Assembly (NCBI RefSeq): GCF_000348745.1
Contig: NC_020812.1
Coordinates: 1,869,444 to 1,933,443, forward strand
Length of the DNA: 64,000 bases
From: Micavibrio aeruginosavorus EPB
Lineage (GTDB): Bacteria > Pseudomonadota > Alphaproteobacteria > Micavibrionales > Micavibrionaceae
Direction of reading: 5' to 3'
The notes below the pieces were generated by a model. That model saw only the letters and a program-made list of their open reading frames with translations, did not search any database and had not been told where the DNA came from. Each line of letters opens with the position of its first letter. Positions within the stretch are counted from its first letter, which is position 1. Positions 1 to 64,000 of this stretch are shown here, piece after piece. A program made the translations under genes and the position numbers.

Positions 1-99
1 GAACCCTCATTTTCCGGTAGATGAAATTAACCTTCCTTGTGATAGGATGAACGGGTTTGGAAGACAAGCCCCCCTTAAGACAGGCCCGTACAACCCACC

Positions 100-2433
100 A
101 TGTCCCGCCTTACGCAAAATCGGGAATTTTTTGAAAATGTGCCGCTGGGCCTGTGCCTGCTGCGCCGTGGTCCGGCACCGGAAAATGCGGGACCGTTGGA
201 TATCCTGTTTGCAAACCATGCCCTGATTTACATGCTCCGCCCGCCCAAGGGGATAGAGGGCCCCGCGATCGCCGGCCCCTTCGACGTCGTTGGCTGGTCG
301 CTGGACGACATCTGGCCCAGCCCGTCCATCTGCGATCTGGTCAAAAAGCTGAAAAGCGGGCAACCGCCACGCGACATCACCCTGCCCATCTATGATGATG
401 ATGATGGCCGCCAACGGTGGGCCAAAATCACGGTCAGCGAAACGGAATTCGAAGGGACCCCCTGCTACGCGCTGTGGGTGACGGATATTTCCGCCACCAA
501 AGAAGCCGAAGCAAAATTACAGCAGGCCGTGCAGGAAGCCGACCAGGCCGCCGAAATGAAATCGAATTTCCTGGCCACGATGAGCCATGAAATCCGCACC
601 CCCATGCAATCTGTTTATGGTTTCCTCGAACTCATCTCCGAGGAAAAGCCGCCCGCCGCCATTCAAAATATGGTGGATACCGCCCGCGGGTCCGCCGCCG
701 GATTGCTGGAAATTCTGGATGACATTCTCGATCTGGCCAAGATCGACGCCAATAAAATGGAATTGGATGTATTCGAAGTTCCCGTGCGCACATTGGTGCG
801 CGGGATATTGGAGGCCTTGTCCGTCCGCGTCATTGGCAAGAACGTATCCCTGCTCGACAACATTGAATCCGATGTGCCGTTCGTGATCATTGGCGATCCG
901 AAACGCTTGCGCCAGATCATCATGAACCTGGCGGGCAACGCGCTGAAATTCACGGAAAGCGGGTCCGTCACCGTGCGGGTCAGTACCAAGGCCAAAGTGT
1001 TACAGCCCAAGGATAACGGCATCGTTCTGCGCATCGAAGTTGCCGACACCGGCATGGGCATGACACCGGACGTGATGGCCCGTTTGTTCCAGCCGTTTAA
1101 TCAGGCCGACAATACAACATCGCGCAAATTCGGCGGGACCGGGTTGGGCCTGTCCATTTGCCGCCGTTTGGTTGAATTGATGGGTGGGCAGATCGGCGTT
1201 GACAGCACGCCGGGCGAAGGCTCCGTTTTCTGGTTCGAAATTCCGACGGAACAGGTCTCCACCGATTCCCCGACCGTCAACCTGCCCGCGTTGGACGGGC
1301 TGAGCATTTTGTCGGTTGAGGATCACCCGCAGGGCGCGCGCGAAATTGTCAAATCCCTGCAATCCATGGGGGCGACGGTTGAAAGTTGCGGCACGGTGGC
1401 CGAGGCCATGGATCTGGTGCAACGCCGTCCGTTCGACGTGGCCGTGATTGACCAGGGCTTGCCCGACGGGCTGGGGATCGATTTGATCCGCAATATCATG
1501 CAAATCCGCCCCTTTATGGGGTTGATCATGTACACGGTGCGGGATGACATCGGACTGCAACATACGTTGCAGTCTTTGGGCGTCACCTATCTCGCCAAAC
1601 CGGCCAGCCGTTTGGGCCTGGGCACCGCCGTGATGGATGTGGCCAGCAAGGTCAGCCGCGTCAAAATCGACGGCCCGCGCCGTTTGTTGATTGCCGAAGA
1701 TACGGCCAGCGTCCGCGCCGTTTTGGAACGCCAATTGCAAAAATTGGGCGTGGATGCCGATTTCGTTGTGAATGGACAGGATGCGCTCAATGCTCTTGAG
1801 ACCGGGCTCTACGGCATCCTGCTCACCGACCTGCATATGCCGGGTGTGGATGGATATACGGTGGTGGCCACCATTCGCGATTCTGAACGGGACCGCGATG
1901 ATGAATCGCACATGCCTGTCATCGCCCTGACCGCCGATGTACAGATGGCGCAACGCCAAACCTATCTGGCTTATGGGTTCGATGAATGTTTGTTGAAACC
2001 CGTATCGTTGGGGCAGTTTAAACGCCTGCTCATCCGCTGGGGCCTGTTGAACGAAGAGGGCGACGCCCCTGCATCATCCGACACTGCGCAAAACACCGCG
2101 GCACCATCCGGCGGCTCCATCGACATCCCCGCCTTGTGCGAACAGATGGGCACGGACCCCGCCGAAGCAATCGACATGATGCGGATGTTTGTCGACATGA
2201 CCGCCGCGCAAATCGACGCCCTGCAACGTGAAGCCGCCTCCGGATCCTATGCCGACATCCGCGAAACAGCCCACAGTTTGAAAGGCGCCGCACGATCCGC
2301 CTGTTGCAACCGATTGGGCGACATCGCCGCGCAGATTCAAAGTGATGCGGAAAATAATGTCATCAACGCCAATTTGATCATCGCCGCCGCCAAGGAATTT
2401 GAATCAGTGCGGACGGCTGTTGCAGCGTTGTGA
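100..2433 (+). CDS. Hybrid sensor histidine kinase (PAS-HisKA-HATPase-REC-REC-HPt)
   Basis: Multi-step phosphorelay kinase of 777 residues, probably cytoplasmic because no membrane segment is visible. A PAS-like region (about 1-140) precedes a HisKA box with the phospho-accepting His163 in MSHEIRTPM. The ATPase domain shows the N box (NLAGNALKFTE) and G boxes (DTGMGM, GGTGLGLSICRR). Two receiver domains follow, with candidate phospho-Asp451 (VIDQGLPDG) and Asp577 (LLTDLHMPG). A C-terminal HPt domain carries His725 in AHSLKGAARS. REC1 is the more divergent receiver. The layout resembles ArcB/BvgS-type kinases, but the signal is unknown. The ATG at 100 has no clear ribosome site. It sits alone beside the pilus locus; a link to that locus is only positional. 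Confidence 0.93.
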   Translation: MSRLTQNREFFENVPLGLCLLRRGPAPENAGPLDILFANHALIYMLRPPKGIEGPAIAGPFDVVGWSLDDIWPSPSICDLVKKLKSGQPPRDITLPIYDDDDGRQRWAKITVSETEFEGTPCYALWVTDISATKEAEAKLQQAVQEADQAAEMKSNFLATMSHEIRTPMQSVYGFLELISEEKPPAAIQNMVDTARGSAAGLLEILDDILDLAKIDANKMELDVFEVPVRTLVRGILEALSVRVIGKNVSLLDNIESDVPFVIIGDPKRLRQIIMNLAGNALKFTESGSVTVRVSTKAKVLQPKDNGIVLRIEVADTGMGMTPDVMARLFQPFNQADNTTSRKFGGTGLGLSICRRLVELMGGQIGVDSTPGEGSVFWFEIPTEQVSTDSPTVNLPALDGLSILSVEDHPQGAREIVKSLQSMGATVESCGTVAEAMDLVQRRPFDVAVIDQGLPDGLGIDLIRNIMQIRPFMGLIMYTVRDDIGLQHTLQSLGVTYLAKPASRLGLGTAVMDVASKVSRVKIDGPRRLLIAEDTASVRAVLERQLQKLGVDADFVVNGQDALNALETGLYGILLTDLHMPGVDGYTVVATIRDSERDRDDESHMPVIALTADVQMAQRQTYLAYGFDECLLKPVSLGQFKRLLIRWGLLNEEGDAPASSDTAQNTAAPSGGSIDIPALCEQMGTDPAEAIDMMRMFVDMTAAQIDALQREAASGSYADIRETAHSLKGAARSACCNRLGDIAAQIQSDAENNVINANLIIAAAKEFESVRTAVAAL

Positions 2434-2494
2434 TCTGATATTTTGATTTAAAATAAAGCAATATGGCGGGCATTTATCCGATCCCCATCGTTTC

Positions 2495-2550
2495 TCATTC
2501 CCGCGACTTCGTCGCCAGTAGCTTTATGCGAAGGGTGAAAGCGGGAATGA
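2495..2550. repeat. REP-like palindromic intergenic element
   Basis: A perfect 10-base inverted repeat (TCATTCCCGC at 2495-2504, GCGGGAATGA at 2541-2550) encloses a second nested pair (CTTCG 2507-2511, CGAAG 2529-2533). It lies between the kinase stop and the convergent pseudopilin-like gene and has no T-run, so it looks more like a dispersed palindromic repeat than an intrinsic terminator. Confidence 0.5.
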
Positions 2551-2581
2551 CAAAAAGGAGGGAATTGAGAAAGCCCCTAAA

Positions 2582-3313
2582 TCAGTTCGGGCAACCCGCT
2601 TCTTGGAACACCGCAGGAGAACCCTTGATCGTCATCCAGACGCGGAAGCAGGTTGAATTGGCTGGGCACTCAACACCGCCATCGGTATCCAGATCCACCG
2701 CACTGCCACCCGCGACAACCGTATCCGCCTCGCACTTGCCAAACTTTTCTTCCAGCTTAGCCAGCGCCGTTTGCAGATAGGAATCGCTCTTCGTCGTATG
2801 GGTCCAGAAGAAAATTCCGTCATCACCGTTATAATATTCCCATTTTTCAAACAAGGGCGGCGGCGGCGGCAGGAATTTTCCTGTCTCGGCCGTGAAGATG
2901 CGCTTGTGGTTATTATCATCACCGGGATTACCGGGGCAGCGCAGATATTCAACAAAATCATCTGTATCTGCGGGCGGTGTCGCACCGGTGAAATGTGTTG
3001 ATGTTGGCTTGATCGGGAATTTTTTATTTGCGCCCGGGTCACTGCCCGTCGGGCTGTTATCAATCGTGTTATCCCCTTTTTCATGCAGGATCACACATTC
3101 CTGAATCGCGGTGCGGATATATTCCGCCTGCGATTCAATTTCCGAGATGGTTTTGAACGTATTCTGGCTCTGCGTCTGTTGTCCCGACGGCTCCATAAAG
3201 CTGAGCGTCAGCGCCGCCAGCAACGCAATGGCAATAAGGATGTAGACCAACGCACTGCCCCGCTCGTTCACGCGCGTATCCCGTCTCTGTACCATCATCA
3301 AACCGACACCCAT
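2582..3313 (-). CDS. Pseudopilin-like membrane protein (second of pair)
   Basis: Last gene of the minus-strand pilus locus. A short basic leader (RVNERG) is followed by a hydrophobic helix (SALVYILIAIALLAALTL) and a long polar domain with four cysteines, as in prepilin-like proteins. The glutamate usual at position 5 after the processing glycine is absent. It parallels the gene at 3453-4202 (ERG, hydrophobic helix, about 245 residues), so the two are probably paralogues. The ATG at 3313 is preferred because AAAGGTG lies just upstream; a GTG three codons earlier is also open. A role as minor pilin or adhesive tip subunit is inferred from context. Confidence 0.7.
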   Translation of the reverse strand: MGVGLMMVQRRDTRVNERGSALVYILIAIALLAALTLSFMEPSGQQTQSQNTFKTISEIESQAEYIRTAIQECVILHEKGDNTIDNSPTGSDPGANKKFPIKPTSTHFTGATPPADTDDFVEYLRCPGNPGDDNNHKRIFTAETGKFLPPPPPLFEKWEYYNGDDGIFFWTHTTKSDSYLQTALAKLEEKFGKCEADTVVAGGSAVDLDTDGGVECPANSTCFRVWMTIKGSPAVFQEAGCPN

Positions 3314-3452
3314 TCCAATCACCTTTAAAAAATACCGTTGTTACTATTATACAAAAGAAAAGCTGGCCATCCAACCCTGGACGACCAGCCTTTCAAACTC
3401 AAGCGAAACAGGTCAATGCAAGGGGACGAAAACCCGCCCCCCAGCACGCATC

Positions 3453-4202
3453 TTACCGTTCAACCAGAACGTGGTAGTAGACGTATACGTTGCCACCCGC
3501 ATCGTAGCAACCAAAAGGCTGACCTTTCAATGTATCACTGGCACCATCGCCAATAACTTCACCGGGCGTAGCTGCCAAAGCAGGGTAGCTATCGTTCATA
3601 AAGTCAGATGTTGCCCCTTCTTGTGCACCAGACGGAACATAAGCAGCTTCGCCGGTTGGAATGCTTGAACCGATCCCCAACTCTTCATTCATTTTCCGGC
3701 ACACTGTTTGTGTAACACCCGGCAAATAGGCAATAAGATCGTTACCAGAGTTGCTTGCGGCATCAGTCAAACCGATATCCTGAATTTGGTTCTTCATGTT
3801 AAAATACCAGTTTCCTGCGGTATTTCCTCCACTTGACGCCATCATATCAGCAGGAGCATTCGTGAAAACTGCGCCTCCCCCTTGCGGATGGAATACAGCC
3901 GAACGCTCTTCATCTTCTGTTGTAATTTCATCGAAATCCGACGGCGGGTTGAACTTCAATTCATTCACGTCCGTCCCGGCAATAACCATCCGTACAATCG
4001 CCGTCCGCACACCGGCCGGGTACTGCGTCAACTGTGCCGAGCTGATCAAGGCAGTTTCACCGGATGCGTCACCAGACCCAGACCGGGTGGATTGCGTCAC
4101 GGCGTAGGACAAAGCGGCAAACAACGCCACCGCGATCAGGATCAGGAACAACACGTTCCCGCGCTCCCCCGAACGTTTATTTTCAATCATTGTTGTGGTC
4201 AT
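3453..4202 (-). CDS. Pseudopilin-like membrane protein (first of pair)
   Basis: A protein of 249 residues with leader MTTTMIENKRSGERG, then hydrophobic NVLFLILIAVALFAALSY and a polar, Gly/Asn/Ser-rich exported domain. The Gly followed by a hydrophobic helix fits cleavage by the A24 peptidase encoded at 13249-13755, but residue +5 is not Glu. GAGGAG sits seven bases before the ATG at 4202. It follows the 176-residue bitopic gene in the same direction and precedes the similar gene at 2582-3313. It is probably a pilin-like subunit of the apparatus, though it could be a substrate. No specific family was recognised for the C-terminal domain. Confidence 0.72.
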   Translation of the reverse strand: MTTTMIENKRSGERGNVLFLILIAVALFAALSYAVTQSTRSGSGDASGETALISSAQLTQYPAGVRTAIVRMVIAGTDVNELKFNPPSDFDEITTEDEERSAVFHPQGGGAVFTNAPADMMASSGGNTAGNWYFNMKNQIQDIGLTDAASNSGNDLIAYLPGVTQTVCRKMNEELGIGSSIPTGEAAYVPSGAQEGATSDFMNDSYPALAATPGEVIGDGASDTLKGQPFGCYDAGGNVYVYYHVLVER

Positions 4203-4274
4203 TTTCCACTCCTCTTTCGCTCGAAAAAATGTTTCAGTCCGTAGTATGCAATGACATCCGACGACAATCCACCA

Positions 4275-4295
4275 TAATATTGCATTCCAATATTA
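4275..4295. repeat. Perfect AT-rich hairpin at gene end
   Basis: TAATATTG (4275-4282) and CAATATTA (4288-4295) form a perfect 8-base stem with a CATTC loop. It overlaps the stop codon of the 176-residue gene and lies before the pseudopilin-like gene. Without a T-run it is more likely an mRNA processing or stability hairpin than a terminator. Confidence 0.35.
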
Positions 4296-4823
4296 CTTCG
4301 GCTTATCGACAGAAACCTTATTCACCTTCAACAGGGCAATCAATTTATCCTTGTCGCATTCGCGGCCGACGCACATGCGATCCACCGTCACGCGCCACCC
4401 CGTACCACCATTTTGCATATGGCCGATAGCTTCACGAAATTCGGCAAAGCGCGACGTATCCGTCGACGACACCTGAATGCTGGAGCCCGAGGCTTGAATT
4501 TTCAATCCCCGGTAAATTTGCGCCAGATTTTCAGCAAAGCTTTTTACATCGGCCGCAGGGACGGGAACGTCCGTGACCTTTGGCACCATGGGCTTCAGCG
4601 CCTCAACCTGTTTCAGTTCGGCGCGCAGCGTAATCATTTTCTGGGTCTGGATGGTGGCATACAGGCCAAGTGCCCCGGCGGCGGCCCACGCGATGCCCGC
4701 GGCAATCAATGCATTTTGGCCCGCCGTCTGTGGCAGGTTTTCCAAAAAGCGGTTTAAATCTTCACTGGCCTGCGGCTTCATATATTTTTGAAGCGACCGC
4801 CAGTCGAACGACTTGAAGTCCAA
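4293..4823 (-). CDS. Bitopic inner-membrane protein of the pilus locus (PilO/GspM-like position)
   Basis: A protein of 176 residues: a cytoplasmic N-terminus, one membrane helix (about 38-60, NALIAAGIAWAAAGALGLYA), a short heptad stretch (about 61-77), then a small periplasmic alpha/beta domain with two cysteines (CVGREC). This organisation matches PilO/GspM-type alignment proteins, which bridge the inner-membrane platform and the secretin, but sequence identity is too weak to name the family. It is separated from the upstream gene by 191 bases of AT-rich DNA with its own candidate promoter, so it may head a sub-operon with the two pseudopilin-like genes. Confidence 0.65.
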   Translation of the reverse strand: MDFKSFDWRSLQKYMKPQASEDLNRFLENLPQTAGQNALIAAGIAWAAAGALGLYATIQTQKMITLRAELKQVEALKPMVPKVTDVPVPAADVKSFAENLAQIYRGLKIQASGSSIQVSSTDTSRFAEFREAIGHMQNGGTGWRVTVDRMCVGRECDKDKLIALLKVNKVSVDKPK

Positions 4824-4879
4824 AATTATAACCCTTTGACCCGATCAGTCCTGTCGGTTGATCCGACTTTATGAACCTT

Positions 4880-4908
4880 AATATATTATCTTAAAGACAA
4901 AGATTTAA
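4880..4908 (-). promoter_or_regulatory. Candidate promoter in AT-rich island
   Basis: On the minus strand TTAAAT (4908-4903) and TATATT (4885-4880) are 17 bases apart within a very AT-rich stretch (about 4862-4922) in an otherwise GC-rich locus. It would drive the 176-residue gene and the two pseudopilin-like genes. Called by eye. Confidence 0.4.
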
Positions 4909-5014
4909 AAGCTCTTTAAAGGCCTTAGGGGCGTTTTTGCATGTTGCAACAGCACCAATCTGAAGCCTTTATTAACAAGAGCGCGCTATCTGGAAAACGC
5001 CCCCATTCACAGCA

Positions 5015-6010
5015 TTACGACGTTCCCACCAAACGCACCCGGCCATCGCCCTCGATCCCCGGTTTGATGGTTCCACGAATCGGCCCCACACCCTGGCTGA
5101 ACGATTTCGGCACCAGCGCTTCCCATTCAACCTTGCCACCCTTCACTTCGTAGCGGACCAGTGTCCCCTCGATCGTGCGCAACGTATCCAACAATTCCTG
5201 AATCCGCACCATGTGACGAATGGTATCCGACTGCAATGCGCCATAGGCATTGATCATCAGATCGTTCGATAATTTTTCGCTGTCCGCCTTCACCTTGGCC
5301 AGGTCGCGTTTGACAAAGCCCGTCATCAGGAACTGCAGAACAATTACGCCAACGGCCAGAAACGAAACCGCCAATCCGGAATAGAGCAGCACCATGGCCG
5401 TTGCGCGCGATAGTTTTTCAGTACGCAGGGCACGATTGCGCCACGGAATAATTGTGGCCACATCCGGGTTGATGGTCACGAAATTGGCATCCATGCTCTG
5501 GATACGCGGCAACAATGTCCGGGCCGCGCCAATGTAAACCTGCATCCGCGCCGTTTCCGGATCCCATCGCAGAGCGCTGGCCATACCTTCTTGTTCATAC
5601 AGGTAAACGGTTTCACGATCCCAATATTCGCTATTGCCCGGCAATGCCGCGGCCAGCGGACACCACGTATCCGGCGCACTGGCCAAGGCCACAGACGGCA
5701 CAGCCAGATACCAGCAACGCCCATCATCCACCGTGTAACAATAATGCACACGCTCCGTGCCGCACGCCTGTGACGCGGCGTTCCACACCGCCTCCTCTTC
5801 CGTTCCGGGAATGTGCGGCAACGATCCGCCAAAAATTTCGGACGGCAGAAACGGCGACAGATCAGTGCGAAAATCTTTCGCTTCGCCGGCGATAATATCA
5901 GCCATACCGGGACGCATGCGCGCCGGCCCTTGATCCGCGCCAACGGAGGCACCCGGCGTTGCACCCGCCCGGGTCATTTTTTTCAATGTGTCTTTCGTCG
6001 GGAAAGCCAT
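5015..6010 (-). CDS. Bitopic pilus-assembly protein (PilO-type/GspL-like position)
   Basis: A protein of 331 residues. The first 200 residues are probably cytoplasmic and contain several cysteines (CGTERVHYCYTVDDGRCW). One membrane helix (about 204-230) is followed by a helical stretch (about 233-285) and a short beta-rich end. This resembles GspL/PilN or R64 PilO-type proteins, which connect the ATPase and platform to the periplasmic scaffold. It starts four bases after the GspF/PilC-like gene stops, so the two are surely co-transcribed. No diagnostic motif was found, so the assignment rests on topology and position. Confidence 0.65.
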   Translation of the reverse strand: MAFPTKDTLKKMTRAGATPGASVGADQGPARMRPGMADIIAGEAKDFRTDLSPFLPSEIFGGSLPHIPGTEEEAVWNAASQACGTERVHYCYTVDDGRCWYLAVPSVALASAPDTWCPLAAALPGNSEYWDRETVYLYEQEGMASALRWDPETARMQVYIGAARTLLPRIQSMDANFVTINPDVATIIPWRNRALRTEKLSRATAMVLLYSGLAVSFLAVGVIVLQFLMTGFVKRDLAKVKADSEKLSNDLMINAYGALQSDTIRHMVRIQELLDTLRTIEGTLVRYEVKGGKVEWEALVPKSFSQGVGPIRGTIKPGIEGDGRVRLVGTS

Positions 6011-6014
6011 AATC

Positions 6015-7235
6015 TTACATTGCTCCGCTCATCAGGCCGCCCATCATGCTGTCCATGCTCATGTTCATCACGGTCAGGGCGTAAATGGCGCTACCAAAGG
6101 CGATGGTGAGGTAAACACCGGTGAGACCAAACGCGATCCAGACGATCAGGCTATGCTTCGTCTTCGCCGCGGCCGCACGCATTTCTGCGATTGACTCCAA
6201 TACTGTAGCAACTTGTCCCAGATCGGACAAGCTGGCCAGTTCCATACGTTCACTCCTGCTGAGGGGGGCCCGGTCCAACGCAGACCCCAGCCCGACCCCA
6301 CGTTCCAGCTCCGTATTCGCCTCGGTCCAATACCGGGCCACTTCCGGCACCGTTGTAGCCTCGGACGATTGTTTCAGCGTATCGGAAATCGGCACCAGCC
6401 CGCGCAACATACGCGCCGCCGCCATCATCGAGTCCACAAAGCCCAGATCCCGCAGATATGCGCCAATCAGGGGGATTTTTCGCACCACACGCGCCGTCGG
6501 CCAGTCGGTTTTCCCTTTGTTGATCCAGAAGGAAATAACCGCCCAGGCCATAAAGGCCCCGGCCGCAAACGCCGTAAATATCAAAATATCCCAGGTCAGC
6601 GCCAATTGCCCAACCACGCGCGTGAATTTTTCCTGCTCCGCCGGGTCGGTCGGTGCGTTGTTTTTAAACCAATCCAGAACCATCCCCCGGCCCCAAAACA
6701 GGGATTGCACAATCGACACAACGTCAATCGCCAGCCACGACATCGTGGCCACGATGGCGCGGGTGTTGCGGCGTTTCTGTGTAATCGAGTGAATGGCGTG
6801 CGGAATACCATCCTGCAACTTGTTTGCGCGTTCGCTGGCCGCCAGAATGGCGATGGTGCCGTGGTCGAAAATACGCAAGGCTTTCAGCGCATCAATCACA
6901 CCCAAACCGCGTGCCAGCGCTTCCCGCGCGGGGGCCAGAATGTTCTGGCGCATCGGGTTGGTTTCGGCCTGAATAATCCGCCAGAATGCCACACCCGGCG
7001 ATGTCGCCGTGGAGCGGAATTGAATCCCGCGCAACAACTGCACCTGCCACCATGTGGATCGCGCCAGCATCCGCTCCATCGGGGAGCGTTCATGCGGACG
7101 AATGGACAGGACATATCCGCCCTTCTTCGACACAGCACGGCGCACATCATCCGCCGTCGGCAGATAAAAGGATTCCACAGCGGTTTTTGGTCCGCTGGAG
7201 GAATCATACGCAATTTCGGCGACCCATTGCTGCAT
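6015..7235 (-). CDS. Type II secretion/type IV pilus platform protein (GspF/PilC family)
   Basis: Polytopic inner-membrane platform protein of 406 residues. It shows the two-fold GspF arrangement: helical cytoplasmic domains with hydrophobic segments near 165-190 and 222-250, and a last one near 370-395. Motifs typical of the family include IPLIGAYLRDLGFVDSMM and an Ala-rich helix bundle (MRAAAAKTKHSL). It would engage the assembly ATPase encoded just upstream and drive pilin extraction. A 77-base gap with a small GC hairpin separates it from the ATPase gene. It is more divergent than PilC, closer in size to R64 PilR-like proteins. Confidence 0.85.
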   Translation of the reverse strand: MQQWVAEIAYDSSSGPKTAVESFYLPTADDVRRAVSKKGGYVLSIRPHERSPMERMLARSTWWQVQLLRGIQFRSTATSPGVAFWRIIQAETNPMRQNILAPAREALARGLGVIDALKALRIFDHGTIAILAASERANKLQDGIPHAIHSITQKRRNTRAIVATMSWLAIDVVSIVQSLFWGRGMVLDWFKNNAPTDPAEQEKFTRVVGQLALTWDILIFTAFAAGAFMAWAVISFWINKGKTDWPTARVVRKIPLIGAYLRDLGFVDSMMAAARMLRGLVPISDTLKQSSEATTVPEVARYWTEANTELERGVGLGSALDRAPLSRSERMELASLSDLGQVATVLESIAEMRAAAAKTKHSLIVWIAFGLTGVYLTIAFGSAIYALTVMNMSMDSMMGGLMSGAM

Positions 7236-7312
7236 GGCTTGAATAAATCAGGTTCGGACTCTAGACCAAGGCGGGCACGCTTGCCCTGCCCCTTATTATA
7301 ACGACAAAAAGC

Positions 7313-9154
7313 TTAATTTTCCAGATTCGAGAGCGCAAGTTTCGGGTCCACCAACCCGCTTAAGACCAGATCCACCAGCCCCTCGCGTCGCGTGTGAACA
7401 ATCACGCCCCCGACATGCAGCACCGCGTTCACGTTAGACATCAGCGCTTCGTAAATCTGGTTCCGCTGCGCCGGGCCCATCGGAATCATCACCGCGTCCA
7501 GCAGCAATGTCCGGCCCATAATCCCCGTGCGGTTGCAAAGATCACAGCCCGAGCTGTTGTGCGTCCGCACGATGGCATCGGGACTGATACCCAGCATATA
7601 AATCTCTTCTTCGCTCATCGCCTCGACTGCGCGCGTTTTGTGGGCGCATCCCTGACACAGCGTTTTCACCAAACGCTGGTTCATGATGGCCTTCACCTGT
7701 TGCGCCAGGGTGAAGGTTGATGAACGCTCTCGCTCATGCGGCATCAATGAACGCAAACGTTCAAATGTCTGCAATGCCGTATCGGCGTGAATGGTTGAAA
7801 TCACCGTGTGACCGGATTCAGCGGCGCGCAAAGCGGTTTCGACCGTATCGCCATCCCGCATCTCCCCGATCACGATATAGTCTGGATCGTGACGCATCGC
7901 GGCGCGGATCAAATCGGCAAATTCGCCACCCGGCATGCCCGGGCGCACCTGCCACTGCGTGGCGTAACGCAATTCATATTCAATCGGATCTTCAATCGTC
8001 AGAACGTGACGACGGCGACGGTCAATCTGCTGTACGCACGCGTAAAGCGTTGTCGTTTTACCCGAACCCGTCGGACCGGACAGCAAGATCAAACCACCGC
8101 CACCCTTAATATCCGGCGACAGCAACTGCGAAAGATAATCCGCCACATCTGTATGGCGGCGGAACAATTCGTCAAACCCCTTCAGCGACGCGCGGTCGAG
8201 CAGACGCAGAGTGATTTTTTCACCGTCCTGCGCCTGTGGTCCAGCGGCCACACGAATATCAATGTTCCGGCCCTGCCACATAAAGGCAAAACGTCCATCC
8301 TTCGGCGTGGTCCGGTCACCGAAGTTCAAACCCGCATCACGTTTGATCAACGTTGTCAGACGCGCCATGGCATCGGACGGCAGCAAGTGCATGGGAATCA
8401 TATCACCATCGATACGGTAGCGAATCCAGTTCGGCGTATCGGGGTTGTTATCCTGCAAAATGTGAATATCCGATGCGCGCATCTGCAACGCTTCGGCCAG
8501 CATGTCGCGCTGGAACTGGTTCAACAGCAAACCGTTATCCGTATCGGACAACCATTGCGCCAATGTTTTTTCCGTCCGGTCGGCCGACAGATCATGGACG
8601 GCGCGCAGTGTTTCCAACAGCTCCGCCCGATCCCAGACCTCGATCTCAATACGATCGACAACCAGACCTGAACGGTTGGCGGTGGACAGCAACGCTTTGA
8701 TCTGGCGATCATTTAATTCATGCAGGGGCGCAATCCGCATCACCCCGTCCTGCAGGCCGATCAAATGGATCGACAGCGGCAACCAGGATTGCACGGGCAA
8801 AATTGACCGCAACTGGTCACCCGACGCGCGGTCACGCAAGCCTTCTTCTTCGGCTTCCGCACCACCGGCCACCGTGGCTCCGGCCATTTCCAGCAATTGT
8901 TCCGTGGTGCGTGACACGCCCTGATCCATCAGGATCGCACGTTCCTTCTGCACCATATCCAGATAACGCTCGCGCCCTTCGTTCGCGCGCATACGGCGAC
9001 GATCCGCCCACATGCGGCGTTCCATTCCACCGGGCGCGCCCTGCTCCGCCTGACGGCGATCAACACGCTCACCCGGCCCTCGACGCTCTTCGCCTTCATA
9101 AGAGGGGACGGCGTCAATCGGGTTCTGATCGTCTGGATAATCCTGATCGCTCAT
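7313..9154 (-). CDS. Pilus assembly/secretion ATPase (GspE/PilB family)
   Basis: Hexameric motor ATPase of 613 residues. A charged, Arg/Asp/Glu-rich N-terminus (1-70) precedes an N1-like domain and the core ATPase. Walker A is GPTGSGKT (360-367), the Walker B region is DYIVIGEMRD (425-434), and a His box (STIHADTA) is present. Four cysteines (500, 503, 537, 540) form the CxxC...CxxC zinc site seen in GspE/PilB-type assembly ATPases rather than PilT retraction ATPases. No retraction ATPase is encoded in the window. The gene lies 12 bases after the upstream gene in a tight operon. Confidence 0.93.
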   Translation of the reverse strand: MSDQDYPDDQNPIDAVPSYEGEERRGPGERVDRRQAEQGAPGGMERRMWADRRRMRANEGRERYLDMVQKERAILMDQGVSRTTEQLLEMAGATVAGGAEAEEEGLRDRASGDQLRSILPVQSWLPLSIHLIGLQDGVMRIAPLHELNDRQIKALLSTANRSGLVVDRIEIEVWDRAELLETLRAVHDLSADRTEKTLAQWLSDTDNGLLLNQFQRDMLAEALQMRASDIHILQDNNPDTPNWIRYRIDGDMIPMHLLPSDAMARLTTLIKRDAGLNFGDRTTPKDGRFAFMWQGRNIDIRVAAGPQAQDGEKITLRLLDRASLKGFDELFRRHTDVADYLSQLLSPDIKGGGGLILLSGPTGSGKTTTLYACVQQIDRRRRHVLTIEDPIEYELRYATQWQVRPGMPGGEFADLIRAAMRHDPDYIVIGEMRDGDTVETALRAAESGHTVISTIHADTALQTFERLRSLMPHERERSSTFTLAQQVKAIMNQRLVKTLCQGCAHKTRAVEAMSEEEIYMLGISPDAIVRTHNSSGCDLCNRTGIMGRTLLLDAVMIPMGPAQRNQIYEALMSNVNAVLHVGGVIVHTRREGLVDLVLSGLVDPKLALSNLEN

Positions 9155-9166
9155 CGCTTCAGGCCC

Positions 9167-10804
9167 TTACTGCGTTGGTGTCGCGGTTGAGGATGAGGAC
9201 GACGAAGATGAGGACGATGATGATGTGGTCGAAGACGATGAACGGCCCGGACCCACATTCACGGAATTGGACGACAGAGCACGATCGAACAGCAACAAGA
9301 CTTTTTCATCGCCGCTTTGGAATTCAACACCGCTGGAGCGGATATTGACGTTCCACAGGAAACCGCCGATCACGACCTCTTCCCCATTAAACACAATACG
9401 GCTGCCACCCGGACCGGTGATAATGGCCCGCTTCGGCGAGTGCGATGTCACAGCAAAGCCGTCCAGAACCGTTGCCGGATCAATATCATTGTCGCGAACG
9501 ATAATTTCCTGACGCGATTCACCGGACGCGCTGGTCACAACCGTTTCGGCCAGACGAACAGCCTGATTATCCTTGCTGACGATGCCGGTTGCAGTCCCGC
9601 GTACAGGCAGGACCAGAATGCCGCGGGCCCCATCATGCATCACCTGAATATCATCCAGAATGGCCCCTTCACGGACCGGGTTCCAAACGACGGTCAGCGG
9701 ACAGGCCTGAACAGGTTCCAGCATCATATCCGGGGCACATCCGTTTTTCGAAATCGACAACCCCGTGTCCGTGTTGGACAAACGAATGTCGTTCAGGGTC
9801 AAAGCCACATCACCCGCATTCACCAATGATACGGTCATAGCGGACGATGTCGAAACGCCGGTTTCAAAATTGATCTCTTCCTGGGAAGATACCAGCAACC
9901 CCTTGCCCGGAATGGCTTCCGGGAACGGCTTGGCCTGCTCCAGATCCTCGGGATCAAACTCACCCAGAATGGGTACGCTGGCCACACTGGTCGGGCCGGA
10001 ATGTTCAATCACCAGAACGCCCGACACCTGACCACGCAGGATCGGTGACCAGATCACCGACACAATACAGGCCTGACCGGGGCCCAGTTTTGCGCAATCC
10101 GTGCGGAAGCTGATCCCGGATTTATCGGCGGCCTCAACATAGATCGCCTCGATATCAATCGCTTCGGACGTAATATTACGGAACACAACCGGTTTGACGA
10201 CGGGCTGGCTGGTATCCACATCCTCGAAATCCAGCTCGGTAGGAATGGCTTCGATATCGCTGCGGAATACATCGGTATCATCATCATTGGCCTGCACATC
10301 ACCCACGACGGTCGCGGTGACCAGACGCGTGGTGCCACTGTGGCGCATCAGCATTTCGATACGGAAACGTCCCGCCTGCAACCCCTTCACGGACAGACCA
10401 ATGGCGCAGACCGCCCCCGGCGGCAACATATCTTCGGGCGAGGAGCCCTGGCATTCATTGATCGCAACCGACGCCGACACGCTGGATGACGGATAGAGAT
10501 TGATCGCCCCCGTTTGCAACGGACGACCGCTGTCGTTGCGGAACAACACCACGACCTGCGCCGTGGATCCCAACGAAATTTGGCCGGTATCCACGTTCGG
10601 CTGCACTGGGGTCAGATCACCGATCACGCCGCCCTTGCCCGTCACGTTCCGGCCCGGATCGTCAAACGCGCTTTGCGCGACCGCTTGCGATGAAAAACCG
10701 GTCCACAACAACCCAGCGCCAACAGCGCCGATCAGGCATGCACGCAAACCCCGTGAAATCAGGGTGTGTGCGGACGATGGGGCCATGTTCAATAATGTCA
10801 TCAT
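9167..10804 (-). CDS. Exported protein with three ASH-like beta modules and a PilP-like C-terminal domain
   Basis: A protein of 545 residues with a signal peptide (cleavage likely after AVAQ, about residue 45). Three tandem modules of about 95-100 residues follow (about 72-170, 188-284, 303-404). Each has a beta-sandwich pattern like choice-of-anchor/ASH domains and one cysteine pair (118/133, 237/246, 356/368) in a C...L.PG..C context, suggesting a disulfide per module. Residues 445-508 (SRIVFNGEEVVIGG, then GDEKVLLLF) look like the PilP/GspC HR fold that docks on secretins. A Ser-rich tail ends the protein. It sits between secretin and ATPase, where PilP-type genes usually occur. A scaffold role is inferred. 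Confidence 0.7.
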   Translation of the reverse strand: MMTLLNMAPSSAHTLISRGLRACLIGAVGAGLLWTGFSSQAVAQSAFDDPGRNVTGKGGVIGDLTPVQPNVDTGQISLGSTAQVVVLFRNDSGRPLQTGAINLYPSSSVSASVAINECQGSSPEDMLPPGAVCAIGLSVKGLQAGRFRIEMLMRHSGTTRLVTATVVGDVQANDDDTDVFRSDIEAIPTELDFEDVDTSQPVVKPVVFRNITSEAIDIEAIYVEAADKSGISFRTDCAKLGPGQACIVSVIWSPILRGQVSGVLVIEHSGPTSVASVPILGEFDPEDLEQAKPFPEAIPGKGLLVSSQEEINFETGVSTSSAMTVSLVNAGDVALTLNDIRLSNTDTGLSISKNGCAPDMMLEPVQACPLTVVWNPVREGAILDDIQVMHDGARGILVLPVRGTATGIVSKDNQAVRLAETVVTSASGESRQEIIVRDNDIDPATVLDGFAVTSHSPKRAIITGPGGSRIVFNGEEVVIGGFLWNVNIRSSGVEFQSGDEKVLLLFDRALSSNSVNVGPGRSSSSTTSSSSSSSSSSSSTATPTQ

Positions 10805-10819
10805 CGGATCATTTACCTA

Positions 10820-12607
10820 TCAATATGTTCCGGTCAGCCGGCCGGATTCGAGAAGATCCACCGGAGCCCCGTTATTGGACGTCCCCGTCATACGCGCATC
10901 GCGCGCCAGCGTCGCTGGGCGTTGCGTATCCAACGGCGCAACCTCAACCGACGAATCCATCGCCGCGCTGGCCGCAGGCACAACAGGTGCGATCGGCGCA
11001 ACATTGGACTCCGTCACGGGCGACACAAATGCCTCGCCACCCGTTGATGTCGCCACGGGCGCAGGCGCCACAAACGGCGTTTGGCCCGGCGACGGCACAT
11101 CCGGATTCACCGGCGCATCAGACGGTGCCGGCATGGCCGACCCACGAATGGCATTGCGCTGGCCTTCTTCCGGGTTGGTGTAGACAACCACGCGGGGGCG
11201 GAGCAGGAAAACCAGTTCCTGGTTCGTCGTCACGGTCGAACGGTTGGTCGGCACGATCGGCTCCATCAACCCCAGGCCATTGGTATTAAAGTTGTCCGAT
11301 TCCTGCACCAGTCCAGCGATCAGGACTGAATCACCCGGACGGACGCGCACCTGCGTGTTCAATTCACGTTCGGTCGTGCGGGGCAACTGAATCGTTGTCG
11401 ATCCACCACCCGTGGAATCAAAGGCAAAATCCTCAATCTCCAGAACATCGGTCAGGGCGATTTCAATATCGGCATAAACCGTCGCGTTATCCCACGCACT
11501 GCCGACCGTCAGAGTAAAGCCCGTATCCACCGAATCCGTGCTGACCGACGTGGTCGACTGGCCGTTATCCAATGTCTCGGAAATTTCTGCGACATAGTTC
11601 TGGCGTTCCGCCGCGCGCAGGCGCGCCTCAGACCCGGACAGAACGGTGATTTGCGGCTGGGATACGGTTTTCACCGCGCCAAATTGTGACAGGAAGTTGA
11701 AAATCTCACGCGCGCTCAAAGAACCGTCCGCGCCCTCAATCCCCTTCGTCGTCGGCAAACCGATACTGATCGGGTTGGTAAATCCTTCGCCCAGCGTCGC
11801 ATCATTGATGCTAAAGCCCGTGCCAAACTTGCCCAGATCGGCCAGCATATCCCAACGAATACCCGTAGCGTTACCGGCGTTCAGCGACACTTCCCAGATA
11901 TAGGTTTCAAACACGATCAACGCGGTCGATGCACGCATGCGCTGGAAATAGCGCAACGCCATATCGGCGGATGTCTGGTTCGCCGTGTAAACCAATGTCC
12001 GGGTCGAGCTGTCGATAATCGGAGATGTACCGACAATCGCGGCCAAACCGGCGGCGACGTTCTGCATAAACGATTCATCCTGACTGATCGGCGGAATTTT
12101 GACGGTGAAGGTCTGGTTTTCTTTCACAACCAGAACACCATCTTCGAACGAGCAATAAAGCTGGGCCAGACCGCAGACCTTGTGCACGACCGAATTCAAC
12201 GGTCCGCGCAAATTGGCGACCGTGATCGTGCGGGTCAGGCCTTCGTTGCTTTCAAACGCCAGCGGCACATCGTAATCCGCCAAAATCAACTGCAACGCAC
12301 CAGCCAGCGTTTCACCACGCAGCTCCAGCGGACCGACCATATCGCTCGGCAGTGGATCATCCATGGAAATTTCCGGGATCAGCACATCGCGCCCCAGCGG
12401 CAGATACATCACGCTATCCGGACGTTCGTTGATGGCTTCCTTGCGCTCCTCGGCAAAGGCGGGCGCGGGAATATCCAGATCGCGAGCACCCGGCACGTTG
12501 GCCTGCGCGCAACCCAGCAACATCAGCGGCAACACCGCAGCGGACAGCAATTGTCGCGCCATACCTTTACGGTTCTGCATTTTGCATGCGTGTGTTTTCA
12601 TCATCAT
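10820..12607 (-). CDS. Lipoprotein secretin of a type IVb-like pilus (PilN/BfpB type)
   Basis: Outer-membrane secretin of 595 residues. A lipobox ends in Cys33 (LMLLGC). N0/N1-like periplasmic domains follow (to about 240), then the secretin core with VKTVSQPQITVLSG and the C-terminal signature NQELVFLLRPRVV. A Pro/Ala/Val-rich tail of about 120 residues comes after the core. The lipobox and the QPQITVL motif favour PilN/BfpB/TcpC-type secretins over GspD. The gene begins ATG ATG ATG at 12607, overlapping the TGA of the response regulator gene by four bases (ATGA). The cysteine pair in the N-domain (CGLAQLYC) may form a disulfide. Confidence 0.9.
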   Translation of the reverse strand: MMMKTHACKMQNRKGMARQLLSAAVLPLMLLGCAQANVPGARDLDIPAPAFAEERKEAINERPDSVMYLPLGRDVLIPEISMDDPLPSDMVGPLELRGETLAGALQLILADYDVPLAFESNEGLTRTITVANLRGPLNSVVHKVCGLAQLYCSFEDGVLVVKENQTFTVKIPPISQDESFMQNVAAGLAAIVGTSPIIDSSTRTLVYTANQTSADMALRYFQRMRASTALIVFETYIWEVSLNAGNATGIRWDMLADLGKFGTGFSINDATLGEGFTNPISIGLPTTKGIEGADGSLSAREIFNFLSQFGAVKTVSQPQITVLSGSEARLRAAERQNYVAEISETLDNGQSTTSVSTDSVDTGFTLTVGSAWDNATVYADIEIALTDVLEIEDFAFDSTGGGSTTIQLPRTTERELNTQVRVRPGDSVLIAGLVQESDNFNTNGLGLMEPIVPTNRSTVTTNQELVFLLRPRVVVYTNPEEGQRNAIRGSAMPAPSDAPVNPDVPSPGQTPFVAPAPVATSTGGEAFVSPVTESNVAPIAPVVPAASAAMDSSVEVAPLDTQRPATLARDARMTGTSNNGAPVDLLESGRLTGTY

Positions 12608-12975
12608 GTCCCCCGGGCGACCAACACCCGTTCAATCGCTTTAATCAACCTGTCTTTCACAACCGGCTTGATCAGAACAGCACCGACACCCCACTTGGCC
12701 GCCTGTTCCAACAAATCGGTCGTTTGATCGCCCGTCACCAAAATGACCGGCGTTTCCAAATCTCTGCCGCGCACCGCGCGAATAAAATCCAATCCACCCA
12801 TCGGTTCCATCCGCACATCGACAACGGCGGCCGCAATATCTGCGCTCATCAAACCGAGTGCTTCGTGACCGTCTTTTGCCTCAACCGTTTCATGACCGGC
12901 ATCTTTCAAAAAACGGACAATTTGCATCCGTACAAAATCATTGTCTTCGACAACTAAAATCTGGGCGGCGGACAT
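12604..12975 (-). CDS. Single-domain response regulator coupled to the secretin gene
   Basis: A CheY-like receiver of 123 residues with no output domain. It has the acidic patch (VEDND), the phospho-Asp in VVDVRMEPMGG, the Thr in LVTGD and the Lys in LIKPV. The ATG at 12975 (MSAAQILVVED) is chosen because the fold starts there; the frame stays open far upstream without domain content. Its TGA overlaps the secretin ATG, so translation of the two is probably coupled. This suggests that phosphorylation controls the apparatus. The nearby hybrid kinase at 100-2433 is a possible partner, without direct evidence. Confidence 0.88.
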   Translation of the reverse strand: MSAAQILVVEDNDFVRMQIVRFLKDAGHETVEAKDGHEALGLMSADIAAAVVDVRMEPMGGLDFIRAVRGRDLETPVILVTGDQTTDLLEQAAKWGVGAVLIKPVVKDRLIKAIERVLVARGT

Positions 12976-13248
12976 GGGACGAGCCGGGAACAAAAGAAGG
13001 ACTGGGAGGTGGTCTGACGTGATTCGCCAAACCGGATAAATCATAACAAGGGTAAACAAGGAACCCCTTTGATGCAAACGCTTTTGGCGCAAATCCGTGG
13101 GTTCCGGCCCCCACCCCCGAAATATTAACGATTGCTTCAGCTTCGAAAAATCGCTGTGAATCACCACACCCTCGCATATTGAGCCCCACCCCGCCCGGGT
13201 GTAGGGTCGCCCCATCGCTTTTCCCGATAACCCGATGGAAAGACTGGT

Positions 13249-13755
13249 ATGTTGGACTGGGTGGCGCTGTTATGCCTTGCGGGCGCGATTGGATTGCTGA
13301 TCGCGCTGGCCATCATTGATCTGAAAACCTGGCTGCTGCCCAATGTTCTGGTTGCGCCCCTTGCCCTGCTCGCCGTCATTTTCCATTTTGTTGCCCCCGC
13401 CCAATCCCTGACTTTACCCGACATGATCTTCGGGGCCGTGCTCGGCTTTGGCGTATTATGGATTATTCGCTATTTCGGCAGCCGGTATTATGGTCAGGAC
13501 GCACTCGGCCTTGGCGATGTCAAACTGATGGGGGCCGCCGGATTATGGCTGGGGGCTGAGGGCATCACACTGGCCCTGACCCTCGGCGCGACCGCCGGAT
13601 TGTTGCACGGGCTGGGCGTTGCCGCCCTGACCGCCCGGCGCGAAGGCGGGACGATGAAACTCTCCCGCCTGCAAATTCCCGCCGGGCCCGGTTTCGTTGT
13701 CGGCATCCTGTGCGTTGGCGCGTACCAATACATGCATTTCCGGATCGGGGGGTAA
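13249..13755 (+). CDS. Short type IV prepilin peptidase (A24 family)
   Basis: Polytopic aspartyl protease of 168 residues. The catalytic aspartates are in ALAIIDLKTWLLPN and GLGDVKLMG. It lacks the N-terminal methyltransferase domain of full-length PilD, as in CpaA/TadV or R64 PilU-type enzymes. It is transcribed away from the pilus operon across a 273-base gap and probably processes the two pseudopilin-like proteins. The next gene starts six bases after its stop, so it may be co-transcribed with the CoA-transferase, which is functionally unrelated. Confidence 0.9.
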   Translation: MLDWVALLCLAGAIGLLIALAIIDLKTWLLPNVLVAPLALLAVIFHFVAPAQSLTLPDMIFGAVLGFGVLWIIRYFGSRYYGQDALGLGDVKLMGAAGLWLGAEGITLALTLGATAGLLHGLGVAALTARREGGTMKLSRLQIPAGPGFVVGILCVGAYQYMHFRIGG

Positions 13756-13761
13756 CAGGTC

Positions 13762-14985
13762 ATGACTGGCGCATTGAACAATATCCGCGTTCTCGACCTC
13801 TCCCGCGTTCTGGCCGGGCCGGTTTGCACGCAAATTTTGGGCGACCTTGGGGCCGACGTCATCAAGATTGAACGCCCCGGTGAGGGCGATGACACCCGCA
13901 AATGGGGCCCACCCTACCTGCAGGATGAAAACGGCGCACCAACCAGCGAGAGCGCCTATTACCTGTCCGCCAACCGCAACAAACGATCCCTCGCCGTCGA
14001 TATCACAACAACGGAAGGGCAAGAGATTATTCACGCCCTGCTCGAAAAATCCGATGTAATGATCGAAAATTTCAAAGTCGGCGGGCTGGATAAATACGGG
14101 CTGGGTTGGGCCGATATTCAAAAACGCCACCCCCACATCATCTGCGCATCCATCACCGGCTTTGGCCACACCGGCCCGTTGGCCAGCGAACCGGGCTATG
14201 ACCTGATGGTCCAGGCCATGGGCGGCATGATGTCCATTACCGGCGAACCCGGCGGACAACCGATGAAAATCGGCGTCGCGCTCAGCGATGTGATGACCGG
14301 GTTATACGCCACCATCGGTATTCTGGCCGCGCTGAACGCGCGCAAGGACACGGGCAAGGGCCAGCATGTCGATGTCGCCCTGCTGGATTGCACGTTGGCG
14401 GGCCTGACCAATCTGGCCCAGTATTACCTAACCTCCGGCACCGTCGCCAAACGCCAGGGCAATGCCCACGCCACCATCGTCCCGTATCAGGCCTTTGAAG
14501 CATCCGATGGATGGATGGTGATTGCCGTTGGCAACGATACACAATTCAAACGGTTCGCCACCGCGATCGGCCACGCCGAATGGGCGGAGGATGACCGCTT
14601 CGCCCGCAATCAATCGCGCGTGAAAAACCGCGACATTCTGGTGCCCATGATCGAAACCGCCATGAAAACGCGCACCGTGGATTCATGGGTATCGTTGTGC
14701 CGCGAGATCGACGTGCCCGCCGGCCCGGTCAACAAGATGGATCAGGTGTTCGCCATGGCGCAGGTTGATGCCCGGGGCATGAACATTGAAATGAAACACC
14801 CGTTGTCGCCCACACCCATTCATCTGGTGGGCAGCCCGCTGAAACTGTCCGACACATCCGTCGATTACCGTTTGCCGCCACCGATTTGCGGGGAACATAC
14901 ACGGGACATCCTGCACGGTGTTTTGCAGATGGATGAGGCGGACATCCAAACCCTGATCACGCGTAACATTGTGGACCAGCACTGA
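13762..14985 (+). CDS. CoA-transferase family III (CaiB/BaiF-type)
   Basis: A protein of 407 residues, normal for formyl-CoA:oxalate or carnitine-type CoA-transferases. The N-terminus carries IRVLDLSRVLAGP and GADVIKIERPGEGDDTR, and the middle contains LSANRNKRSLAVD, all standard for the family. The aspartate that forms the acyl intermediate is likely the one in GYDLMVQAMGG. The substrate cannot be read from sequence. The gene follows the prepilin peptidase by six bases and its TGA lies one base before the pyrB ATG, so the three genes form a tight plus-strand run. Confidence 0.92.
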   Translation: MTGALNNIRVLDLSRVLAGPVCTQILGDLGADVIKIERPGEGDDTRKWGPPYLQDENGAPTSESAYYLSANRNKRSLAVDITTTEGQEIIHALLEKSDVMIENFKVGGLDKYGLGWADIQKRHPHIICASITGFGHTGPLASEPGYDLMVQAMGGMMSITGEPGGQPMKIGVALSDVMTGLYATIGILAALNARKDTGKGQHVDVALLDCTLAGLTNLAQYYLTSGTVAKRQGNAHATIVPYQAFEASDGWMVIAVGNDTQFKRFATAIGHAEWAEDDRFARNQSRVKNRDILVPMIETAMKTRTVDSWVSLCREIDVPAGPVNKMDQVFAMAQVDARGMNIEMKHPLSPTPIHLVGSPLKLSDTSVDYRLPPPICGEHTRDILHGVLQMDEADIQTLITRNIVDQH

Positions 14986-14986
14986 C

Positions 14987-15895
14987 ATGAAACACTGCAC
15001 CGGCATACAGGCTTTAACCGACGCGGATATTGATGCCATTTTATCCCGCGCCCAAACCTATGCCGACCAAATCAATGCGGGCCAGCCGATCACCACCACC
15101 CTGAACGGGCGGATCGTGATGAACTTGTTTTTTGAAAATTCCACCCGCACACGCACATCGTTTGAAACGGCCGCGCTGCGTCTTGGGGCCAATGTCATCA
15201 ACTGGGACGTTGAATCCAGCTCGGTGAAAAAGAACGAAAGCTTTTCCGACACCATTCAAACGCTGGCCGAATATGATCCGGATGCCATCATCATCCGTCA
15301 TTCCGACTATGGTGCGCCGGATTATGTGGCCTCCATGGTCAAATGCCCGGTGATCAATGCCGGGGATTCATGGCGCGAACACCCGACGCAGGCCCTGCTC
15401 GACGCGCTCACCATCCGTCAGGCCAAGGGCCGGATCGAAGGATTGACCATCGCCATTTGCGGCGACATTGCCCACAGCCGCGTGGCCGCATCCAACATGG
15501 CCCTGCTGACCCGGTTGGGTGCGACGGTGCGCGTCATTGCGCCCGACTTCCTGATGCCGGAAAAACCGCTGGCCGCCGGCATTGAAAAATTCACCTCCAT
15601 GGAATCCGGATTGCCCGGTTGCGACATCGTCATGATGTTGCGCAATCAAAAGGAACGCATGGACCCGTCTCGCATGCCATCCGATATCGCCTTCTTCAAC
15701 CAATACGGCCTGACCGCCGAACGTCTGGATCTGGCCAAGCCGGATGCATGCGTCATGCACCCCGGCCCGATGAACCGGGGCGTGGAAATTGCCGATGAAG
15801 TCGCCGATGATCCGACACGATCCCTGATTTTAAAACAGGTGCGCAACGGCGTTCCCGTTCGCATGGCTGTCCTTGACCTTTTGATCAACCGCTAA
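14987..15895 (+). CDS. pyrB: Aspartate carbamoyltransferase catalytic subunit
   Basis: Catalyses carbamoyl phosphate plus aspartate to carbamoyl aspartate in de novo pyrimidine synthesis. The carbamoyl-phosphate loop STRTRTSFE is intact, as are HPTQALLD, GDIAHSRVA and HPGPMNRG. The ATG at 14987 gives 302 residues, the usual length; an in-frame TTG six codons earlier lies inside the CoA-transferase gene and is less likely. No pyrI is seen, and pyrC, often next to pyrB in alphaproteobacteria, is not in the window: plsY follows directly. Confidence 0.97.
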   Translation: MKHCTGIQALTDADIDAILSRAQTYADQINAGQPITTTLNGRIVMNLFFENSTRTRTSFETAALRLGANVINWDVESSSVKKNESFSDTIQTLAEYDPDAIIIRHSDYGAPDYVASMVKCPVINAGDSWREHPTQALLDALTIRQAKGRIEGLTIAICGDIAHSRVAASNMALLTRLGATVRVIAPDFLMPEKPLAAGIEKFTSMESGLPGCDIVMMLRNQKERMDPSRMPSDIAFFNQYGLTAERLDLAKPDACVMHPGPMNRGVEIADEVADDPTRSLILKQVRNGVPVRMAVLDLLINR

Positions 15896-15913
15896 CGAAA
15901 CGACGTACCATAA

Positions 15914-16513
15914 ATGACCAGCGTTCTTCTCTTCTCCGTTTTTGGCTATCTGCTTGGCGCGATCCCGTTCGGGTTGGTGCTGGCGCGTCTGGGCGGGTAT
16001 GGCGATATTCGCAAAATCGGGTCTGGCAATATTGGCGCCACCAATGTTCTGCGCACCGGGAACAAACCGCTGGCATTGCTGACCTTGATTTTGGATGGGG
16101 GCAAGGGCGCGCTGGCCGTTGCAATCGCCAACCATTTTGGATCATTCGACGCCGCCATGGCCGCCGGGTTGTTCAGCATTCTGGGCCATTGCTTCCCTGT
16201 CTGGTTGAAATTCAAGGGCGGCAAGGGCGTGGCGACCACGCTGGGCATGGTTCTGGCGCTGGCCCCGTTGACGGGTCTGGCCGCCTGTGCCACATGGCTG
16301 GTTGTTGCGTTTATCTCCCGCATCTCGTCCCTGTCGGCGCTGATTGCCATGGTCTCGATGCCGATTTCGGCTTTCCTGGTCTATCACGACGCCAAACTGG
16401 CCGCCGTTTGCGCGGGCGTCGCCGCCTTTGTCTGGATCCGCCACAAGGCCAACATCCAGCGTATCCTGAAAGGTGAAGAACCGAAAATCGGGAAAAAGAA
16501 AAAGGACGCTTAA
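15914..16513 (+). CDS. plsY: Glycerol-3-phosphate acyltransferase PlsY
   Basis: Integral membrane enzyme of 199 residues that transfers the acyl group from acyl-phosphate to glycerol-3-phosphate, making lysophosphatidate. The family motifs are present: SGNIGATNVLRTGNK, LDGGKGALAV and KFKGGKGVATTLG, with about five hydrophobic segments. A lysine-rich tail (GKKKKDA) ends the protein. The TAA overlaps the stop of the convergent M48-type gene within TTAA (16510-16513), so the two transcripts share their ends. Confidence 0.97.
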   Translation: MTSVLLFSVFGYLLGAIPFGLVLARLGGYGDIRKIGSGNIGATNVLRTGNKPLALLTLILDGGKGALAVAIANHFGSFDAAMAAGLFSILGHCFPVWLKFKGGKGVATTLGMVLALAPLTGLAACATWLVVAFISRISSLSALIAMVSMPISAFLVYHDAKLAAVCAGVAAFVWIRHKANIQRILKGEEPKIGKKKKDA

Positions 16514-17475
16514 GGGCGCGGCGTTGGTGCGGGCGCAAGCGGAACCGCGCGCGGTTTTTGCAAGGACGGGTCCGCGGCAACCATCTCCCGCCACACGGCG
16601 CGCAGGGCCTTCATCCGATCATCACGCACCGGATGGGTGCCGAATAATTTTTCAAGCGCCGTGAACATTGACGGCTGCGGCGCATCTTCTTCATAAATGC
16701 CACCAGGCCCCGTATCATCCAAGCGGTCAATCAGTGACGCCGCCGCATTAAAATCCCGCGTCAGGCGCAGGGCGTTTTCATCAGCGCGATATTCCTGTTC
16801 CCGGACGATTTTTGCGGCCAGCGCTTTCTGTGCCATATGATGGGCGTAGAAAAACCCAGACCATGTCGCACCATAAAACGCCGCCACCACCGACCCGCCC
16901 GTCGCAATCACAGCCGTTACCATCGCCACACCCGCAACACCGGTCAGGAACAGTGACCCCTGAACAGCGGCCCGCATTGGTATTTGCGTACTTAAATCCG
17001 CGGCGCGCATATGCGCCATTTCATGCGCCAGAACAAATTCGCGTTCCGCGCAAGGCATGCGTTTAAAACGCGAAGACACGTAGATGGCGGTGCCGGTTGT
17101 CGCCGCCACATCCCCGATCATGTCCAGCCCGTAAAAATCCCAATCACCAATCAAACGCACAGCAGGCGGAGCCAGACCAACACGTTTGGCCAACACGGCC
17201 GCCCTATCCTGGATCGCCGGGATCGTGGGCGCGTCGGCATAGGCCCGGTCAAAATCGTGATCGCGCCCGATCTGCACGGCGCGGAAAAACGCGGCGCCAT
17301 AGGTTGCGCCCGCCAAGGCCAAACCCGCCAGCGGCCCAAACCCGAACATCGTCGATGCCGCCATGGCCAACCCGGCCGGCACACCAAACTGGGCCAGAAT
17401 CATCCCGGCCCCGCGCACCAGACGGGTGCGGATGGTGGGCAGGCGCAATATTGGCATTTGGGGCTTTTCGGGCAT
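16510..17475 (-). CDS. M48-family zinc metalloprotease
   Basis: Membrane-anchored protease with the zinc motif HEMAH in EFVLAHEMAHMRAAD and a downstream glutamate in EQEYRADENAL as third ligand, as in HtpX/Oma1-type M48 enzymes. Two hydrophobic segments near the N-terminus (about 20-60) and one after the zinc motif (SLFLTGVAGVAMVTAVIATGG) place it in the inner membrane. The ATG at 17475 (MPEKPQMP) is preferred over an upstream TTG at 17511. A conserved FGTHPVRDDRMKAL near the end matches the HP.+.R motif typical of M48. The substrate is unknown. Confidence 0.85.
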   Translation of the reverse strand: MPEKPQMPILRLPTIRTRLVRGAGMILAQFGVPAGLAMAASTMFGFGPLAGLALAGATYGAAFFRAVQIGRDHDFDRAYADAPTIPAIQDRAAVLAKRVGLAPPAVRLIGDWDFYGLDMIGDVAATTGTAIYVSSRFKRMPCAEREFVLAHEMAHMRAADLSTQIPMRAAVQGSLFLTGVAGVAMVTAVIATGGSVVAAFYGATWSGFFYAHHMAQKALAAKIVREQEYRADENALRLTRDFNAAASLIDRLDDTGPGGIYEEDAPQPSMFTALEKLFGTHPVRDDRMKALRAVWREMVAADPSLQKPRAVPLAPAPTPRP

Positions 17476-17583
17476 GGAGATCGGTTTACATATACTTGGA
17501 ACTTTTGTCAAAAACTGTGCATATCCCCCACACCCTCTGGTTTAGATGGGATTTCACACCCAACGGGTGATACATACTTTTGT

Positions 17584-18828
17584 ATGGCTCGCATACATGA
17601 ACATGCCGCAACGTCGCATTTTGATGACGATATGATCCGCGACTGGCTCCGGCTGGCGCGCACCCCGCATGTTGGGCCGATCACGTTTTACCGCCTTCTG
17701 CAAAAATTCGGCACCGCCCGCGCCGCACTGGATGCCCTGCCCGATCTGGCCCAGACCAGCGGCAAGCACAAGAAAATTACACCCGCACCGCTGGCCGATA
17801 TCGATCACGAGTTAAACGCCCTGCGCAAAATCGGCGGCCAAATCCTGTGCGCCGATGATGTGCGCTACCCCGCCCCCTTGCGCGCGGTTGAGGATGCCCC
17901 GCCAATCATCACCGTGCTGGGCAATATCGAACTTTTGAAACGCCGTTGCGTTGGCATTGTCGGCGCGCGGAACGCGTCGATGAACGGGCGGAATTTTGCA
18001 CGCAAGCTGGCCGCCGATTTATCGGCGACGGGCATCGGCGTTGTATCCGGCCTGGCCCGCGGCATCGACACCGCCGCACACGAGGGGTCACTCTCCGGCG
18101 GCACCATTGCCGTGGTCGCGGGCGGCATTGATATTGTCTATCCGCCGGAAAATCAGAAGCTGTACGATTCCATTCGCGCCGAAGGATTGATCGTGGCGGA
18201 AAGCCCCCTGGCGCAGGAACCCTTTGCCCAAAGCTTCCCCCGCCGCAACCGCGTGATTTCAGGATTGTCGCAAGGCGTTGTCGTTGTCGAAGCCTCCTTG
18301 CGTTCCGGCTCGTTGATCACCGCACGCGTGGCCGCCGAACAGGGGCGCGATGTGTTTGCCGTACCCGGCCACCCCATGGACCCGCGCGCCGAAGGCACCA
18401 ACAGCCTGATCCGCGATGGCGCCGTGATGGTCCGCAGCGCGCAGGACATTCTGGATGATCTGCGCACCTTGCAACCGGATGAATTCCACACGGCGGCGGG
18501 CGTCATTCCCGGCGGATTGTTCGACCGCGCCACCGGGTTCGTCCACGACACAAAAACCAGCAATCCGGACGATGACGTCTTCGCCGACCTGGATGATGAC
18601 ATTCTGGACATGATGCTGGATCTGGGCGTGCGCCCCGTGCCGACGAACCCCGCCGATCTGTGCGAGGCCATTCTGGACCATTTGTCCACCACCGCCGTCG
18701 ATGTGGACGATTTGATCCGCACGCTGGGCCAGCCGACCGCCGCGGTACAAAGCGCCCTGCTGACCCTTGAACTCTCTGGCCGGGTCCAGCGCCTGCCCGG
18801 CAACCGGGTCGTGCGGCTGGCGGCCTGA
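17584..18828 (+). CDS. dprA: DNA-processing protein DprA
   Basis: Protects incoming single-stranded DNA and loads RecA during transformation. A protein of 414 residues: an N-terminal SAM/HhH-like region, a Rossmann-like core with GARNASMNGR, GLARGIDTAAHEGSL, GGIDIVYPPENQ, FPRRNRVISGLS and SLITARVAAEQGRDVFAVPG, and a C-terminal winged helix (about 345-414). The ATG at 17584 (MARIHEH) is where similarity begins; the open frame extends about 190 codons upstream over the protease gene without domain content. Confidence 0.96.
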   Translation: MARIHEHAATSHFDDDMIRDWLRLARTPHVGPITFYRLLQKFGTARAALDALPDLAQTSGKHKKITPAPLADIDHELNALRKIGGQILCADDVRYPAPLRAVEDAPPIITVLGNIELLKRRCVGIVGARNASMNGRNFARKLAADLSATGIGVVSGLARGIDTAAHEGSLSGGTIAVVAGGIDIVYPPENQKLYDSIRAEGLIVAESPLAQEPFAQSFPRRNRVISGLSQGVVVVEASLRSGSLITARVAAEQGRDVFAVPGHPMDPRAEGTNSLIRDGAVMVRSAQDILDDLRTLQPDEFHTAAGVIPGGLFDRATGFVHDTKTSNPDDDVFADLDDDILDMMLDLGVRPVPTNPADLCEAILDHLSTTAVDVDDLIRTLGQPTAAVQSALLTLELSGRVQRLPGNRVVRLAA

Positions 18829-18887
18829 CCCCGGCCCGCCCGCCCAAAAAGCTTGCAAATTTCCATAAATAAACACATGATCCGGCC

Positions 18888-19754
18888 ATGCTGACACCAA
18901 CCCGGGTGATTTTTAACTATGCCGCGCGGTGCAATATGCCGTGCGCCTTTTGCTACATCCCGTTCAACGGGGTGCGCACGGCGCTGGCCGACCGGCTGGC
19001 CGCCATCGACCGCGTGGCCGCAATGGGGACGGAATTAATCACCTTTGGTGGTGGTGACCCGTTGCTGGATCGTGATCTGGACACCGTATTCGCCCACACC
19101 GCATCCCATGGCATTAAAATCCAGATGGATACGAACGGATTGCTTTTGAATGCGGACACCCTGCCCCTGCTGCAACGCTATGTCAGTTTTATGAGCCTGC
19201 CGCTGGAAGGCGATTCCGACACCCACACAATAATGCGGGGGAATAAAAAACACTTCGCGCATATTCTGGATGTCATACCCCACGTGTTGGATGCAGGCAT
19301 TCGATTAAAGATCAACACCGTGGCCTGCGCCAAAAACCTGCACGCGTTGCCGGTGCTGGCGGAAACGCTCTCGCCCTTCACCACACGCGCGATCAATCCG
19401 CTGGCACGCTGGAGCATTTATGAATTCATCCCCGCCGAACGTGGGGATATGAACCGGATTGATTTTGAACTGGCCCCCGGGCGTTTTAACACTGCGATGG
19501 ATACGCTGCGGCGCGAATACCCGTCCCTGCCCATCGAACCGGGCGCGCGCAGCACGCGCAAATCCGCCTATTTCTTTATGAATGACAACGGCACTGTGTA
19601 CGCCACCAACCCATCCAAGGATTGCGACAGCACGGTTTTTCTCGGCCACATCATGGATAATGATATCCAAGAAAAATGGTCCGCCCTGATTGAGGGGACG
19701 GACCATGGTGTTCGTTTTAATGATCGCGCAGATTTACGCCTGAAACTGATCTAA
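18888..19754 (+). CDS. Radical SAM protein with viperin-like features
   Basis: A protein of 288 residues. The CNMPCAFC motif gives the CxxxCxxC cluster site (Cys15, 19, 22), followed by a GG-P-type motif (FGGGDPLLD, 53-61). The stretch KINTVACAKN (141-150), the ARWSIYEFIPAERGD segment (173-187) and RKSAYFFMNDNGTVY (224-238) recall the C-terminal half of viperin, where KINTV, RWKVFQ...EGE and KDSYLILDE occur. Viperins make chain-terminating ddh-nucleotides, but generic radical SAM roles remain possible. It lies between dprA and a small membrane protein, with which it abuts tail to tail. Confidence 0.75.
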   Translation: MLTPTRVIFNYAARCNMPCAFCYIPFNGVRTALADRLAAIDRVAAMGTELITFGGGDPLLDRDLDTVFAHTASHGIKIQMDTNGLLLNADTLPLLQRYVSFMSLPLEGDSDTHTIMRGNKKHFAHILDVIPHVLDAGIRLKINTVACAKNLHALPVLAETLSPFTTRAINPLARWSIYEFIPAERGDMNRIDFELAPGRFNTAMDTLRREYPSLPIEPGARSTRKSAYFFMNDNGTVYATNPSKDCDSTVFLGHIMDNDIQEKWSALIEGTDHGVRFNDRADLRLKLI

Positions 19755-20066
19755 TTATTTCGGTGCCGGTGCAGATGACGCCGCGGCCTTCTTCTCCGCC
19801 ATAATTTTCAAACAATCATCTTTGGTCAATTCGAACAAAGCGCCCTTGGCCTCGCCTGTTGCACGGTGGGTGAATTGCGTGTGAAAGGCGCTGGCATCAC
19901 GGGTCAGACGCTCGCAATATTTATCAACGATCACATCCGGGTTGGCGTTGTCGCGGGCATCCTGTTCCCGTTTGTCTTCGTTCCACAGATGAGCCCCCCA
20001 GATGATAGCGAGCATCGTCGCATAGAATAGAGCCGTTTGCCCCAGCGTTACTTTTGATTGCTTCAT
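19755..20066 (-). CDS. Small single-pass membrane protein, unknown function
   Basis: 103 residues from the ATG at 20066, chosen because AAGGA lies about nine bases upstream; an ATG two codons earlier and a longer frame are also open. One hydrophobic helix near the N-terminus (TALFYATMLAIIWGAHLW) is followed by a polar periplasmic or cytoplasmic part with two cysteines (DKYCERL, DDCLKIM) and an Ala/Lys/Pro-rich end. It converges on the radical SAM gene with no base between the stops. I recognise no family. Confidence 0.6.
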   Translation of the reverse strand: MKQSKVTLGQTALFYATMLAIIWGAHLWNEDKREQDARDNANPDVIVDKYCERLTRDASAFHTQFTHRATGEAKGALFELTKDDCLKIMAEKKAAASSAPAPK

Positions 20067-20214
20067 GACCATGGTTCCTTTTCCCGTTCCAGCCGGGCGA
20101 ATACGAAATCTGTTCTGGTGCCCCACCCTAACGCCGGACTAAAAGTTATGTCAACAAAATCAACCCCATTAACATTTTCCATAAAAACCACCCTGTTGAC
20201 GAACGCTCCATCCC

Positions 20215-20235
20215 GTGTCATTTCCTGAAAGACAC
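20215..20235. promoter_or_regulatory. Imperfect palindrome upstream of topA
   Basis: GTGTC (20215-20219) and GACAC (20231-20235) flank TTTC/GAAA arms with one bulged base, 27 bases before the topA start and next to TTTATATATA. It could be an operator or a leader hairpin. No regulator is implied by the sequence. Confidence 0.25.
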
Positions 20236-20261
20236 TTTATATATAGAGGCAGGATTTTCAC

Positions 20262-22916
20262 TTGAGCGCATCCAATCTCGTCATCGTTGAATCCCCGTCC
20301 AAGGCCAAGACCATTAACAAATATCTTGGCCCGGATTATGAGGTTTTGGCCTCTTATGGCCATGTCCGCGACCTGCCGCCCAAAGATGGGTCGGTGGATC
20401 CGGAGAACGGGTTCGCCATGCTCTGGGAACTGGGGGACCGCGCCGCCAAGCCGGTCAACGATATTCGCCGCGCGGTGAAAAAGGCCAAAGCCCTCTATCT
20501 CGCAACTGACCCTGATCGCGAAGGGGAAGCCATTTCATGGCACGTGCAAGAACTGCTGAACGATGAAAAACTGCTGGAAGGCAAACAGGTCTTCCGCGTT
20601 ACCTTTAACGAAATCACCAAGAAGGCCGTTCAGGAAGCGTTCAAACACGCCCGCGATCTGGACGCCCCGCTGGTCGAGGCCTACCTCGCCCGCCGTGCAC
20701 TGGATTATCTGGTCGGCTTTAACCTGTCCCCGGTTCTGTGGCGCAAATTGCCCGGTTCCCGTTCGGCGGGCCGTGTGCAATCGGTTGCCCTGCGTCTGAT
20801 TTGCGAACGCGAATCTGAAATTGAAAAATTCCGTGCCGATGAATATTGGACGATTGAGGCGCGCCTGCACAACCGCGACGGCGCCCCGTTCACTGCGCGC
20901 CTGACCCATCTGTCCGGCAACAAGCTGGACAAGCTGGATATCGGGTCCGAAGCCCAGGCCACCGCCGCCGCCAACCGTATTCGCGGCAAAAATCTGATCG
21001 TTCAGAATGTTGAAAAGAAACAGGTCCGCCGTTTCCCGCCGGCCCCGTTCATTACATCAACCCTGCAACAGGAAGCATCCCGCAAGCTCGGCTTTGGTGC
21101 ATCGCAGACCATGCGCCTCGCCCAGCGTTTGTACGAGGGGACGGAGATTGGCGGCGAAACCGTCGGTTTGATCACCTATATGCGTACCGACGGCACGACC
21201 TTGTCCGAAGATGCGGTGACGCAATGCCGTGATGTGATTAAATCCAATTACGGCCCCAAATACCTGCCCGATGCGCCGCGCCTGTATAAATCCAAGGCCA
21301 AGAACGCACAGGAAGCCCACGAAGCCATTCGCCCCACCGATTTGTCGCGCACACCGGACGAAGTCCGGATGTATGTCGATGACCAAATGGCACGCCTGTA
21401 TGAATTGATCTGGAAACGCACCATGGCGTCCCAGATGGAAAACGCTGTGATGGACCAAGTGGGCGCGGATATTTCCGATGGCACCACCGACGTCGTCCTG
21501 CGCGCCACCGGGTCCACCGTTGCGTTCGACGGTTTCCTGACCCTGTATCAGGAAGGTCAGGATGACGACGAAACCGATGAAGAAAACCGCCGCCTGCCCG
21601 TTCTGGACAAAGGCGATGCAACCAAGTTGATCGACGTCGCCCAAGACCAGCACTTCACCCAGCCGCCCCCGCGTTATTCGGAAGCCTCGCTGGTGAAGAA
21701 AATGGAAGAGTTAGGGATCGGCCGCCCGTCCACCTACGCTTCGATCCTGCAGGTGTTGCAGGACCGCGATTATGTGCGGCTGGATAAAAAACGCTTTATT
21801 CCGGAAGATCGCGGCCGTCTGGTCACCACCTTCCTGTCCAAATTCTTCACGCGGTATGTCGATTATGATTTCACCGCGACACTGGAAGAAGAGCTGGATG
21901 CGATTGCCGCGGGCCAGGCCCATTGGAAAGATGCGCTGGCCCAGTTCTGGAAGGATTTCAGCAAGGCCGTCGGTGACACCAAAAACCTGACCATCACCGA
22001 AGTCATCGACAATCTGGATGCCGAGCTTGGCCCCCACTTCTTCCCGGTGGTTGAACATGGCAAGGACCCACGGGTCTGCCCGGCGTGTAACGAAGGGCGC
22101 CTGTCCCTGAAGCTCGGAAAATTTGGCGCGTTTATCGGTTGCTCCAACTACCCGGATTGCCGCTACACCCGTCCGCTGGTCGTTCCATCTGCGGATGAAA
22201 ACGCCGAAGGTGGCGACGCTGGCGGTGAAAGCGGCCTGGCCGCCCAACTGGCCAACGCCCCGAAAATTCTGGGCAATGATCCGGTCACGGGCCGCGCCGT
22301 GTCTTTGCGCCGCGGTCCATACGGCCCGTACGTGCAGATTGACCCGCCAGAAGCCCCGCCCGCCCCCGCCGTCGAAGAAAAGGCACCGGAAGTCGAAGAC
22401 GGCACCGCGAAAAAGGGCAAGGGCAAAGCCAAGAAGAAAAAAGAAACCGCCGAGAAACCAAAGCGCCAGGGCGTTCCCAAGGGCCTGAAGCTGGAAGACA
22501 TTGATCTGGCTGCCGCCCTGAAATTGCTGGAACTGCCGCGCGAGGTTGGCCTACACCCGGAAACCAAGGAAATGATCAAAGCCGGCATTGGCCGCTTTGG
22601 CCCGTTCTTGGTCCATCAAGGATCATACACATCAATCCCGAAGGGCGATGACGTCCTGACCATCGGTATCAACCGCGCCGTCGATCTGATCGCGGCCAAG
22701 GCCGAACGCGCCGCCAATGGCGGTGGCCGTCGCGGCGGATGGGGCAAGAAAAAAGCCAAAGCCGAAGATGGCGAAGCCGCACCGAAGAAAACAGCGGCGA
22801 AGAAAAAGGCCCCGGCCAAAAAGGCAGCCGCCAAGAAACCTGCGGCAAAAAAGCCAGCCGCGAAAAAGCCTGCTGCAAAGAAAACAGCGACAAAGAAACC
22901 CGCCGCAAAAGAATAA
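20262..22916 (+). CDS. topA: DNA topoisomerase I
   Basis: Type IA topoisomerase (884 residues) that relaxes negative supercoils. The Toprim domain starts at once (LVIVESPSKAKTI) and includes ATDPDREGEAISWH. The active-site tyrosine is Tyr306 in GLITYMRTDGT. One zinc-ribbon-like unit is visible (CPACNEGRLSLKLGKFGAFIGC region, then YPDCRYTRP), followed by two GPY/GRFG repeats and a basic Ala/Lys/Pro-rich tail (about 840-884) typical of alphaproteobacterial TopA. The start is TTG at 20262, since the protein has no room for a later start and AGAGGCAGG lies upstream. It ends in a strong terminator. Confidence 0.97.
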   Translation: MSASNLVIVESPSKAKTINKYLGPDYEVLASYGHVRDLPPKDGSVDPENGFAMLWELGDRAAKPVNDIRRAVKKAKALYLATDPDREGEAISWHVQELLNDEKLLEGKQVFRVTFNEITKKAVQEAFKHARDLDAPLVEAYLARRALDYLVGFNLSPVLWRKLPGSRSAGRVQSVALRLICERESEIEKFRADEYWTIEARLHNRDGAPFTARLTHLSGNKLDKLDIGSEAQATAAANRIRGKNLIVQNVEKKQVRRFPPAPFITSTLQQEASRKLGFGASQTMRLAQRLYEGTEIGGETVGLITYMRTDGTTLSEDAVTQCRDVIKSNYGPKYLPDAPRLYKSKAKNAQEAHEAIRPTDLSRTPDEVRMYVDDQMARLYELIWKRTMASQMENAVMDQVGADISDGTTDVVLRATGSTVAFDGFLTLYQEGQDDDETDEENRRLPVLDKGDATKLIDVAQDQHFTQPPPRYSEASLVKKMEELGIGRPSTYASILQVLQDRDYVRLDKKRFIPEDRGRLVTTFLSKFFTRYVDYDFTATLEEELDAIAAGQAHWKDALAQFWKDFSKAVGDTKNLTITEVIDNLDAELGPHFFPVVEHGKDPRVCPACNEGRLSLKLGKFGAFIGCSNYPDCRYTRPLVVPSADENAEGGDAGGESGLAAQLANAPKILGNDPVTGRAVSLRRGPYGPYVQIDPPEAPPAPAVEEKAPEVEDGTAKKGKGKAKKKKETAEKPKRQGVPKGLKLEDIDLAAALKLLELPREVGLHPETKEMIKAGIGRFGPFLVHQGSYTSIPKGDDVLTIGINRAVDLIAAKAERAANGGGRRGGWGKKKAKAEDGEAAPKKTAAKKKAPAKKAAAKKPAAKKPAAKKPAAKKTATKKPAAKE

Positions 22917-22919
22917 GAA

Positions 22920-22951
22920 AAAGCCCCGATCCAGTCGGGGCTTTCTTTTTT
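22920..22951. terminator. Intrinsic terminator after topA
   Basis: AAAGCCCCGA (22920-22929) pairs with TCGGGGCTTT (22935-22944), loop TCCAG, followed by a T-rich run. A-runs on the other side make it plausible for the convergent DUF2156-like gene too, whose stop overlaps the T-run. Confidence 0.88.
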
Positions 22952-23963
22952 AACACGCCGCCATCTGATCCGCCAAAATCGCCGTCGTTCTCACATTCAC
23001 ATCAAAGCGGGGTTCGTAATGCACCTCCGCCGAATGGATGGTGATGGATTTGACGGGCATGAATTTGCGTTTGAATTTATCCAACGTTTCCGTTTCCGAC
23101 CCACCGAAATTCATCCATGCGATATGGTCCGCCGCCATGGCACGGCATGTTTCCACCACCTGAAAATCCGCCAGCCCGGAAATCATCGCATCACTGAGGT
23201 TCGCCAATAAGTTCGACGTCCCCATATAAGGGCGATCATACACGGTAAACCCCACCGGAAATTCACCACGCAAAAACACCAGCCCGCCAAACAGATGCGG
23301 CCATTTTTGAATCACGGAAAACAGCATCGTGTAATAGGTCGATAAATCCATATCGTCCAGATCACGCAGGACCATGGACCCTTCCCAATATTTTTGAGCG
23401 GCACGCATGGCTTTTAACGCGCGCGGATCGGACAAGGGCAGCGTTGAAATTTCATCTTCCACCTTGCGGCATTTGTTGCGGATTTTCATGAAGGCCGTGC
23501 CCTTCATCTCCGCCACGCGCGCCGTATCCAGCACATGGACCGGATACCGCCAATCCATCACCGTTTCATCAATGCGTTCGATCCGGGCCACGCGGTCATC
23601 CCGCCGGGCCCGGAGCGCTTTTTCCAACTGGGCGAGATCCTGGTCCGTAAACCGGGCCAGGCGCACCCCGCCGGGTGGTGGGTCCAACCCGCAGAGAACC
23701 GAGGCCGCCAGACGCCCGCGTGCTTCCTGCCCGATTTCGGGAAAGGCCAGCAGGCCCGCCGGGTTATGCGGATCACGGCACACGACCATGGCCGCACCAT
23801 ACCCTTCGTGCAGCCACGCACCGCGCCGCCCGGTCAAAACATAATAAATGGGAGCATTCAGATAGGTGTCGTCCCGGACCGCGCTGGACCGGTGGATCAG
23901 GTCATCAAATTTTTCATACGAAAAACCGCTTAGCACAATGAAAACCGTTCCCGTGCCCCGCAC
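22950..23963 (-). CDS. DUF2156-like (LPG synthase C-terminal fold) protein
   Basis: A protein of 337 residues with the GNAT-like pattern of DUF2156 proteins: MKIRNKCRKVE in the middle, a GGLVFLRGEFPVGFTVYDR strand pair, then MNFGGSETETLDKFKRKF near the end. The C-terminal fold is shared with phosphatidylglycerol lysyltransferases, but no membrane part is present, so it is likely a soluble acyltransferase-like enzyme of unknown substrate. The start is GTG at 23963; a second GTG nine codons later is possible. It converges on topA and has the XRE gene upstream in the same direction. Confidence 0.72.
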   Translation of the reverse strand: MRGTGTVFIVLSGFSYEKFDDLIHRSSAVRDDTYLNAPIYYVLTGRRGAWLHEGYGAAMVVCRDPHNPAGLLAFPEIGQEARGRLAASVLCGLDPPPGGVRLARFTDQDLAQLEKALRARRDDRVARIERIDETVMDWRYPVHVLDTARVAEMKGTAFMKIRNKCRKVEDEISTLPLSDPRALKAMRAAQKYWEGSMVLRDLDDMDLSTYYTMLFSVIQKWPHLFGGLVFLRGEFPVGFTVYDRPYMGTSNLLANLSDAMISGLADFQVVETCRAMAADHIAWMNFGGSETETLDKFKRKFMPVKSITIHSAEVHYEPRFDVNVRTTAILADQMAAC

Positions 23964-24002
23964 CTATATCCCGGATTATACAATCTTTGGTTGCGAAAGC
24001 AA

Positions 24003-24659
24003 CTAGCCTGCATCTTTTTGGGAGGATTCGTACGGAGGGATGATGGCGTTGGTCCACAGATATTCGAACCGCTGCTTTTCCGCGTCATGGGCGGACCGGC
24101 TATTCACGACGATAATCATCGCTTCCTGCCACAATTGCAGGGCCACCTTGTCGCCATAGATGAACGAGCTCATCCCCGCGCGGAACACATCGCGCGGCAG
24201 CCAGCGGTAATATTCAGCCGGTTGCACGAAATAGGCATCACCCTCACACGCCAGCAGGCGTTCGGTGATGTTATGAGCCTTCATCCGGGACAAATGCGCC
24301 AGAAGCTTGTCAGGATGTGATTCGTGGGACCGGCGTTCATCCAGGTTGGTAATCAGAACCTCGCCCCCGGCCGCCTTCATCGTTTCAAAAATGTCATCCC
24401 ACAATAAAGGCAGTGCATCAGCCCCCTTCAGGACCTTGACTGTGTCACGGCGGCGTTGCACACCATAATCACCCACAAATTCGATATCGGACCGTTCAAA
24501 CGCCAAACGGATTGATTCCAGCGATTCCGCCCGGACATCATTCGTGCCCCGTTCGAAATTGTTGATAGCCGTTTTGGACATCCCCGCCGCATCGGCCAGG
24601 TCCTGTTGTGTCCACCCCAGAAGGCCGCGCCCGGCCCGACATTGCTCTTTCGTAATCAT
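24003..24659 (-). CDS. XRE-family transcriptional regulator
   Basis: A protein of 218 residues. The N-terminal helix-turn-helix (about 3-60) has GWTQQDLADAAGMSKTAINN and a FERGTNDVRAESL helix. The remaining 150 residues form a predicted alpha/beta domain with no family I can name; it contains EVLITNLDERRSHESH and a central acidic/aromatic stretch (EGDAYFVQPAEYYRWLP). It is divergent from the small gene at 24805-25053. Two identical-architecture palindromes lie between them, the expected arrangement for autoregulation and control of the neighbour. Confidence 0.88.
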   Translation of the reverse strand: MITKEQCRAGRGLLGWTQQDLADAAGMSKTAINNFERGTNDVRAESLESIRLAFERSDIEFVGDYGVQRRRDTVKVLKGADALPLLWDDIFETMKAAGGEVLITNLDERRSHESHPDKLLAHLSRMKAHNITERLLACEGDAYFVQPAEYYRWLPRDVFRAGMSSFIYGDKVALQLWQEAMIIVVNSRSAHDAEKQRFEYLWTNAIIPPYESSQKDAG

Positions 24660-24683
24660 AGAATCAGTCTATCACGAACTAAA

Positions 24684-24699
24684 TTCAAAAGAAATTGAA
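24684..24699. promoter_or_regulatory. Candidate operator 1 (TTCAA-N6-TTGAA)
   Basis: Palindrome TTCAA/TTGAA separated by six bases, 25 bases upstream of the XRE regulator start. The same architecture recurs at 24745-24760. Likely a binding site of the adjacent regulator; inferred from position and symmetry. Confidence 0.5.
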
Positions 24700-24744
24700 C
24701 TTTGTACCGATTTTTGTTGCAATCGTATGATTTTCGGAATAATG

Positions 24745-24760
24745 TTCAAATATCGTTGAA
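24745..24760. promoter_or_regulatory. Candidate operator 2 (TTCAA-N6-TTGAA)
   Basis: Second copy of the TTCAA-N6-TTGAA palindrome, 44 bases before the small gene at 24805. It lies just after an AATAAT (24738-24743) that could be its -10 element, so binding would block transcription start. Confidence 0.5.
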
Positions 24761-24804
24761 TTTTGACACACTGATCAATGGAACACCTTGAAGGGGGGAA
24801 GACC

Positions 24805-25053
24805 ATGGATGCCAACACACTGATGTGTGGTCAGCTGGCGCTGGATCGCTGCAAGAATTATGTAAATCATATTCACGCGATTCTGTTCCTCTGCGGCCAA
24901 AATGACGCCGCGCTGGATGAAAAGGCCATCAGCCACATCCATCGCATCGCCAGCCTACTTGGGGAGGAGCTGGAAACCGGGTTTCAAATGCTGATGCCTG
25001 ACACCGCGGACGGAACACTGACGAACATCATCGAGTTTTCTGCGTACACATAA
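24805..25053 (+). CDS. Small conserved-looking hypothetical protein
   Basis: 82 residues from the ATG at 24805, which has a strong AAGGGGGGAAG site; an ATG nine codons earlier lacks one. The protein looks helical, with His/Cys-containing segments (CKNYVNHIHAILFLCG, EKAISHIHRIASLLGEEL). I recognise no family. It is divergent from the XRE gene and followed by a good terminator, so it forms a single-gene unit probably controlled by that regulator. Confidence 0.7.
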   Translation: MDANTLMCGQLALDRCKNYVNHIHAILFLCGQNDAALDEKAISHIHRIASLLGEELETGFQMLMPDTADGTLTNIIEFSAYT

Positions 25054-25088
25054 AAACAACACACACCACACACGCACACACAAGCAAG

Positions 25089-25120
25089 CCGGCCACCGTA
25101 AAAAAGCGGTGGCCGGTTTT
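25089..25120 (+). terminator. Intrinsic terminator
   Basis: CCGGCCACCG (25089-25098) pairs perfectly with CGGTGGCCGG (25107-25116), loop TAAAAAAG, followed by TTTT. It ends the small gene before rnr. Confidence 0.85.
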
Positions 25121-25164
25121 GTCTGGCCCACACGTTTCCCCGTACAAAAGGGCGCTTTCGTGCT

Positions 25165-27522
25165 ATGGATTTGTATATGAAAAAATTTGATCCTTCCGCT
25201 ATTACCGACCTCCTGAACGCCAGCCCAGAGCCGCTGACCAAGCGCCAAATTGCCGAAGCCCTGGACATCAAGGGAGAAGAAGCCCGCGTCGATTTAAAAC
25301 GCGCTCTGCGCGCGCTGGAAGATGATGGCATCATCATCAAACAACCGGGCCAGACCTATGGCATTCCCGAAGCCCTGCCCGCCGTGGCGATTATCGAAGT
25401 CACCGACATTGATCTGGATGGCGACACGCTGGCCCGCCCGGTGGATTGGAGCGAGGAATATCAAGGCCCCGCCCCCCGCATTGAAATCACCCCCGACGCG
25501 AACAAGGGTCACCCGGCCCTCGCCCCCGGTGACCGCGCGCTGGCCAAGCTGAGCCGCGTTGCGCCGAACATGTACGAAGCCCGCGTGATCCGCCAGCTGG
25601 ACACCGAACGCGGCCGCGTCATGGGCCTGGTCGTCCGCACGAAAAGTGGTTTTATCCTGCGCCCCGCAAACAAAAAGGCCAAATACGATTTCGACATCGC
25701 GCAGAAAGATTTGAACGGCGCGGATGAAAACGATCTGGTCGTCGCCGAAATTCAACCCAGCCGTGGCGTGCGCAACGGCAAGGTGCGCGTGAAAGAAATT
25801 ATCGGATCACGCAACGACCCGAAAGCGATCAGCCTGCTGGCCCTGAACGAGGCCGGTTTGCGCGAAACGTTCCCCGACGCGGTTTTGCGCGAAACGGAAA
25901 AGATGACCGTGCCGACATTGGACAAGCGCGATGATTTGCGTCGCTGGCCATTGGTCACCATCGACGGCATTGACGCCCGCGATTTCGATGACGCGGTCTT
26001 TGCCGAAAAAGATACCGAAAATGGCGGATACCATTTGATCGTCGCCATTGCCGACGTGGCCTTCTATGTCCGCCCGGACAGCAATCTGGACCGCGAAGCC
26101 TATCGCCGTGGCAACTCCACCTATTTCCCCGACCGCGTCGTGCCGATGCTGCCGGAAGCCTTGTCCAACGACCTCTGCTCCCTGCGCCCGAACGAAGATC
26201 GCGCTTGTATGGCCGTGCATATGTGGATTGACGAATCCGGCAACCTGCAGAAATACAAATTCGTGCGCGGGTTGATGCGGTCCAAGGCCCGCCTGATTTA
26301 CGAACAGGTGCAGGCCGCGCGTGACGGCACGCCCGATGCCACGACCGGCCCGTTGATGGATGACGTCATCAACCCGCTGTATGAGGTGTATGAAATCCTG
26401 CAAAAATCGCGCAATGAACGTGGCGCGCTGGATCTGGATATTCCCGAACGTAAAATCGTTTTGAACGATAAGAATGAGATGACGGGCGTGGCCGTGCGGG
26501 CGCGGTACGATTCCCACAAACTGATCGAAGAATTTATGATTCTGGCCAACGTGGCCGCGGCCATGGCGCTGGAGGCCCGCAAGGCCCCGTGCATGTACCG
26601 CATTCACGATCGCCCCAGCGCGGAAAAAATTGACGCCGCCGCAGATTTTATCGACAGTTTCGGCCTGTCCCTGCCGCGCGGTCAGGTGATCCGACCGGCG
26701 CAATTGAACGGCATTTTGCGCCAGGCGGATAAACTGCCCTACGGCCATCTGGTCCACCAGATGATCCTGCGGTCGCAGGCGCAGGCGATTTACCATCCGG
26801 ACAATATCGGGCACTTTGGCCTGGCGCTGGAAAAATACGCCCACTTCACATCGCCCATCCGCCGTTACGCCGATCTGGTCGTGCATCGCAGTTTGATCCG
26901 CGCGTGGAACCTTGGCCCCGGCGGGTTGAGCGATGAAGAAGTCGTGCAGATGGAAGAAATCGCCGATCATATTTCCCAGACCGAGCGCACATCGGCGGAA
27001 GCCGAACGCAACGCGGTGGACCGTTTCGCCGCCACCTTCCTGTCCACCCAGATCGGAGCGCAGTTTTCGGGCCGGATCAGCGGCGTGACCCGCTTTGGCC
27101 TGTTCGTCACGCTGGATGAAAGCGGCGCGGACGGCATTGTGCCCATCCGCACCCTGCCCAACGATTTTTACGACCATGTCGAGGACCAGCACGCTTTGAT
27201 CGGGCAGCGTTCAGGCCGGATTTACCGCCTGGGGGCCTCTATTGCGGTGCAGCTGAAAGAAGCCGACCCCCTGACCGGAGGGACAGTTTTCGCGGTTATT
27301 GGCACCGAAGGGGCCGATATTCCGGGGCTAACCTTCAAGAAAACTTTGCATAATTCTGGAAAACCCTCTAAGAAGAAACCATTCCATAGAGGCGGCCCGC
27401 GCAAGGGGTCCGGCAAGCCAAGCTCTCACAGGGGGCAAGGCGGCGGATTTCGGGGTGCTTCGGATGGTCAGCCCGGCAAAAAGCCAGGCGGGCCAAAACG
27501 TGGAGGGAAAAAGCGCCGTTAG
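25165..27522 (+). CDS. rnr: Ribonuclease R
   Basis: Processive 3'-5' exoribonuclease (785 residues) that degrades structured RNA. Order: winged-helix N-terminus (ITDLLNASPEPLTKRQIAEAL), cold-shock domains, RNB catalytic domain, S1 domain (FSGRISGVTRFGLFVTL) and a Lys/Gly-rich basic tail. The catalytic aspartates lie in VTIDGIDARDFDDAVF, and GHFGLALEKYAHFTSPIRR holds the active-site arginine. The start may be ATG 25165 or ATG 25177 (MKKFDP). It is followed after 65 bases by a second RNB gene. Confidence 0.96.
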   Translation: MDLYMKKFDPSAITDLLNASPEPLTKRQIAEALDIKGEEARVDLKRALRALEDDGIIIKQPGQTYGIPEALPAVAIIEVTDIDLDGDTLARPVDWSEEYQGPAPRIEITPDANKGHPALAPGDRALAKLSRVAPNMYEARVIRQLDTERGRVMGLVVRTKSGFILRPANKKAKYDFDIAQKDLNGADENDLVVAEIQPSRGVRNGKVRVKEIIGSRNDPKAISLLALNEAGLRETFPDAVLRETEKMTVPTLDKRDDLRRWPLVTIDGIDARDFDDAVFAEKDTENGGYHLIVAIADVAFYVRPDSNLDREAYRRGNSTYFPDRVVPMLPEALSNDLCSLRPNEDRACMAVHMWIDESGNLQKYKFVRGLMRSKARLIYEQVQAARDGTPDATTGPLMDDVINPLYEVYEILQKSRNERGALDLDIPERKIVLNDKNEMTGVAVRARYDSHKLIEEFMILANVAAAMALEARKAPCMYRIHDRPSAEKIDAAADFIDSFGLSLPRGQVIRPAQLNGILRQADKLPYGHLVHQMILRSQAQAIYHPDNIGHFGLALEKYAHFTSPIRRYADLVVHRSLIRAWNLGPGGLSDEEVVQMEEIADHISQTERTSAEAERNAVDRFAATFLSTQIGAQFSGRISGVTRFGLFVTLDESGADGIVPIRTLPNDFYDHVEDQHALIGQRSGRIYRLGASIAVQLKEADPLTGGTVFAVIGTEGADIPGLTFKKTLHNSGKPSKKKPFHRGGPRKGSGKPSSHRGQGGGFRGASDGQPGKKPGGPKRGGKKRR

Positions 27523-27587
27523 CGTATTGAACGACCGCTCCCCTTCGCACCACTCTAAACCCAGTTAGAACAGGGAGCGTATCCATC

Positions 27588-29330
27588 GTGGCGAAGAAAA
27601 AACAAACCAATAATAACCACGCGCAGAACAACGGACGCAAAAACAATAACGGCAATGGCACCGCACCACGGGGCCGGAATATTTCCCCGACCGCACAATC
27701 GATCAAGGTCAGCATTGCCGCAACCAACGACCAAACCCCAACCGACCCCGATGCATTCAAGGCATCCACCATCACCACCGCGGTTTTGGGCAGCTTTAAA
27801 ATCAAGGAACAACATGACGCCGCGGCTGTGGCCGAGGCCACCAATGTTGTCAAAACCGTTGACGCGTCTGCCGTACGCAAAGACCTGACCCACATTCCAT
27901 TCGTCACGATTGACGGCATTACATCCCGTGATTTCGATGATGCCGTTCATGCCGAACCCGACACCGCCGCCGATAATGTTGGCGGGTATCTGGTCAATGT
28001 CGCAATTGCCGACGTGGCCTGGTATGTCCGCCCGGGCAGTGCGCTGGATGATCAGGCATTGTCCCGTGGCTTTTCCGTCTATCCGCCGGATCGTGCCGTG
28101 CATATGTTGCCGAATGAGTTGTCTGAACAGGCCTGCTCGCTGAAACCGGATGTTGACCGCTATGCGCTGGTCGCCCATATCCGCGTGAACAAGGACGGCG
28201 ATGTGCTGGACAGTTCCTACAGCCGCGCCATCATCCGCTCCCGCGCCCGCCTGACGTATGAGGGTGTGGATGAATTTTTGGCGGGTGATCTGAACAGCAT
28301 TCCGGCCGTGGCCCACACGCTGGTCCCGCCGCTGCATGATGTCTATGAAATCCTGAACCAGAACGCGATGATCCGTGGCAAGCTGAAATTCAGCTTTGGC
28401 AAGATGTCCAGCACGATTGGCGCGGATGGTTTCGTCAATGGTTTCGCCAAGGACGACAACCGCGAAGGATCACGCGAGCTGATCGAAGAATTGATGTGCC
28501 TGGCCAACTGTGTCGTGGCGCGTGATTTGCTGGCCCACGGCCAATACCCGGTCATGACCCGCGTCCACGAAGAACCCGCCGAAGATCAAGTGACCAAGGC
28601 CAGGGCCCTGCTGTCCGCCGCGGGCATTACCAAACGTCACGGCGAAGACTGGACATTGGCCGACATCAACAAGATGCTGGACGATCCGGCCTATGCCGAT
28701 AAACACGATAAAATCCGATCCGCCGCGATGAAGCTGATCAACCGTGGGGAATATGCGATCAACGAAACGGGCCACTTTGGTCTGGCGTTGAAAACATATT
28801 GTCACTTCACCTCGCCAATCCGCCGTTACCCGGATTTGCAGGTGCACCGCGCTTTGATCTCCGCCTTCAATCTGGGCGAAGGCGGCATGGCCAAGGACGT
28901 TGATCTGAAATCCATGTTCAATCAGGCCGCGGCGATCAACGCACTGGATAACCAGGCCGACGCCGTGTACCGCATCGCCACCGACCGCTACGCCCTGGCC
29001 TTCCTGCATAAAACAGGTCCGGTGCATCAGGCGAAGCTGAAAGACATTAAAAAGGATGGCGCGCTGGTTCTGGCGTTTGAAAACACGCCGCTGAAACTGA
29101 CCGTCGACAAATCCTTTGTCCCGGCGGATGATTTCCGCATCAATATGAAGAAACGCCAATTGGTGGACGATATGGGCACCGTGATCGGGATCAACGACAA
29201 TGTGCCGGTGCGCATTTTGTCCTGTAACCCGCTGACCGGGACCTTCTCCATTGCCATGGACGGGTACACCTACCCCAAGGGGGGTACACTCCAGTCGATG
29301 GCCCAGAAAGGCCGGAAACGGGAGCCCTGA
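27588..29330 (+). CDS. Second RNB-domain exoribonuclease (RNase R/II paralogue)
   Basis: A protein of 580 residues. After an Asn/Lys-rich, low-complexity N-terminus (1-40) and a short linker, the RNB domain begins near residue 100. The catalytic set is intact: VTIDGITSRDFDDAVH supplies the aspartates and GHFGLALKTYCHFTSPIRR the arginine region. It lacks the winged helix and cold-shock domains of RNase R and has only a short, S1-like C-terminus. GTG at 27588 has AGGGAG ten bases upstream. The tandem arrangement with rnr points to duplication and specialisation. An active nuclease with narrower substrates is likely. Confidence 0.9.
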   Translation: MAKKKQTNNNHAQNNGRKNNNGNGTAPRGRNISPTAQSIKVSIAATNDQTPTDPDAFKASTITTAVLGSFKIKEQHDAAAVAEATNVVKTVDASAVRKDLTHIPFVTIDGITSRDFDDAVHAEPDTAADNVGGYLVNVAIADVAWYVRPGSALDDQALSRGFSVYPPDRAVHMLPNELSEQACSLKPDVDRYALVAHIRVNKDGDVLDSSYSRAIIRSRARLTYEGVDEFLAGDLNSIPAVAHTLVPPLHDVYEILNQNAMIRGKLKFSFGKMSSTIGADGFVNGFAKDDNREGSRELIEELMCLANCVVARDLLAHGQYPVMTRVHEEPAEDQVTKARALLSAAGITKRHGEDWTLADINKMLDDPAYADKHDKIRSAAMKLINRGEYAINETGHFGLALKTYCHFTSPIRRYPDLQVHRALISAFNLGEGGMAKDVDLKSMFNQAAAINALDNQADAVYRIATDRYALAFLHKTGPVHQAKLKDIKKDGALVLAFENTPLKLTVDKSFVPADDFRINMKKRQLVDDMGTVIGINDNVPVRILSCNPLTGTFSIAMDGYTYPKGGTLQSMAQKGRKREP

Positions 29331-29379
29331 AACAGTTAACAGGGGGCCGCCAAACGGCCAAAAACCTTAAAACCTTAAG

Positions 29380-29405
29380 AAATCCGGGACTTTCCCGGAT
29401 TTTTT
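29380..29405 (+). terminator. Intrinsic terminator after the RNB pair
   Basis: AAATCCGGGA (29380-29389) pairs with TCCCGGATTT (29393-29402) around a three-base loop, followed by T-run to 29405. Confidence 0.85.
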
Positions 29406-29450
29406 ATGGGTTTTGCCCCCGAATTCACCCGATATTTTCCATTTCATTTG

Positions 29451-29479
29451 TTGACTTTCCGGTCGAAATCCGCAATATG
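29451..29479 (+). promoter_or_regulatory. Candidate rpmG promoter
   Basis: TTGACT (29451-29456) is a strong -35 match; AATATG (29474-29479) lies 17 bases downstream as a weak -10. The element is 45 bases before the rpmG start, downstream of the terminator. Confidence 0.35.
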
Positions 29480-29523
29480 ACGACCTGATTTCAAATTGTA
29501 AGTGTTCTTGAAGGACCGAGAAA

Positions 29524-29733
29524 ATGGCCAGTAAAAAAGGCAACGCCGTTAAAGTGCGCATGGAAAGCTCCGCAGGTACGGGCTTCCGTTACTACACGAA
29601 ACAAAACGCGAAAGCGCAAGGCAAGAAGCTCGAGCTGAAAAAGTTCGATCCGTGGGCCATTCACCCGGAAACCGGTAAAAAGGGCGCACACGTTCTGTTC
29701 GAACAGAAGAAAATGCCCCCCTCAAAGAAATAA
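29524..29733 (+). CDS. rpmG: Large-subunit ribosomal protein bL33 (extended form)
   Basis: A protein of 69 residues with the bL33 core: KVRMESSAGTGFRYYTKQNAK and KLELKKFDPWA. Common bacterial bL33 proteins have about 55 residues. Here an insertion (about IHPETGKKGA) interrupts the final strand before HVLFEQKK, and a short tail MPPSKK is added. There is no zinc-binding CxxC pair, so it is the C- type. GAAGGACCGAGAAA precedes the ATG. It forms a single-gene unit between two terminators. Confidence 0.92.
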   Translation: MASKKGNAVKVRMESSAGTGFRYYTKQNAKAQGKKLELKKFDPWAIHPETGKKGAHVLFEQKKMPPSKK

Positions 29734-29773
29734 GAGTCCAAGAAGTAATTTTTGGATCGAATCTTATGGATTC

Positions 29774-29801
29774 AAAAAGGGCACCGTTTGGTGCCCTTTT
29801 T
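29774..29801. terminator. Bidirectional terminator between rpmG and pleD
   Basis: AAAAAGGGCACC (29774-29785) pairs with GGTGCCCTTTTT (29790-29801), loop GTTT. A-run and T-run on either side suit both rpmG and the convergent pleD. Confidence 0.9.
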
Positions 29802-29803
29802 AT

Positions 29804-31231
29804 TTATTCCATCATCTGCCGCGCTTCCTGGCGGAACTTGTCCGGGTCCAGGGGACCGATATCTTCAAAGATCGTCACATTGCGCCCGCCATTCTTGGCC
29901 GCGTACAGGCATTTATCCGCCCGCTCCAGCACGCTTTGCACTGTGTGATCACCAGAGCGGATAATTGCCCCGCCGATGGATGTCGTCACGGTCAGAGCGC
30001 CGGCAGGAATGTTCACATTAAACGGCTTGTCCCCGATGGAGCGGCGCAGACGTTCGGCCACAAACTGGGCCATGTCATCCGTCACATCCGGCAGGATCAC
30101 CACAAATTCTTCGCCACCCATCCGGGCGACAAGGTCGAAGGACCGCAATGAATCCTTCACGCGATAGGCGAAGGTCTTCAAAACCTCATCCCCCACGCCG
30201 TGGCCATAGGTGTCATTCACGCCTTTAAATTTATCAATATCCATCATCAGAACGCAGAGCGTCTTCTTCGACTGTTCGTTCTTCTGCAGCAATTTCTGCA
30301 AATGGACCTCAAGATAGCGGCGGTTATACAGGCCAGTCAGGGAGTCGGTCAGCGCCATCGACAGGCTGATCTCGTAATTGGCGCGCAGACGATCCTGGAA
30401 CCGTTTCCGGCGAATTTGCGTACGGGCACGGGCCAGCAATTCATTCCGGTCGATCGGACGCAAAATGTAATCATGCGCACCGATTTCCAGCCCGTGGGCA
30501 ATACGCTGCATATCCTCGTCCGTGGCCACCATCAAAATTGGGATGGCGCGCGTCCGTTCATTGGACCGCAAATGCGAACACAGACGCAAGCCGTCTTCGG
30601 ATTTCAAATTCAAGCTGACGATCAACAGGTCGAGATCGGATTTCGACGTTTCTTCAATCGCGGCCATGCCACCGGTGACGGACACGATATGATCCTGATC
30701 CACCTGAAACGTTTTGGTGATTTTATCGGTTTCGAAATTCTGGTCTTCAACCAACAGGATGCGGGCGTTTTCGAACGATTCATCCATGACCGTTTTATTG
30801 TCGTCGGTCACACCCAATTGCGTCGCGGTGTTTTCACGCACGCGCCACTCATCCACCGTCATCTTCAATCGCACCAGCGACCGCACACGGGCCATCAGGG
30901 CAACATCGTTGACGGGTTTGGACAAGAAATCATCGGCCCCCGCCTCCAACCCGCGGATGCGTTCGGCGGCATCGGTCAACGCGGTGACCATGACGACGGG
31001 AATATGGGCTGATGCCGGATTGGCCTTGATGCGTTTGCACACTTCGAACCCGTCCATGCCGGGCATCATGACATCCAACAGAACGATATCCGGGCTGTCC
31101 TGCGCCACGCGGTTCAATGCCTCTTCCCCGCTGGTTGCGGTCAAGACGTCGTAATACTCACTGGACAGCTTGGCTTCCAGAAGCTTGACGTTTGGCAGAA
31201 TATCATCAACGACAAGAACGCGTGCAGACAT
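29804..31231 (-). CDS. pleD: PleD-type diguanylate cyclase response regulator (REC-REC-GGDEF)
   Basis: Makes cyclic di-GMP on phosphorylation. 475 residues: REC1 with VVDD and phospho-Asp in LLDVMMPGMDG; a degenerate REC2 (about 150-270); and a GGDEF domain with the active site GGEEF preceded by the allosteric inhibition site RSFD (RxxD), as in Caulobacter PleD. PleD localises to a cell pole and controls polar morphogenesis there. It lies 24 bases after divK, the conserved alphaproteobacterial pair, and shares a terminator with rpmG. Confidence 0.95.
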   Translation of the reverse strand: MSARVLVVDDILPNVKLLEAKLSSEYYDVLTATSGEEALNRVAQDSPDIVLLDVMMPGMDGFEVCKRIKANPASAHIPVVMVTALTDAAERIRGLEAGADDFLSKPVNDVALMARVRSLVRLKMTVDEWRVRENTATQLGVTDDNKTVMDESFENARILLVEDQNFETDKITKTFQVDQDHIVSVTGGMAAIEETSKSDLDLLIVSLNLKSEDGLRLCSHLRSNERTRAIPILMVATDEDMQRIAHGLEIGAHDYILRPIDRNELLARARTQIRRKRFQDRLRANYEISLSMALTDSLTGLYNRRYLEVHLQKLLQKNEQSKKTLCVLMMDIDKFKGVNDTYGHGVGDEVLKTFAYRVKDSLRSFDLVARMGGEEFVVILPDVTDDMAQFVAERLRRSIGDKPFNVNIPAGALTVTTSIGGAIIRSGDHTVQSVLERADKCLYAAKNGGRNVTIFEDIGPLDPDKFRQEARQMME

Positions 31232-31255
31232 GGTTCAATTCACACTCAATCAAGC

Positions 31256-31624
31256 TTATTGGGCCAGATACTTCTGGATCGTTTCAATAAAGTGCATCAC
31301 GGAAATCGGTTTCGAAATGTAATCTTCGCACCCGCCTTCACGAATTTTCTGTTCATCGCCCTTCATGGCGAAGGCCGTTACGGCGATCACGGGAATCACT
31401 TTCAATTCCGCATCCGCCTTTAACCAGCGTGTGACATCCAGCCCCGACACTTCCGGCAACTGAATATCCATTAAAATCAAATCGGGTTTTTCACGACGCG
31501 CCAGATCCAGAACCTCGTTCCCGTTTTTGGTGTCGACCGTGGCAATGCCATGGGCTTCCAGCAAATCGCGGAACAGCTTCATGTTCAGTTCGTTGTCTTC
31601 AACAATCAGGACTTTTTTTGTCAT
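31256..31624 (-). CDS. divK: Single-domain response regulator DivK
   Basis: Essential cell-fate regulator in several alphaproteobacteria, acting on the DivJ/PleC-CckA pathway. 122 residues from the ATG at 31624 ([18 protein letters not shown]), the usual DivK start. The phospho-Asp is in [13 protein letters not shown], with the conserved TAFAMKGD and YISKPI segments. The frame is open upstream without domain content. Linkage to pleD supports the name over a generic CheY. Confidence 0.95.
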
Positions 31625-31786
31625 GCGCGCTCGGATCTTTTCAGAAAGGCTTACCGTGAATGGACGAATCGCCCGGATGGTGTCTTTGGAAGGATTCCCC
31701 TGCCCAAAGATAGGGCCCAAGTTATTGCCAAACCGTTAAGAAAATGGCGCACTTACCATATTGCCGGCCTTTATTATTTCACGGAC

Positions 31787-32782
31787 TTATTTCACAGACC
31801 GGCCGCGCCCGCCGTTGCCATTTGCAACACCACCCTGCCCGCAATCGTCTACAGGCAGTTTTTCCAAGGCCACCAGACTTTGCGTCACAGAAAACTCATC
31901 ATACGTGACATACATATGGCTGATCATGCCATTGTCATGGAACACCGCGTCCATTTCGTAATCCGACTGCGGTTCCGGGTTGGATTGCGGGAAAAACGCC
32001 AAATGCATCCGCCATGCAGGTGTATTGACCAACGTTGGGTCCACCGCCGTGCCGAAACTGCGTTCATCCATGGCGTTTATTTTTTTGCCGATAAAGACGC
32101 TGACATCCACCGGCCCTTCTTCATCACTGCCATCAAACATGGGCAGAGTCAGGAATGTCTTGCCATCCCGTGCGGCCTTTAGCGTGGCCAACGTATGTCC
32201 CATAGGAAACAATATATCGGGCGACAAACGATAATCCAGACCACCGGGCTTGCTGAACACGGCCTTTCCGCCCTTGGAATCAACGGTGGCACGGCCACGC
32301 AATTCCTGGAACACCGTACCATCGCGGCGGCGGCGGGATGTGAAATCAAACGTATCCCCGTCCAATTGCTCATAGGTCGCAAAATCGCTGGTAATGCGCA
32401 TGGGCGGCGTATCGGCATATTCATAGAGCATGTTAAAGCGATGATCGCTAATCCACGCGTCGCAGGTTTTTTTCAATTCGAAATACATCTGACCGCTGAT
32501 GTTCAGGACTTGTGATCCGCTGCGGCGCTCGACCATCTCAATATTATAAATCGCTTTGTGTGGCACGATGGCGGCCACTTCATCCTTATAAACCTGCGCC
32601 AGATTTTTGCGGGCCTTGGCGGGTTTTGATGGTTTTTCATTACGGGCAGAACCGCCCATCACCGGATCATCCAGCGACACATGTGCGCCCGGCACATCGC
32701 GCAGGAAGGTCACGGCGCCATACGCCGCCAGCCCCGCAACGGCCACGCTGCCCAACAAAATAAGTGTCCAAATCCGCATCAT
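31787..32782 (-). CDS. Periplasmic envelope-integrity protein (DUF1849/EipB-like)
   Basis: A protein of 331 residues with an N-terminal signal anchor (IWTLILLGSVAVAGLAAYG) and a mature beta-rich domain. AAIVPHKAIYNIEMVERRSG and ISGQMYFELKKTCDAW match the opening strands of DUF1849/EipB proteins, which form a spiral beta-barrel in the periplasm and support envelope integrity. A second cysteine near the end (DDCGQGG) may pair with the first, as described for EipB. The frame ends in a Gly/Asn-rich tail. Assignment is from remembered family pattern, without alignment. Confidence 0.75.
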   Translation of the reverse strand: MMRIWTLILLGSVAVAGLAAYGAVTFLRDVPGAHVSLDDPVMGGSARNEKPSKPAKARKNLAQVYKDEVAAIVPHKAIYNIEMVERRSGSQVLNISGQMYFELKKTCDAWISDHRFNMLYEYADTPPMRITSDFATYEQLDGDTFDFTSRRRRDGTVFQELRGRATVDSKGGKAVFSKPGGLDYRLSPDILFPMGHTLATLKAARDGKTFLTLPMFDGSDEEGPVDVSVFIGKKINAMDERSFGTAVDPTLVNTPAWRMHLAFFPQSNPEPQSDYEMDAVFHDNGMISHMYVTYDEFSVTQSLVALEKLPVDDCGQGGVANGNGGRGRSVK

Positions 32783-32973
32783 CGGCTTATCTATACGCCC
32801 TTCATGAAAACGATCACCGCGGCATCATACCCGAAAAAGCGCACGGGGACCAACCGGGCAAAAAACGCCTAGTGCCCATAATCGACCGGGAAAAACGCGC
32901 CCCTCCGGCACAATCGCTCCCCCATCAAAAACCATAATCAATTGAAAAAATTGGATTTTTTATCACAAAAAAC

Positions 32974-32989
32974 TGGCACAGCTTTCGCA
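32974..32989 (+). promoter_or_regulatory. Candidate sigma-54 promoter
   Basis: TGGCAC (32974-32979), five bases, then TCGCA: one mismatch to the -24/-12 consensus, with GG and GC ten bases apart as required. It lies 87 bases before the diguanylate cyclase start. Confidence 0.4.
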
Positions 32990-33076
32990 ATATTAAAACC
33001 GAACGGGCACACAACCCACACAATGGGACGCCGGTTCGTAATAAGGGGTGTATTCGACGGAAGGGAATGCGTAGAA

Positions 33077-33931
33077 ATGACAACCGACATCACATATCCG
33101 ACACAACAGGATTTGACCGCCAATAGCGGCACCAATCAAATCTCGACCAACGTGGTCAACCGCATCTATCGCGACAGTGTAACACGGGCGCGGCCCACAG
33201 CAGCCGGACACCAAGATCCGGACCACGCCGACCAACAACACAAGGCCATCAAAAATCTGGTCCATAACCACAATATGGAGCGCGAAGGATGGTGGAGAAA
33301 GATGAGCGCGACCGTCGCCCTGCTCCGCCATGCCAACAGCATCATCGATCAGGCCGAATCCAAAATCCGTGCCCAACAGGAACGCATTTTCATGCTCGAG
33401 GACCTGGCCACCGCCGACGACCTGACCGGTTTGAAAAATCGCCGCGGCTTCTTTGAAGCGTTTGAGCGTGAGTTGGATCTGTGCAATCGCGGCAAGTCCC
33501 ACGGGGGTTTGCTGGTCATGATTGATCTGGACAATTTCAAAACAACAAACGATACGCATGGCCATCTGGCGGGTGATGCGTGCCTGCGCCTGGTTGGACG
33601 CACCTTGCAAAACGAAATTCGCGCCATGGATACCGCCGCCCGCATGGGTGGGGATGAATTTATCCTGTTGCTGTCCAACACGACACGTGATGACGCCACC
33701 GCCCGCGCCCAAACCATTGCCGCACGATTGAACAATCTGTCGCTGGCCTGGTATGGCGATCTGATCCCGATCCGCGCCAGTGTCGGTTTGAAAAATTTCG
33801 GTGCCGGGGACCAGATTGACATGATCATCCGTGATGCCGATGCGCGCATGTACCAGACCAAGGCCGCGCGCAGCCGTTCCCTTTCAACCCCGGTCCACAG
33901 CACATCCGTGCCGGACCCGGCCAACCGATAG
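33077..33931 (+). CDS. Diguanylate cyclase (GGDEF domain)
   Basis: A soluble protein of 284 residues. The N-terminal 110 residues are helical (MEREGWWRKMSATVALLRHANSIIDQ...) and probably dimerise; no known sensor domain is seen. The GGDEF domain has DDLTGLKNRRGFFEAFE, the active site GGDEF and an I-site RAMD (RxxD) before it. The ATG at 33077 is supported by AAGGGA ten bases upstream; the frame opens 45 codons earlier without domain content. It is the second diguanylate cyclase within 4 kb and may answer to sigma-54. Confidence 0.92.
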   Translation: MTTDITYPTQQDLTANSGTNQISTNVVNRIYRDSVTRARPTAAGHQDPDHADQQHKAIKNLVHNHNMEREGWWRKMSATVALLRHANSIIDQAESKIRAQQERIFMLEDLATADDLTGLKNRRGFFEAFERELDLCNRGKSHGGLLVMIDLDNFKTTNDTHGHLAGDACLRLVGRTLQNEIRAMDTAARMGGDEFILLLSNTTRDDATARAQTIAARLNNLSLAWYGDLIPIRASVGLKNFGAGDQIDMIIRDADARMYQTKAARSRSLSTPVHSTSVPDPANR

Positions 33932-34065
33932 GGGGAAAAGAAGGAATGCACAGGGCTTAACCCCTGGGGCTTAACCCCGCCCGCCATTCCATGGTTTTTC
34001 CAGTCGCCACCCCGTGTTGCCCCCTGACCCAACCCCAAACCCCAAGGGCAACAGGCGATCCCCCC

Positions 34066-34105
34066 AGCCCGGCTTGCGTCCCCCATGCAAGCCGGGCTCT
34101 TCTTT
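34066..34105 (+). terminator. Intrinsic terminator after the diguanylate cyclase
   Basis: AGCCCGGCTTGC (34066-34077) pairs perfectly with GCAAGCCGGGCT (34087-34098), nine-base loop, followed by CTTCTTTT. Confidence 0.8.
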
Positions 34106-34148
34106 TGGGGATTTTGATCCATCCAAACGTTAACTTTTTCGGAAAATC

Positions 34149-34177
34149 TTGCTTTTCTGCGCGCCCGCCCCTAAAAC
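34149..34177 (+). promoter_or_regulatory. Candidate promoter for the ankyrin-like gene
   Basis: TTGCTT (34149-34154) and TAAAAC (34172-34177) are 17 bases apart, 65 bases before the gene at 34243. Confidence 0.4.
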
Positions 34178-34242
34178 AAAAATATGAAAAACGGGGCGCC
34201 TGAGACCCCGGCCCAAAAGCAGGAGCAGGAGCAGAAAACCCG

Positions 34243-35064
34243 ATGTCTGACCGTTTGTCGCTGACAAGCTCTTTCAACACCACCTTGCTTCCCCTGATGG
34301 ACGAAGACATGGTCTGTGCGGCATGGAACAAGGCCCTCAAGACCCAAGACCACATCGCCATGTGCGGATTGATGCAACAAGGCCTGCCCGCGGACCACCC
34401 GATTGACCCGCTGGGCGGCACGGCCTTGCGGTATCTGATTCACCTGGACCCCAAAAGTGACATGCATGCCGGAACGATTGACCGGGCAGCCAAAAACCTG
34501 ATCCGCTACGGGGCCGATTTGTTATCACCGGATTATTGCGGGTTGCTGCCTGCCGATTATGCGTTGTGCAGCGACAACCAGCCGCTGGCCCACACCGTGA
34601 CCCTGCTCACCCTGCATCAGCAGATGAGACGTGGCATGCAACTGTTCTATCCCGCAATTGACCGCCTGTTTGCCATCCTGCCGGAGCGGGGGGGACAACG
34701 GCTGGATGCCTGGAATAATCTGCGTGAAAATCTGGATATGGTCACCGATTACATCAACGCCGCATTCAGCAGCGAAGATTTTGAACCGTGGCTGTTACAG
34801 ATGAATGCCAAAGATTACAATTACTGGCAGGACCCGGTGCAGGATAAGAAACTGGCCCAGCTGCCAGCCCCGACCGCACACATGGAAGATTTATTCGAAA
34901 AATTTAGCTTTATGCGCAACAATCTCAATTTGCGCGGCACGTTTTCGCAATATACGAAAACCCATGATTTAAATGCAGAATTCAACGCCGCCCTGGCCGC
35001 GGAACAGGACCTGCGCCACGCGGAATATGACCGGGCAAAGAAATATCCACGCCCCCGCCCGTAA
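34243..35064 (+). CDS. Hypothetical protein with ankyrin-like helical repeats
   Basis: A protein of 273 residues, soluble and mostly helical. Residues 30-110 contain two degenerate ankyrin-like units (IAMCGLMQQGLPADHPIDPLG with TALRYLIHLD, then AKNLIRYGADLLSPDYCG with LPADYALCS). The remainder has a long helical part with no known domain and a basic Pro-rich end. GGAGCAGGAGCAG precedes the ATG. A protein-interaction role is possible; the function is unknown. Confidence 0.7.
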   Translation: MSDRLSLTSSFNTTLLPLMDEDMVCAAWNKALKTQDHIAMCGLMQQGLPADHPIDPLGGTALRYLIHLDPKSDMHAGTIDRAAKNLIRYGADLLSPDYCGLLPADYALCSDNQPLAHTVTLLTLHQQMRRGMQLFYPAIDRLFAILPERGGQRLDAWNNLRENLDMVTDYINAAFSSEDFEPWLLQMNAKDYNYWQDPVQDKKLAQLPAPTAHMEDLFEKFSFMRNNLNLRGTFSQYTKTHDLNAEFNAALAAEQDLRHAEYDRAKKYPRPRP

Positions 35065-35135
35065 CATCCGCCATATCCTGAACCCCTGTAATTTTTCTGT
35101 AAGATTGATCCCGTACAGTCATATCCATGGGACAG

Positions 35136-35163
35136 CTTGACGTTTCACACCAAGTGCCTAGAT
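35136..35163 (+). promoter_or_regulatory. Candidate heat-shock (RpoH) promoter of hsp20
   Basis: CTTGAC at 35136-35141 and CCTAGAT at 35157-35163, with 17 bases between CTTG and CCTA, match the alphaproteobacterial sigma-32 pattern (CTTG-N17/18-CYTATNT). It leaves a leader of about 120 bases before hsp20. Confidence 0.55.
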
Positions 35164-35288
35164 GACTCTTATCGGGTGGTGTGCAGGCCAGCCGTGTCGC
35201 GTAAAGCGTGTGGGGGTCCGTTGAAAGTGGCGACCCGTTCCAGCCTGCGTAAACAAGTAATGGAAAAAACACACGTAGGAGGCCCACA

Positions 35289-35795
35289 ATGGCGTTCTCA
35301 AATCTTGTACCATTTCAACGTAAGACGCTGACATCCGATCATCCGGGCCTGCGCGGATGGGAAGAATTCAGCCGCGAAGTTGACAAATTATTCGACAGTT
35401 TTTTCAGCGATGGTTTTGACCGCACGGTATCGCCCACATCCGCCATGACGGGTGGGACGCTGGGCCTGAATATCGACATCAGCGAAACCGACGCTGCCTA
35501 TATCATTGCCGCCGACCTGCCCGGCGTCGACCGCAAGGATGTGGACATCACGCTGGAAGACGGATTGTTAACCCTGTCCGGACAGAAGGCGATTGAATCG
35601 GAAACGGAAGGCAAGACCTTCCACAGGATTGAACGCCGTTACGGCAGTTTCAAACGCCTTCTGCAACTGCCCGACGATGCCGATGAAAATGCGGTCGAAG
35701 CCACGATGAAAGATGGCGTGTTGACCGTCAGCATCGGACGCAACAAAGCCGCGCGCCCGGAAACGAAAAAAATCGCCATCAAGGACGTGCAGTAA
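35289..35795 (+). CDS. Small heat-shock protein (Hsp20/alpha-crystallin)
   Basis: ATP-independent holdase of 168 residues. The alpha-crystallin domain (about 55-150) has IDISETDAAYIIAADLPGV, VDITLEDGLLTLSG and RRYGSFKRLLQLPDDAD, and the C-terminal IAI (IxI) oligomerisation motif is present. TAGGAGG precedes the ATG. The heat-shock-type promoter and long leader suggest control by RpoH and perhaps by leader structure. Confidence 0.95.
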   Translation: MAFSNLVPFQRKTLTSDHPGLRGWEEFSREVDKLFDSFFSDGFDRTVSPTSAMTGGTLGLNIDISETDAAYIIAADLPGVDRKDVDITLEDGLLTLSGQKAIESETEGKTFHRIERRYGSFKRLLQLPDDADENAVEATMKDGVLTVSIGRNKAARPETKKIAIKDVQ

Positions 35796-35823
35796 AGCAC
35801 CGTTGCAAAAACGACAAATGAAT

Positions 35824-35862
35824 ACCCCCGGTGCGTGAATCCACACCGGGGGTCAATTTTTT
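35824..35862 (+). terminator. Intrinsic terminator after hsp20
   Basis: ACCCCCGGTG (35824-35833) pairs with CACCGGGGGT (35844-35853), ten-base loop, followed by TCAATTTTTT. Confidence 0.85.
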
Positions 35863-35877
35863 GTAATGATGGGATGA

Positions 35878-37695
35878 TTAAGCGGTTTTCTTTTCCGCCG
35901 TTTCAACCTTCACCGGCATCACGACCTTCAAATGCAGGTCGCGCAATTGTTCCGGGGTCGGATCGGACGGCGCTTGCATCATCTGGTCTTCATACGCACC
36001 GTTCATGACGAAGGCATACACTTCGCGCAGGTTCGGTTCGTTGGCCAGCAACATCACAATCCGGTCGATCCCGAAGGCACAACCACCGTGCGGCGGCGCG
36101 CCGTAACGGAAGGCGTTCAGCATACCGCCGAATTTCTTCTCCAGCACGTCTTTGCCGTATCCGGCAATGGCGAAGGCCTTTTCCATGATCTCGGCCTTGT
36201 GGTTCCGGATACCGCCGGATGCCAATTCAAAACCGTTGCACACGCAATCATACTGGTTCGCCAGAATATCCAGCGGGTTTTTGGTTTCCAGCGAGTCCAT
36301 TCCACCTTGCGGCATCGAGAACGGGTTGTGCGAGAAATCAACCGTGCCGGATTTTTCGTCCATTTCGTACATCGGGAAATCGACGACCCAGCAGAATTTG
36401 TAAACGCCCTTCTCGCGCACACCCATATCATCACAGATACGGTCACGCGCCTTGCCGGCAAATTTCGCGGCCTTTTCCGGCAGATCGCACGCAAAGAAAA
36501 TCGCATCGCCATCCTGCAGGCCCGCAATGTTTTTCAACACGGCCAAAGCCTCAGCCGGAACGAATTTCGCGATCGGACCTTTGCCCTCGCCACCTTCAAT
36601 CTGGATATAGCCCAGACCTGCGGCACCTTCGCCACGGGCCCAGTCGTTCAACTTGTCAAAGAAGCTACGCGGCTGTCCGGCAACGCCCGGGGCGCGAATG
36701 GCTTTCACCACGCCACCTTTGGCCAGAACACCCTTGAACGCGTTGAACGTCACGTCTTCGCGTGCGAACACTTCGGTCACATCAACGATGATCAGCGGGT
36801 TGCGCAGGTCCGGCTTGTCCGAACCATATTTCGACATGGCATCGGCATAGGTCAGGTTCGGCAACCATTCAACGCGATGGTCGGTTCCGGTCCAGTTCGC
36901 GAAATCCTTGAACACGCCATCAATCACCGGCGTCATGGTGGCGAAAATTTCTTCCTGGGTCACGAATGCCATTTCAACGTCGAGCTGATAAAACTCGGCC
37001 AGGCGGTCGGCGCGGCCATCTTCGTCACGGAAGCACGGTGCGATTTGGAAGTAACGATCAAAGCCGGACACCATCAGCAATTGCTTGAATTGCTGCGGGG
37101 CCTGCGGCAGGGCGTAGAATTTGCCCGGGTGCAGACGGGACGGCACCAGATAGTCACGCGCCCCTTCCGGGCTGGATGCAGTCAGGATCGGTGTGTTAAA
37201 TTCCTGGAACCCCTGATCCCACATGCGGCGACGCATGGATGCGATCACGTTGTTACGCAGGCGGATGCGGCTGTGCATGCCTTCGCGGCGCAGATCGAGG
37301 AACCGGTACTTCAAACGGATATCTTCGCCCGCGTTATCTTCGTCCGCGACCTGCAACGGCAGAACATCGGCGGCGGATTGCAGGATGGCGTTGTCGATAT
37401 ACACTTCGATATCACCCGTGGTCATTTTGGCGTTTTCGGTGCCCGGGTGGCGGGCCTTCACCCGGCCCTCGATCGTGATGACGGATTCAGGACGCCATTT
37501 TTCGATTTCCTGCAATTGCGGGCTGTCCTGGTCCACCACGCATTGGGTCAGGCCCGTCGTATCGCGCAGATCAATGAACAGCACGCCACCATGGTCGCGT
37601 TTGCGATGGATCCAGCCGGACAGTTTCACCGTCTGGCCCTCATCCTTTTTCGTCAGTTGGCCGCATTTGTGGGTGCGATAGGCGTGCATGGTCAT
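35878..37695 (-). CDS. aspS: Aspartate--tRNA ligase
   Basis: Charges tRNA-Asp (possibly tRNA-Asn too, as in bacteria lacking AsnRS). 605 residues, the bacterial type: OB-fold anticodon domain ([22 protein letters not shown]), class II motif 2 ([18 protein letters not shown]), a GAD insertion domain (about 280-420) and motif 3 ([14 protein letters not shown]). The ATG at 37695 or the one two codons later could be used. It converges on hsp20 across a terminator. Confidence 0.97.
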
Positions 37696-37818
37696 AAAAC
37701 CCCGTCAAAAGTGAAGAAATACAGGGGCGGACAATAGCCCTAAGCCCCCGAAAATTCAAGAAACAATGGGGTTTCCACCCCCGAAAGAGGCAGAAAAAGC
37801 GTGACAAACCCTATCCCC

Positions 37819-37847
37819 TTGGCTAAAAGCACAATTATTCATAATCA
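37819..37847 (+). promoter_or_regulatory. Candidate promoter for the gene at 37876
   Basis: TTGGCT (37819-37824) and TAATCA (37842-37847), 17 bases apart, in an AT-rich stretch just before the gene. Confidence 0.4.
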
Positions 37848-37875
37848 ATTACAATAAAAGATCAGGGATCGCGTT

Positions 37876-38451
37876 ATGTTGAGTGATAATTTTAAGCAGC
37901 TTCTGGACATTCAGGAAGAGCGCCTGGGCGTCATCCGGGCCGATTGCGCCCCGTTCGCCGGGGATCAGGACAATGCCCAGCAAGTCCACCAACGCATCGT
38001 GGATGACATCGACCAGATTATCGACCTCACGCGCGCCTTCCGCGCCGCCAACCCGTCGACCACACAGGACAAACAGGCCGCCCTGCAAACCTATGGCCAA
38101 TCTTCGAAAATCAGCATGGAGCTGTCGGGCTTCATCTTTCAAAACAGCCATTGTTCCGGGGCGTTCCGCCACGCTGCCCTGCAAAAGCATGGGGCGCTGG
38201 TGCATGTCATTGCCCGGGAACAGGTCACCACATGCGTCAATATGGGCTGGACCCTGATTGAGGACATTCTGGCCGCGTCACGGAAACGGACATCGGATAT
38301 CGGCCCGGTTGTTGCCGGAGCCGACACCCCCTATGTCCCCGCCCCGATGGATCAGGCCGCGCTCGACCGCACCAGCCTGTATAGCCAGGACGGGAATATT
38401 TACACCCTGCGCCCCCGGAATCAGGACAAGAAGGGTCCAACCCCGGAATAA
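37876..38451 (+). CDS. Hypothetical helical protein
   Basis: A protein of 191 residues, no signal peptide or membrane helix. The first 140 residues look all-helical with His/Gln-rich segments (DNAQQVHQRIVDDIDQIIDL, HGALVHVIAREQVTTC) and two or three cysteines; the last 50 are Pro/Asp-rich and probably disordered. I recognise no family. It stands alone between aspS and rnd and has its own candidate promoter. Confidence 0.65.
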   Translation: MLSDNFKQLLDIQEERLGVIRADCAPFAGDQDNAQQVHQRIVDDIDQIIDLTRAFRAANPSTTQDKQAALQTYGQSSKISMELSGFIFQNSHCSGAFRHAALQKHGALVHVIAREQVTTCVNMGWTLIEDILAASRKRTSDIGPVVAGADTPYVPAPMDQAALDRTSLYSQDGNIYTLRPRNQDKKGPTPE

Positions 38452-38540
38452 CGGCCCCATCAATCAACGGGTTGGCTCTGGACCATCAGGCGGGCATCTG
38501 CCAATATGGTCCGGCCCTTCACATTATTACCATAAAACAC

Positions 38541-39698
38541 ATGACCATTATTTCCGCCACCGATGAATTGAAAACGCTGTGCCACGATCTGGCGCACCAC
38601 CCATTCATCACGGTCGATACGGAATTTCTGCGCGATAAAACATACTTCCCGGTTTTGTGCCTGATTCAGGTGGCGTCACCCGATGGGCAACCCTATGCCA
38701 TCGACCCGCTGGCCGAGGGCATCGACCTGACACCGCTTTATGAATTGATGATGAACCGCGCCGTGTTGAAAGTGTTCCACGCCGCGCGGCAGGATTTGGA
38801 AATTTTCTTCAATATGATGGGGTCCATCCCCACCCCGGTGTTCGACACCCAGGTCGCAGCCATGGTGTGCGGCTTCGGGGACCAGATTGGGTATTTGAAT
38901 TTGGTGCAGGAAATCTGTCACCAAAAACTGGACAAGGGCGCGCAGTTCACGGACTGGTCCCGCCGCCCGTTGTCGGACAAGCAATTGAAATACGCGCTGG
39001 ATGACGTGACATGGTTGCGCGATGTATATCGCAAGCTGGATCACGATTTGAAAAAGCGCGATCGCACCAGTTGGGTCAACGAGGAAATGAACATCCTGAC
39101 CGACCCGGCCACCTATACCAACCCACCGGATACGGCGTGGAAGCGCATTAAACTGCGCACCGAAAAACCAAAAGCCTTGGCCGTATTGAAAGAAGTATCC
39201 GCATGGCGCGAACGCGAAGCCCAACGCCGCAACGTTCCGCGGGGCCGCATCCTGCGCGATGAAACGCTGGCCGATCTGGCCGTGCATGCACCGCGCACGC
39301 CGGATGAATTGAAACATATCCGCAATATCGGCGAAGATGTCGCACGCGGCAAATTAGGCAAGGCGATTTTGGATGCGGTTGAAGCAGGGCTGGCTCTGCC
39401 TAAGGAACTGGTCCCGGTGATTGAGAAGAAAAAGCCGCTGCCCATGTCGATGGTCCCTGTGGTGGAGATGATGAAGCTTCTCCTGCGCATCGTCGCCGCC
39501 GAAAACGAAGTGGCGGCACGATTGATTGCCGATCCGGACGAATTGGAAGCCATCGCCCGCGATGACGACGCCGATGTCGCCCCGATGAAGGGCTGGCGGT
39601 TTGAAGTGTTTGGGCGCGAGGCCCTCGCCCTGAAACACGGCAAGATCGCCCTGGGCGTTGACGGGCGGCAGGGCATTCGCCGGATTCCCGTGGGCTAA
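38541..39698 (+). CDS. rnd: Ribonuclease D
   Basis: 3'-5' exoribonuclease acting in tRNA maturation (385 residues). The DEDD nuclease domain starts with FITVDTEFLRDKTYFP and continues with KVFHAARQDLEIF and YALDDVTWLRDVYRKL. An HRDC domain follows (about 205-290). The ATG at 38541 is chosen since the exonuclease fold begins directly; the frame is open 23 codons upstream from a TTG. Confidence 0.95.
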   Translation: MTIISATDELKTLCHDLAHHPFITVDTEFLRDKTYFPVLCLIQVASPDGQPYAIDPLAEGIDLTPLYELMMNRAVLKVFHAARQDLEIFFNMMGSIPTPVFDTQVAAMVCGFGDQIGYLNLVQEICHQKLDKGAQFTDWSRRPLSDKQLKYALDDVTWLRDVYRKLDHDLKKRDRTSWVNEEMNILTDPATYTNPPDTAWKRIKLRTEKPKALAVLKEVSAWREREAQRRNVPRGRILRDETLADLAVHAPRTPDELKHIRNIGEDVARGKLGKAILDAVEAGLALPKELVPVIEKKKPLPMSMVPVVEMMKLLLRIVAAENEVAARLIADPDELEAIARDDDADVAPMKGWRFEVFGREALALKHGKIALGVDGRQGIRRIPVG

Positions 39699-39820
39699 CG
39701 CCACCCAAACGCCAGCCCCCTTCATTTTTCGCAACGCAACAAGCAATAGTTTTGCCCGCCTCCCGCTGTTTGGAGTACAGTCCCGCATCCTAAAAACATA
39801 AAGAATGCAGGGTGAAAATA

Positions 39821-40483
39821 ATGGGACAGTTTCAGGCCGTTTTGGTTGATATTGATGGCACCACAGCCGATTGCGAAAAACGCAACCGCGGTGTGCTGGA
39901 AGATGTGGCCGCCGCTCATGGCGGGAAGATCGAGCCGCAGGATTGGCTGATCCTGGCCGGCACCAACGACCATTTCATTCATGGCTGGCTGGCCCAGCAA
40001 TTCAAACAATTCAACATCGCCGCCGATGATTTCGTCATGGAAGTCAAAAAGGGCTACCTGCAACGCGCGTTCGAAGTTGTGGCCCGCGATGGCATGGTCG
40101 ATAATTTCAACCACATTATCCGCAACAAAATGCCGATTGCGGCCGTCACCAATTCCCCGACCGATATTGCCATGTCCAACATCACCGCGACCGGATGCCT
40201 GCCGTATATGCAGTTCGTCCTGACCGCCGATGATGTGAAGGCCGCGGGCCGCCCGATTAAACCGGCCCCCGACCCGTATTTGATGGGCGCGGAACGTCTG
40301 GGCGTGTCACCGTCCGAATGTATCGTTTTCGAAGACAGCAAAACCGGCGTCACCGCCGGGGTCGCCGCCGGATGCACCGTCATTCAAATTGTGGATGACC
40401 CGGCTTTTGCCGCGCCGAACGCGCATTATCACGCGTATAATGCACAGCAATTGCGGGCGATCTGCAAAAAACTGATTCCTTAA
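39821..40483 (+). CDS. HAD-superfamily phosphatase (beta-phosphoglucomutase-like)
   Basis: A protein of 220 residues. Motif I is VLVDIDGTTADC, with the nucleophile and acid/base aspartates; motif II is AAVTNSP; motifs III/IV are KPAPDPYLMGAERL and VFEDSKTGVTAG. The helical cap between motifs I and II fits the beta-PGM/phosphoglycolate subfamily. ATG 39821 is preferred because AGGGTG lies eight bases upstream; a GTG three codons earlier is in frame. It precedes the ROK kinase by 14 bases, suggesting shared sugar-phosphate metabolism. Confidence 0.9.
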   Translation: MGQFQAVLVDIDGTTADCEKRNRGVLEDVAAAHGGKIEPQDWLILAGTNDHFIHGWLAQQFKQFNIAADDFVMEVKKGYLQRAFEVVARDGMVDNFNHIIRNKMPIAAVTNSPTDIAMSNITATGCLPYMQFVLTADDVKAAGRPIKPAPDPYLMGAERLGVSPSECIVFEDSKTGVTAGVAAGCTVIQIVDDPAFAAPNAHYHAYNAQQLRAICKKLIP

Positions 40484-40497
40484 AACACACGGACGGC

Positions 40498-41511
40498 ATG
40501 ACCATGCGTATCGGCATCGACCTTGGCGGGACCAAGACGGAAATTATTTGCCTGGACAAAAACAACGGCAAAGAACTCTATCGCCAGCGCGTGCCCACGC
40601 AAAAGGGATCATACGAATCCACCATCACCACCATTCGCGGTCTGGTCGAACAGGCGGAATCAACATTGGGCCAGACCGGCACCGTCGGCGTGGGCATTCC
40701 GGGTACCGTGTCGCGCGATACGGGTCTGGTGAAAAACGCCAACAGCACATGGCTGATCGGCAAACCACTGGACAAGGATTTGTCCGATGCGTTGGGCCGC
40801 CCGATCCGCACCGAAAACGACGCCAATTGTCTGGCCGTATCCGAAGCCACCGACGGCGCGGGCGCGGGAAAATCCGTTGTCTTCGCCGTGATCATTGGCA
40901 CCGGATGTGGCGCGGGCATTGCGGTGGATGGGCGCGCCGTTCCCGGCATTAACGGCATCGGCGGCGAATGGGGGCACAACCCGTTGCCCTATCCAACCGT
41001 TCATAACCCTGATGCGCAATCATTGTTCGGCGCGTTCGAATCCGCACCGGGCGTCACCGATACATTGCACGGTTACTTCACCGATGATGTAAAACTGTCC
41101 GAATATCCCGGCCCGCTTTGTTATTGCGGGCGGCGCGGGTGTTTGGAGACATGGATTTCCGGGACCGGATTTAAAAACGATTATCACCGCGTTACAGGCG
41201 ACGCCCTGTCCACCCACGACATTATCGCCGCATCGAAAGCAAACGAACCCAAGGCCACCGCCGCCCTGCACCGTTATGCCGATCGCGTCGCGCGCGGGCT
41301 GGCCGGGGTGATCAATATTCTGGACCCCGATATCGTCGTCCTTGGCGGCGGGATGAGCAATGTCGATGCGTTGTACGATCTGCTGCCCAAAATCTGGGGT
41401 CGCTATATCTTTTCGGATCAGGTCAATACAGCCCTCGCCCCGGCCCGTCACGGCGATTCATCGGGCGTGCGCGGTGCGGCATGGTTGTGGTCGCGTGATG
41501 AGGCCGCGTAA
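40498..41511 (+). CDS. ROK-family sugar kinase (fructokinase-like)
   Basis: A protein of 337 residues. The ATP-binding signature is IGIDLGGTKTEI; the ROK sugar motif is GGEWGHNPLPYP with catalytic residues in ENDANCLA; zinc is bound by a CYCGRRGCLE cysteine cluster plus the GEWGH histidine. The insertion after the GEWGH motif and the overall order resemble manno(fructo)kinase Mak. The sugar is inferred. It follows the HAD gene closely and ends before two palindromic repeats. Confidence 0.9.
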   Translation: MTMRIGIDLGGTKTEIICLDKNNGKELYRQRVPTQKGSYESTITTIRGLVEQAESTLGQTGTVGVGIPGTVSRDTGLVKNANSTWLIGKPLDKDLSDALGRPIRTENDANCLAVSEATDGAGAGKSVVFAVIIGTGCGAGIAVDGRAVPGINGIGGEWGHNPLPYPTVHNPDAQSLFGAFESAPGVTDTLHGYFTDDVKLSEYPGPLCYCGRRGCLETWISGTGFKNDYHRVTGDALSTHDIIAASKANEPKATAALHRYADRVARGLAGVINILDPDIVVLGGGMSNVDALYDLLPKIWGRYIFSDQVNTALAPARHGDSSGVRGAAWLWSRDEAA

Positions 41512-41540
41512 TTCATATGAACGAAAACCAAAACATCGTC

Positions 41541-41572
41541 ACCCCGGAAAGGGCAACGCCCTTATCCGGGGT
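41541..41572. repeat. Palindromic repeat A downstream of the ROK gene
   Basis: ACCCCGGA (41541-41548) and TCCGGGGT (41565-41572) enclose AAGGGC/GCCCTT arms around an AAC loop, with one bulged base. It forms a pair with the element at 41601-41633 and resembles dispersed REP-type elements. Confidence 0.5.
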
Positions 41573-41600
41573 TTGTGCCGTGGAGCCCTCAATGGCAAAA

Positions 41601-41633
41601 ATCCCGGATAAACGCTGGCGCGTTTTCCGGGAT
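41601..41633. repeat. Palindromic repeat B downstream of the ROK gene
   Basis: ATCCCGG (41601-41607) and CCGGGAT (41627-41633) enclose AACGC/GCGTT around a TGGC loop. The CCCGGA/TCCGGG outer arm is shared with repeat A, 29 bases away. Confidence 0.5.
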
Positions 41634-41708
41634 GACGAGAAGACTTTATCGTGAAAACTATTGATCCTTAACCTTATCGGTTTATCCTTATAGGCAAGGA
41701 TCTTACCC

Positions 41709-42239
41709 ATGCGTCAACTTTACATTCTCCGCCATGCACAGGCTGCCTCCCCGCAAGGGGTGGATGACAAGCATCGCCCCCTGACCCGTCAGGGCTTAGC
41801 CGATGCGCGCGCGCTTGGCCAATTGATGGACCGGATGGAATATAAACCGGATTACATCCTCTGCTCCCCCGCACGGCGGACACGCCAGACCTTGGCCAAA
41901 ATTCAGGAAACGCTGGGACAGGAAACACCCGTTGGATATGCCAACGGCCTCTATTTCGCCACAACCGGGCAGCTTTACGACCACATCAAACGCGTGGATT
42001 CGAAATACCGCAATATCATGCTGGTGTCGCACAACCCGTCGGTCCACGGGCTGGCGCGGTTTTTAACCGGCCTGGGGCAACCGGATTTATTGATGCTGCT
42101 GGAATTGGATTACCGCGAATGCACGATGGCCGCGCTGGATTGCCCGATTGATTCATGGGCCAGCCTGTTGCCCGCGCAGTGTGATTTGAAAAATCTGCTG
42201 ATCCCCGGAAAAGATTTCCGCGGCGACGTTATCGACTAA
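41709..42239 (+). CDS. SixA-like phosphohistidine phosphatase
   Basis: Histidine phosphatase superfamily, 176 residues. The RHG motif is YILRHAQAA with the phospho-accepting histidine, a second arginine follows in CSPARRTRQT, and a later histidine in MLVSHNPSVHGLA. Size and order fit SixA, which dephosphorylates HPt domains. The TAA overlaps the stop of convergent hdaA (CTAA, 42236-42239). Two hybrid kinases with HPt domains occur in the window as possible substrates. Confidence 0.9.
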   Translation: MRQLYILRHAQAASPQGVDDKHRPLTRQGLADARALGQLMDRMEYKPDYILCSPARRTRQTLAKIQETLGQETPVGYANGLYFATTGQLYDHIKRVDSKYRNIMLVSHNPSVHGLARFLTGLGQPDLLMLLELDYRECTMAALDCPIDSWASLLPAQCDLKNLLIPGKDFRGDVID

Positions 42240-42934
42240 AATTCACCCTGCATCTGTGTCAACACATCACGCACCAGCGGAACGGAAATGGCCCGCTTCT
42301 GCGCCAGCGCCAACGCATCCGCCCGCGTGACCAGATCACGCGCCGCCGCAAAGGACCGTTCCATGCGCGGCAGCAAGTAGGTCATCACATCCTGCCCCAC
42401 CTGCAATTGACGATCGGCAAACATTTTCACCAAAACCGCCCCCAGCAAGGTTTCATCCGGCGCATGAATGGCCACGGCCGGGGCCGCGCGCAAGCGCGAC
42501 GCCAGATCCGCCACAGCAAAATCCAGCCGTGACGGCGGCACGCGGAAGGTCAGCAACAATGTATGCCCCTGTTCCCGCGCCATGTTGTACAGGTGGAACA
42601 AGGTCGTTTCACTGGCACGATCCCCAATCCACGGATCGACACCATCAATCACCAGATGGGCCCCGCGGGCAAACAATTCATCCGCCGGAATTTGGGCCAG
42701 ATCGGATGGCGCAATGGCCGCCGCATCCGTTTGATCCGCCCACACCGCGGCCAGATGCGATTTACCGCACGCCGCCGGCCCATGCAGAACAAGCGCCGGA
42801 GCCGGCCAGTCAGGCCAGCGATCAATCCACGCCACGGCATCTTCGTTGCTGGGCGCGATCAGGAAATCATCCCGCCCCTGGGCCGTACGGTGGCCCAGAT
42901 CGAATGTCAGTTGTTGTACGCTGGCATTACTCAC
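42236..42934 (-). CDS. hdaA: DnaA-related regulator HdaA (Hda family)
   Basis: Promotes hydrolysis of DnaA-ATP with the sliding clamp, limiting replication initiation. 232 residues: an N-terminal clamp-binding segment (QQLTFDLGH), then a compact AAA+ domain with a Walker A-like GPAACGKSHLAA and a DnaA-like sensor region (VPPSRLDFAVADLASRLRA). It lacks the DNA-binding domain IV. The start is GTG at 42934, overlapping the permease stop (GTGA). The permease-hdaA pairing recurs in alphaproteobacteria. Confidence 0.93.
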   Translation of the reverse strand: MSNASVQQLTFDLGHRTAQGRDDFLIAPSNEDAVAWIDRWPDWPAPALVLHGPAACGKSHLAAVWADQTDAAAIAPSDLAQIPADELFARGAHLVIDGVDPWIGDRASETTLFHLYNMAREQGHTLLLTFRVPPSRLDFAVADLASRLRAAPAVAIHAPDETLLGAVLVKMFADRQLQVGQDVMTYLLPRMERSFAAARDLVTRADALALAQKRAISVPLVRDVLTQMQGEF

Positions 42935-43983
42935 TGTTGTTGATCCCCGTCCTGGGGCTGATCAACGGGCGTATCATCCGATGATACCGATGGGGACGCG
43001 GCTTCCCCGTCTTTGTAATACAGGCTGGCCTTGTACTGGCGCACGGCAAAACGGGTCAGGACGCTGATAATCACCGCCACCGGAACCGCCAGCAACATGC
43101 CCACCAGCCCCAGCAAGGTTCCACCGGCCAGCAAGGCAAACAAAATCCACAACGGGTGCAGGCCCACAGCCTGCCCCATAATGCGCGGGGTGATGAAGTT
43201 GCCTTCGATAAACTGCCCCGTCAGGAAGATCGCGGCGATGATGCCGATATAGGACCAATCCCCGCCCGTCTGGAACCACGCGATCCCCAAACTGGTGACC
43301 AGACCGAAGGTCGAACCCACATACGGGATCACCGACAAAATGCCGGTCACCACACCGATCAAAAATCCGTAATTCAACCCCGCGATGGTCAAGGCCAGCG
43401 CATAGGCCATGCCCAGGATGAAGGAGACCGTCAATTGCCCGCGCACAAAGCCGCCCAGTTTGGTGTTCATATCGTGCAGCAAATCTTTAATCACGGTGTA
43501 ACTCCCCCGCGGGATCATGCCGTCGATCCAGCGTGTAATCGGTTCCCATTGAACCATCATGAAAAACGCGACCAGCGGCGTCAGGGCGCACAGCGCGATC
43601 ATACCGACCAAGGCCTGCCCGCCGCTCAGAATACCGCCAACCAGATCGCCGCCCACGCTGAACACACGGCCCAGCCATTTTTGCACCATATCCTGATAAG
43701 ACGACATATCGCCCGCGCCGAAGCGGGTTTGCAATGTTTCGAAATAGGGTTGCAACGCAACGCGCGCCTGTTCCGCATAGCCCGGCAAGGCTTGCGCCAA
43801 CTGCACCGCTTCGCGATAGGCAAACGGGATGATCAGGGCCAGAACCGTAATAACGATCACGAAGAATGACAGCAGAATAATCAACGCCGCCGCCGCACGC
43901 GGCATACCCGTGCGCGACAGACGCTGCATCACCGGGTCCAGAAGATAGGCAATGGCCAGACCGATCACAAACGGCACCAGCAC
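42931..43983 (-). CDS. AI-2E/PerM-family membrane transporter (5' end probably frameshifted)
   Basis: Polytopic permease of about 350 visible residues with the family's opening VPFVIGLAIAYLLDPVMQRL and closing motifs (GIVTGILSVIPYVGS-like segment, GNFITPRIMGQAVGLHPLW). The in-frame GTG at 43983 starts inside the usual first helix. Upstream, the missing N-terminus is split across two frames: an ATG at 44066 (TAATG overlap with the DUF2066 stop) gives MTLRAHMLFWTAMA, while the frame joining the main ORF reads AVLFLGLVWALGD. One missing base near 44020-44030 would restore a normal protein. It may be an assembly error or a broken gene. Confidence 0.85.
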   Translation of the reverse strand: MLVPFVIGLAIAYLLDPVMQRLSRTGMPRAAAALIILLSFFVIVITVLALIIPFAYREAVQLAQALPGYAEQARVALQPYFETLQTRFGAGDMSSYQDMVQKWLGRVFSVGGDLVGGILSGGQALVGMIALCALTPLVAFFMMVQWEPITRWIDGMIPRGSYTVIKDLLHDMNTKLGGFVRGQLTVSFILGMAYALALTIAGLNYGFLIGVVTGILSVIPYVGSTFGLVTSLGIAWFQTGGDWSYIGIIAAIFLTGQFIEGNFITPRIMGQAVGLHPLWILFALLAGGTLLGLVGMLLAVPVAVIISVLTRFAVRQYKASLYYKDGEAASPSVSSDDTPVDQPQDGDQQQ

Positions 43984-44065
43984 ATCACCCAGAGCCCAAA
44001 CCAGCCCCAGAAACAGGACCGCTCCGCCATGGCGGTCCAGAACAGCATATGCGCGCGCAGAGTCA

Positions 44066-45313
44066 TTAATAGGGGCTCCCGTATTTTTTCAGCATCAGAT
44101 CATAAGTTTGCGGCATGGCCATATCGCCATAGGCCGGATCATACGTCGCGACGGACGGTTGGGACAAAATTAAATCCGCCTGGGACAATGCCAGGCGCAA
44201 GCGGTCTTCGCCACCCTGAAACACAAATTCCACACGCGCCTCGCGCGGCGTCACGGACAGGATACGCATATCAGCAATGCCCTGCACCCGTTTCAGAGCG
44301 TTGCGCGTTTCCACCCATTGCTGCATCGTCGTAAACGGCACGCGGGCAGAGAGCACATTTTGCGGATCGGCCGTCACCGCCACGGCGGTTTGCGCCTTCC
44401 ATTCTTTCTGCAAGGTCTGGCGTACGGCCTGTACCGCCTGATCAAACACGGCATCGGACAACGCATTGCCGTCGGCCCCGGCGGGAATATTCAGCGTTTG
44501 CACATATTCCGGTTGGGACCGGTCGGTGCGGTAAATCAAAACATCCAAACCCTGCGCGCCCGTGCTTTGTGACGCCATCACAATAACCGCTTCGTTCGCG
44601 CCATAACGATCCAGCATATCGGCCAGACCGGCAGGTTGATAGGTCAGGGCCTCGTTATCACCAATGCTGGCGACATCGCGCACATCGCCCAGCGGCACCG
44701 CCACGGGAACCAGACCACCGGTTTGATCCAGACGGTTCCAGGCCTGAAGCCACGGGTTGTTATCGCGCCACAGCACCTGGCTGGCCCCGACTTGAAAGAA
44801 CGGCAGGACCAAAACCGGCTTGCTGGCGATTTCGGTGTAGCTCACACCCTGCACATTCAAATACTGGCGCACATAATCGGCATTGAACCGGAACGTATAG
44901 GTGCCCACATAACGCACCGCGGACAGGCGCTCCTGTGTCACTTCGAAATCATTGATCATGGTTGAAATGGTGGCCGCATCCGGGGCTTTGAATCCGGCGC
45001 GCTGGTCTTCGGGCATCAACCGTTCAGCCAGTTGGGTGAAGGCTTTCACCTGCGCTTCGGCGAAGGCTTTTTCGCGGGCTTCAACCGCATTCTTGGCGGT
45101 GGCATCCACCTCGACCCCGGCCACGGTGAAGGGATCGGCAACCGCCGCAACGGCCACATCCGCGTTCTGGACCACGGGTTCTGCCACAATTTCACTGTTT
45201 TGCGCAAGCGCTGGCTCACCGCTTTGCGCGCCCGCAGGTGCGGCAACCGCCAGCATCCCACAGACCAAAACCAGAGACAAAATAATGTGACGACGATTGA
45301 ACAATTTCATCAT
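44066..45313 (-). CDS. DUF2066-domain exported protein
   Basis: A protein of about 415 residues with a signal peptide (IILSLVLVCGMLAVAAPAGAQ). The mature part begins with FTVAGVEVDATAKNAVEAREKAFAEAQ and continues with FRFNADYVRQYL, the standard opening of DUF2066 proteins. Function unknown; it is commonly encoded next to AI-2E-type permeases and hdaA-like genes. The ATG at 45313 starts the signal peptide; the frame is open further upstream. Its TAA shares bases with the ATG of the permease. Confidence 0.88.
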   Translation of the reverse strand: MMKLFNRRHIILSLVLVCGMLAVAAPAGAQSGEPALAQNSEIVAEPVVQNADVAVAAVADPFTVAGVEVDATAKNAVEAREKAFAEAQVKAFTQLAERLMPEDQRAGFKAPDAATISTMINDFEVTQERLSAVRYVGTYTFRFNADYVRQYLNVQGVSYTEIASKPVLVLPFFQVGASQVLWRDNNPWLQAWNRLDQTGGLVPVAVPLGDVRDVASIGDNEALTYQPAGLADMLDRYGANEAVIVMASQSTGAQGLDVLIYRTDRSQPEYVQTLNIPAGADGNALSDAVFDQAVQAVRQTLQKEWKAQTAVAVTADPQNVLSARVPFTTMQQWVETRNALKRVQGIADMRILSVTPREARVEFVFQGGEDRLRLALSQADLILSQPSVATYDPAYGDMAMPQTYDLMLKKYGSPY

Positions 45314-45494
45314 AGTGGTCGTAAGGCCCCTGTAAAATGGATCACACCCAAGGCATCGACTGTACCACGCGATTGAGCCCGGAATATGGCCCCCTTTTAT
45401 GACATTCCCGGGGGTTTTGATCCACCCCTCTTGATCCAGATGGGCATTTAAGGGTATGGATGAGGCAGTCATTCTTTATGTAGAAGAGCCGAAC

Positions 45495-45659
45495 ATGAGC
45501 CACCATAACGACCACCACGCCCCCGCCACCGCCGTTGACGTTGATCCGGCAGCCCTGGCCGACGCCCAGAATTTGTGGGCCGCTTTCGTTCATTACTCGA
45601 AATATGGAATTATCGCCGTTGTGGTCATTTTGGCTCTGATGGCCCTGTTCCTGCTCTAA
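45495..45659 (+). CDS. Small single-pass protein, aa3-type cytochrome c oxidase subunit IV-like
   Basis: 54 residues from the ATG at 45495 (MSHHNDHHAP), with GAAGAG upstream. A His-rich N-terminus is followed by LWAAFVHYSKYG and a single helix (IIAVVVILALMALFLL), the pattern of the tiny subunit IV of alphaproteobacterial aa3 oxidases. No other oxidase gene is nearby, so the name is tentative. A terminator follows. Confidence 0.6.
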   Translation: MSHHNDHHAPATAVDVDPAALADAQNLWAAFVHYSKYGIIAVVVILALMALFLL

Positions 45660-45689
45660 TCCTCTCATTTTTGGCGGATTTCTGCGATT

Positions 45690-45722
45690 TCCCCCACGGC
45701 CAGCGGGCAGTGGGGGATTTTT
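45690..45722 (+). terminator. Intrinsic terminator
   Basis: TCCCCCAC (45690-45697) pairs with GTGGGGGA (45710-45717), 12-base loop, then TTTTT. It ends the small membrane-protein gene. Confidence 0.8.
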
Positions 45723-45845
45723 GCTGTCCGCGCCATCCCCCGGGCTAAGTCCTTAAAACTTTTCACTCTTCTGTAACTTTTTCCCCGCATGATACGGGAG
45801 GATGCGCGCTCGGACCCTGTCCACCGGGCCCATCCGGGGCCCGTC

Positions 45846-48800
45846 ATGAACAAGACACAGATCCATTCCAGCCTGTCCGCCCCCCGCATGTCCATGCGGG
45901 CGGTTGTACGCTTGTGGGTTTTAACCCTGATCTGGTTGGTCGGCCTGCCTGCTTTGCCGGTTCTGGCCCAAGGTGCTGGTAATTTGGCGACCCTGCCAGC
46001 CCCCATCACGTTGCGCGATGGACAGGATTCATACGACCTGAACAACAATTTGTTCATCACCCCGGACCCGCTGGGGCAGATGAGTTATGCCAGCCTGATC
46101 GATCGTCACATGAAAGGCATGCGCGGTGCGTTGCGCGGCCAATCGATTATCACGCTGGGGACCAAGCCGGTCCCGCACTGGATGGTCTTTGCCCTCAACA
46201 ACCAGAGCAACACATCCCACTGGAGCCTATCACTGGGCCGTCATGGCGATGGGCGTTATGGCGTCGCGCAACAAATTTATCTGTATGATCACCTGAACCA
46301 ACGTCGCATCCTGACCGCGATTAAAACCGCGACGGCCGACGCACCGTCGCCGAAAGATGTTCCAACGCAAGGCGCATCCATCTCTTTTGATTTGCCCGTC
46401 GGGCGACAGGCCTTGATGGTTCTGTATGTTGTGCCCGAGGGCGGCGGGCCAGTAACATTGGCTCCAACATTAAAAACGGATCGCGCTTTCTTTGAATCCC
46501 AAAACAACCCATTGCGCACTGGCGCACTGATCCGCACCGGATTGATTGTTTTACTGGGGCTGTTTGCGGGGGCGCTGGTGTTTCGCCGCATGATCATTGC
46601 GGCTGGATTTATCACGTATTATGCGGCGAATATGGCCGCCTATATGATCCAGAACGATGTCATATACGACCCCGCGCCACTGGCCAGTGAAACATCGCCA
46701 TTGCTCTTTGCCGGAACTGTTGTGGCCGGCCTGTTGCTCAGCCGTTTTTTCCTGAACCTGTCACGGGGGCAGACGGTTGAAAAATTGATTCTCTATGGAT
46801 GCGTTTTGCTGATCGGGATGACGATCACCATCGGCATTATGGCCGTTCCGGATTCATCCATTTTGCGCCCCCTGCTGATCACGGGCGTGCCCGTTGCCGT
46901 TCTGGCCTTCCTGTCCCTCTTCTGCTTTGCCCAGGGCCATGCCGGAACACCCGCCGCGAATATCATGGGCACGGGATGGTTGATTGGGTTTGCCGGGGCG
47001 CTTACCGCGGGACTCGCCGTTCTTGGTATTTTGCCGCCGACACCGATCATGGTGAATGCCTATTGGGTCGCCCTGTTCGTTCAAGCCCCGGTTTTTATCG
47101 CCGGAATTTTCGTTCGCAGCTGGGCCCAAGATGCGGAGAATATCAGCGATGAATCTCTGGCCGAAGATGATCTGGATACGCTGGGGCGTTTGAAACAGAC
47201 CAAAGAATCGGTTGAAAACGCCCGCCTTTTGAAAGTCATTGAACACGAACGCCAGACGTTGGAAGAATTACGCGAACGCGAATTAAAGCAAACCGAAGAA
47301 ATGCGCATCGCCAAGGAAACCGCCGACGCCGCCAACCGGTCGAAATCCGCATTCCTGGCCGTGATCAGCCACGAAATCCGCACCCCCATGACGGGGATTA
47401 TGGGCATGGTCCGCTTGTTGCTGGATTCACATTTGACCCGGGATCAGGTTGATTATGCCCGCACGATTCAGGATTCCGGCGATGCGATGATCGCCCTGCT
47501 GAACGACATTCTGGATTTCGAAAAAATCGAAAGCGGCAAGATGGATCTGGAGAATGTCGATTTTGACCTGCACCGCATGATCAACGGTGTGGTCACATTG
47601 ATGTCGGGCCACGCTACACAGAAATCCATCAGCCTGACCACCGAAATTGGCCCGGATGTTCCTCGTTTTATCAAAGGCGACCCCGTCCGCCTGCGCCAGG
47701 TTTTGCTCAATCTTGTCGGGAACTCGATCAAATTCACGGCCGAAGGCGGCGTGACCATTATCGTCCGTCGCGAAGGCGGGGATGCCGATCATCACCGTCT
47801 GTATTTCGCCGTACGCGATACAGGGGCCGGTATTTCGGCAGAGGCCCAGAAAAACCTGTTCAACCCCTTTGCCCAAGCGGATTCCAGCATCAGCCGCAAA
47901 TTCGGCGGCACCGGCCTGGGGCTGGCCATTTGCCAACGTTTGATCACCGCCATGGACGGCACCATCGCGATCAATTCGAAGGAAGGACAAGGGTCAACCT
48001 TCTTCTACACCATCACGATGGAGCATGGCCATGCCGCGGGTGTTCAGGAACCGGGCAGCAAATCCCTGTCCGAATCTGGCAGCACGCCGACCAAATCCTT
48101 GCGCATCCTGTGCGTGGACGACAACGAAATTAACCAGAAATTGTTGCAGGAGTTCGTATCCCGCATGGGACACAAGCCGACCACGTGCGGCAGTGGCGAA
48201 GACGCCTTGAAACTGATCGAGGACAATGATTTCGATATGGTGTTCATGGACATTGAACTGCCGGGCATTTCCGGCATGGGGGCCACCCGTGCCATCCGTG
48301 CCATCCGCGCACCACAAAAATCACATTTGCCCGTGATTGCCCTGACCGGGAATGTACGGGACGATGACGTTCGCCAATGTTACGCCGCCAACATGAACGG
48401 ACATTTGGCCAAACCCATCGACCCGGCACAGATGAAGGCCCAGATTGAAAAAGTCTTGCGCGGAAAATTGGACAACCCCGTGATTGTCGAGGACGATGGA
48501 AGCGGCGGAGATACATTTACACCCGTGCACGAAACCATCGTGTCGATTGATGACCCGCAAGACATGATCGAAGATGACGCCCCGATTTTGCCGGGACAAA
48601 TGGATCAATCTGACACCATGGCTGATACCATGGCCGATATCGACGGCCCGGCTGGCGACATCATGGAAACCCCCATCACAGCCGAACGCGCACCGATCAT
48701 GCAGGCCGCGTTGCAGGACGACGCCAGCACGATCAGCCTAGCGATCAGCGAAGAGGAGCTGGACGAAGATTCGTTTGTTCAGGCACTGGATGCGTCTACA

Positions 48801-49235
48801 GAAGCGGGACTGATCGACGATTTCATCGATGATGATTTTGATGACATCATGACCCGGACGGAAGAACTGCCCTCGCCCCCGGCCATGGATGGCACGATTG
48901 TTTTTGATTCCACCTTGCTCGACGGGCTGAAGGGCAGCATGGACCAGGCATCGTTGAACGAGATGATGGACGGGCTGATGGAAAAAGTCGATGAAATCAT
49001 CACCCATACCCATGGCGCAATGCATGCCCATGACATGGACACCCTCCGCGCCCGCATGCACGAATTAAAAGGCATGTGCGGGAATTTTGGACTGCATGAA
49101 CTCAGCCTGATCGCGGAACATGCGGAAAAAGCCGTCAAAGACGGGCATATCGACACCCTGCCCGATGTGTTAAGCGCCCTGCCCGCCGCAGGTATGCGCG
49201 CACACAAGGTGGTTGGTGAGTGGTTACAGAATTAA
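45846..49235 (+). CDS. Membrane hybrid histidine kinase (7TMR-DISM, HisKA-HATPase-REC-HPt)
   Basis: About 1129 residues from ATG 45846; the frame opens at 45789. Signal peptide (LWVLTLIWLVGLPALPVLAQ), a periplasmic DISMED2-like beta domain (to about 210), seven membrane helices (about 215-425), a coiled coil, then HisKA with His509 (ISHEIRTPM), HATPase (NLVGNSIKFT, GGTGLGLAICQRL), REC with phospho-Asp802 (VFMDIELPG), an acidic linker of about 180 residues, and HPt with His1072 (MHELKGMCGNFG). It likely senses an exported ligand and feeds a phosphorelay. Partner unknown. Confidence 0.92.
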   Translation: MNKTQIHSSLSAPRMSMRAVVRLWVLTLIWLVGLPALPVLAQGAGNLATLPAPITLRDGQDSYDLNNNLFITPDPLGQMSYASLIDRHMKGMRGALRGQSIITLGTKPVPHWMVFALNNQSNTSHWSLSLGRHGDGRYGVAQQIYLYDHLNQRRILTAIKTATADAPSPKDVPTQGASISFDLPVGRQALMVLYVVPEGGGPVTLAPTLKTDRAFFESQNNPLRTGALIRTGLIVLLGLFAGALVFRRMIIAAGFITYYAANMAAYMIQNDVIYDPAPLASETSPLLFAGTVVAGLLLSRFFLNLSRGQTVEKLILYGCVLLIGMTITIGIMAVPDSSILRPLLITGVPVAVLAFLSLFCFAQGHAGTPAANIMGTGWLIGFAGALTAGLAVLGILPPTPIMVNAYWVALFVQAPVFIAGIFVRSWAQDAENISDESLAEDDLDTLGRLKQTKESVENARLLKVIEHERQTLEELRERELKQTEEMRIAKETADAANRSKSAFLAVISHEIRTPMTGIMGMVRLLLDSHLTRDQVDYARTIQDSGDAMIALLNDILDFEKIESGKMDLENVDFDLHRMINGVVTLMSGHATQKSISLTTEIGPDVPRFIKGDPVRLRQVLLNLVGNSIKFTAEGGVTIIVRREGGDADHHRLYFAVRDTGAGISAEAQKNLFNPFAQADSSISRKFGGTGLGLAICQRLITAMDGTIAINSKEGQGSTFFYTITMEHGHAAGVQEPGSKSLSESGSTPTKSLRILCVDDNEINQKLLQEFVSRMGHKPTTCGSGEDALKLIEDNDFDMVFMDIELPGISGMGATRAIRAIRAPQKSHLPVIALTGNVRDDDVRQCYAANMNGHLAKPIDPAQMKAQIEKVLRGKLDNPVIVEDDGSGGDTFTPVHETIVSIDDPQDMIEDDAPILPGQMDQSDTMADTMADIDGPAGDIMETPITAERAPIMQAALQDDASTISLAISEEELDEDSFVQALDASTEAGLIDDFIDDDFDDIMTRTEELPSPPAMDGTIVFDSTLLDGLKGSMDQASLNEMMDGLMEKVDEIITHTHGAMHAHDMDTLRARMHELKGMCGNFGLHELSLIAEHAEKAVKDGHIDTLPDVLSALPAAGMRAHKVVGEWLQN

Positions 49236-49269
49236 AAAAACGCCAGCCGATTGCCCGGCTGGCGTTTTT
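49236..49269. terminator. Bidirectional terminator between the kinase and ndk
   Basis: AAAAACGCCAGCCG (49236-49249) pairs with CGGCTGGCGTTTTT (49256-49269). A-run and T-run flank the stem, suiting both convergent genes. Confidence 0.92.
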
Positions 49270-49286
49270 GAATACAGTCAGTGCAA

Positions 49287-49709
49287 TTAGCCGACGATTT
49301 CGGAACCGGCGAAGAAATACGCGATTTCGATGGCCGCGTTTTCCAGCGAGTCAGAACCGTGAACAGAGTTCGCTTCAATGCTTTCAGCGAAGTCTTTGCG
49401 GATCGTACCGGCATCGGCGTTCGCCGGGTTGGTTGCACCCATGATTTCGCGGTTTTTCAGAACGGCGTTTTCGCCTTCCAGAACCTGAACAACAACCGGA
49501 CCGGAGGTCATGAATTTCACCAGCTCGCCGTAGAACGGGCGCTCTTTGTGAACTTCATAGAATTTCCCGGCTTGGGTTTCGGTCATGTGGATGCGTTTTT
49601 GCGCCACGATGCGCAGGCCCGCTTTTTCGAAACGCTCATTGATCGCGCCGGTCAGGTTGCGGCGGGTTGCATCCGGCTTCAGGATGGAGAAAGTACGTTC
49701 AATCGCCAT
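49287..49709 (-). CDS. ndk: Nucleoside diphosphate kinase
   Basis: Transfers the gamma-phosphate between nucleoside tri- and diphosphates. 140 residues; opens with [16 protein letters not shown], and the phospho-histidine is His117 in NSVHGSD. Other conserved parts are [15 protein letters not shown] and [14 protein letters not shown]. Length is normal. It is a single-gene unit ending in a shared terminator. Confidence 0.98.
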
Positions 49710-49961
49710 TTGGCTATCCTCTTCTAAACTCTGATAAATTTGCGGGTTTCCCCCGGAAAGTGGACATGGTTATAGAGGGGCCTTTCCCGAATTGCAATGT
49801 TTCAAATGGACCCCAAACCAGCCTTGCGCCCGGTGCACGGCTGAATTTCCGCTTTTTTCCAATAAAAATGAAGAAAATTAAGAAATTTCCTGCTAGGATG
49901 GGCCCAACAATAAGAAAAATAAGAAGAGTACCCTGTTCAGAGGGAGTTTATAGGGATCAAA

Positions 49962-50816
49962 ATGAGTAGCTCTGTACGCCTTGCATTTTCTGCCGATTCC
50001 GCCGCTGTGGCCGCCCCTGCGCCCGCGATCAAACGCCGTTCCCTGACCGAAGCTTTTAATGCCGCCGCTGCGGGTGCCCCGCCGCGCCAACCGCACGCCA
50101 ATGGCGAATTGCTGATTACCGAAGCTTTTATCGCTCAGGAATCATTGGAAAAAATCGGAAAATTGCTCCGTACGGAAATGAAGGGCCAGTTTGAAATCGG
50201 CCCGGCCAAGGATTTGGGCCGCGCCATGGCCAAGACCAAAGAAAAGGGCGACCTGGCCCTGAACTGCGATTTCAGCCGTGCCCGCGTTTTGTTGAAAGAT
50301 TTGAACCAGATCAAGAAGGCGATCGACATTTTCGGCCGCCCCGGCGAAGCCACCCTGGGCAAGGGGGCCGACGCCATGACGCTGAACATTCTGGATGTCG
50401 ACAACACCTTCAGCAAACCGAGCGCGAAAAAGCCGGGCCTGTGCAATCTGGATGTGAAGATCGCTCTGCCGATCACGCTGGATACGGGTGAAGAATCCTA
50501 TCATATCTGCGAAGTCCAGTTCCTGCACAAGGGCACCAAGGCCGTGTACGAGAAATCGCACAAGGTGTACGAGGAAGCCCGTTCCGAATTGATCCGCCGC
50601 CAGTATTTTGAAAACGCCATGGATATGGCCGGATGCCCGGAAACGGTTCGCAATCTGGAAAAGAAATGGCACGCATCAGACAAGAAATACAATGACTTGA
50701 TGCAGAAGCGCGGCGATCTGAACACGGAAATCGCCGCAAAACTGGGCTTGGACACGCTTCGCGGATACCAGCCATGCGAATCCCGCATGCCCAAAAGCTT
50801 GCAGTGCAGCATGTAA
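49962..50816 (+). CDS. Hypothetical protein resembling the RelA/SpoT nucleotidyltransferase fold
   Basis: A protein of 284 residues. After a disordered Ala-rich N-terminus, residues 85-210 follow the order of RelA/SpoT synthetase domains: ALNCDFSRARVLLKDLNQI (like the D.xR strand), then CNLDVKIALP, then HICEVQFLHKGTKAVYEKSH with the E-V-Q strand and a K..SH.VYEEAR helix. The usual GYRS/HxxxYR elements are weak, so synthetase activity is uncertain. The C-terminus is helical. It follows ndk divergently. I name no function. Confidence 0.6.
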   Translation: MSSSVRLAFSADSAAVAAPAPAIKRRSLTEAFNAAAAGAPPRQPHANGELLITEAFIAQESLEKIGKLLRTEMKGQFEIGPAKDLGRAMAKTKEKGDLALNCDFSRARVLLKDLNQIKKAIDIFGRPGEATLGKGADAMTLNILDVDNTFSKPSAKKPGLCNLDVKIALPITLDTGEESYHICEVQFLHKGTKAVYEKSHKVYEEARSELIRRQYFENAMDMAGCPETVRNLEKKWHASDKKYNDLMQKRGDLNTEIAAKLGLDTLRGYQPCESRMPKSLQCSM

Positions 50817-50864
50817 AGGGTATATGACCTGCGTACATTTTAATGACGCAGACGGCATATACAG

Positions 50865-51206
50865 ATGACCCCGCATATCAAGGAATATTACCGCATTGGC
50901 ACCGAGCACATCATCCTGGTGATGACGCCGGAGCGCCGTGCTTTGCAGGCCTGGGTCGCCGACGACGAACAGAATACACTCCTGCGCAAAGATGTCCGCA
51001 TCATCGACATTCAACATGGCGATGGCGAACCGCTGACCCAGGATATGTTTGACGCGTTTTGCACGGAACATAAAATCGACCCGTCCATTCCGGATCGTTC
51101 CATCGCCTTGTCCTTCCGCCTGTCATCCGCGTCCACGACCACCATCAATATCGTTCCGACACCGTCTGCCATGTTCGCCCGCACATATTGCCCGTCACCG
51201 TTGTGA
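50865..51206 (+). CDS. Hypothetical protein
   Basis: A protein of 113 residues, 48 bases after the RelA/SpoT-like gene. A small alpha/beta pattern is visible (EYYRIGTEHIILVMTPERR, KDVRIIDIQHGDGEP), with no signal peptide, membrane helix or known motif. The ribosome site is weak. It ends before a bidirectional terminator, so it is likely co-transcribed with the preceding gene. Confidence 0.55.
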   Translation: MTPHIKEYYRIGTEHIILVMTPERRALQAWVADDEQNTLLRKDVRIIDIQHGDGEPLTQDMFDAFCTEHKIDPSIPDRSIALSFRLSSASTTTINIVPTPSAMFARTYCPSPL

Positions 51207-51232
51207 AACCTTGATGACAATACGCAGGCCAT

Positions 51233-51264
51233 AAAAAAATCCCGCATTGAAGCGGGATTTTTTT
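51233..51264. terminator. Bidirectional terminator before alaS
   Basis: AAAAAAATCCCGC (51233-51245) pairs with GCGGGATTTTTTT (51252-51264), loop ATTGAA. It serves both the gene at 50865 and the convergent alaS. Confidence 0.92.
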
Positions 51265-51284
51265 ATTTTGATTGTTCTCTGTGC

Positions 51285-53957
51285 TTACGATGCCAATTGC
51301 TGCTCAATCGCGTTCACGGCGTCATTCGCGGCGTCGGCGTTCGGGCCACCGCCCTGCGCCATATCCGGACGGCCACCGCCGCCTTTACCGCCCAACACCT
51401 CGACCCCGGTTTTCACCAGATCAACGGCACTGACCTTGGCGGTCAGATCATCGGTCACACCGACGACGATGGACGCTTTGCCATCATCGGTCGCGATCAG
51501 CGTAATCACGCCGGAACCGATTTTCTTTTTCAGATCATCGACCATGGGCTTCAGATCCTTGGCCGGGAACCCCTCCAGCACGCGGGAGGTGAATTTCACC
51601 CCACCAATATCCTTCACATCCGGCCCCGCCAATGCGCCAGCACCACCACCCGTGGCCATCTGACGACGCAGGTTGGACATTTCGTTTTCCATGCGACGAC
51701 GATCATCCATCAGGGTACGGACACGGTCGAACACATCCGCCGGGCCCGCCTTCAACACATCGGCCACAGCCTTCAACATAGCTTCCTGTGTATTCAGGTA
51801 CGCCAGCGCACCCGCACCCGTTACGGCCTCGACCCGGCGGACGCCGGCGGAGACCGCGGATTCGGACACGATTTTCAACAGACCAATATCGCCCGTGCGT
51901 TTCACGTGCGTCCCGCCGCACAGCTCAACGGAATAGGATTTGTTCGCCCCATCCGCCGTGGTGCCCATGGACACCACGCGCACTTCGTCATCATATTTTT
52001 CACCGAACAATGCCATGGCACCGGATTCCATCGCGTCATCAATCGGCATGACCCGGGTAATGACCGGCGTATTGGCACGGATTTCTTCGTTGACCATGCG
52101 CTCAACCTCGGCAATCTGCTCCGGCGTGATGGCGGCGTTGTGGGAAATGTCAAAGCGTGTACGGTCCGCCGTTTGCAATGATCCCTTCTGGGCCACGTGC
52201 GTGCCCAGAACACGACGCAATGCTTCGTGCAGCAGGTGGGTGGCAGAGTGGTTCGCGCGGATCGCGCTGCGGCGGTCATGGTCCACGACCAATTCCACCA
52301 CATCATCGGCCTTCAGCGTTCCGGCCTTGACCGTGCCAACGTGAACGAACAATTTGCCCAGCATCTTGCGCGTGTCATTCACGGTGATGTCCGCGCCGCC
52401 CGCCGTGCGGATCACGCCCGTATCACCGACCTGACCACCGGATTCGGCGTAGAACGGCGTCTGGTTCACCAGAATGTGAACGGTATCGCCCACGTTTGCG
52501 GCGTCGACCACGACCCCATCCTTCACAATGGTACGCACTTGCGCTTCGGCATGTTCGGTTTCATAACCCAAAAATTCCGTCGGGCCCACCTTGTCCAGCA
52601 GGTCGAACCACACCGCATCCATTTTCGCATCACCGGACCCAGCCCAGTTTTTGCGCGCCTGGGCGCGTTGTTTTTCCATGGCGGTGTTGAACCCGTCCAG
52701 ATCCACATCAATGCCACGGGCGCGCAAGGCGTCCTGGGTCAAATCCAGCGGGAAGCCGAACGTGTCATACAGCTTGAAGGCCACAGTGCCATCCAACGCC
52801 TGCCCGCTTTGCAGATCGGCAGTTTCTTCGTCCAGCAGCTTCAGGCCGTTATCCAGCGTGCGTTTGAAACGGGTTTCTTCCAGTTTCAGCGTTTCAGAAA
52901 TCAGCGATTCAGCGCGCTTCAATTCCGGATAGGCTTCACCCATCTTCGCCACCAGAGTCGGCAGCAGACGGAACATCAGCGGATCGCGCGCACCCAGCAA
53001 ATGGGCATGGCGCATGCCACGGCGCATGATCCGGCGCAGGACGTAACCGCGCCCTTCATTCGACGGCATCACGCCATCGGCAATCAGGAAGGCGCTGGCA
53101 CGCAAATGGTCCGCAATGACGCGGTGCGACGGTGCCATGGCCCCATCCGGCGATACGCCGGTCAAATCGGCGGAGTGTTCGATAATCGCGCGCAGCAGGT
53201 CGATGTCGTAGTTCGTAAACTTCCCCTGAACCAGCGCAGTGGTGCGTTCCAGCCCCATGCCCGTATCAATCGACGGTTTCGGCAAGGGTTTACGGATATA
53301 TCCGCCATTACCGTCCGGTTCCTGTTCATACTGCATGAAAACAAGGTTCCAGAATTCGAGGAAACGGTCGCCATCCTGATCCGCGGAGCCCGGAGGGCCG
53401 CCAGCCAGTTTGTCACCCTGATCATAGAAAATTTCAGAGCATGGACCGCACGGACCCGTGTCACCCATCATCCAGAAGTTATCATTGGTATCAATGCGGA
53501 TGATGCGGGAATCGGAAAATCCGGCAACCTTGCGCCAGATGCCTGCGGCTTCTTCGTCGCTGGAATGAACCGTCACCAACAGCTTGTCCGTCGGCATGTC
53601 CAGACGTTTGGTCACCACTTCCCACGCGAAGGCAATGGCATCTTCCTTGAAATAATCACCGAAGGAGAAGTTCCCCATCATTTCAAAGAAGGTGTGGTGA
53701 CGCGCCGTATAACCGACATTGTCCAGATCGTTATGCTTGCCCCCGGCGCGGACGCATTTCTGGGCCGTTGTCGCGCGGTTATAGGGACGGGTTTCAACGC
53801 CCGTGAAGACGTTTTTGAACTGCACCATGCCCGAGTTCGCGAACATCAGCGTCGGATCATTGTCCGGCACCAGAGACGAGGATTGCACCACCTGGTGCCC
53901 CTTGTCCGCGAAGAAATCAAGGAAGGTCGAACGAATATCCTGAACGGTCTTGGTCAT
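51285..53957 (-). CDS. alaS: Alanine--tRNA ligase
   Basis: Charges tRNA-Ala and edits mischarged Ser/Gly. 890 residues, full length. The class II core has [18 protein letters not shown]; the editing domain has [13 protein letters not shown] (two zinc histidines) and [13 protein letters not shown]; the C-Ala region ends with [18 protein letters not shown] at 53957 ([16 protein letters not shown]) is the usual start. The gene has its own terminator. Confidence 0.98.
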
Positions 53958-54077
53958 AGCCAGCTCATTTATGCATAAAGGGTCAATTGGACCGCTCCGC
54001 CGATATTAGGCGGTTACGGCCCAAAAATCCATGGTGAATGCGTGATTTTTACAGGGTTTTAGGCCGTGATTGGCCCC

Positions 54078-56384
54078 CTAGTGCGCCGCGGTCAGGCGGG
54101 TCTGGCGGCCCTTGTCCCCTTCGTGGCCGGTATCCATGGCCAGATAGCGTGCCGGGCGGCCCGCCGTGACGGCATCCAATGACGGGGTTGGCTGCCCCAT
54201 GCGCAGGCTGTAGATCCAGTAATTGGCCAGCACCCGTTCGACATAGTTCCGGGTTTCCGGGGCCGGGATCGTTTCAATGAACAGCAACGGGTCTTTCACA
54301 TTCGGGCCCATCTCGTCCTGCCACTTGGCCAGATTGCCGGGCCCGGCGTTATAAGCCATGGCCATGTGCAACAAATCGCCCTTCACCCGGCTGAGGCCCA
54401 GCAAGTGATCCACGTAACGCTGACCAATCTGCAGATTGACCTCGGGGTCGCGCAACTGGAACTTCCCATCCTTCTTTTTGAACCGTTCCACACCCGTGAT
54501 GAAGCTGGCCGTTTTCGGCATCAACTGCATCAACCCCACGGCCCCGCTGGGGCTGAGAGCGAAGGCGTCAAAACGGGATTCCTGACGCGTGATGGCATGG
54601 ATCAAAGCCCGATCAACGCTGTACCCATCGCGGGGCTGCCACGGCAACAGCGGATAGAGTGCGGCATCATACAACCCGCCTTCCGGATTGGGGAACGACG
54701 CGGCCAGCCGCATCGCCAGACCCGGCAATTTCGCGTGCAACGTATAGGCCAGCAACGCCTGACGCAAAAATTCATCATCCCCCGTTTTGATCCGGACCAG
54801 TTCCGATTCCGCCAGATGGTTCTGCCCCGCATCGACCAGCGCCATGGCCCGCCATGCACCGGGAATGGCGACCAGCTTTTCAAAATGCGCCTTGGTAAAT
54901 TCTGGTGACGCCCAATTGAAATCGTAATCCCACCCCAGCGCGCGCGTGGCAATGATGCCGTAGAACGTCCGCGGGTACCGCGCCGCCAATTCCAGCCACC
55001 GCGTCATGTCACCGGGACGGCCAGCGCGCAAATGCGCCCGCGACGCCCAATAGGCCGACGCGGATCGCATCCATGAATCGGCGTAGGATGATGTAGCCGC
55101 CAATTCGAAATGACGCGCGGCCAGATTGAAATCCTGTTTCTGCCATGCGGCCAGACCGACGACCCACCCGGCCATCGGGGCGCGCGTGCCGGAGCGTGAC
55201 GCCGCATCACGCGCCAACTGCAACGCTTCATCCGGTTTGCCCAACACCAGATACGCCATGGCGATCTGGGCGCGAATCTGGTCTTTTTCCGTTGAATCCA
55301 GACTTTCAGCAACCTTGTCGGTATTCAATTTTTTCAAAGCCCGTGTCGGCGCACCATCGGATAAATCGGCCCCGATCATGCGGGTCAGGCTGCGGATCAA
55401 TTTATCCTGTCCGGCGCTGCGTTTGCGCGGCGTGACATATGTATCGCCGCGGCCCGAAAGGATTTGCATGACATTCGCCGGCAGGCCCGACACCGCCAAC
55501 GGACGGTCCGGTGCGGGATCGCCCTTGCCCTGTCGTGCAATCGCCAGCTTGTACATCCGGTCCGCACCGGGATGGTCACCATAAGCCGACAGCCATGCGC
55601 GCAATTCTTCGTACCGCGTGCGATAGGAAGGATGCACATAGCGTTGATGCAGGACATGCCCCAGCAAGCGTTTGTCTTTCAACCGCCCCAGCGCTTCATC
55701 GGCTTCTGTCCAGTCGCCCTCGCCCTGAGCCCGGAAAATGGTGCGATACAACGCCACATCACCATCGCGCAGCGGGTGCAGCGATTGTTCAGACGATGGG
55801 ATCAGCACGGGCATAATGGCGGGCAACGGCGGTTCAGCGGCGGCCTCTTGCGTCACCGCGGCCTCTGGTTCTGCCGCCTCCATAATCGCGGGCGCGGGAT
55901 CAATGGCGTGCGGCACGGCCTCTGCAATCGGCTCCGGTTTATCCGTGGGCAACGGCACAACGGGGGGCGTTTCAGCCGCTTCAACAACAGGAATCTGATC
56001 CGGTTTGCGGGCCGGGTATGGCGGGGCGACGGGCTTTTTCACGGGGCGGATAATCGCCGTTTTTTTCGGCTCCGGCGCGGTCGGCTTGGCCTGTGGTGCG
56101 GGGGGCAGCGAGGCCGGAATGATGGACGGCGACACAGGCGCGCCCCCATCAACCGCCCGGAGATCCGCCGGGTCAATATCCGGTTCATCCACGATCATCG
56201 GAACCGGCAAGGCCACCTGCACATCCCCGTCCCCGGCGTAGATCGTGCCGAGGGTCAGGTTATAGGTGCGCCCCTTGGACCCGGCGATGCGGTCATCATC
56301 GGCCCAGGCATGCGAACACACGCCAGCATGCGCCAGCAGCAGTCCCACGCCCAGCGTGATAATCAAAATCCGGTCCAATGTCAT
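54078..56384 (-). CDS. Soluble lytic murein transglycosylase (Slt-type)
   Basis: Cleaves peptidoglycan glycan strands in the periplasm. 768 residues: signal peptide (LIITLGVGLLLAHAGVCSHAWA), a Pro/Ala-rich low-complexity stretch (about 80-200), a helical superhelix domain (about 205-580), and the SLT domain with the catalytic Glu in ITRQESRFD plus SPSGAVGLMQLMP and MAYNAGPGNL. The Pro-rich segment is longer than in Slt70. The C-terminus is short. The uracil-DNA glycosylase gene lies 92 bases downstream of its start, on the same strand (that is, upstream in transcription). Confidence 0.93.
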   Translation of the reverse strand: MTLDRILIITLGVGLLLAHAGVCSHAWADDDRIAGSKGRTYNLTLGTIYAGDGDVQVALPVPMIVDEPDIDPADLRAVDGGAPVSPSIIPASLPPAPQAKPTAPEPKKTAIIRPVKKPVAPPYPARKPDQIPVVEAAETPPVVPLPTDKPEPIAEAVPHAIDPAPAIMEAAEPEAAVTQEAAAEPPLPAIMPVLIPSSEQSLHPLRDGDVALYRTIFRAQGEGDWTEADEALGRLKDKRLLGHVLHQRYVHPSYRTRYEELRAWLSAYGDHPGADRMYKLAIARQGKGDPAPDRPLAVSGLPANVMQILSGRGDTYVTPRKRSAGQDKLIRSLTRMIGADLSDGAPTRALKKLNTDKVAESLDSTEKDQIRAQIAMAYLVLGKPDEALQLARDAASRSGTRAPMAGWVVGLAAWQKQDFNLAARHFELAATSSYADSWMRSASAYWASRAHLRAGRPGDMTRWLELAARYPRTFYGIIATRALGWDYDFNWASPEFTKAHFEKLVAIPGAWRAMALVDAGQNHLAESELVRIKTGDDEFLRQALLAYTLHAKLPGLAMRLAASFPNPEGGLYDAALYPLLPWQPRDGYSVDRALIHAITRQESRFDAFALSPSGAVGLMQLMPKTASFITGVERFKKKDGKFQLRDPEVNLQIGQRYVDHLLGLSRVKGDLLHMAMAYNAGPGNLAKWQDEMGPNVKDPLLFIETIPAPETRNYVERVLANYWIYSLRMGQPTPSLDAVTAGRPARYLAMDTGHEGDKGRQTRLTAAH

Positions 56385-56476
56385 GATGGGGTCTATGATA
56401 GCCTTTGGCGGGGGGCCTGTCCAGCCAAAGTGGGGTTATAAAAACACTAACCCTTTGTTATTCCACAAATATGCCC

Positions 56477-57328
56477 CTAGAACACACCCATGGAGCGGGC
56501 CTTGGCCCGCAGCATCAAAAGGTCGGCCCAGGCCGCCCGTTTATGCGCCGGGGTGCGGAGCAGATAAGACGGGTGATAGGTGGCAATGGCCGGAATGGGC
56601 GCAAAGCCAGCCCGCATTTCGGCGGTTTGCGGCACATAGTCATGCCACGTCCCACGCAGGCGGGAGATGGTGTCGCCGCTGCCCAACAGGGATTTGGCCG
56701 CAACCCCACCGGCAAAGACCAGCAGACGCGGGCGGACCAGCGCGATATGGCGTTCAATAAAGGGCAGGCTGACTTCGATCTCCGCCGGGGACGGGGTGCG
56801 GTTGCCCGGCGGGCGCCAGTTCAGAATGTTGGAGATATAGGCCGCGTGAGCCAGATCCTCGGCCTCGCGATTCAGGCCGATGGAGGCCAACATGCGGTCC
56901 AGCAACTGGCCGCTGACCCCGACGAAGGGCTTGCCCTGGCGGTCTTCATCCGCGCCGGGGGCTTCGCCGATCACCATAATGGGTGCGGATGGATTGCCGT
57001 CAGAAAACACCATATTGGTCGCGGTGCGTTTCAGCGACAGGCCATCAAAGGCGGCAATGGCGTCCCGCAATTCATCCAGCGTATTGGCCGCCATGGCCAG
57101 TTTCAGGGATTCCGCCCGGGCCTCGCTGGCCCCGATGAAGGCAGATTCAGCGGCTGGGGCCGCGATGGGGGCACGCGCAGGCGCAGCAACGGCGGGCGCA
57201 TCCTCGACCACCGGCAACGCGGGCATGGCGGTGCGATCGACCGGGTCATCCCCCAATGCGATATCCACCCCGGCATCGAGATACCAGGACAAGGCGGCTT
57301 TGTATGTCTGGCGTTGCAGATCGGCCAT
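56477..57328 (-). CDS. Uracil-DNA glycosylase, family 4-like, cysteine-free
   Basis: Removes uracil from DNA. 283 residues; the catalytic domain (about 95-283) has [19 protein letters not shown] (motif A), [15 protein letters not shown] and the C-terminal motif [10 protein letters not shown] with the catalytic-site histidine. The protein has no cysteine at all, so the [4Fe-4S] cluster of classical family 4 enzymes cannot form. An Ala/Pro-rich N-terminus (about 35-75) is a linker. Many alphaproteobacterial homologues seem to share this loss, by memory. It is divergent from ETF-QO. Confidence 0.88.
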
Positions 57329-57441
57329 CGCTCTCTTAAAAACATTATAGATGTGGTAACATCCCCAGTCTTACCGGACCCCGTCCGCAAAAACAACACC
57401 GAATACAATACGTAAAATCAAAAATAGCAGGAGCCTTTGAG

Positions 57442-59085
57442 ATGACCGAGCCGCGCACAGACCGCGAATCCATGGAATATGACGTTGTCATCGTCGGGGC
57501 CGGACCGTCGGGTCTGTCCTGCGCCATTCGGTTGAAACAACTGGCGGCGGAACGCGGCACGGATATTTCGGTGTGCGTCATTGAAAAAGGGTCCGAGGTC
57601 GGCGCGCATTTGATGTCGGGCGCGGTGTTTGAACCGCGCGCGCTGAACGAACTGATCCCCGACTGGAAGGAAAAAGGCGCACCGCTGCACGTGCAGGCGA
57701 AGACGGACCGTTTCTTGTTCCTGACGAAAAACAAATCCTTCCGCCTGCCCACCCCACCGCAAATGCACAACCACGGCAATTACATTATTTCGCTGTCCAT
57801 GCTGGGCCGCTGGCTGGCCACACAGGCCGAAGAATTGGGCGTTGAAATTTACGCAGGCTTCGCCGCCGCCGAAGTGTTGTACAACGATGCAGGCGCGGTG
57901 ATGGGCGTGGCCACCGGCGATATGGGATTGGATAAAGACGGCAATAAAACCGACCATTTCGAACCCGGCGTTGAATTGCACGCCAAGCAAACCGTATTCG
58001 CCGAAGGGTGCCATGGGTCGCTGACCAAAACGCTGATCGCACACTATGACCTGCGCAAAAATTCCGACCCGCAGACCTACGGTCTGGGTATCAAGGAAAT
58101 CTGGGAAATTCCCGCCGACAAACACAGCGAAGGATTGATCATCCACACCGTTGGCTGGCCGATGGATTCCAAAACCTATGGCGGGTCATGGATGTACCAT
58201 CTGGACAACAATCAGGTATCGGTCGGCTTCGTCATCGGTCTGGATTACCAAAACCCGTATCTGTCCCCCTTTTCCGAGATGCAGCGGTTTAAAACCCACC
58301 CGGATGTGCGCAAATATCTGGAAGGTGGACGCCGCATTGCCTATGGCGCGCGGTCACTGGTCGAGGGCGGGTTCCAGTCCTTGCCGAAACTCACCTTCCC
58401 CGGCGGGATTTTGATTGGCGATACGGCGGGATTTTTGAACGTGCCGAAAATCAAGGGCAACCACACCGCGATGAAATCCGGCATGGTGGCGGCGGAGTCG
58501 TTATATGACCTGCTCACCGCCGGTGATGCGACCAGTGCGGAGTGCACGGCATATACCGCTGCCATCAAAGCCAGCTGGATCTGGCCGGAGTTGAAGAAGG
58601 TGCGCAACATTCGCCCCGGGTTCAATTTCGGTTTGTGGGTCGGCATGATCCATGCCGCATTCCAGACGGTGGGCGGATGGTTATTGCCCTATACCATGAA
58701 AAACCATGCGGATTACGCGGCCCTGAAACCCGCGACCGATGATTTGAAAATTGATTATCCGAAACCGGATAACGTGCTGACCTTTGACCGCCTGACATCC
58801 GTGCGCCTGTCCAACACGATGCATGAGGATGGGCAACCATCCCACCTGAAGCTGAAAGACCCGTCTATTCCGGTCGCCGTCAACCTGCCCCGCTATGCCG
58901 AACCGGCGCAACGTTATTGCCCGGCCGCCGTGTATGAGGTTGTCGAGGACGCAAACGGCCCTAAATTTGTTATCAACGCCCAGAACTGCGTTCACTGCAA
59001 AACCTGCGATATCAAGGACCCCTCCCAGAATATCGAATGGACAGTGCCACAGGGCGGCGGCGGGCCGAACTATTCAAACATGTAA
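57442..59085 (+). CDS. Electron-transfer flavoprotein:ubiquinone oxidoreductase
   Basis: Passes electrons from ETF to the quinone pool during fatty-acid and amino-acid oxidation. 547 residues: FAD-binding YDVVIVGAGPSGLSCAIRLK, quinone/membrane-associated middle part, and a C-terminal 4Fe-4S site with cysteines in RYCPAAVYEV and NCVHCKTCDIKDPSQNIEW, ending in the typical GGGGPNYSNM. AGGAG precedes the ATG by nine bases. ETF subunit genes are not in the window. Confidence 0.97.
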   Translation: MTEPRTDRESMEYDVVIVGAGPSGLSCAIRLKQLAAERGTDISVCVIEKGSEVGAHLMSGAVFEPRALNELIPDWKEKGAPLHVQAKTDRFLFLTKNKSFRLPTPPQMHNHGNYIISLSMLGRWLATQAEELGVEIYAGFAAAEVLYNDAGAVMGVATGDMGLDKDGNKTDHFEPGVELHAKQTVFAEGCHGSLTKTLIAHYDLRKNSDPQTYGLGIKEIWEIPADKHSEGLIIHTVGWPMDSKTYGGSWMYHLDNNQVSVGFVIGLDYQNPYLSPFSEMQRFKTHPDVRKYLEGGRRIAYGARSLVEGGFQSLPKLTFPGGILIGDTAGFLNVPKIKGNHTAMKSGMVAAESLYDLLTAGDATSAECTAYTAAIKASWIWPELKKVRNIRPGFNFGLWVGMIHAAFQTVGGWLLPYTMKNHADYAALKPATDDLKIDYPKPDNVLTFDRLTSVRLSNTMHEDGQPSHLKLKDPSIPVAVNLPRYAEPAQRYCPAAVYEVVEDANGPKFVINAQNCVHCKTCDIKDPSQNIEWTVPQGGGGPNYSNM

Positions 59086-59159
59086 GGCCTTGATTTATAA
59101 CAAACATACACCCGAAATCGCGCGGGAAAACATTAACCTTTGCGACTTATAATAAGGCC

Positions 59160-61064
59160 ATGATCAAGATATCTGCCCCCCGCGCGGTTCTGGCCGTGCT
59201 GTTGACCGGAACCATGGCCGCCGCCGGAATTGGCGGTGTGTGGGAGTATATCCATCGGGATAAGGCCGCAACGCCCCCCGCGGAAAGCACCACCAGCGCG
59301 GATGCGGATGATGTACTGGAAGAACTGGCCCCGACATTGAATGCCAGCGGCAATCCGGTGAATGTGGTTCCCGCGATTATTCCGACCTTCATTCCCGATA
59401 TTCCCAAAAACGCCACGGGTGATTACCTGATCGCGCATTTTGCCCAATCGCAAAATGACTGGCGCACCGCCAGCGATTATTTAAGCGGCGTATTGAAACG
59501 CGACCCCAACAATATTGAACTGATCCGCCGCGCCATGGTTCTGGCGCTTGGGTCCGGTGATTTCACACTGGCCGCGCAACGCGCCGACATGATCACCAAG
59601 GCGCAGGATTCGACAACCAGCGAACAAGATCCGCTCGCTTATCTCATTCTTTCATCCAACGCGATTGTGAATGGGCAATATGATGAGGCCATTGCGGTTC
59701 TCGACCATCTGCCCAAGGGCGACATGGCGGAATTTGTTGTACCGCTGCTGGCCAACTGGGCCCGCGTGGGCAACGGCACATATAACCAGGCCGAGCTGGC
59801 CGGAACGACCATCCATGCCTATCACGGCGGGTTGATGGCTAAATATCTGAAGAAAGATCAATCGCAGATCGAAACCTTTGCCCGCGTCATCATTCAACCC
59901 AGCGGTTTAACCGCCGAAGAATATGAACGCGCCGCCGATTTATTCGCGCTGGCCGGCAATACAAAAGAGGCGATGGAAATTTACACCGCCCTGCGCGATG
60001 AAGATATTGGCTCCCCCCTGGTCCATGAAAAGATCGAAGCGTTAAAGGGGAACAAGGACATCAATCCGTTGTTGGCGTCCCACCGCATCACCACCCCGGC
60101 CCAAGGCGCGGCACAGGCCGTGTTTGATCTGGCCCGCATTTTGTTCCAGGAAAACAGCGACGCCAGCGCCCGCGTGTTCGCCAATATGGCCTTGGGGCTG
60201 GACCCAAATCTGGCCGAAGCCCGTATTATTCTGGCCACATCCAGTGCGCGGTCCCACCAATATCAGGACGCGCTGAAACAATTCGACAAGATTCCGCAGA
60301 CACATCCGGCCTGGGCCGAGGCGCAATATGCCGCCGCCGATATGCTGGACCAATCGGGACAGACGGATGAAGCGGTCCGCCGCCTGCGCACGATGTATGA
60401 CATTCACCGTGATGTGGATGCGCTGGCCCGCATTGGCGACATCTATCGCGGCCATGAAATGTATGACAAGGCGCTGGTTGAATATAATGCCGCCATCGAC
60501 GCATTGGGCGGTGATGTGAGCGATGAATATTGGCACCTGCTCTATGCCCGCGGTATGTGTCTGGAACAGGTTGGCGATTGGCCGGCGGCGGAGAAAGACC
60601 TTCTGGCCGCCCTGAAATTCCGACCCGACCAGCCCTACTTGTTAAATTATCTCGGCTATGGCTGGGCGGATCAGGGGAAAAACCTGGACCAGTCGTTGGA
60701 GCTGATCGCGCGGGCGCTGGAATTACAGCCCAATGACGGATACATCACCGATTCACTGGGCTGGGTCCACTATAAGTTCGGTCAATATCCGGAGGCCGTC
60801 AAATATCTGGAACGTGCCGTCGAATTATTGCCGTACGACCCCACCATCAACGACCATCTGGGCGATGCGTATTGGGCGGTGGGCCGCAAGAACGAAGCCC
60901 GTTTCCAGTGGGAACGCGCCCGCAATTTTGCCGATACGGCCGAGGACGCGGACTTGATCATCACGCTGGGGGATAAACTGCAAAGCGGTCTGCCTCCGAT
61001 CGATCACACCAAACCCGCGATCAAGGCCGCCAGCACCAATCCGGCCAATACGGCACAGGAATAA
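59160..61064 (+). CDS. Exported TPR-repeat protein
   Basis: A protein of 634 residues with an N-terminal signal anchor (AVLAVLLTGTMAAAGIGGVW), then at least ten TPR-like helical repeats; clear examples are LAYLILSSNAIVNGQYDEAI, LLNYLGYGWADQGKNLDQSL and DSLGWVHYKFGQYPEAVKYL. It lies between ETF-QO and ispE, with which it seems co-transcribed. The same gene order is common in alphaproteobacteria. The function is unknown; periplasmic scaffolding is likely. Confidence 0.88.
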   Translation: MIKISAPRAVLAVLLTGTMAAAGIGGVWEYIHRDKAATPPAESTTSADADDVLEELAPTLNASGNPVNVVPAIIPTFIPDIPKNATGDYLIAHFAQSQNDWRTASDYLSGVLKRDPNNIELIRRAMVLALGSGDFTLAAQRADMITKAQDSTTSEQDPLAYLILSSNAIVNGQYDEAIAVLDHLPKGDMAEFVVPLLANWARVGNGTYNQAELAGTTIHAYHGGLMAKYLKKDQSQIETFARVIIQPSGLTAEEYERAADLFALAGNTKEAMEIYTALRDEDIGSPLVHEKIEALKGNKDINPLLASHRITTPAQGAAQAVFDLARILFQENSDASARVFANMALGLDPNLAEARIILATSSARSHQYQDALKQFDKIPQTHPAWAEAQYAAADMLDQSGQTDEAVRRLRTMYDIHRDVDALARIGDIYRGHEMYDKALVEYNAAIDALGGDVSDEYWHLLYARGMCLEQVGDWPAAEKDLLAALKFRPDQPYLLNYLGYGWADQGKNLDQSLELIARALELQPNDGYITDSLGWVHYKFGQYPEAVKYLERAVELLPYDPTINDHLGDAYWAVGRKNEARFQWERARNFADTAEDADLIITLGDKLQSGLPPIDHTKPAIKAASTNPANTAQE

Positions 61065-61108
61065 TCATCCCATATTTGATTGAAGGGCCCGGTGTGGTAA
61101 AAACCCAC

Positions 61109-62002
61109 ATGGGCCCTTTATCATATTTTGCACCGGCAAAGATCAACCTGTACCTGCACATCACCGGACGCCGGGATGACGGATACCATCTGCTCGATTC
61201 GCTGGTCGGGTTTGCCGATATTGGCGACGATATCACCATCACGCCATCAAACCATTTTGGCCTCACCATCGACGGGCCGTTTGAACCACAGTTCAGTGAT
61301 GCAGATACCGATCCTGGCGAGGCGTCATCCAATCTTGTCGTCCGCGCCGCATGGGCGATGGCGCGGGCCACGGGACGGAAGCATCCCAACGCGACCATCC
61401 ACCTGACCAAAAACCTGCCCGTGGCCTCCGGCATTGGCGGCGCGTCCAGCGATGCGGCGGCCACCATCCGCGGGCTGTGCCAGCTTTGGGATATTCCGCC
61501 TGATGCGGATTTCATCGCACCGCTGGCCTTGTCACTGGGGGCGGATGTTCCCGTATGCCTGCACGGCGCGGCGACCTTTATGCGCGGCATTGGCGATGTG
61601 GTGACGCGCGCGCCAGCCATTCCGCCGGGCATGGGCATCGTGCTGGTCAACCCGCTGGTCCCTTGTCCGACGCCGGGCGTGTTCCGCGCCTATGCCGCCA
61701 GCAAAGCCCCGTTCTCCCCCATAATGCAGAACGATCCGCAATGGCAGAGCCACGATGATTTCATCGCAACCTTACGCACCACGCGCAATGACCTGAGCGC
61801 CGCCGCAACCGCCACCGTGCTCGTCATTCAAACCATTCTGGACACACTGAACACCATGGAGGGCTGCGCCCTGTCCCGCCTGTCGGGCAGTGGCGCCACA
61901 TGCTTTGGACTTTTTCCCGATCTATCCGCCCGTGATGCCGCCTATACAATAATAAAAACCCACCATCCAGGATGGTGGGTTTCAAAAGGGATCATTGCCT
62001 GA
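61109..62002 (+). CDS. ispE: 4-(cytidine 5'-diphospho)-2-C-methyl-D-erythritol kinase
   Basis: GHMP kinase of the MEP isoprenoid pathway, about 297 residues. It begins FAPAKINLYLHITGRRDDGYH and has the ATP motif LPVASGIGGASSDAAATIRGL and the end motif LSGSGATCFGLF. ATG 61109 is chosen from family alignment; in-frame GTG 61094 and TTG 61076 are possible. The last codons coincide with a hairpin that works as terminator for the convergent gene, so its C-terminus (KTHHPGWWVSKG) is partly shaped by that signal. Confidence 0.95.
   Translation: MGPLSYFAPAKINLYLHITGRRDDGYHLLDSLVGFADIGDDITITPSNHFGLTIDGPFEPQFSDADTDPGEASSNLVVRAAWAMARATGRKHPNATIHLTKNLPVASGIGGASSDAAATIRGLCQLWDIPPDADFIAPLALSLGADVPVCLHGAATFMRGIGDVVTRAPAIPPGMGIVLVNPLVPCPTPGVFRAYAASKAPFSPIMQNDPQWQSHDDFIATLRTTRNDLSAAATATVLVIQTILDTLNTMEGCALSRLSGSGATCFGLFPDLSARDAAYTIIKTHHPGWWVSKGIIA
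61951..61982 (-). terminator. Intrinsic terminator embedded in the ispE coding end
   Basis: AAACCCACCAT (61956-61966) pairs with ATGGTGGGTTT (61972-61982), loop CCAGG. On the minus strand it is followed by TTTTTATTATT, so it terminates the convergent PodJ-like gene whose stop is at 62020. On the plus strand only three T residues follow. Confidence 0.75.
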
Positions 62003-62019
62003 TCCTCTGTAAAGAGACC

Positions 62020-64000
62020 TTAGTTCTGCTTACCCAGCATATGCGCCAGAATATCCGCATTCACCGCGCCATCAACAGCCAAACCATTGTCGCGCTGATA
62101 GGTGCGAATGGCATCCGTGGTCAGCGGGCCGCCAATACCATCGGCCGGACCGGGATACAGGCCACGGCGCATCAACTGCTCCTGCACCTGCGCGGTCAGG
62201 CTCTGATCACTTTTCACAACACCTTCACCCGCCAGTGACGCGGCATCCGCCGCCGACAAACGCGGGATCGCCGGGGCGATGTCTTCCGCGCGCGGGCGCG
62301 TGCGTTCAGTCGCGGCTGTCTTCACGATATTCGTCACCGGTTTTACGGCATCGCTGCGCTTCTGCGGCATAACTGCGGGCGGCGCGGCATTCTGCACGGC
62401 CCCCGCCGGATCGCGATCACGGCTCATTTCTTCATACAGGCTAGCGACCTGTTTCTTGCTCATGTTCAGCGCGGCGCTCAACTGGTCCAACGCGACCTGA
62501 CCTTCCGGGCTGCCCCGATCGGCGGCATTCTTGTACCAGTAGATCGCGGATTTCGTATCCACCGCACCCAGCAGCCCATTCTCATAAATCAAACCGAGAT
62601 TATAGGCGGCTTCGGTAATGCCCGCATTGGCGGCCTGTTCAAAGAAGCTGGCGGCCAGACGCGGATCATACGCGGTACCGATCCCTTCGATATGCGCAAT
62701 GCCCAGATTATATTGCGCTTCCGGATGGCCCAGTTGCGCGGCGGCACGGTACCAGCGAATGGCGGTGGCGACATCCTTGCCCACGCCCAGACCCTGATGA
62801 TACAGGACGCCCAGATTATAGCGAGCATTGGCAATGCCCTGTGCAGCGGCTTCCTCAAACCAGAGGGCCGCGCGTTTATAATCAACCTTCACCCCCGCAT
62901 GTCCGGCGGTATAGATGGCGGCCAGATCGTGCTGCGCCTCGGGAATGCCGGCAAAGGCTTTGTCTTCAACATTTTTGATCACGGTAGGCAAAGATGAATC
63001 CGGCGTAATCCGCTCGGTCAGCGGTGCCAACCCTTCGCGCTTGGCGCGCAGGAAGGATTCAATGTCTGCACGATCCGCAACAGCGGTCGCATCGCCCTTG
63101 TCCTGCACGGTTTGCGGCGGAACCGGATCGACGATCATCACATCTTCGGCGCGTTCAATCGGGGCGGCGTCTGCGTCCGTCTGGTCAATTTTGGTTTGGG
63201 CAGCAATGGCGGCAACATCCTGCTCCAGATCGGGAACGACACCGGCCTCTCCCGGCTCAATCGCATTCAGAGCCGTCGCCACGGCATCCGGATTTACATC
63301 CATCATGTCGGAAAGATCTTCAACCCTCAGCGCGCCCGCCGCTTCGCTGGCCACATCCGTCACAAGGGACGGGTCCGCCGGGCCAAAGGCGGCCAGATCA
63401 TTCTCATCCGTGTTCAACGTGGCATCGAGCCCGGCGATAAACGGATCGGATTGGGTATCGGTTTCGGTTGTCGCATTCAGGACCGGCGCAGCATCTTCGG
63501 CGTTCAGATCCGCTACAGTCTCAACATCATTCTGGGTCATGGTGAGCGTCGGCATGAATTGCACGCGCCAGCGATCCCACTGGCTGACGCCATATCCGGC
63601 CAGAATGGTCAGCGCCAAAACGCCAACCAGCGCCGTTGTGTTGACACGCACCGCGCGTTGCCACCAGAACGCATTCTGGTTGCTGGGCTCGGCCACGAAA
63701 ATGGACCGCGATTGTTGCCCCGCGGGCACCAGCGCGCCCGTGCGAATGGCTTCGTTTGTGCGCTCCACCGATTGCTCAATCGCTTCGATCTTGCGCAGCA
63801 TGCGCGCTTTGTCCTGCGCGGCCTGTTCCAGGCGGCGGGCCAAGCGTTCCTGCATCTCAAACGCTTCTTCCATGCGCGTCGCGATGGATTCGGCACGGTT
63901 CAGGCGATCCAGCGTTTCTTTCCAGATTTGTTCCAGTTCGGATTGACGGCGCAGGATGCTGATATCGGTTGCGTCCTGCTTGCTCAGCTTGTCCTGCAGG
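62020..64000 (-). CDS. PodJ-like coiled-coil/SEL1/peptidoglycan-binding protein (5' end outside window)
   Basis: Open to the right edge, so the N-terminus is missing; at least 659 residues are visible. From the edge: a heptad-rich coiled coil, one membrane helix (TALVGVLALTILAGYGVSQW), an acidic Ala/Asp-rich periplasmic linker, four or five SEL1 repeats (EAQHDLAAIYTAGHAGVKVD, NARYNLGVLYHQGLGVGKD, EAQYNLGIAHIEGIGTAYD, EAAYNLGLIYENGLLG) and a C-terminal peptidoglycan-binding domain (QVQEQLMRRGLYPGPADGIG, TTDAIRTYQRDNGL). This order matches PodJ, the polar organiser of Caulobacter. An ATG at 63873 is internal. Confidence 0.85.
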   Translation of the reverse strand, partial: LQDKLSKQDATDISILRRQSELEQIWKETLDRLNRAESIATRMEEAFEMQERLARRLEQAAQDKARMLRKIEAIEQSVERTNEAIRTGALVPAGQQSRSIFVAEPSNQNAFWWQRAVRVNTTALVGVLALTILAGYGVSQWDRWRVQFMPTLTMTQNDVETVADLNAEDAAPVLNATTETDTQSDPFIAGLDATLNTDENDLAAFGPADPSLVTDVASEAAGALRVEDLSDMMDVNPDAVATALNAIEPGEAGVVPDLEQDVAAIAAQTKIDQTDADAAPIERAEDVMIVDPVPPQTVQDKGDATAVADRADIESFLRAKREGLAPLTERITPDSSLPTVIKNVEDKAFAGIPEAQHDLAAIYTAGHAGVKVDYKRAALWFEEAAAQGIANARYNLGVLYHQGLGVGKDVATAIRWYRAAAQLGHPEAQYNLGIAHIEGIGTAYDPRLAASFFEQAANAGITEAAYNLGLIYENGLLGAVDTKSAIYWYKNAADRGSPEGQVALDQLSAALNMSKKQVASLYEEMSRDRDPAGAVQNAAPPAVMPQKRSDAVKPVTNIVKTAATERTRPRAEDIAPAIPRLSAADAASLAGEGVVKSDQSLTAQVQEQLMRRGLYPGPADGIGGPLTTDAIRTYQRDNGLAVDGAVNADILAHMLGKQN

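Follow-up and report, generated by a model that had tools for sequence, protein, structure and literature searches.

An exported protein of ASH modules and a likely HR-like domain as candidate secretin adaptor in a type IVb/MSHA-like pilus machine of a Micavibrio-type bacterium

The gene at 9167–10804 on the reverse strand of the window, the 64,000-nucleotide stretch of DNA analyzed here, encodes a protein that we propose, with a probability of roughly 60%, to be the adaptor in the alignment complex of a type IVb/MSHA-like pilus machine, a job held elsewhere by PilP or GspC. The comparisons below directly establish an exported protein with a signal peptide, a defined module anatomy and invariant cysteines, which occupies a slot beside a secretin gene, obligately co-occurs with that secretin and in some relatives has its second module, M2, expanded. 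How a type IV pilus couples its secretin to the motor in the inner membrane is a central question, and here the coupling would be made by a soluble protein whose stiff modules vary in number, in a lineage that includes a predator of Gram-negative bacteria. The genome, a single contig of 2,458,610 bases, is of Micavibrio type (Alphaproteobacteria), with its nearest relative genome at 98% protein identity.

Domain organization of the ASH protein

The gene and the parts of its product are as follows.

9167–10804, reverse strand: protein of ASH modules and a likely HR-like domain, 545 aa, ATG start; homologues in 41/58 relatives
10676–10804, reverse strand: signal peptide, residues 1–43; cleavage AVA/Q; helix 14–36 in the model
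10652–10675, reverse strand: conserved mature N-terminus QSAFDDPG; motif [QR]xx[AG]FxxP
10277–10624, reverse strand: ASH module M1, residues 61–176; Cys118/Cys133
9941–10270, reverse strand: ASH module M2, residues 179–288; Cys237/Cys246; the unit multiplied in genus g40
9575–9910, reverse strand: ASH module M3, residues 299–410; Cys356/Cys368
9482–9574, reverse strand: variable low-confidence linker, residues 411–441; pLDDT 43–69 around 411–440
9263–9481, reverse strand: C-terminal domain, probably HR/PilP-like, residues 442–514; seven strands, conserved
9170–9262, reverse strand: Ser-rich disordered tail, residues 515–545; pLDDT below 46

The original prediction of three tandem repeats of one fold is borne out, and that fold is ASH. 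Profile-profile comparisons relate M1 to M2 (P = 1e-9), M1 to M3 (P = 1e-4) and M2 to M3 (P = 3e-15), the Pfam ASH profile (PF15780) recognizes the protein with E = 1.3e-15 and 57.8 bits against a curated cut-off of 27, which places it in the family, and the NCBIfam choice_anch_D profile (NF012200) matches three stretches of it (E = 1.6e-13). AlphaFold models three beta domains, each with pLDDT above 90, whose best PDB matches in Foldseek are ASH domains of Hydin, CFAP and CEP192 proteins; phmmer and profile searches that ran the full protein against the PDB returned only eukaryotic ASH matches and noise. The module fold is thus common to ASH/choice-of-anchor D proteins, Hydin, CFAP65 and CEP192, from which the window protein differs by one cysteine pair per module and by its setting in a bacterial periplasmic machine.

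The predicted single pair per module likewise stands: Cys 118/133, 237/246 and 356/368 occupy matching positions, just ahead of and at the beginning of consecutive strands, and are invariant in 38/38 homologues and throughout a 76-sequence alignment. Exactly six cysteines are present in the mature part of 71/76 homologues, the seventh cysteine of the window protein being inside the signal peptide. The pairs are also retained (97–100%) in both modules of a two-module fusion that occupies the same operon slot in 29/33 genomes of another alphaproteobacterial order and in genome G157, and ten M2 repeats extracted from a long g40 array contain one pair each. Their pairing, their position and the export of the protein suggest that they form disulfides.

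The signal peptide is of type I, and its AxA/Q cleavage site is kept in 76 homologues. A lipobox-like string occurs in only 2/76 homologues, that is, not consistently, and the model contains no transmembrane helix besides the signal peptide and no other membrane anchor. The motif at the mature N-terminus is nearly invariant (F/L47 in 76/76 and P50 in 75/76 homologues) and also follows the signal peptide of most two-module relatives. The 411–441 linker differs in length among aligned homologues.

The C-terminal domain is likely HR-like

Residues 445–508 had been predicted to adopt the secretin-docking HR/PilP fold. Because Ig folds dominate a Foldseek search with the whole model, the C-terminal domain (residues 442–514) was modelled alone, where it forms a separate and confident unit of seven strands (AlphaFold pLDDT 91.2, pTM 0.81), and homologue alignment identifies G467, W484, F506 and D507 as its invariant residues. 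A degenerate fourth ASH module was considered for this region and rejected (hhalign against M1–M3, P above 0.1).

The first and fifth Foldseek matches of the isolated domain are two chains of 7MUC, which, being 63 and 59 residues long, correspond to DotF 207–269 and 208–266. The top match, DotF 207–269, has a probability of 0.95 and TM scores of 0.53–0.59 with a weak E of 0.24; no match reached E<0.001, and GspC and PilP structures were absent among the 50 matches listed. We know of no ASH modules in DotF. The best structural match is a repeated docking domain of an envelope machine, Dot/Icm, and a DALI search by the structure's authors is reported to have found GspC (3OSS) and PilP as similar to it (PMC8486379); the machine itself differs, being one of type IVB secretion.

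Direct profile comparison by hhalign gave a weak match of the Micavibrio domain to T2SSC (P = 0.004) and no match to PilP (probability 0.8%), and intermediates were therefore sought. The C-terminal domain of the two-module relatives matches T2SSC/GspC-HR at 95% (P = 3e-8) and PilP at 80%, shows weak family matches of its own (Pfam T2SSC, E = 0.017; GspC_delta, E = 0.036) and reads like GspC-HR, for instance DIHLIGTVGDRAVIVKPDGSTAVARVGDTV; the Micavibrio domain is in turn collinear with the two-module profile (P = 9e-4). A phmmer search of the PDB with the C-terminus of a two-module relative found nothing, and no protein in the genome matches PF04351 (PilP) or PF11356 (GspC).

Taken together, the model and the profile comparisons make it likely, to a good degree of confidence, that the C-terminal domain is HR-like. 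Of the predicted HR/PilP fold, the distinct domain, the DotF match and the GspC-HR match of the relatives speak in favor, whereas the direct PilP and T2SSC profile tests and the missing membrane anchor speak against; strict PilP membership, lacking both such an anchor and PF04351, is not supported. Since the closest structure is reported to resemble GspC-HR and PilP and the relatives match GspC-HR, an ASH plus HR-like secretin adaptor is a well-supported working model.

A type IVb/MSHA-like pilus operon

The ASH gene lies between those of a secretin and an assembly ATPase, in an operon with the following features.

10820–12607, reverse strand: secretin, MshL/PilN/BfpB-like (PF00263, E = 9e-18); invariant Cys33 in lipobox-like LLGC
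12113–12355, reverse strand: putative N0 domain of the secretin, ~residues 85–165, by position and conservation; presumed docking site
7313–9154, reverse strand: GspE/PilB-type assembly ATPase (PF00437, E = 1.5e-79)
6015–7235, reverse strand: PilC/GspF-like platform protein (PF00482, E = 3.8e-7)
5015–6010, reverse strand: 331 aa single-TM protein, possibly PilN/GspL-like by layout; conserved operon order
4293–4823, reverse strand: 176 aa single-TM protein, possibly PilO/GspM-like by layout; conserved operon order
3453–4202, reverse strand: pilin-like protein, 249 aa, N-terminus ERG/NVLFLILIAV; conserved in the operon
2582–3322, reverse strand: pilin-like protein, 246 aa, N-terminus ERG/SALVYILIAI; conserved in the operon

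The nearest families of the secretin are MshL and PilN (NCBIfam) and its best solved relative is BfpB (E = 4e-24); as its scores fall short of the equivalog cut-offs that NCBIfam sets for MshL and PilN, it is a relative of these and neither of them. From these affinities and the invariant lipobox-like Cys33, the machine is, by its gene content of a lipoprotein secretin, PilB-like ATPase, PilC-like platform and pilins, a type IVb/MSHA-like pilus. The 331 and 176 aa proteins have no Pfam match. The secretin residues ~85–165 are a putative N0 domain, assigned by their position; an STN match appears in one of 38 secretin members, at E = 0.24. Besides the lipobox Cys33, the N-terminal domain of the secretin contains two invariant cysteines, 145 and 152.

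The gene order secretin, ASH protein, ATPase, platform, 331 aa, 176 aa and two pilin-like proteins is identical in every locus uncut by a contig end (53 full matches, the others being cut by a contig end and one having an extra upstream match). Among 58 related genomes the ASH protein is found in 41 and the secretin in 39: none has the secretin without the ASH protein, all 17 without the ASH protein are also without the secretin, and in the two that have only the ASH protein its gene sits either on a short contig or where a contig ends. The gene had been placed in the slot of PilP, which is right insofar as it adjoins the secretin, but it lies downstream of it and not at the position of pilP in pilMNOPQ.

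An exported soluble protein whose gene adjoins that of the secretin and which obligately co-occurs with it could also be a factor for secretin assembly: a chaperone or pilotin-like helper that binds the secretin in the periplasm while it is being assembled and is absent from the completed machine. Beta-sandwich modules do occur in chaperones. We consider this highly unlikely, as the invariant lipobox C33 of the secretin itself makes a pilotin unneeded for targeting, and stiff tandem modules of variable number with a docking-type domain better fit a structural part.

The genome encodes two more secretins. A second type IV pilus locus, L151 (1,494,001–1,512,000 of the genome, G000), contains a 653 aa secretin near 1.50 Mb, PilT/PilU/PilB-like ATPases and a 235 aa exported protein of MshK-like look beside a PilO-like protein, neither of the latter two being named by any Pfam family. 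As this secretin comes with a small protein of its own, the ASH protein is dedicated to the window machine.

By our reading, a response-regulator gene (12604–13215) lies upstream of the secretin, adjoined by a divergent prepilin-peptidase-like gene (13249–13755). In the two pilin-like proteins (3453–4202 and 2582–3322), the N-terminal residues that follow ERG are hydrophobic and position 5 is not occupied by Glu, and a weak GspK match was obtained; a missing Glu5 is unusual for major pilins and is seen in GspK-type minor pilins.

Proposed mechanism and relation to known adaptors

In the adaptor model, the ASH protein would be exported and its signal peptide removed, after which the C-terminal HR-like domain may dock on the lipoprotein secretin at its periplasmic N0 domain, with the disulfide-locked ASH stack serving as a stiff periplasmic spacer or a collar around the channel. 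The conservation of the mature N-terminus, [QR]xxAFxxP, suggests that it could bind the platform at the inner membrane (the single-TM proteins of 331 and 176 aa), and such binding would replace the membrane anchor of PilP and GspC.

PilP (PF04351), of type IVa pili, is alike in its expected role of joining the inner-membrane complex to the secretin N0, in a gene beside that of the secretin and in a small C-terminal beta domain. Unlike PilP, the window protein has no PF04351 match and no lipid anchor, includes three added ASH modules, is encoded downstream of the secretin and belongs to a IVb/MshL-like system. The HR domain of GspC (PF11356), from type II secretion, is the one whose profile the two-module relatives match at 95%, whereas the Micavibrio copy matches it weakly; the window protein has no transmembrane anchor, PDZ domain or coiled coil, carries its HR-like domain C-terminally after the ASH modules and ends in a Ser-rich tail. 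The expected place beside an MshL/BfpB-like secretin is shared by MshK and the type IVb accessory proteins TcpQ and BfpG, which differ from the window protein in being small and are not known to carry ASH modules.

In the open-access literature, where absence is no proof, we found no report linking ASH/choice-of-anchor D domains to type IV pili. The parts are known; their combination and the graded repeat number are, to us, new.

Module number varies across relatives

Separate module profiles assign the two modules of the shorter relatives to M1 (first module, 28/28) and M3 (second module, 28/28), which gives a family architecture of M1-(M2)n-M3-C-domain, where n is 0 in 28/28 relatives of the other order and 1 in 76/76 Micavibrio-type proteins. 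Querying the phylum with a two-module relative, a single sequence and hence a weak probe, returned no further group.

In genus g40, of the same order as Micavibrio, M2 is multiplied. Genome G350 has an unbroken frame of 1434 codons comprising M1 and eleven M2 copies; beyond it, past one TAA and two short N gaps, lie additional M2 copies, M3 and the C-terminal domain, for a total of at least 15 M2 and at least 17 modules on draft contigs with gaps. In G044, also a draft, about seven M2 copies and thus ~nine modules are found around a 10-base N gap. Three other g40 genomes have contigs that break off within the array or immediately ahead of it, the expected outcome where short reads fail to bridge repeats. 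The M2 copies share 48–83% protein identity, so that the array is not a recent duplicate introduced by assembly. A pseudogene was rejected as the cause of the broken frames, since both long arrays contain N gaps and assembly is the likelier cause. An in-frame TAA in the G350 array (L176:7685–7687) lies away from the N gaps and may be either a sequencing error or a real break.

The presumed partners show no matching growth: the periplasmic part of the 331 aa protein measures 93–94 residues in g40 against a median of 98, and that of the 176 aa protein 105–116 against one of 115. In the g40 secretins (L176:1437–3398, L178 and L031), ~56 Gly/Ser-rich residues are inserted behind the N0 region, in the very genomes that carry long ASH arrays. 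At ~4 nm per module, our own estimate, 17 modules would extend over roughly 60–70 nm, a length several-fold that of an ordinary periplasm, and a stack of more than 60 nm cannot stand between the membranes at normal spacing, so that it must bend, wrap or run sideways. The earlier suggestion that the protein reaches through the periplasm therefore fits three modules and not the versions with at least 17, and the difficulty of placing such a stack between two membranes weighs on the adaptor model.

The g40 arrays favor the main rival reading, in which the C-terminal domain holds the secretin while the ASH stack points sideways, grips peptidoglycan or other envelope proteins and acts as an anchor against pilus retraction, module number setting the reach along the wall and not the membrane spacing. 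The ASH protein indeed has no membrane anchor, and its g40 stack grows to at least 17 modules while the 331 and 176 aa proteins keep periplasmic parts of unchanged length, which leaves no simple inner-to-outer-membrane ruler in g40. We still regard this reading as unlikely, as Pfam found no peptidoglycan-binding motif in the protein and the conservation of the N-terminal motif points to a protein partner.

Returning to the adaptor model, it is possible, if doubtful, that the g40 adaptor runs sideways along the envelope or wraps it, as a lateral brace whose length is set by module multiplication; to our knowledge, no such brace has been described in any pilus or secretion machine. Proteins with two, three, about nine and at least 17 modules form a length series provided by nature, on which the question of spacing can be tested.

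Repeat expansion is also reminiscent of adhesins, and ASH/choice-of-anchor modules are common in surface proteins, so that the protein might instead leave through the secretin and decorate the pilus or the cell surface, its repeats extending an adhesive tip. Micavibrio does attach to prey (PMC3189940). Of the readings considered here, we nonetheless find this one the least likely: the conserved C-terminal domain is related to secretin-docking domains, the ASH protein has no pilin-type leader, and the modules of the n = 1 group are well conserved and not fast-evolving (mean column identity 41–48%).

Finally, the family profile also matched open reading frames in other alphaproteobacteria (L148–L150) that were rejected as family members, being fusions of ASH-type domains to TrbI/VirB10 (PF03743; L148:3610–5313, forward strand; L149:4272–6140 and L150:6266–10105, reverse strand). 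ASH modules may thus have entered type IV secretion as spacers as well.
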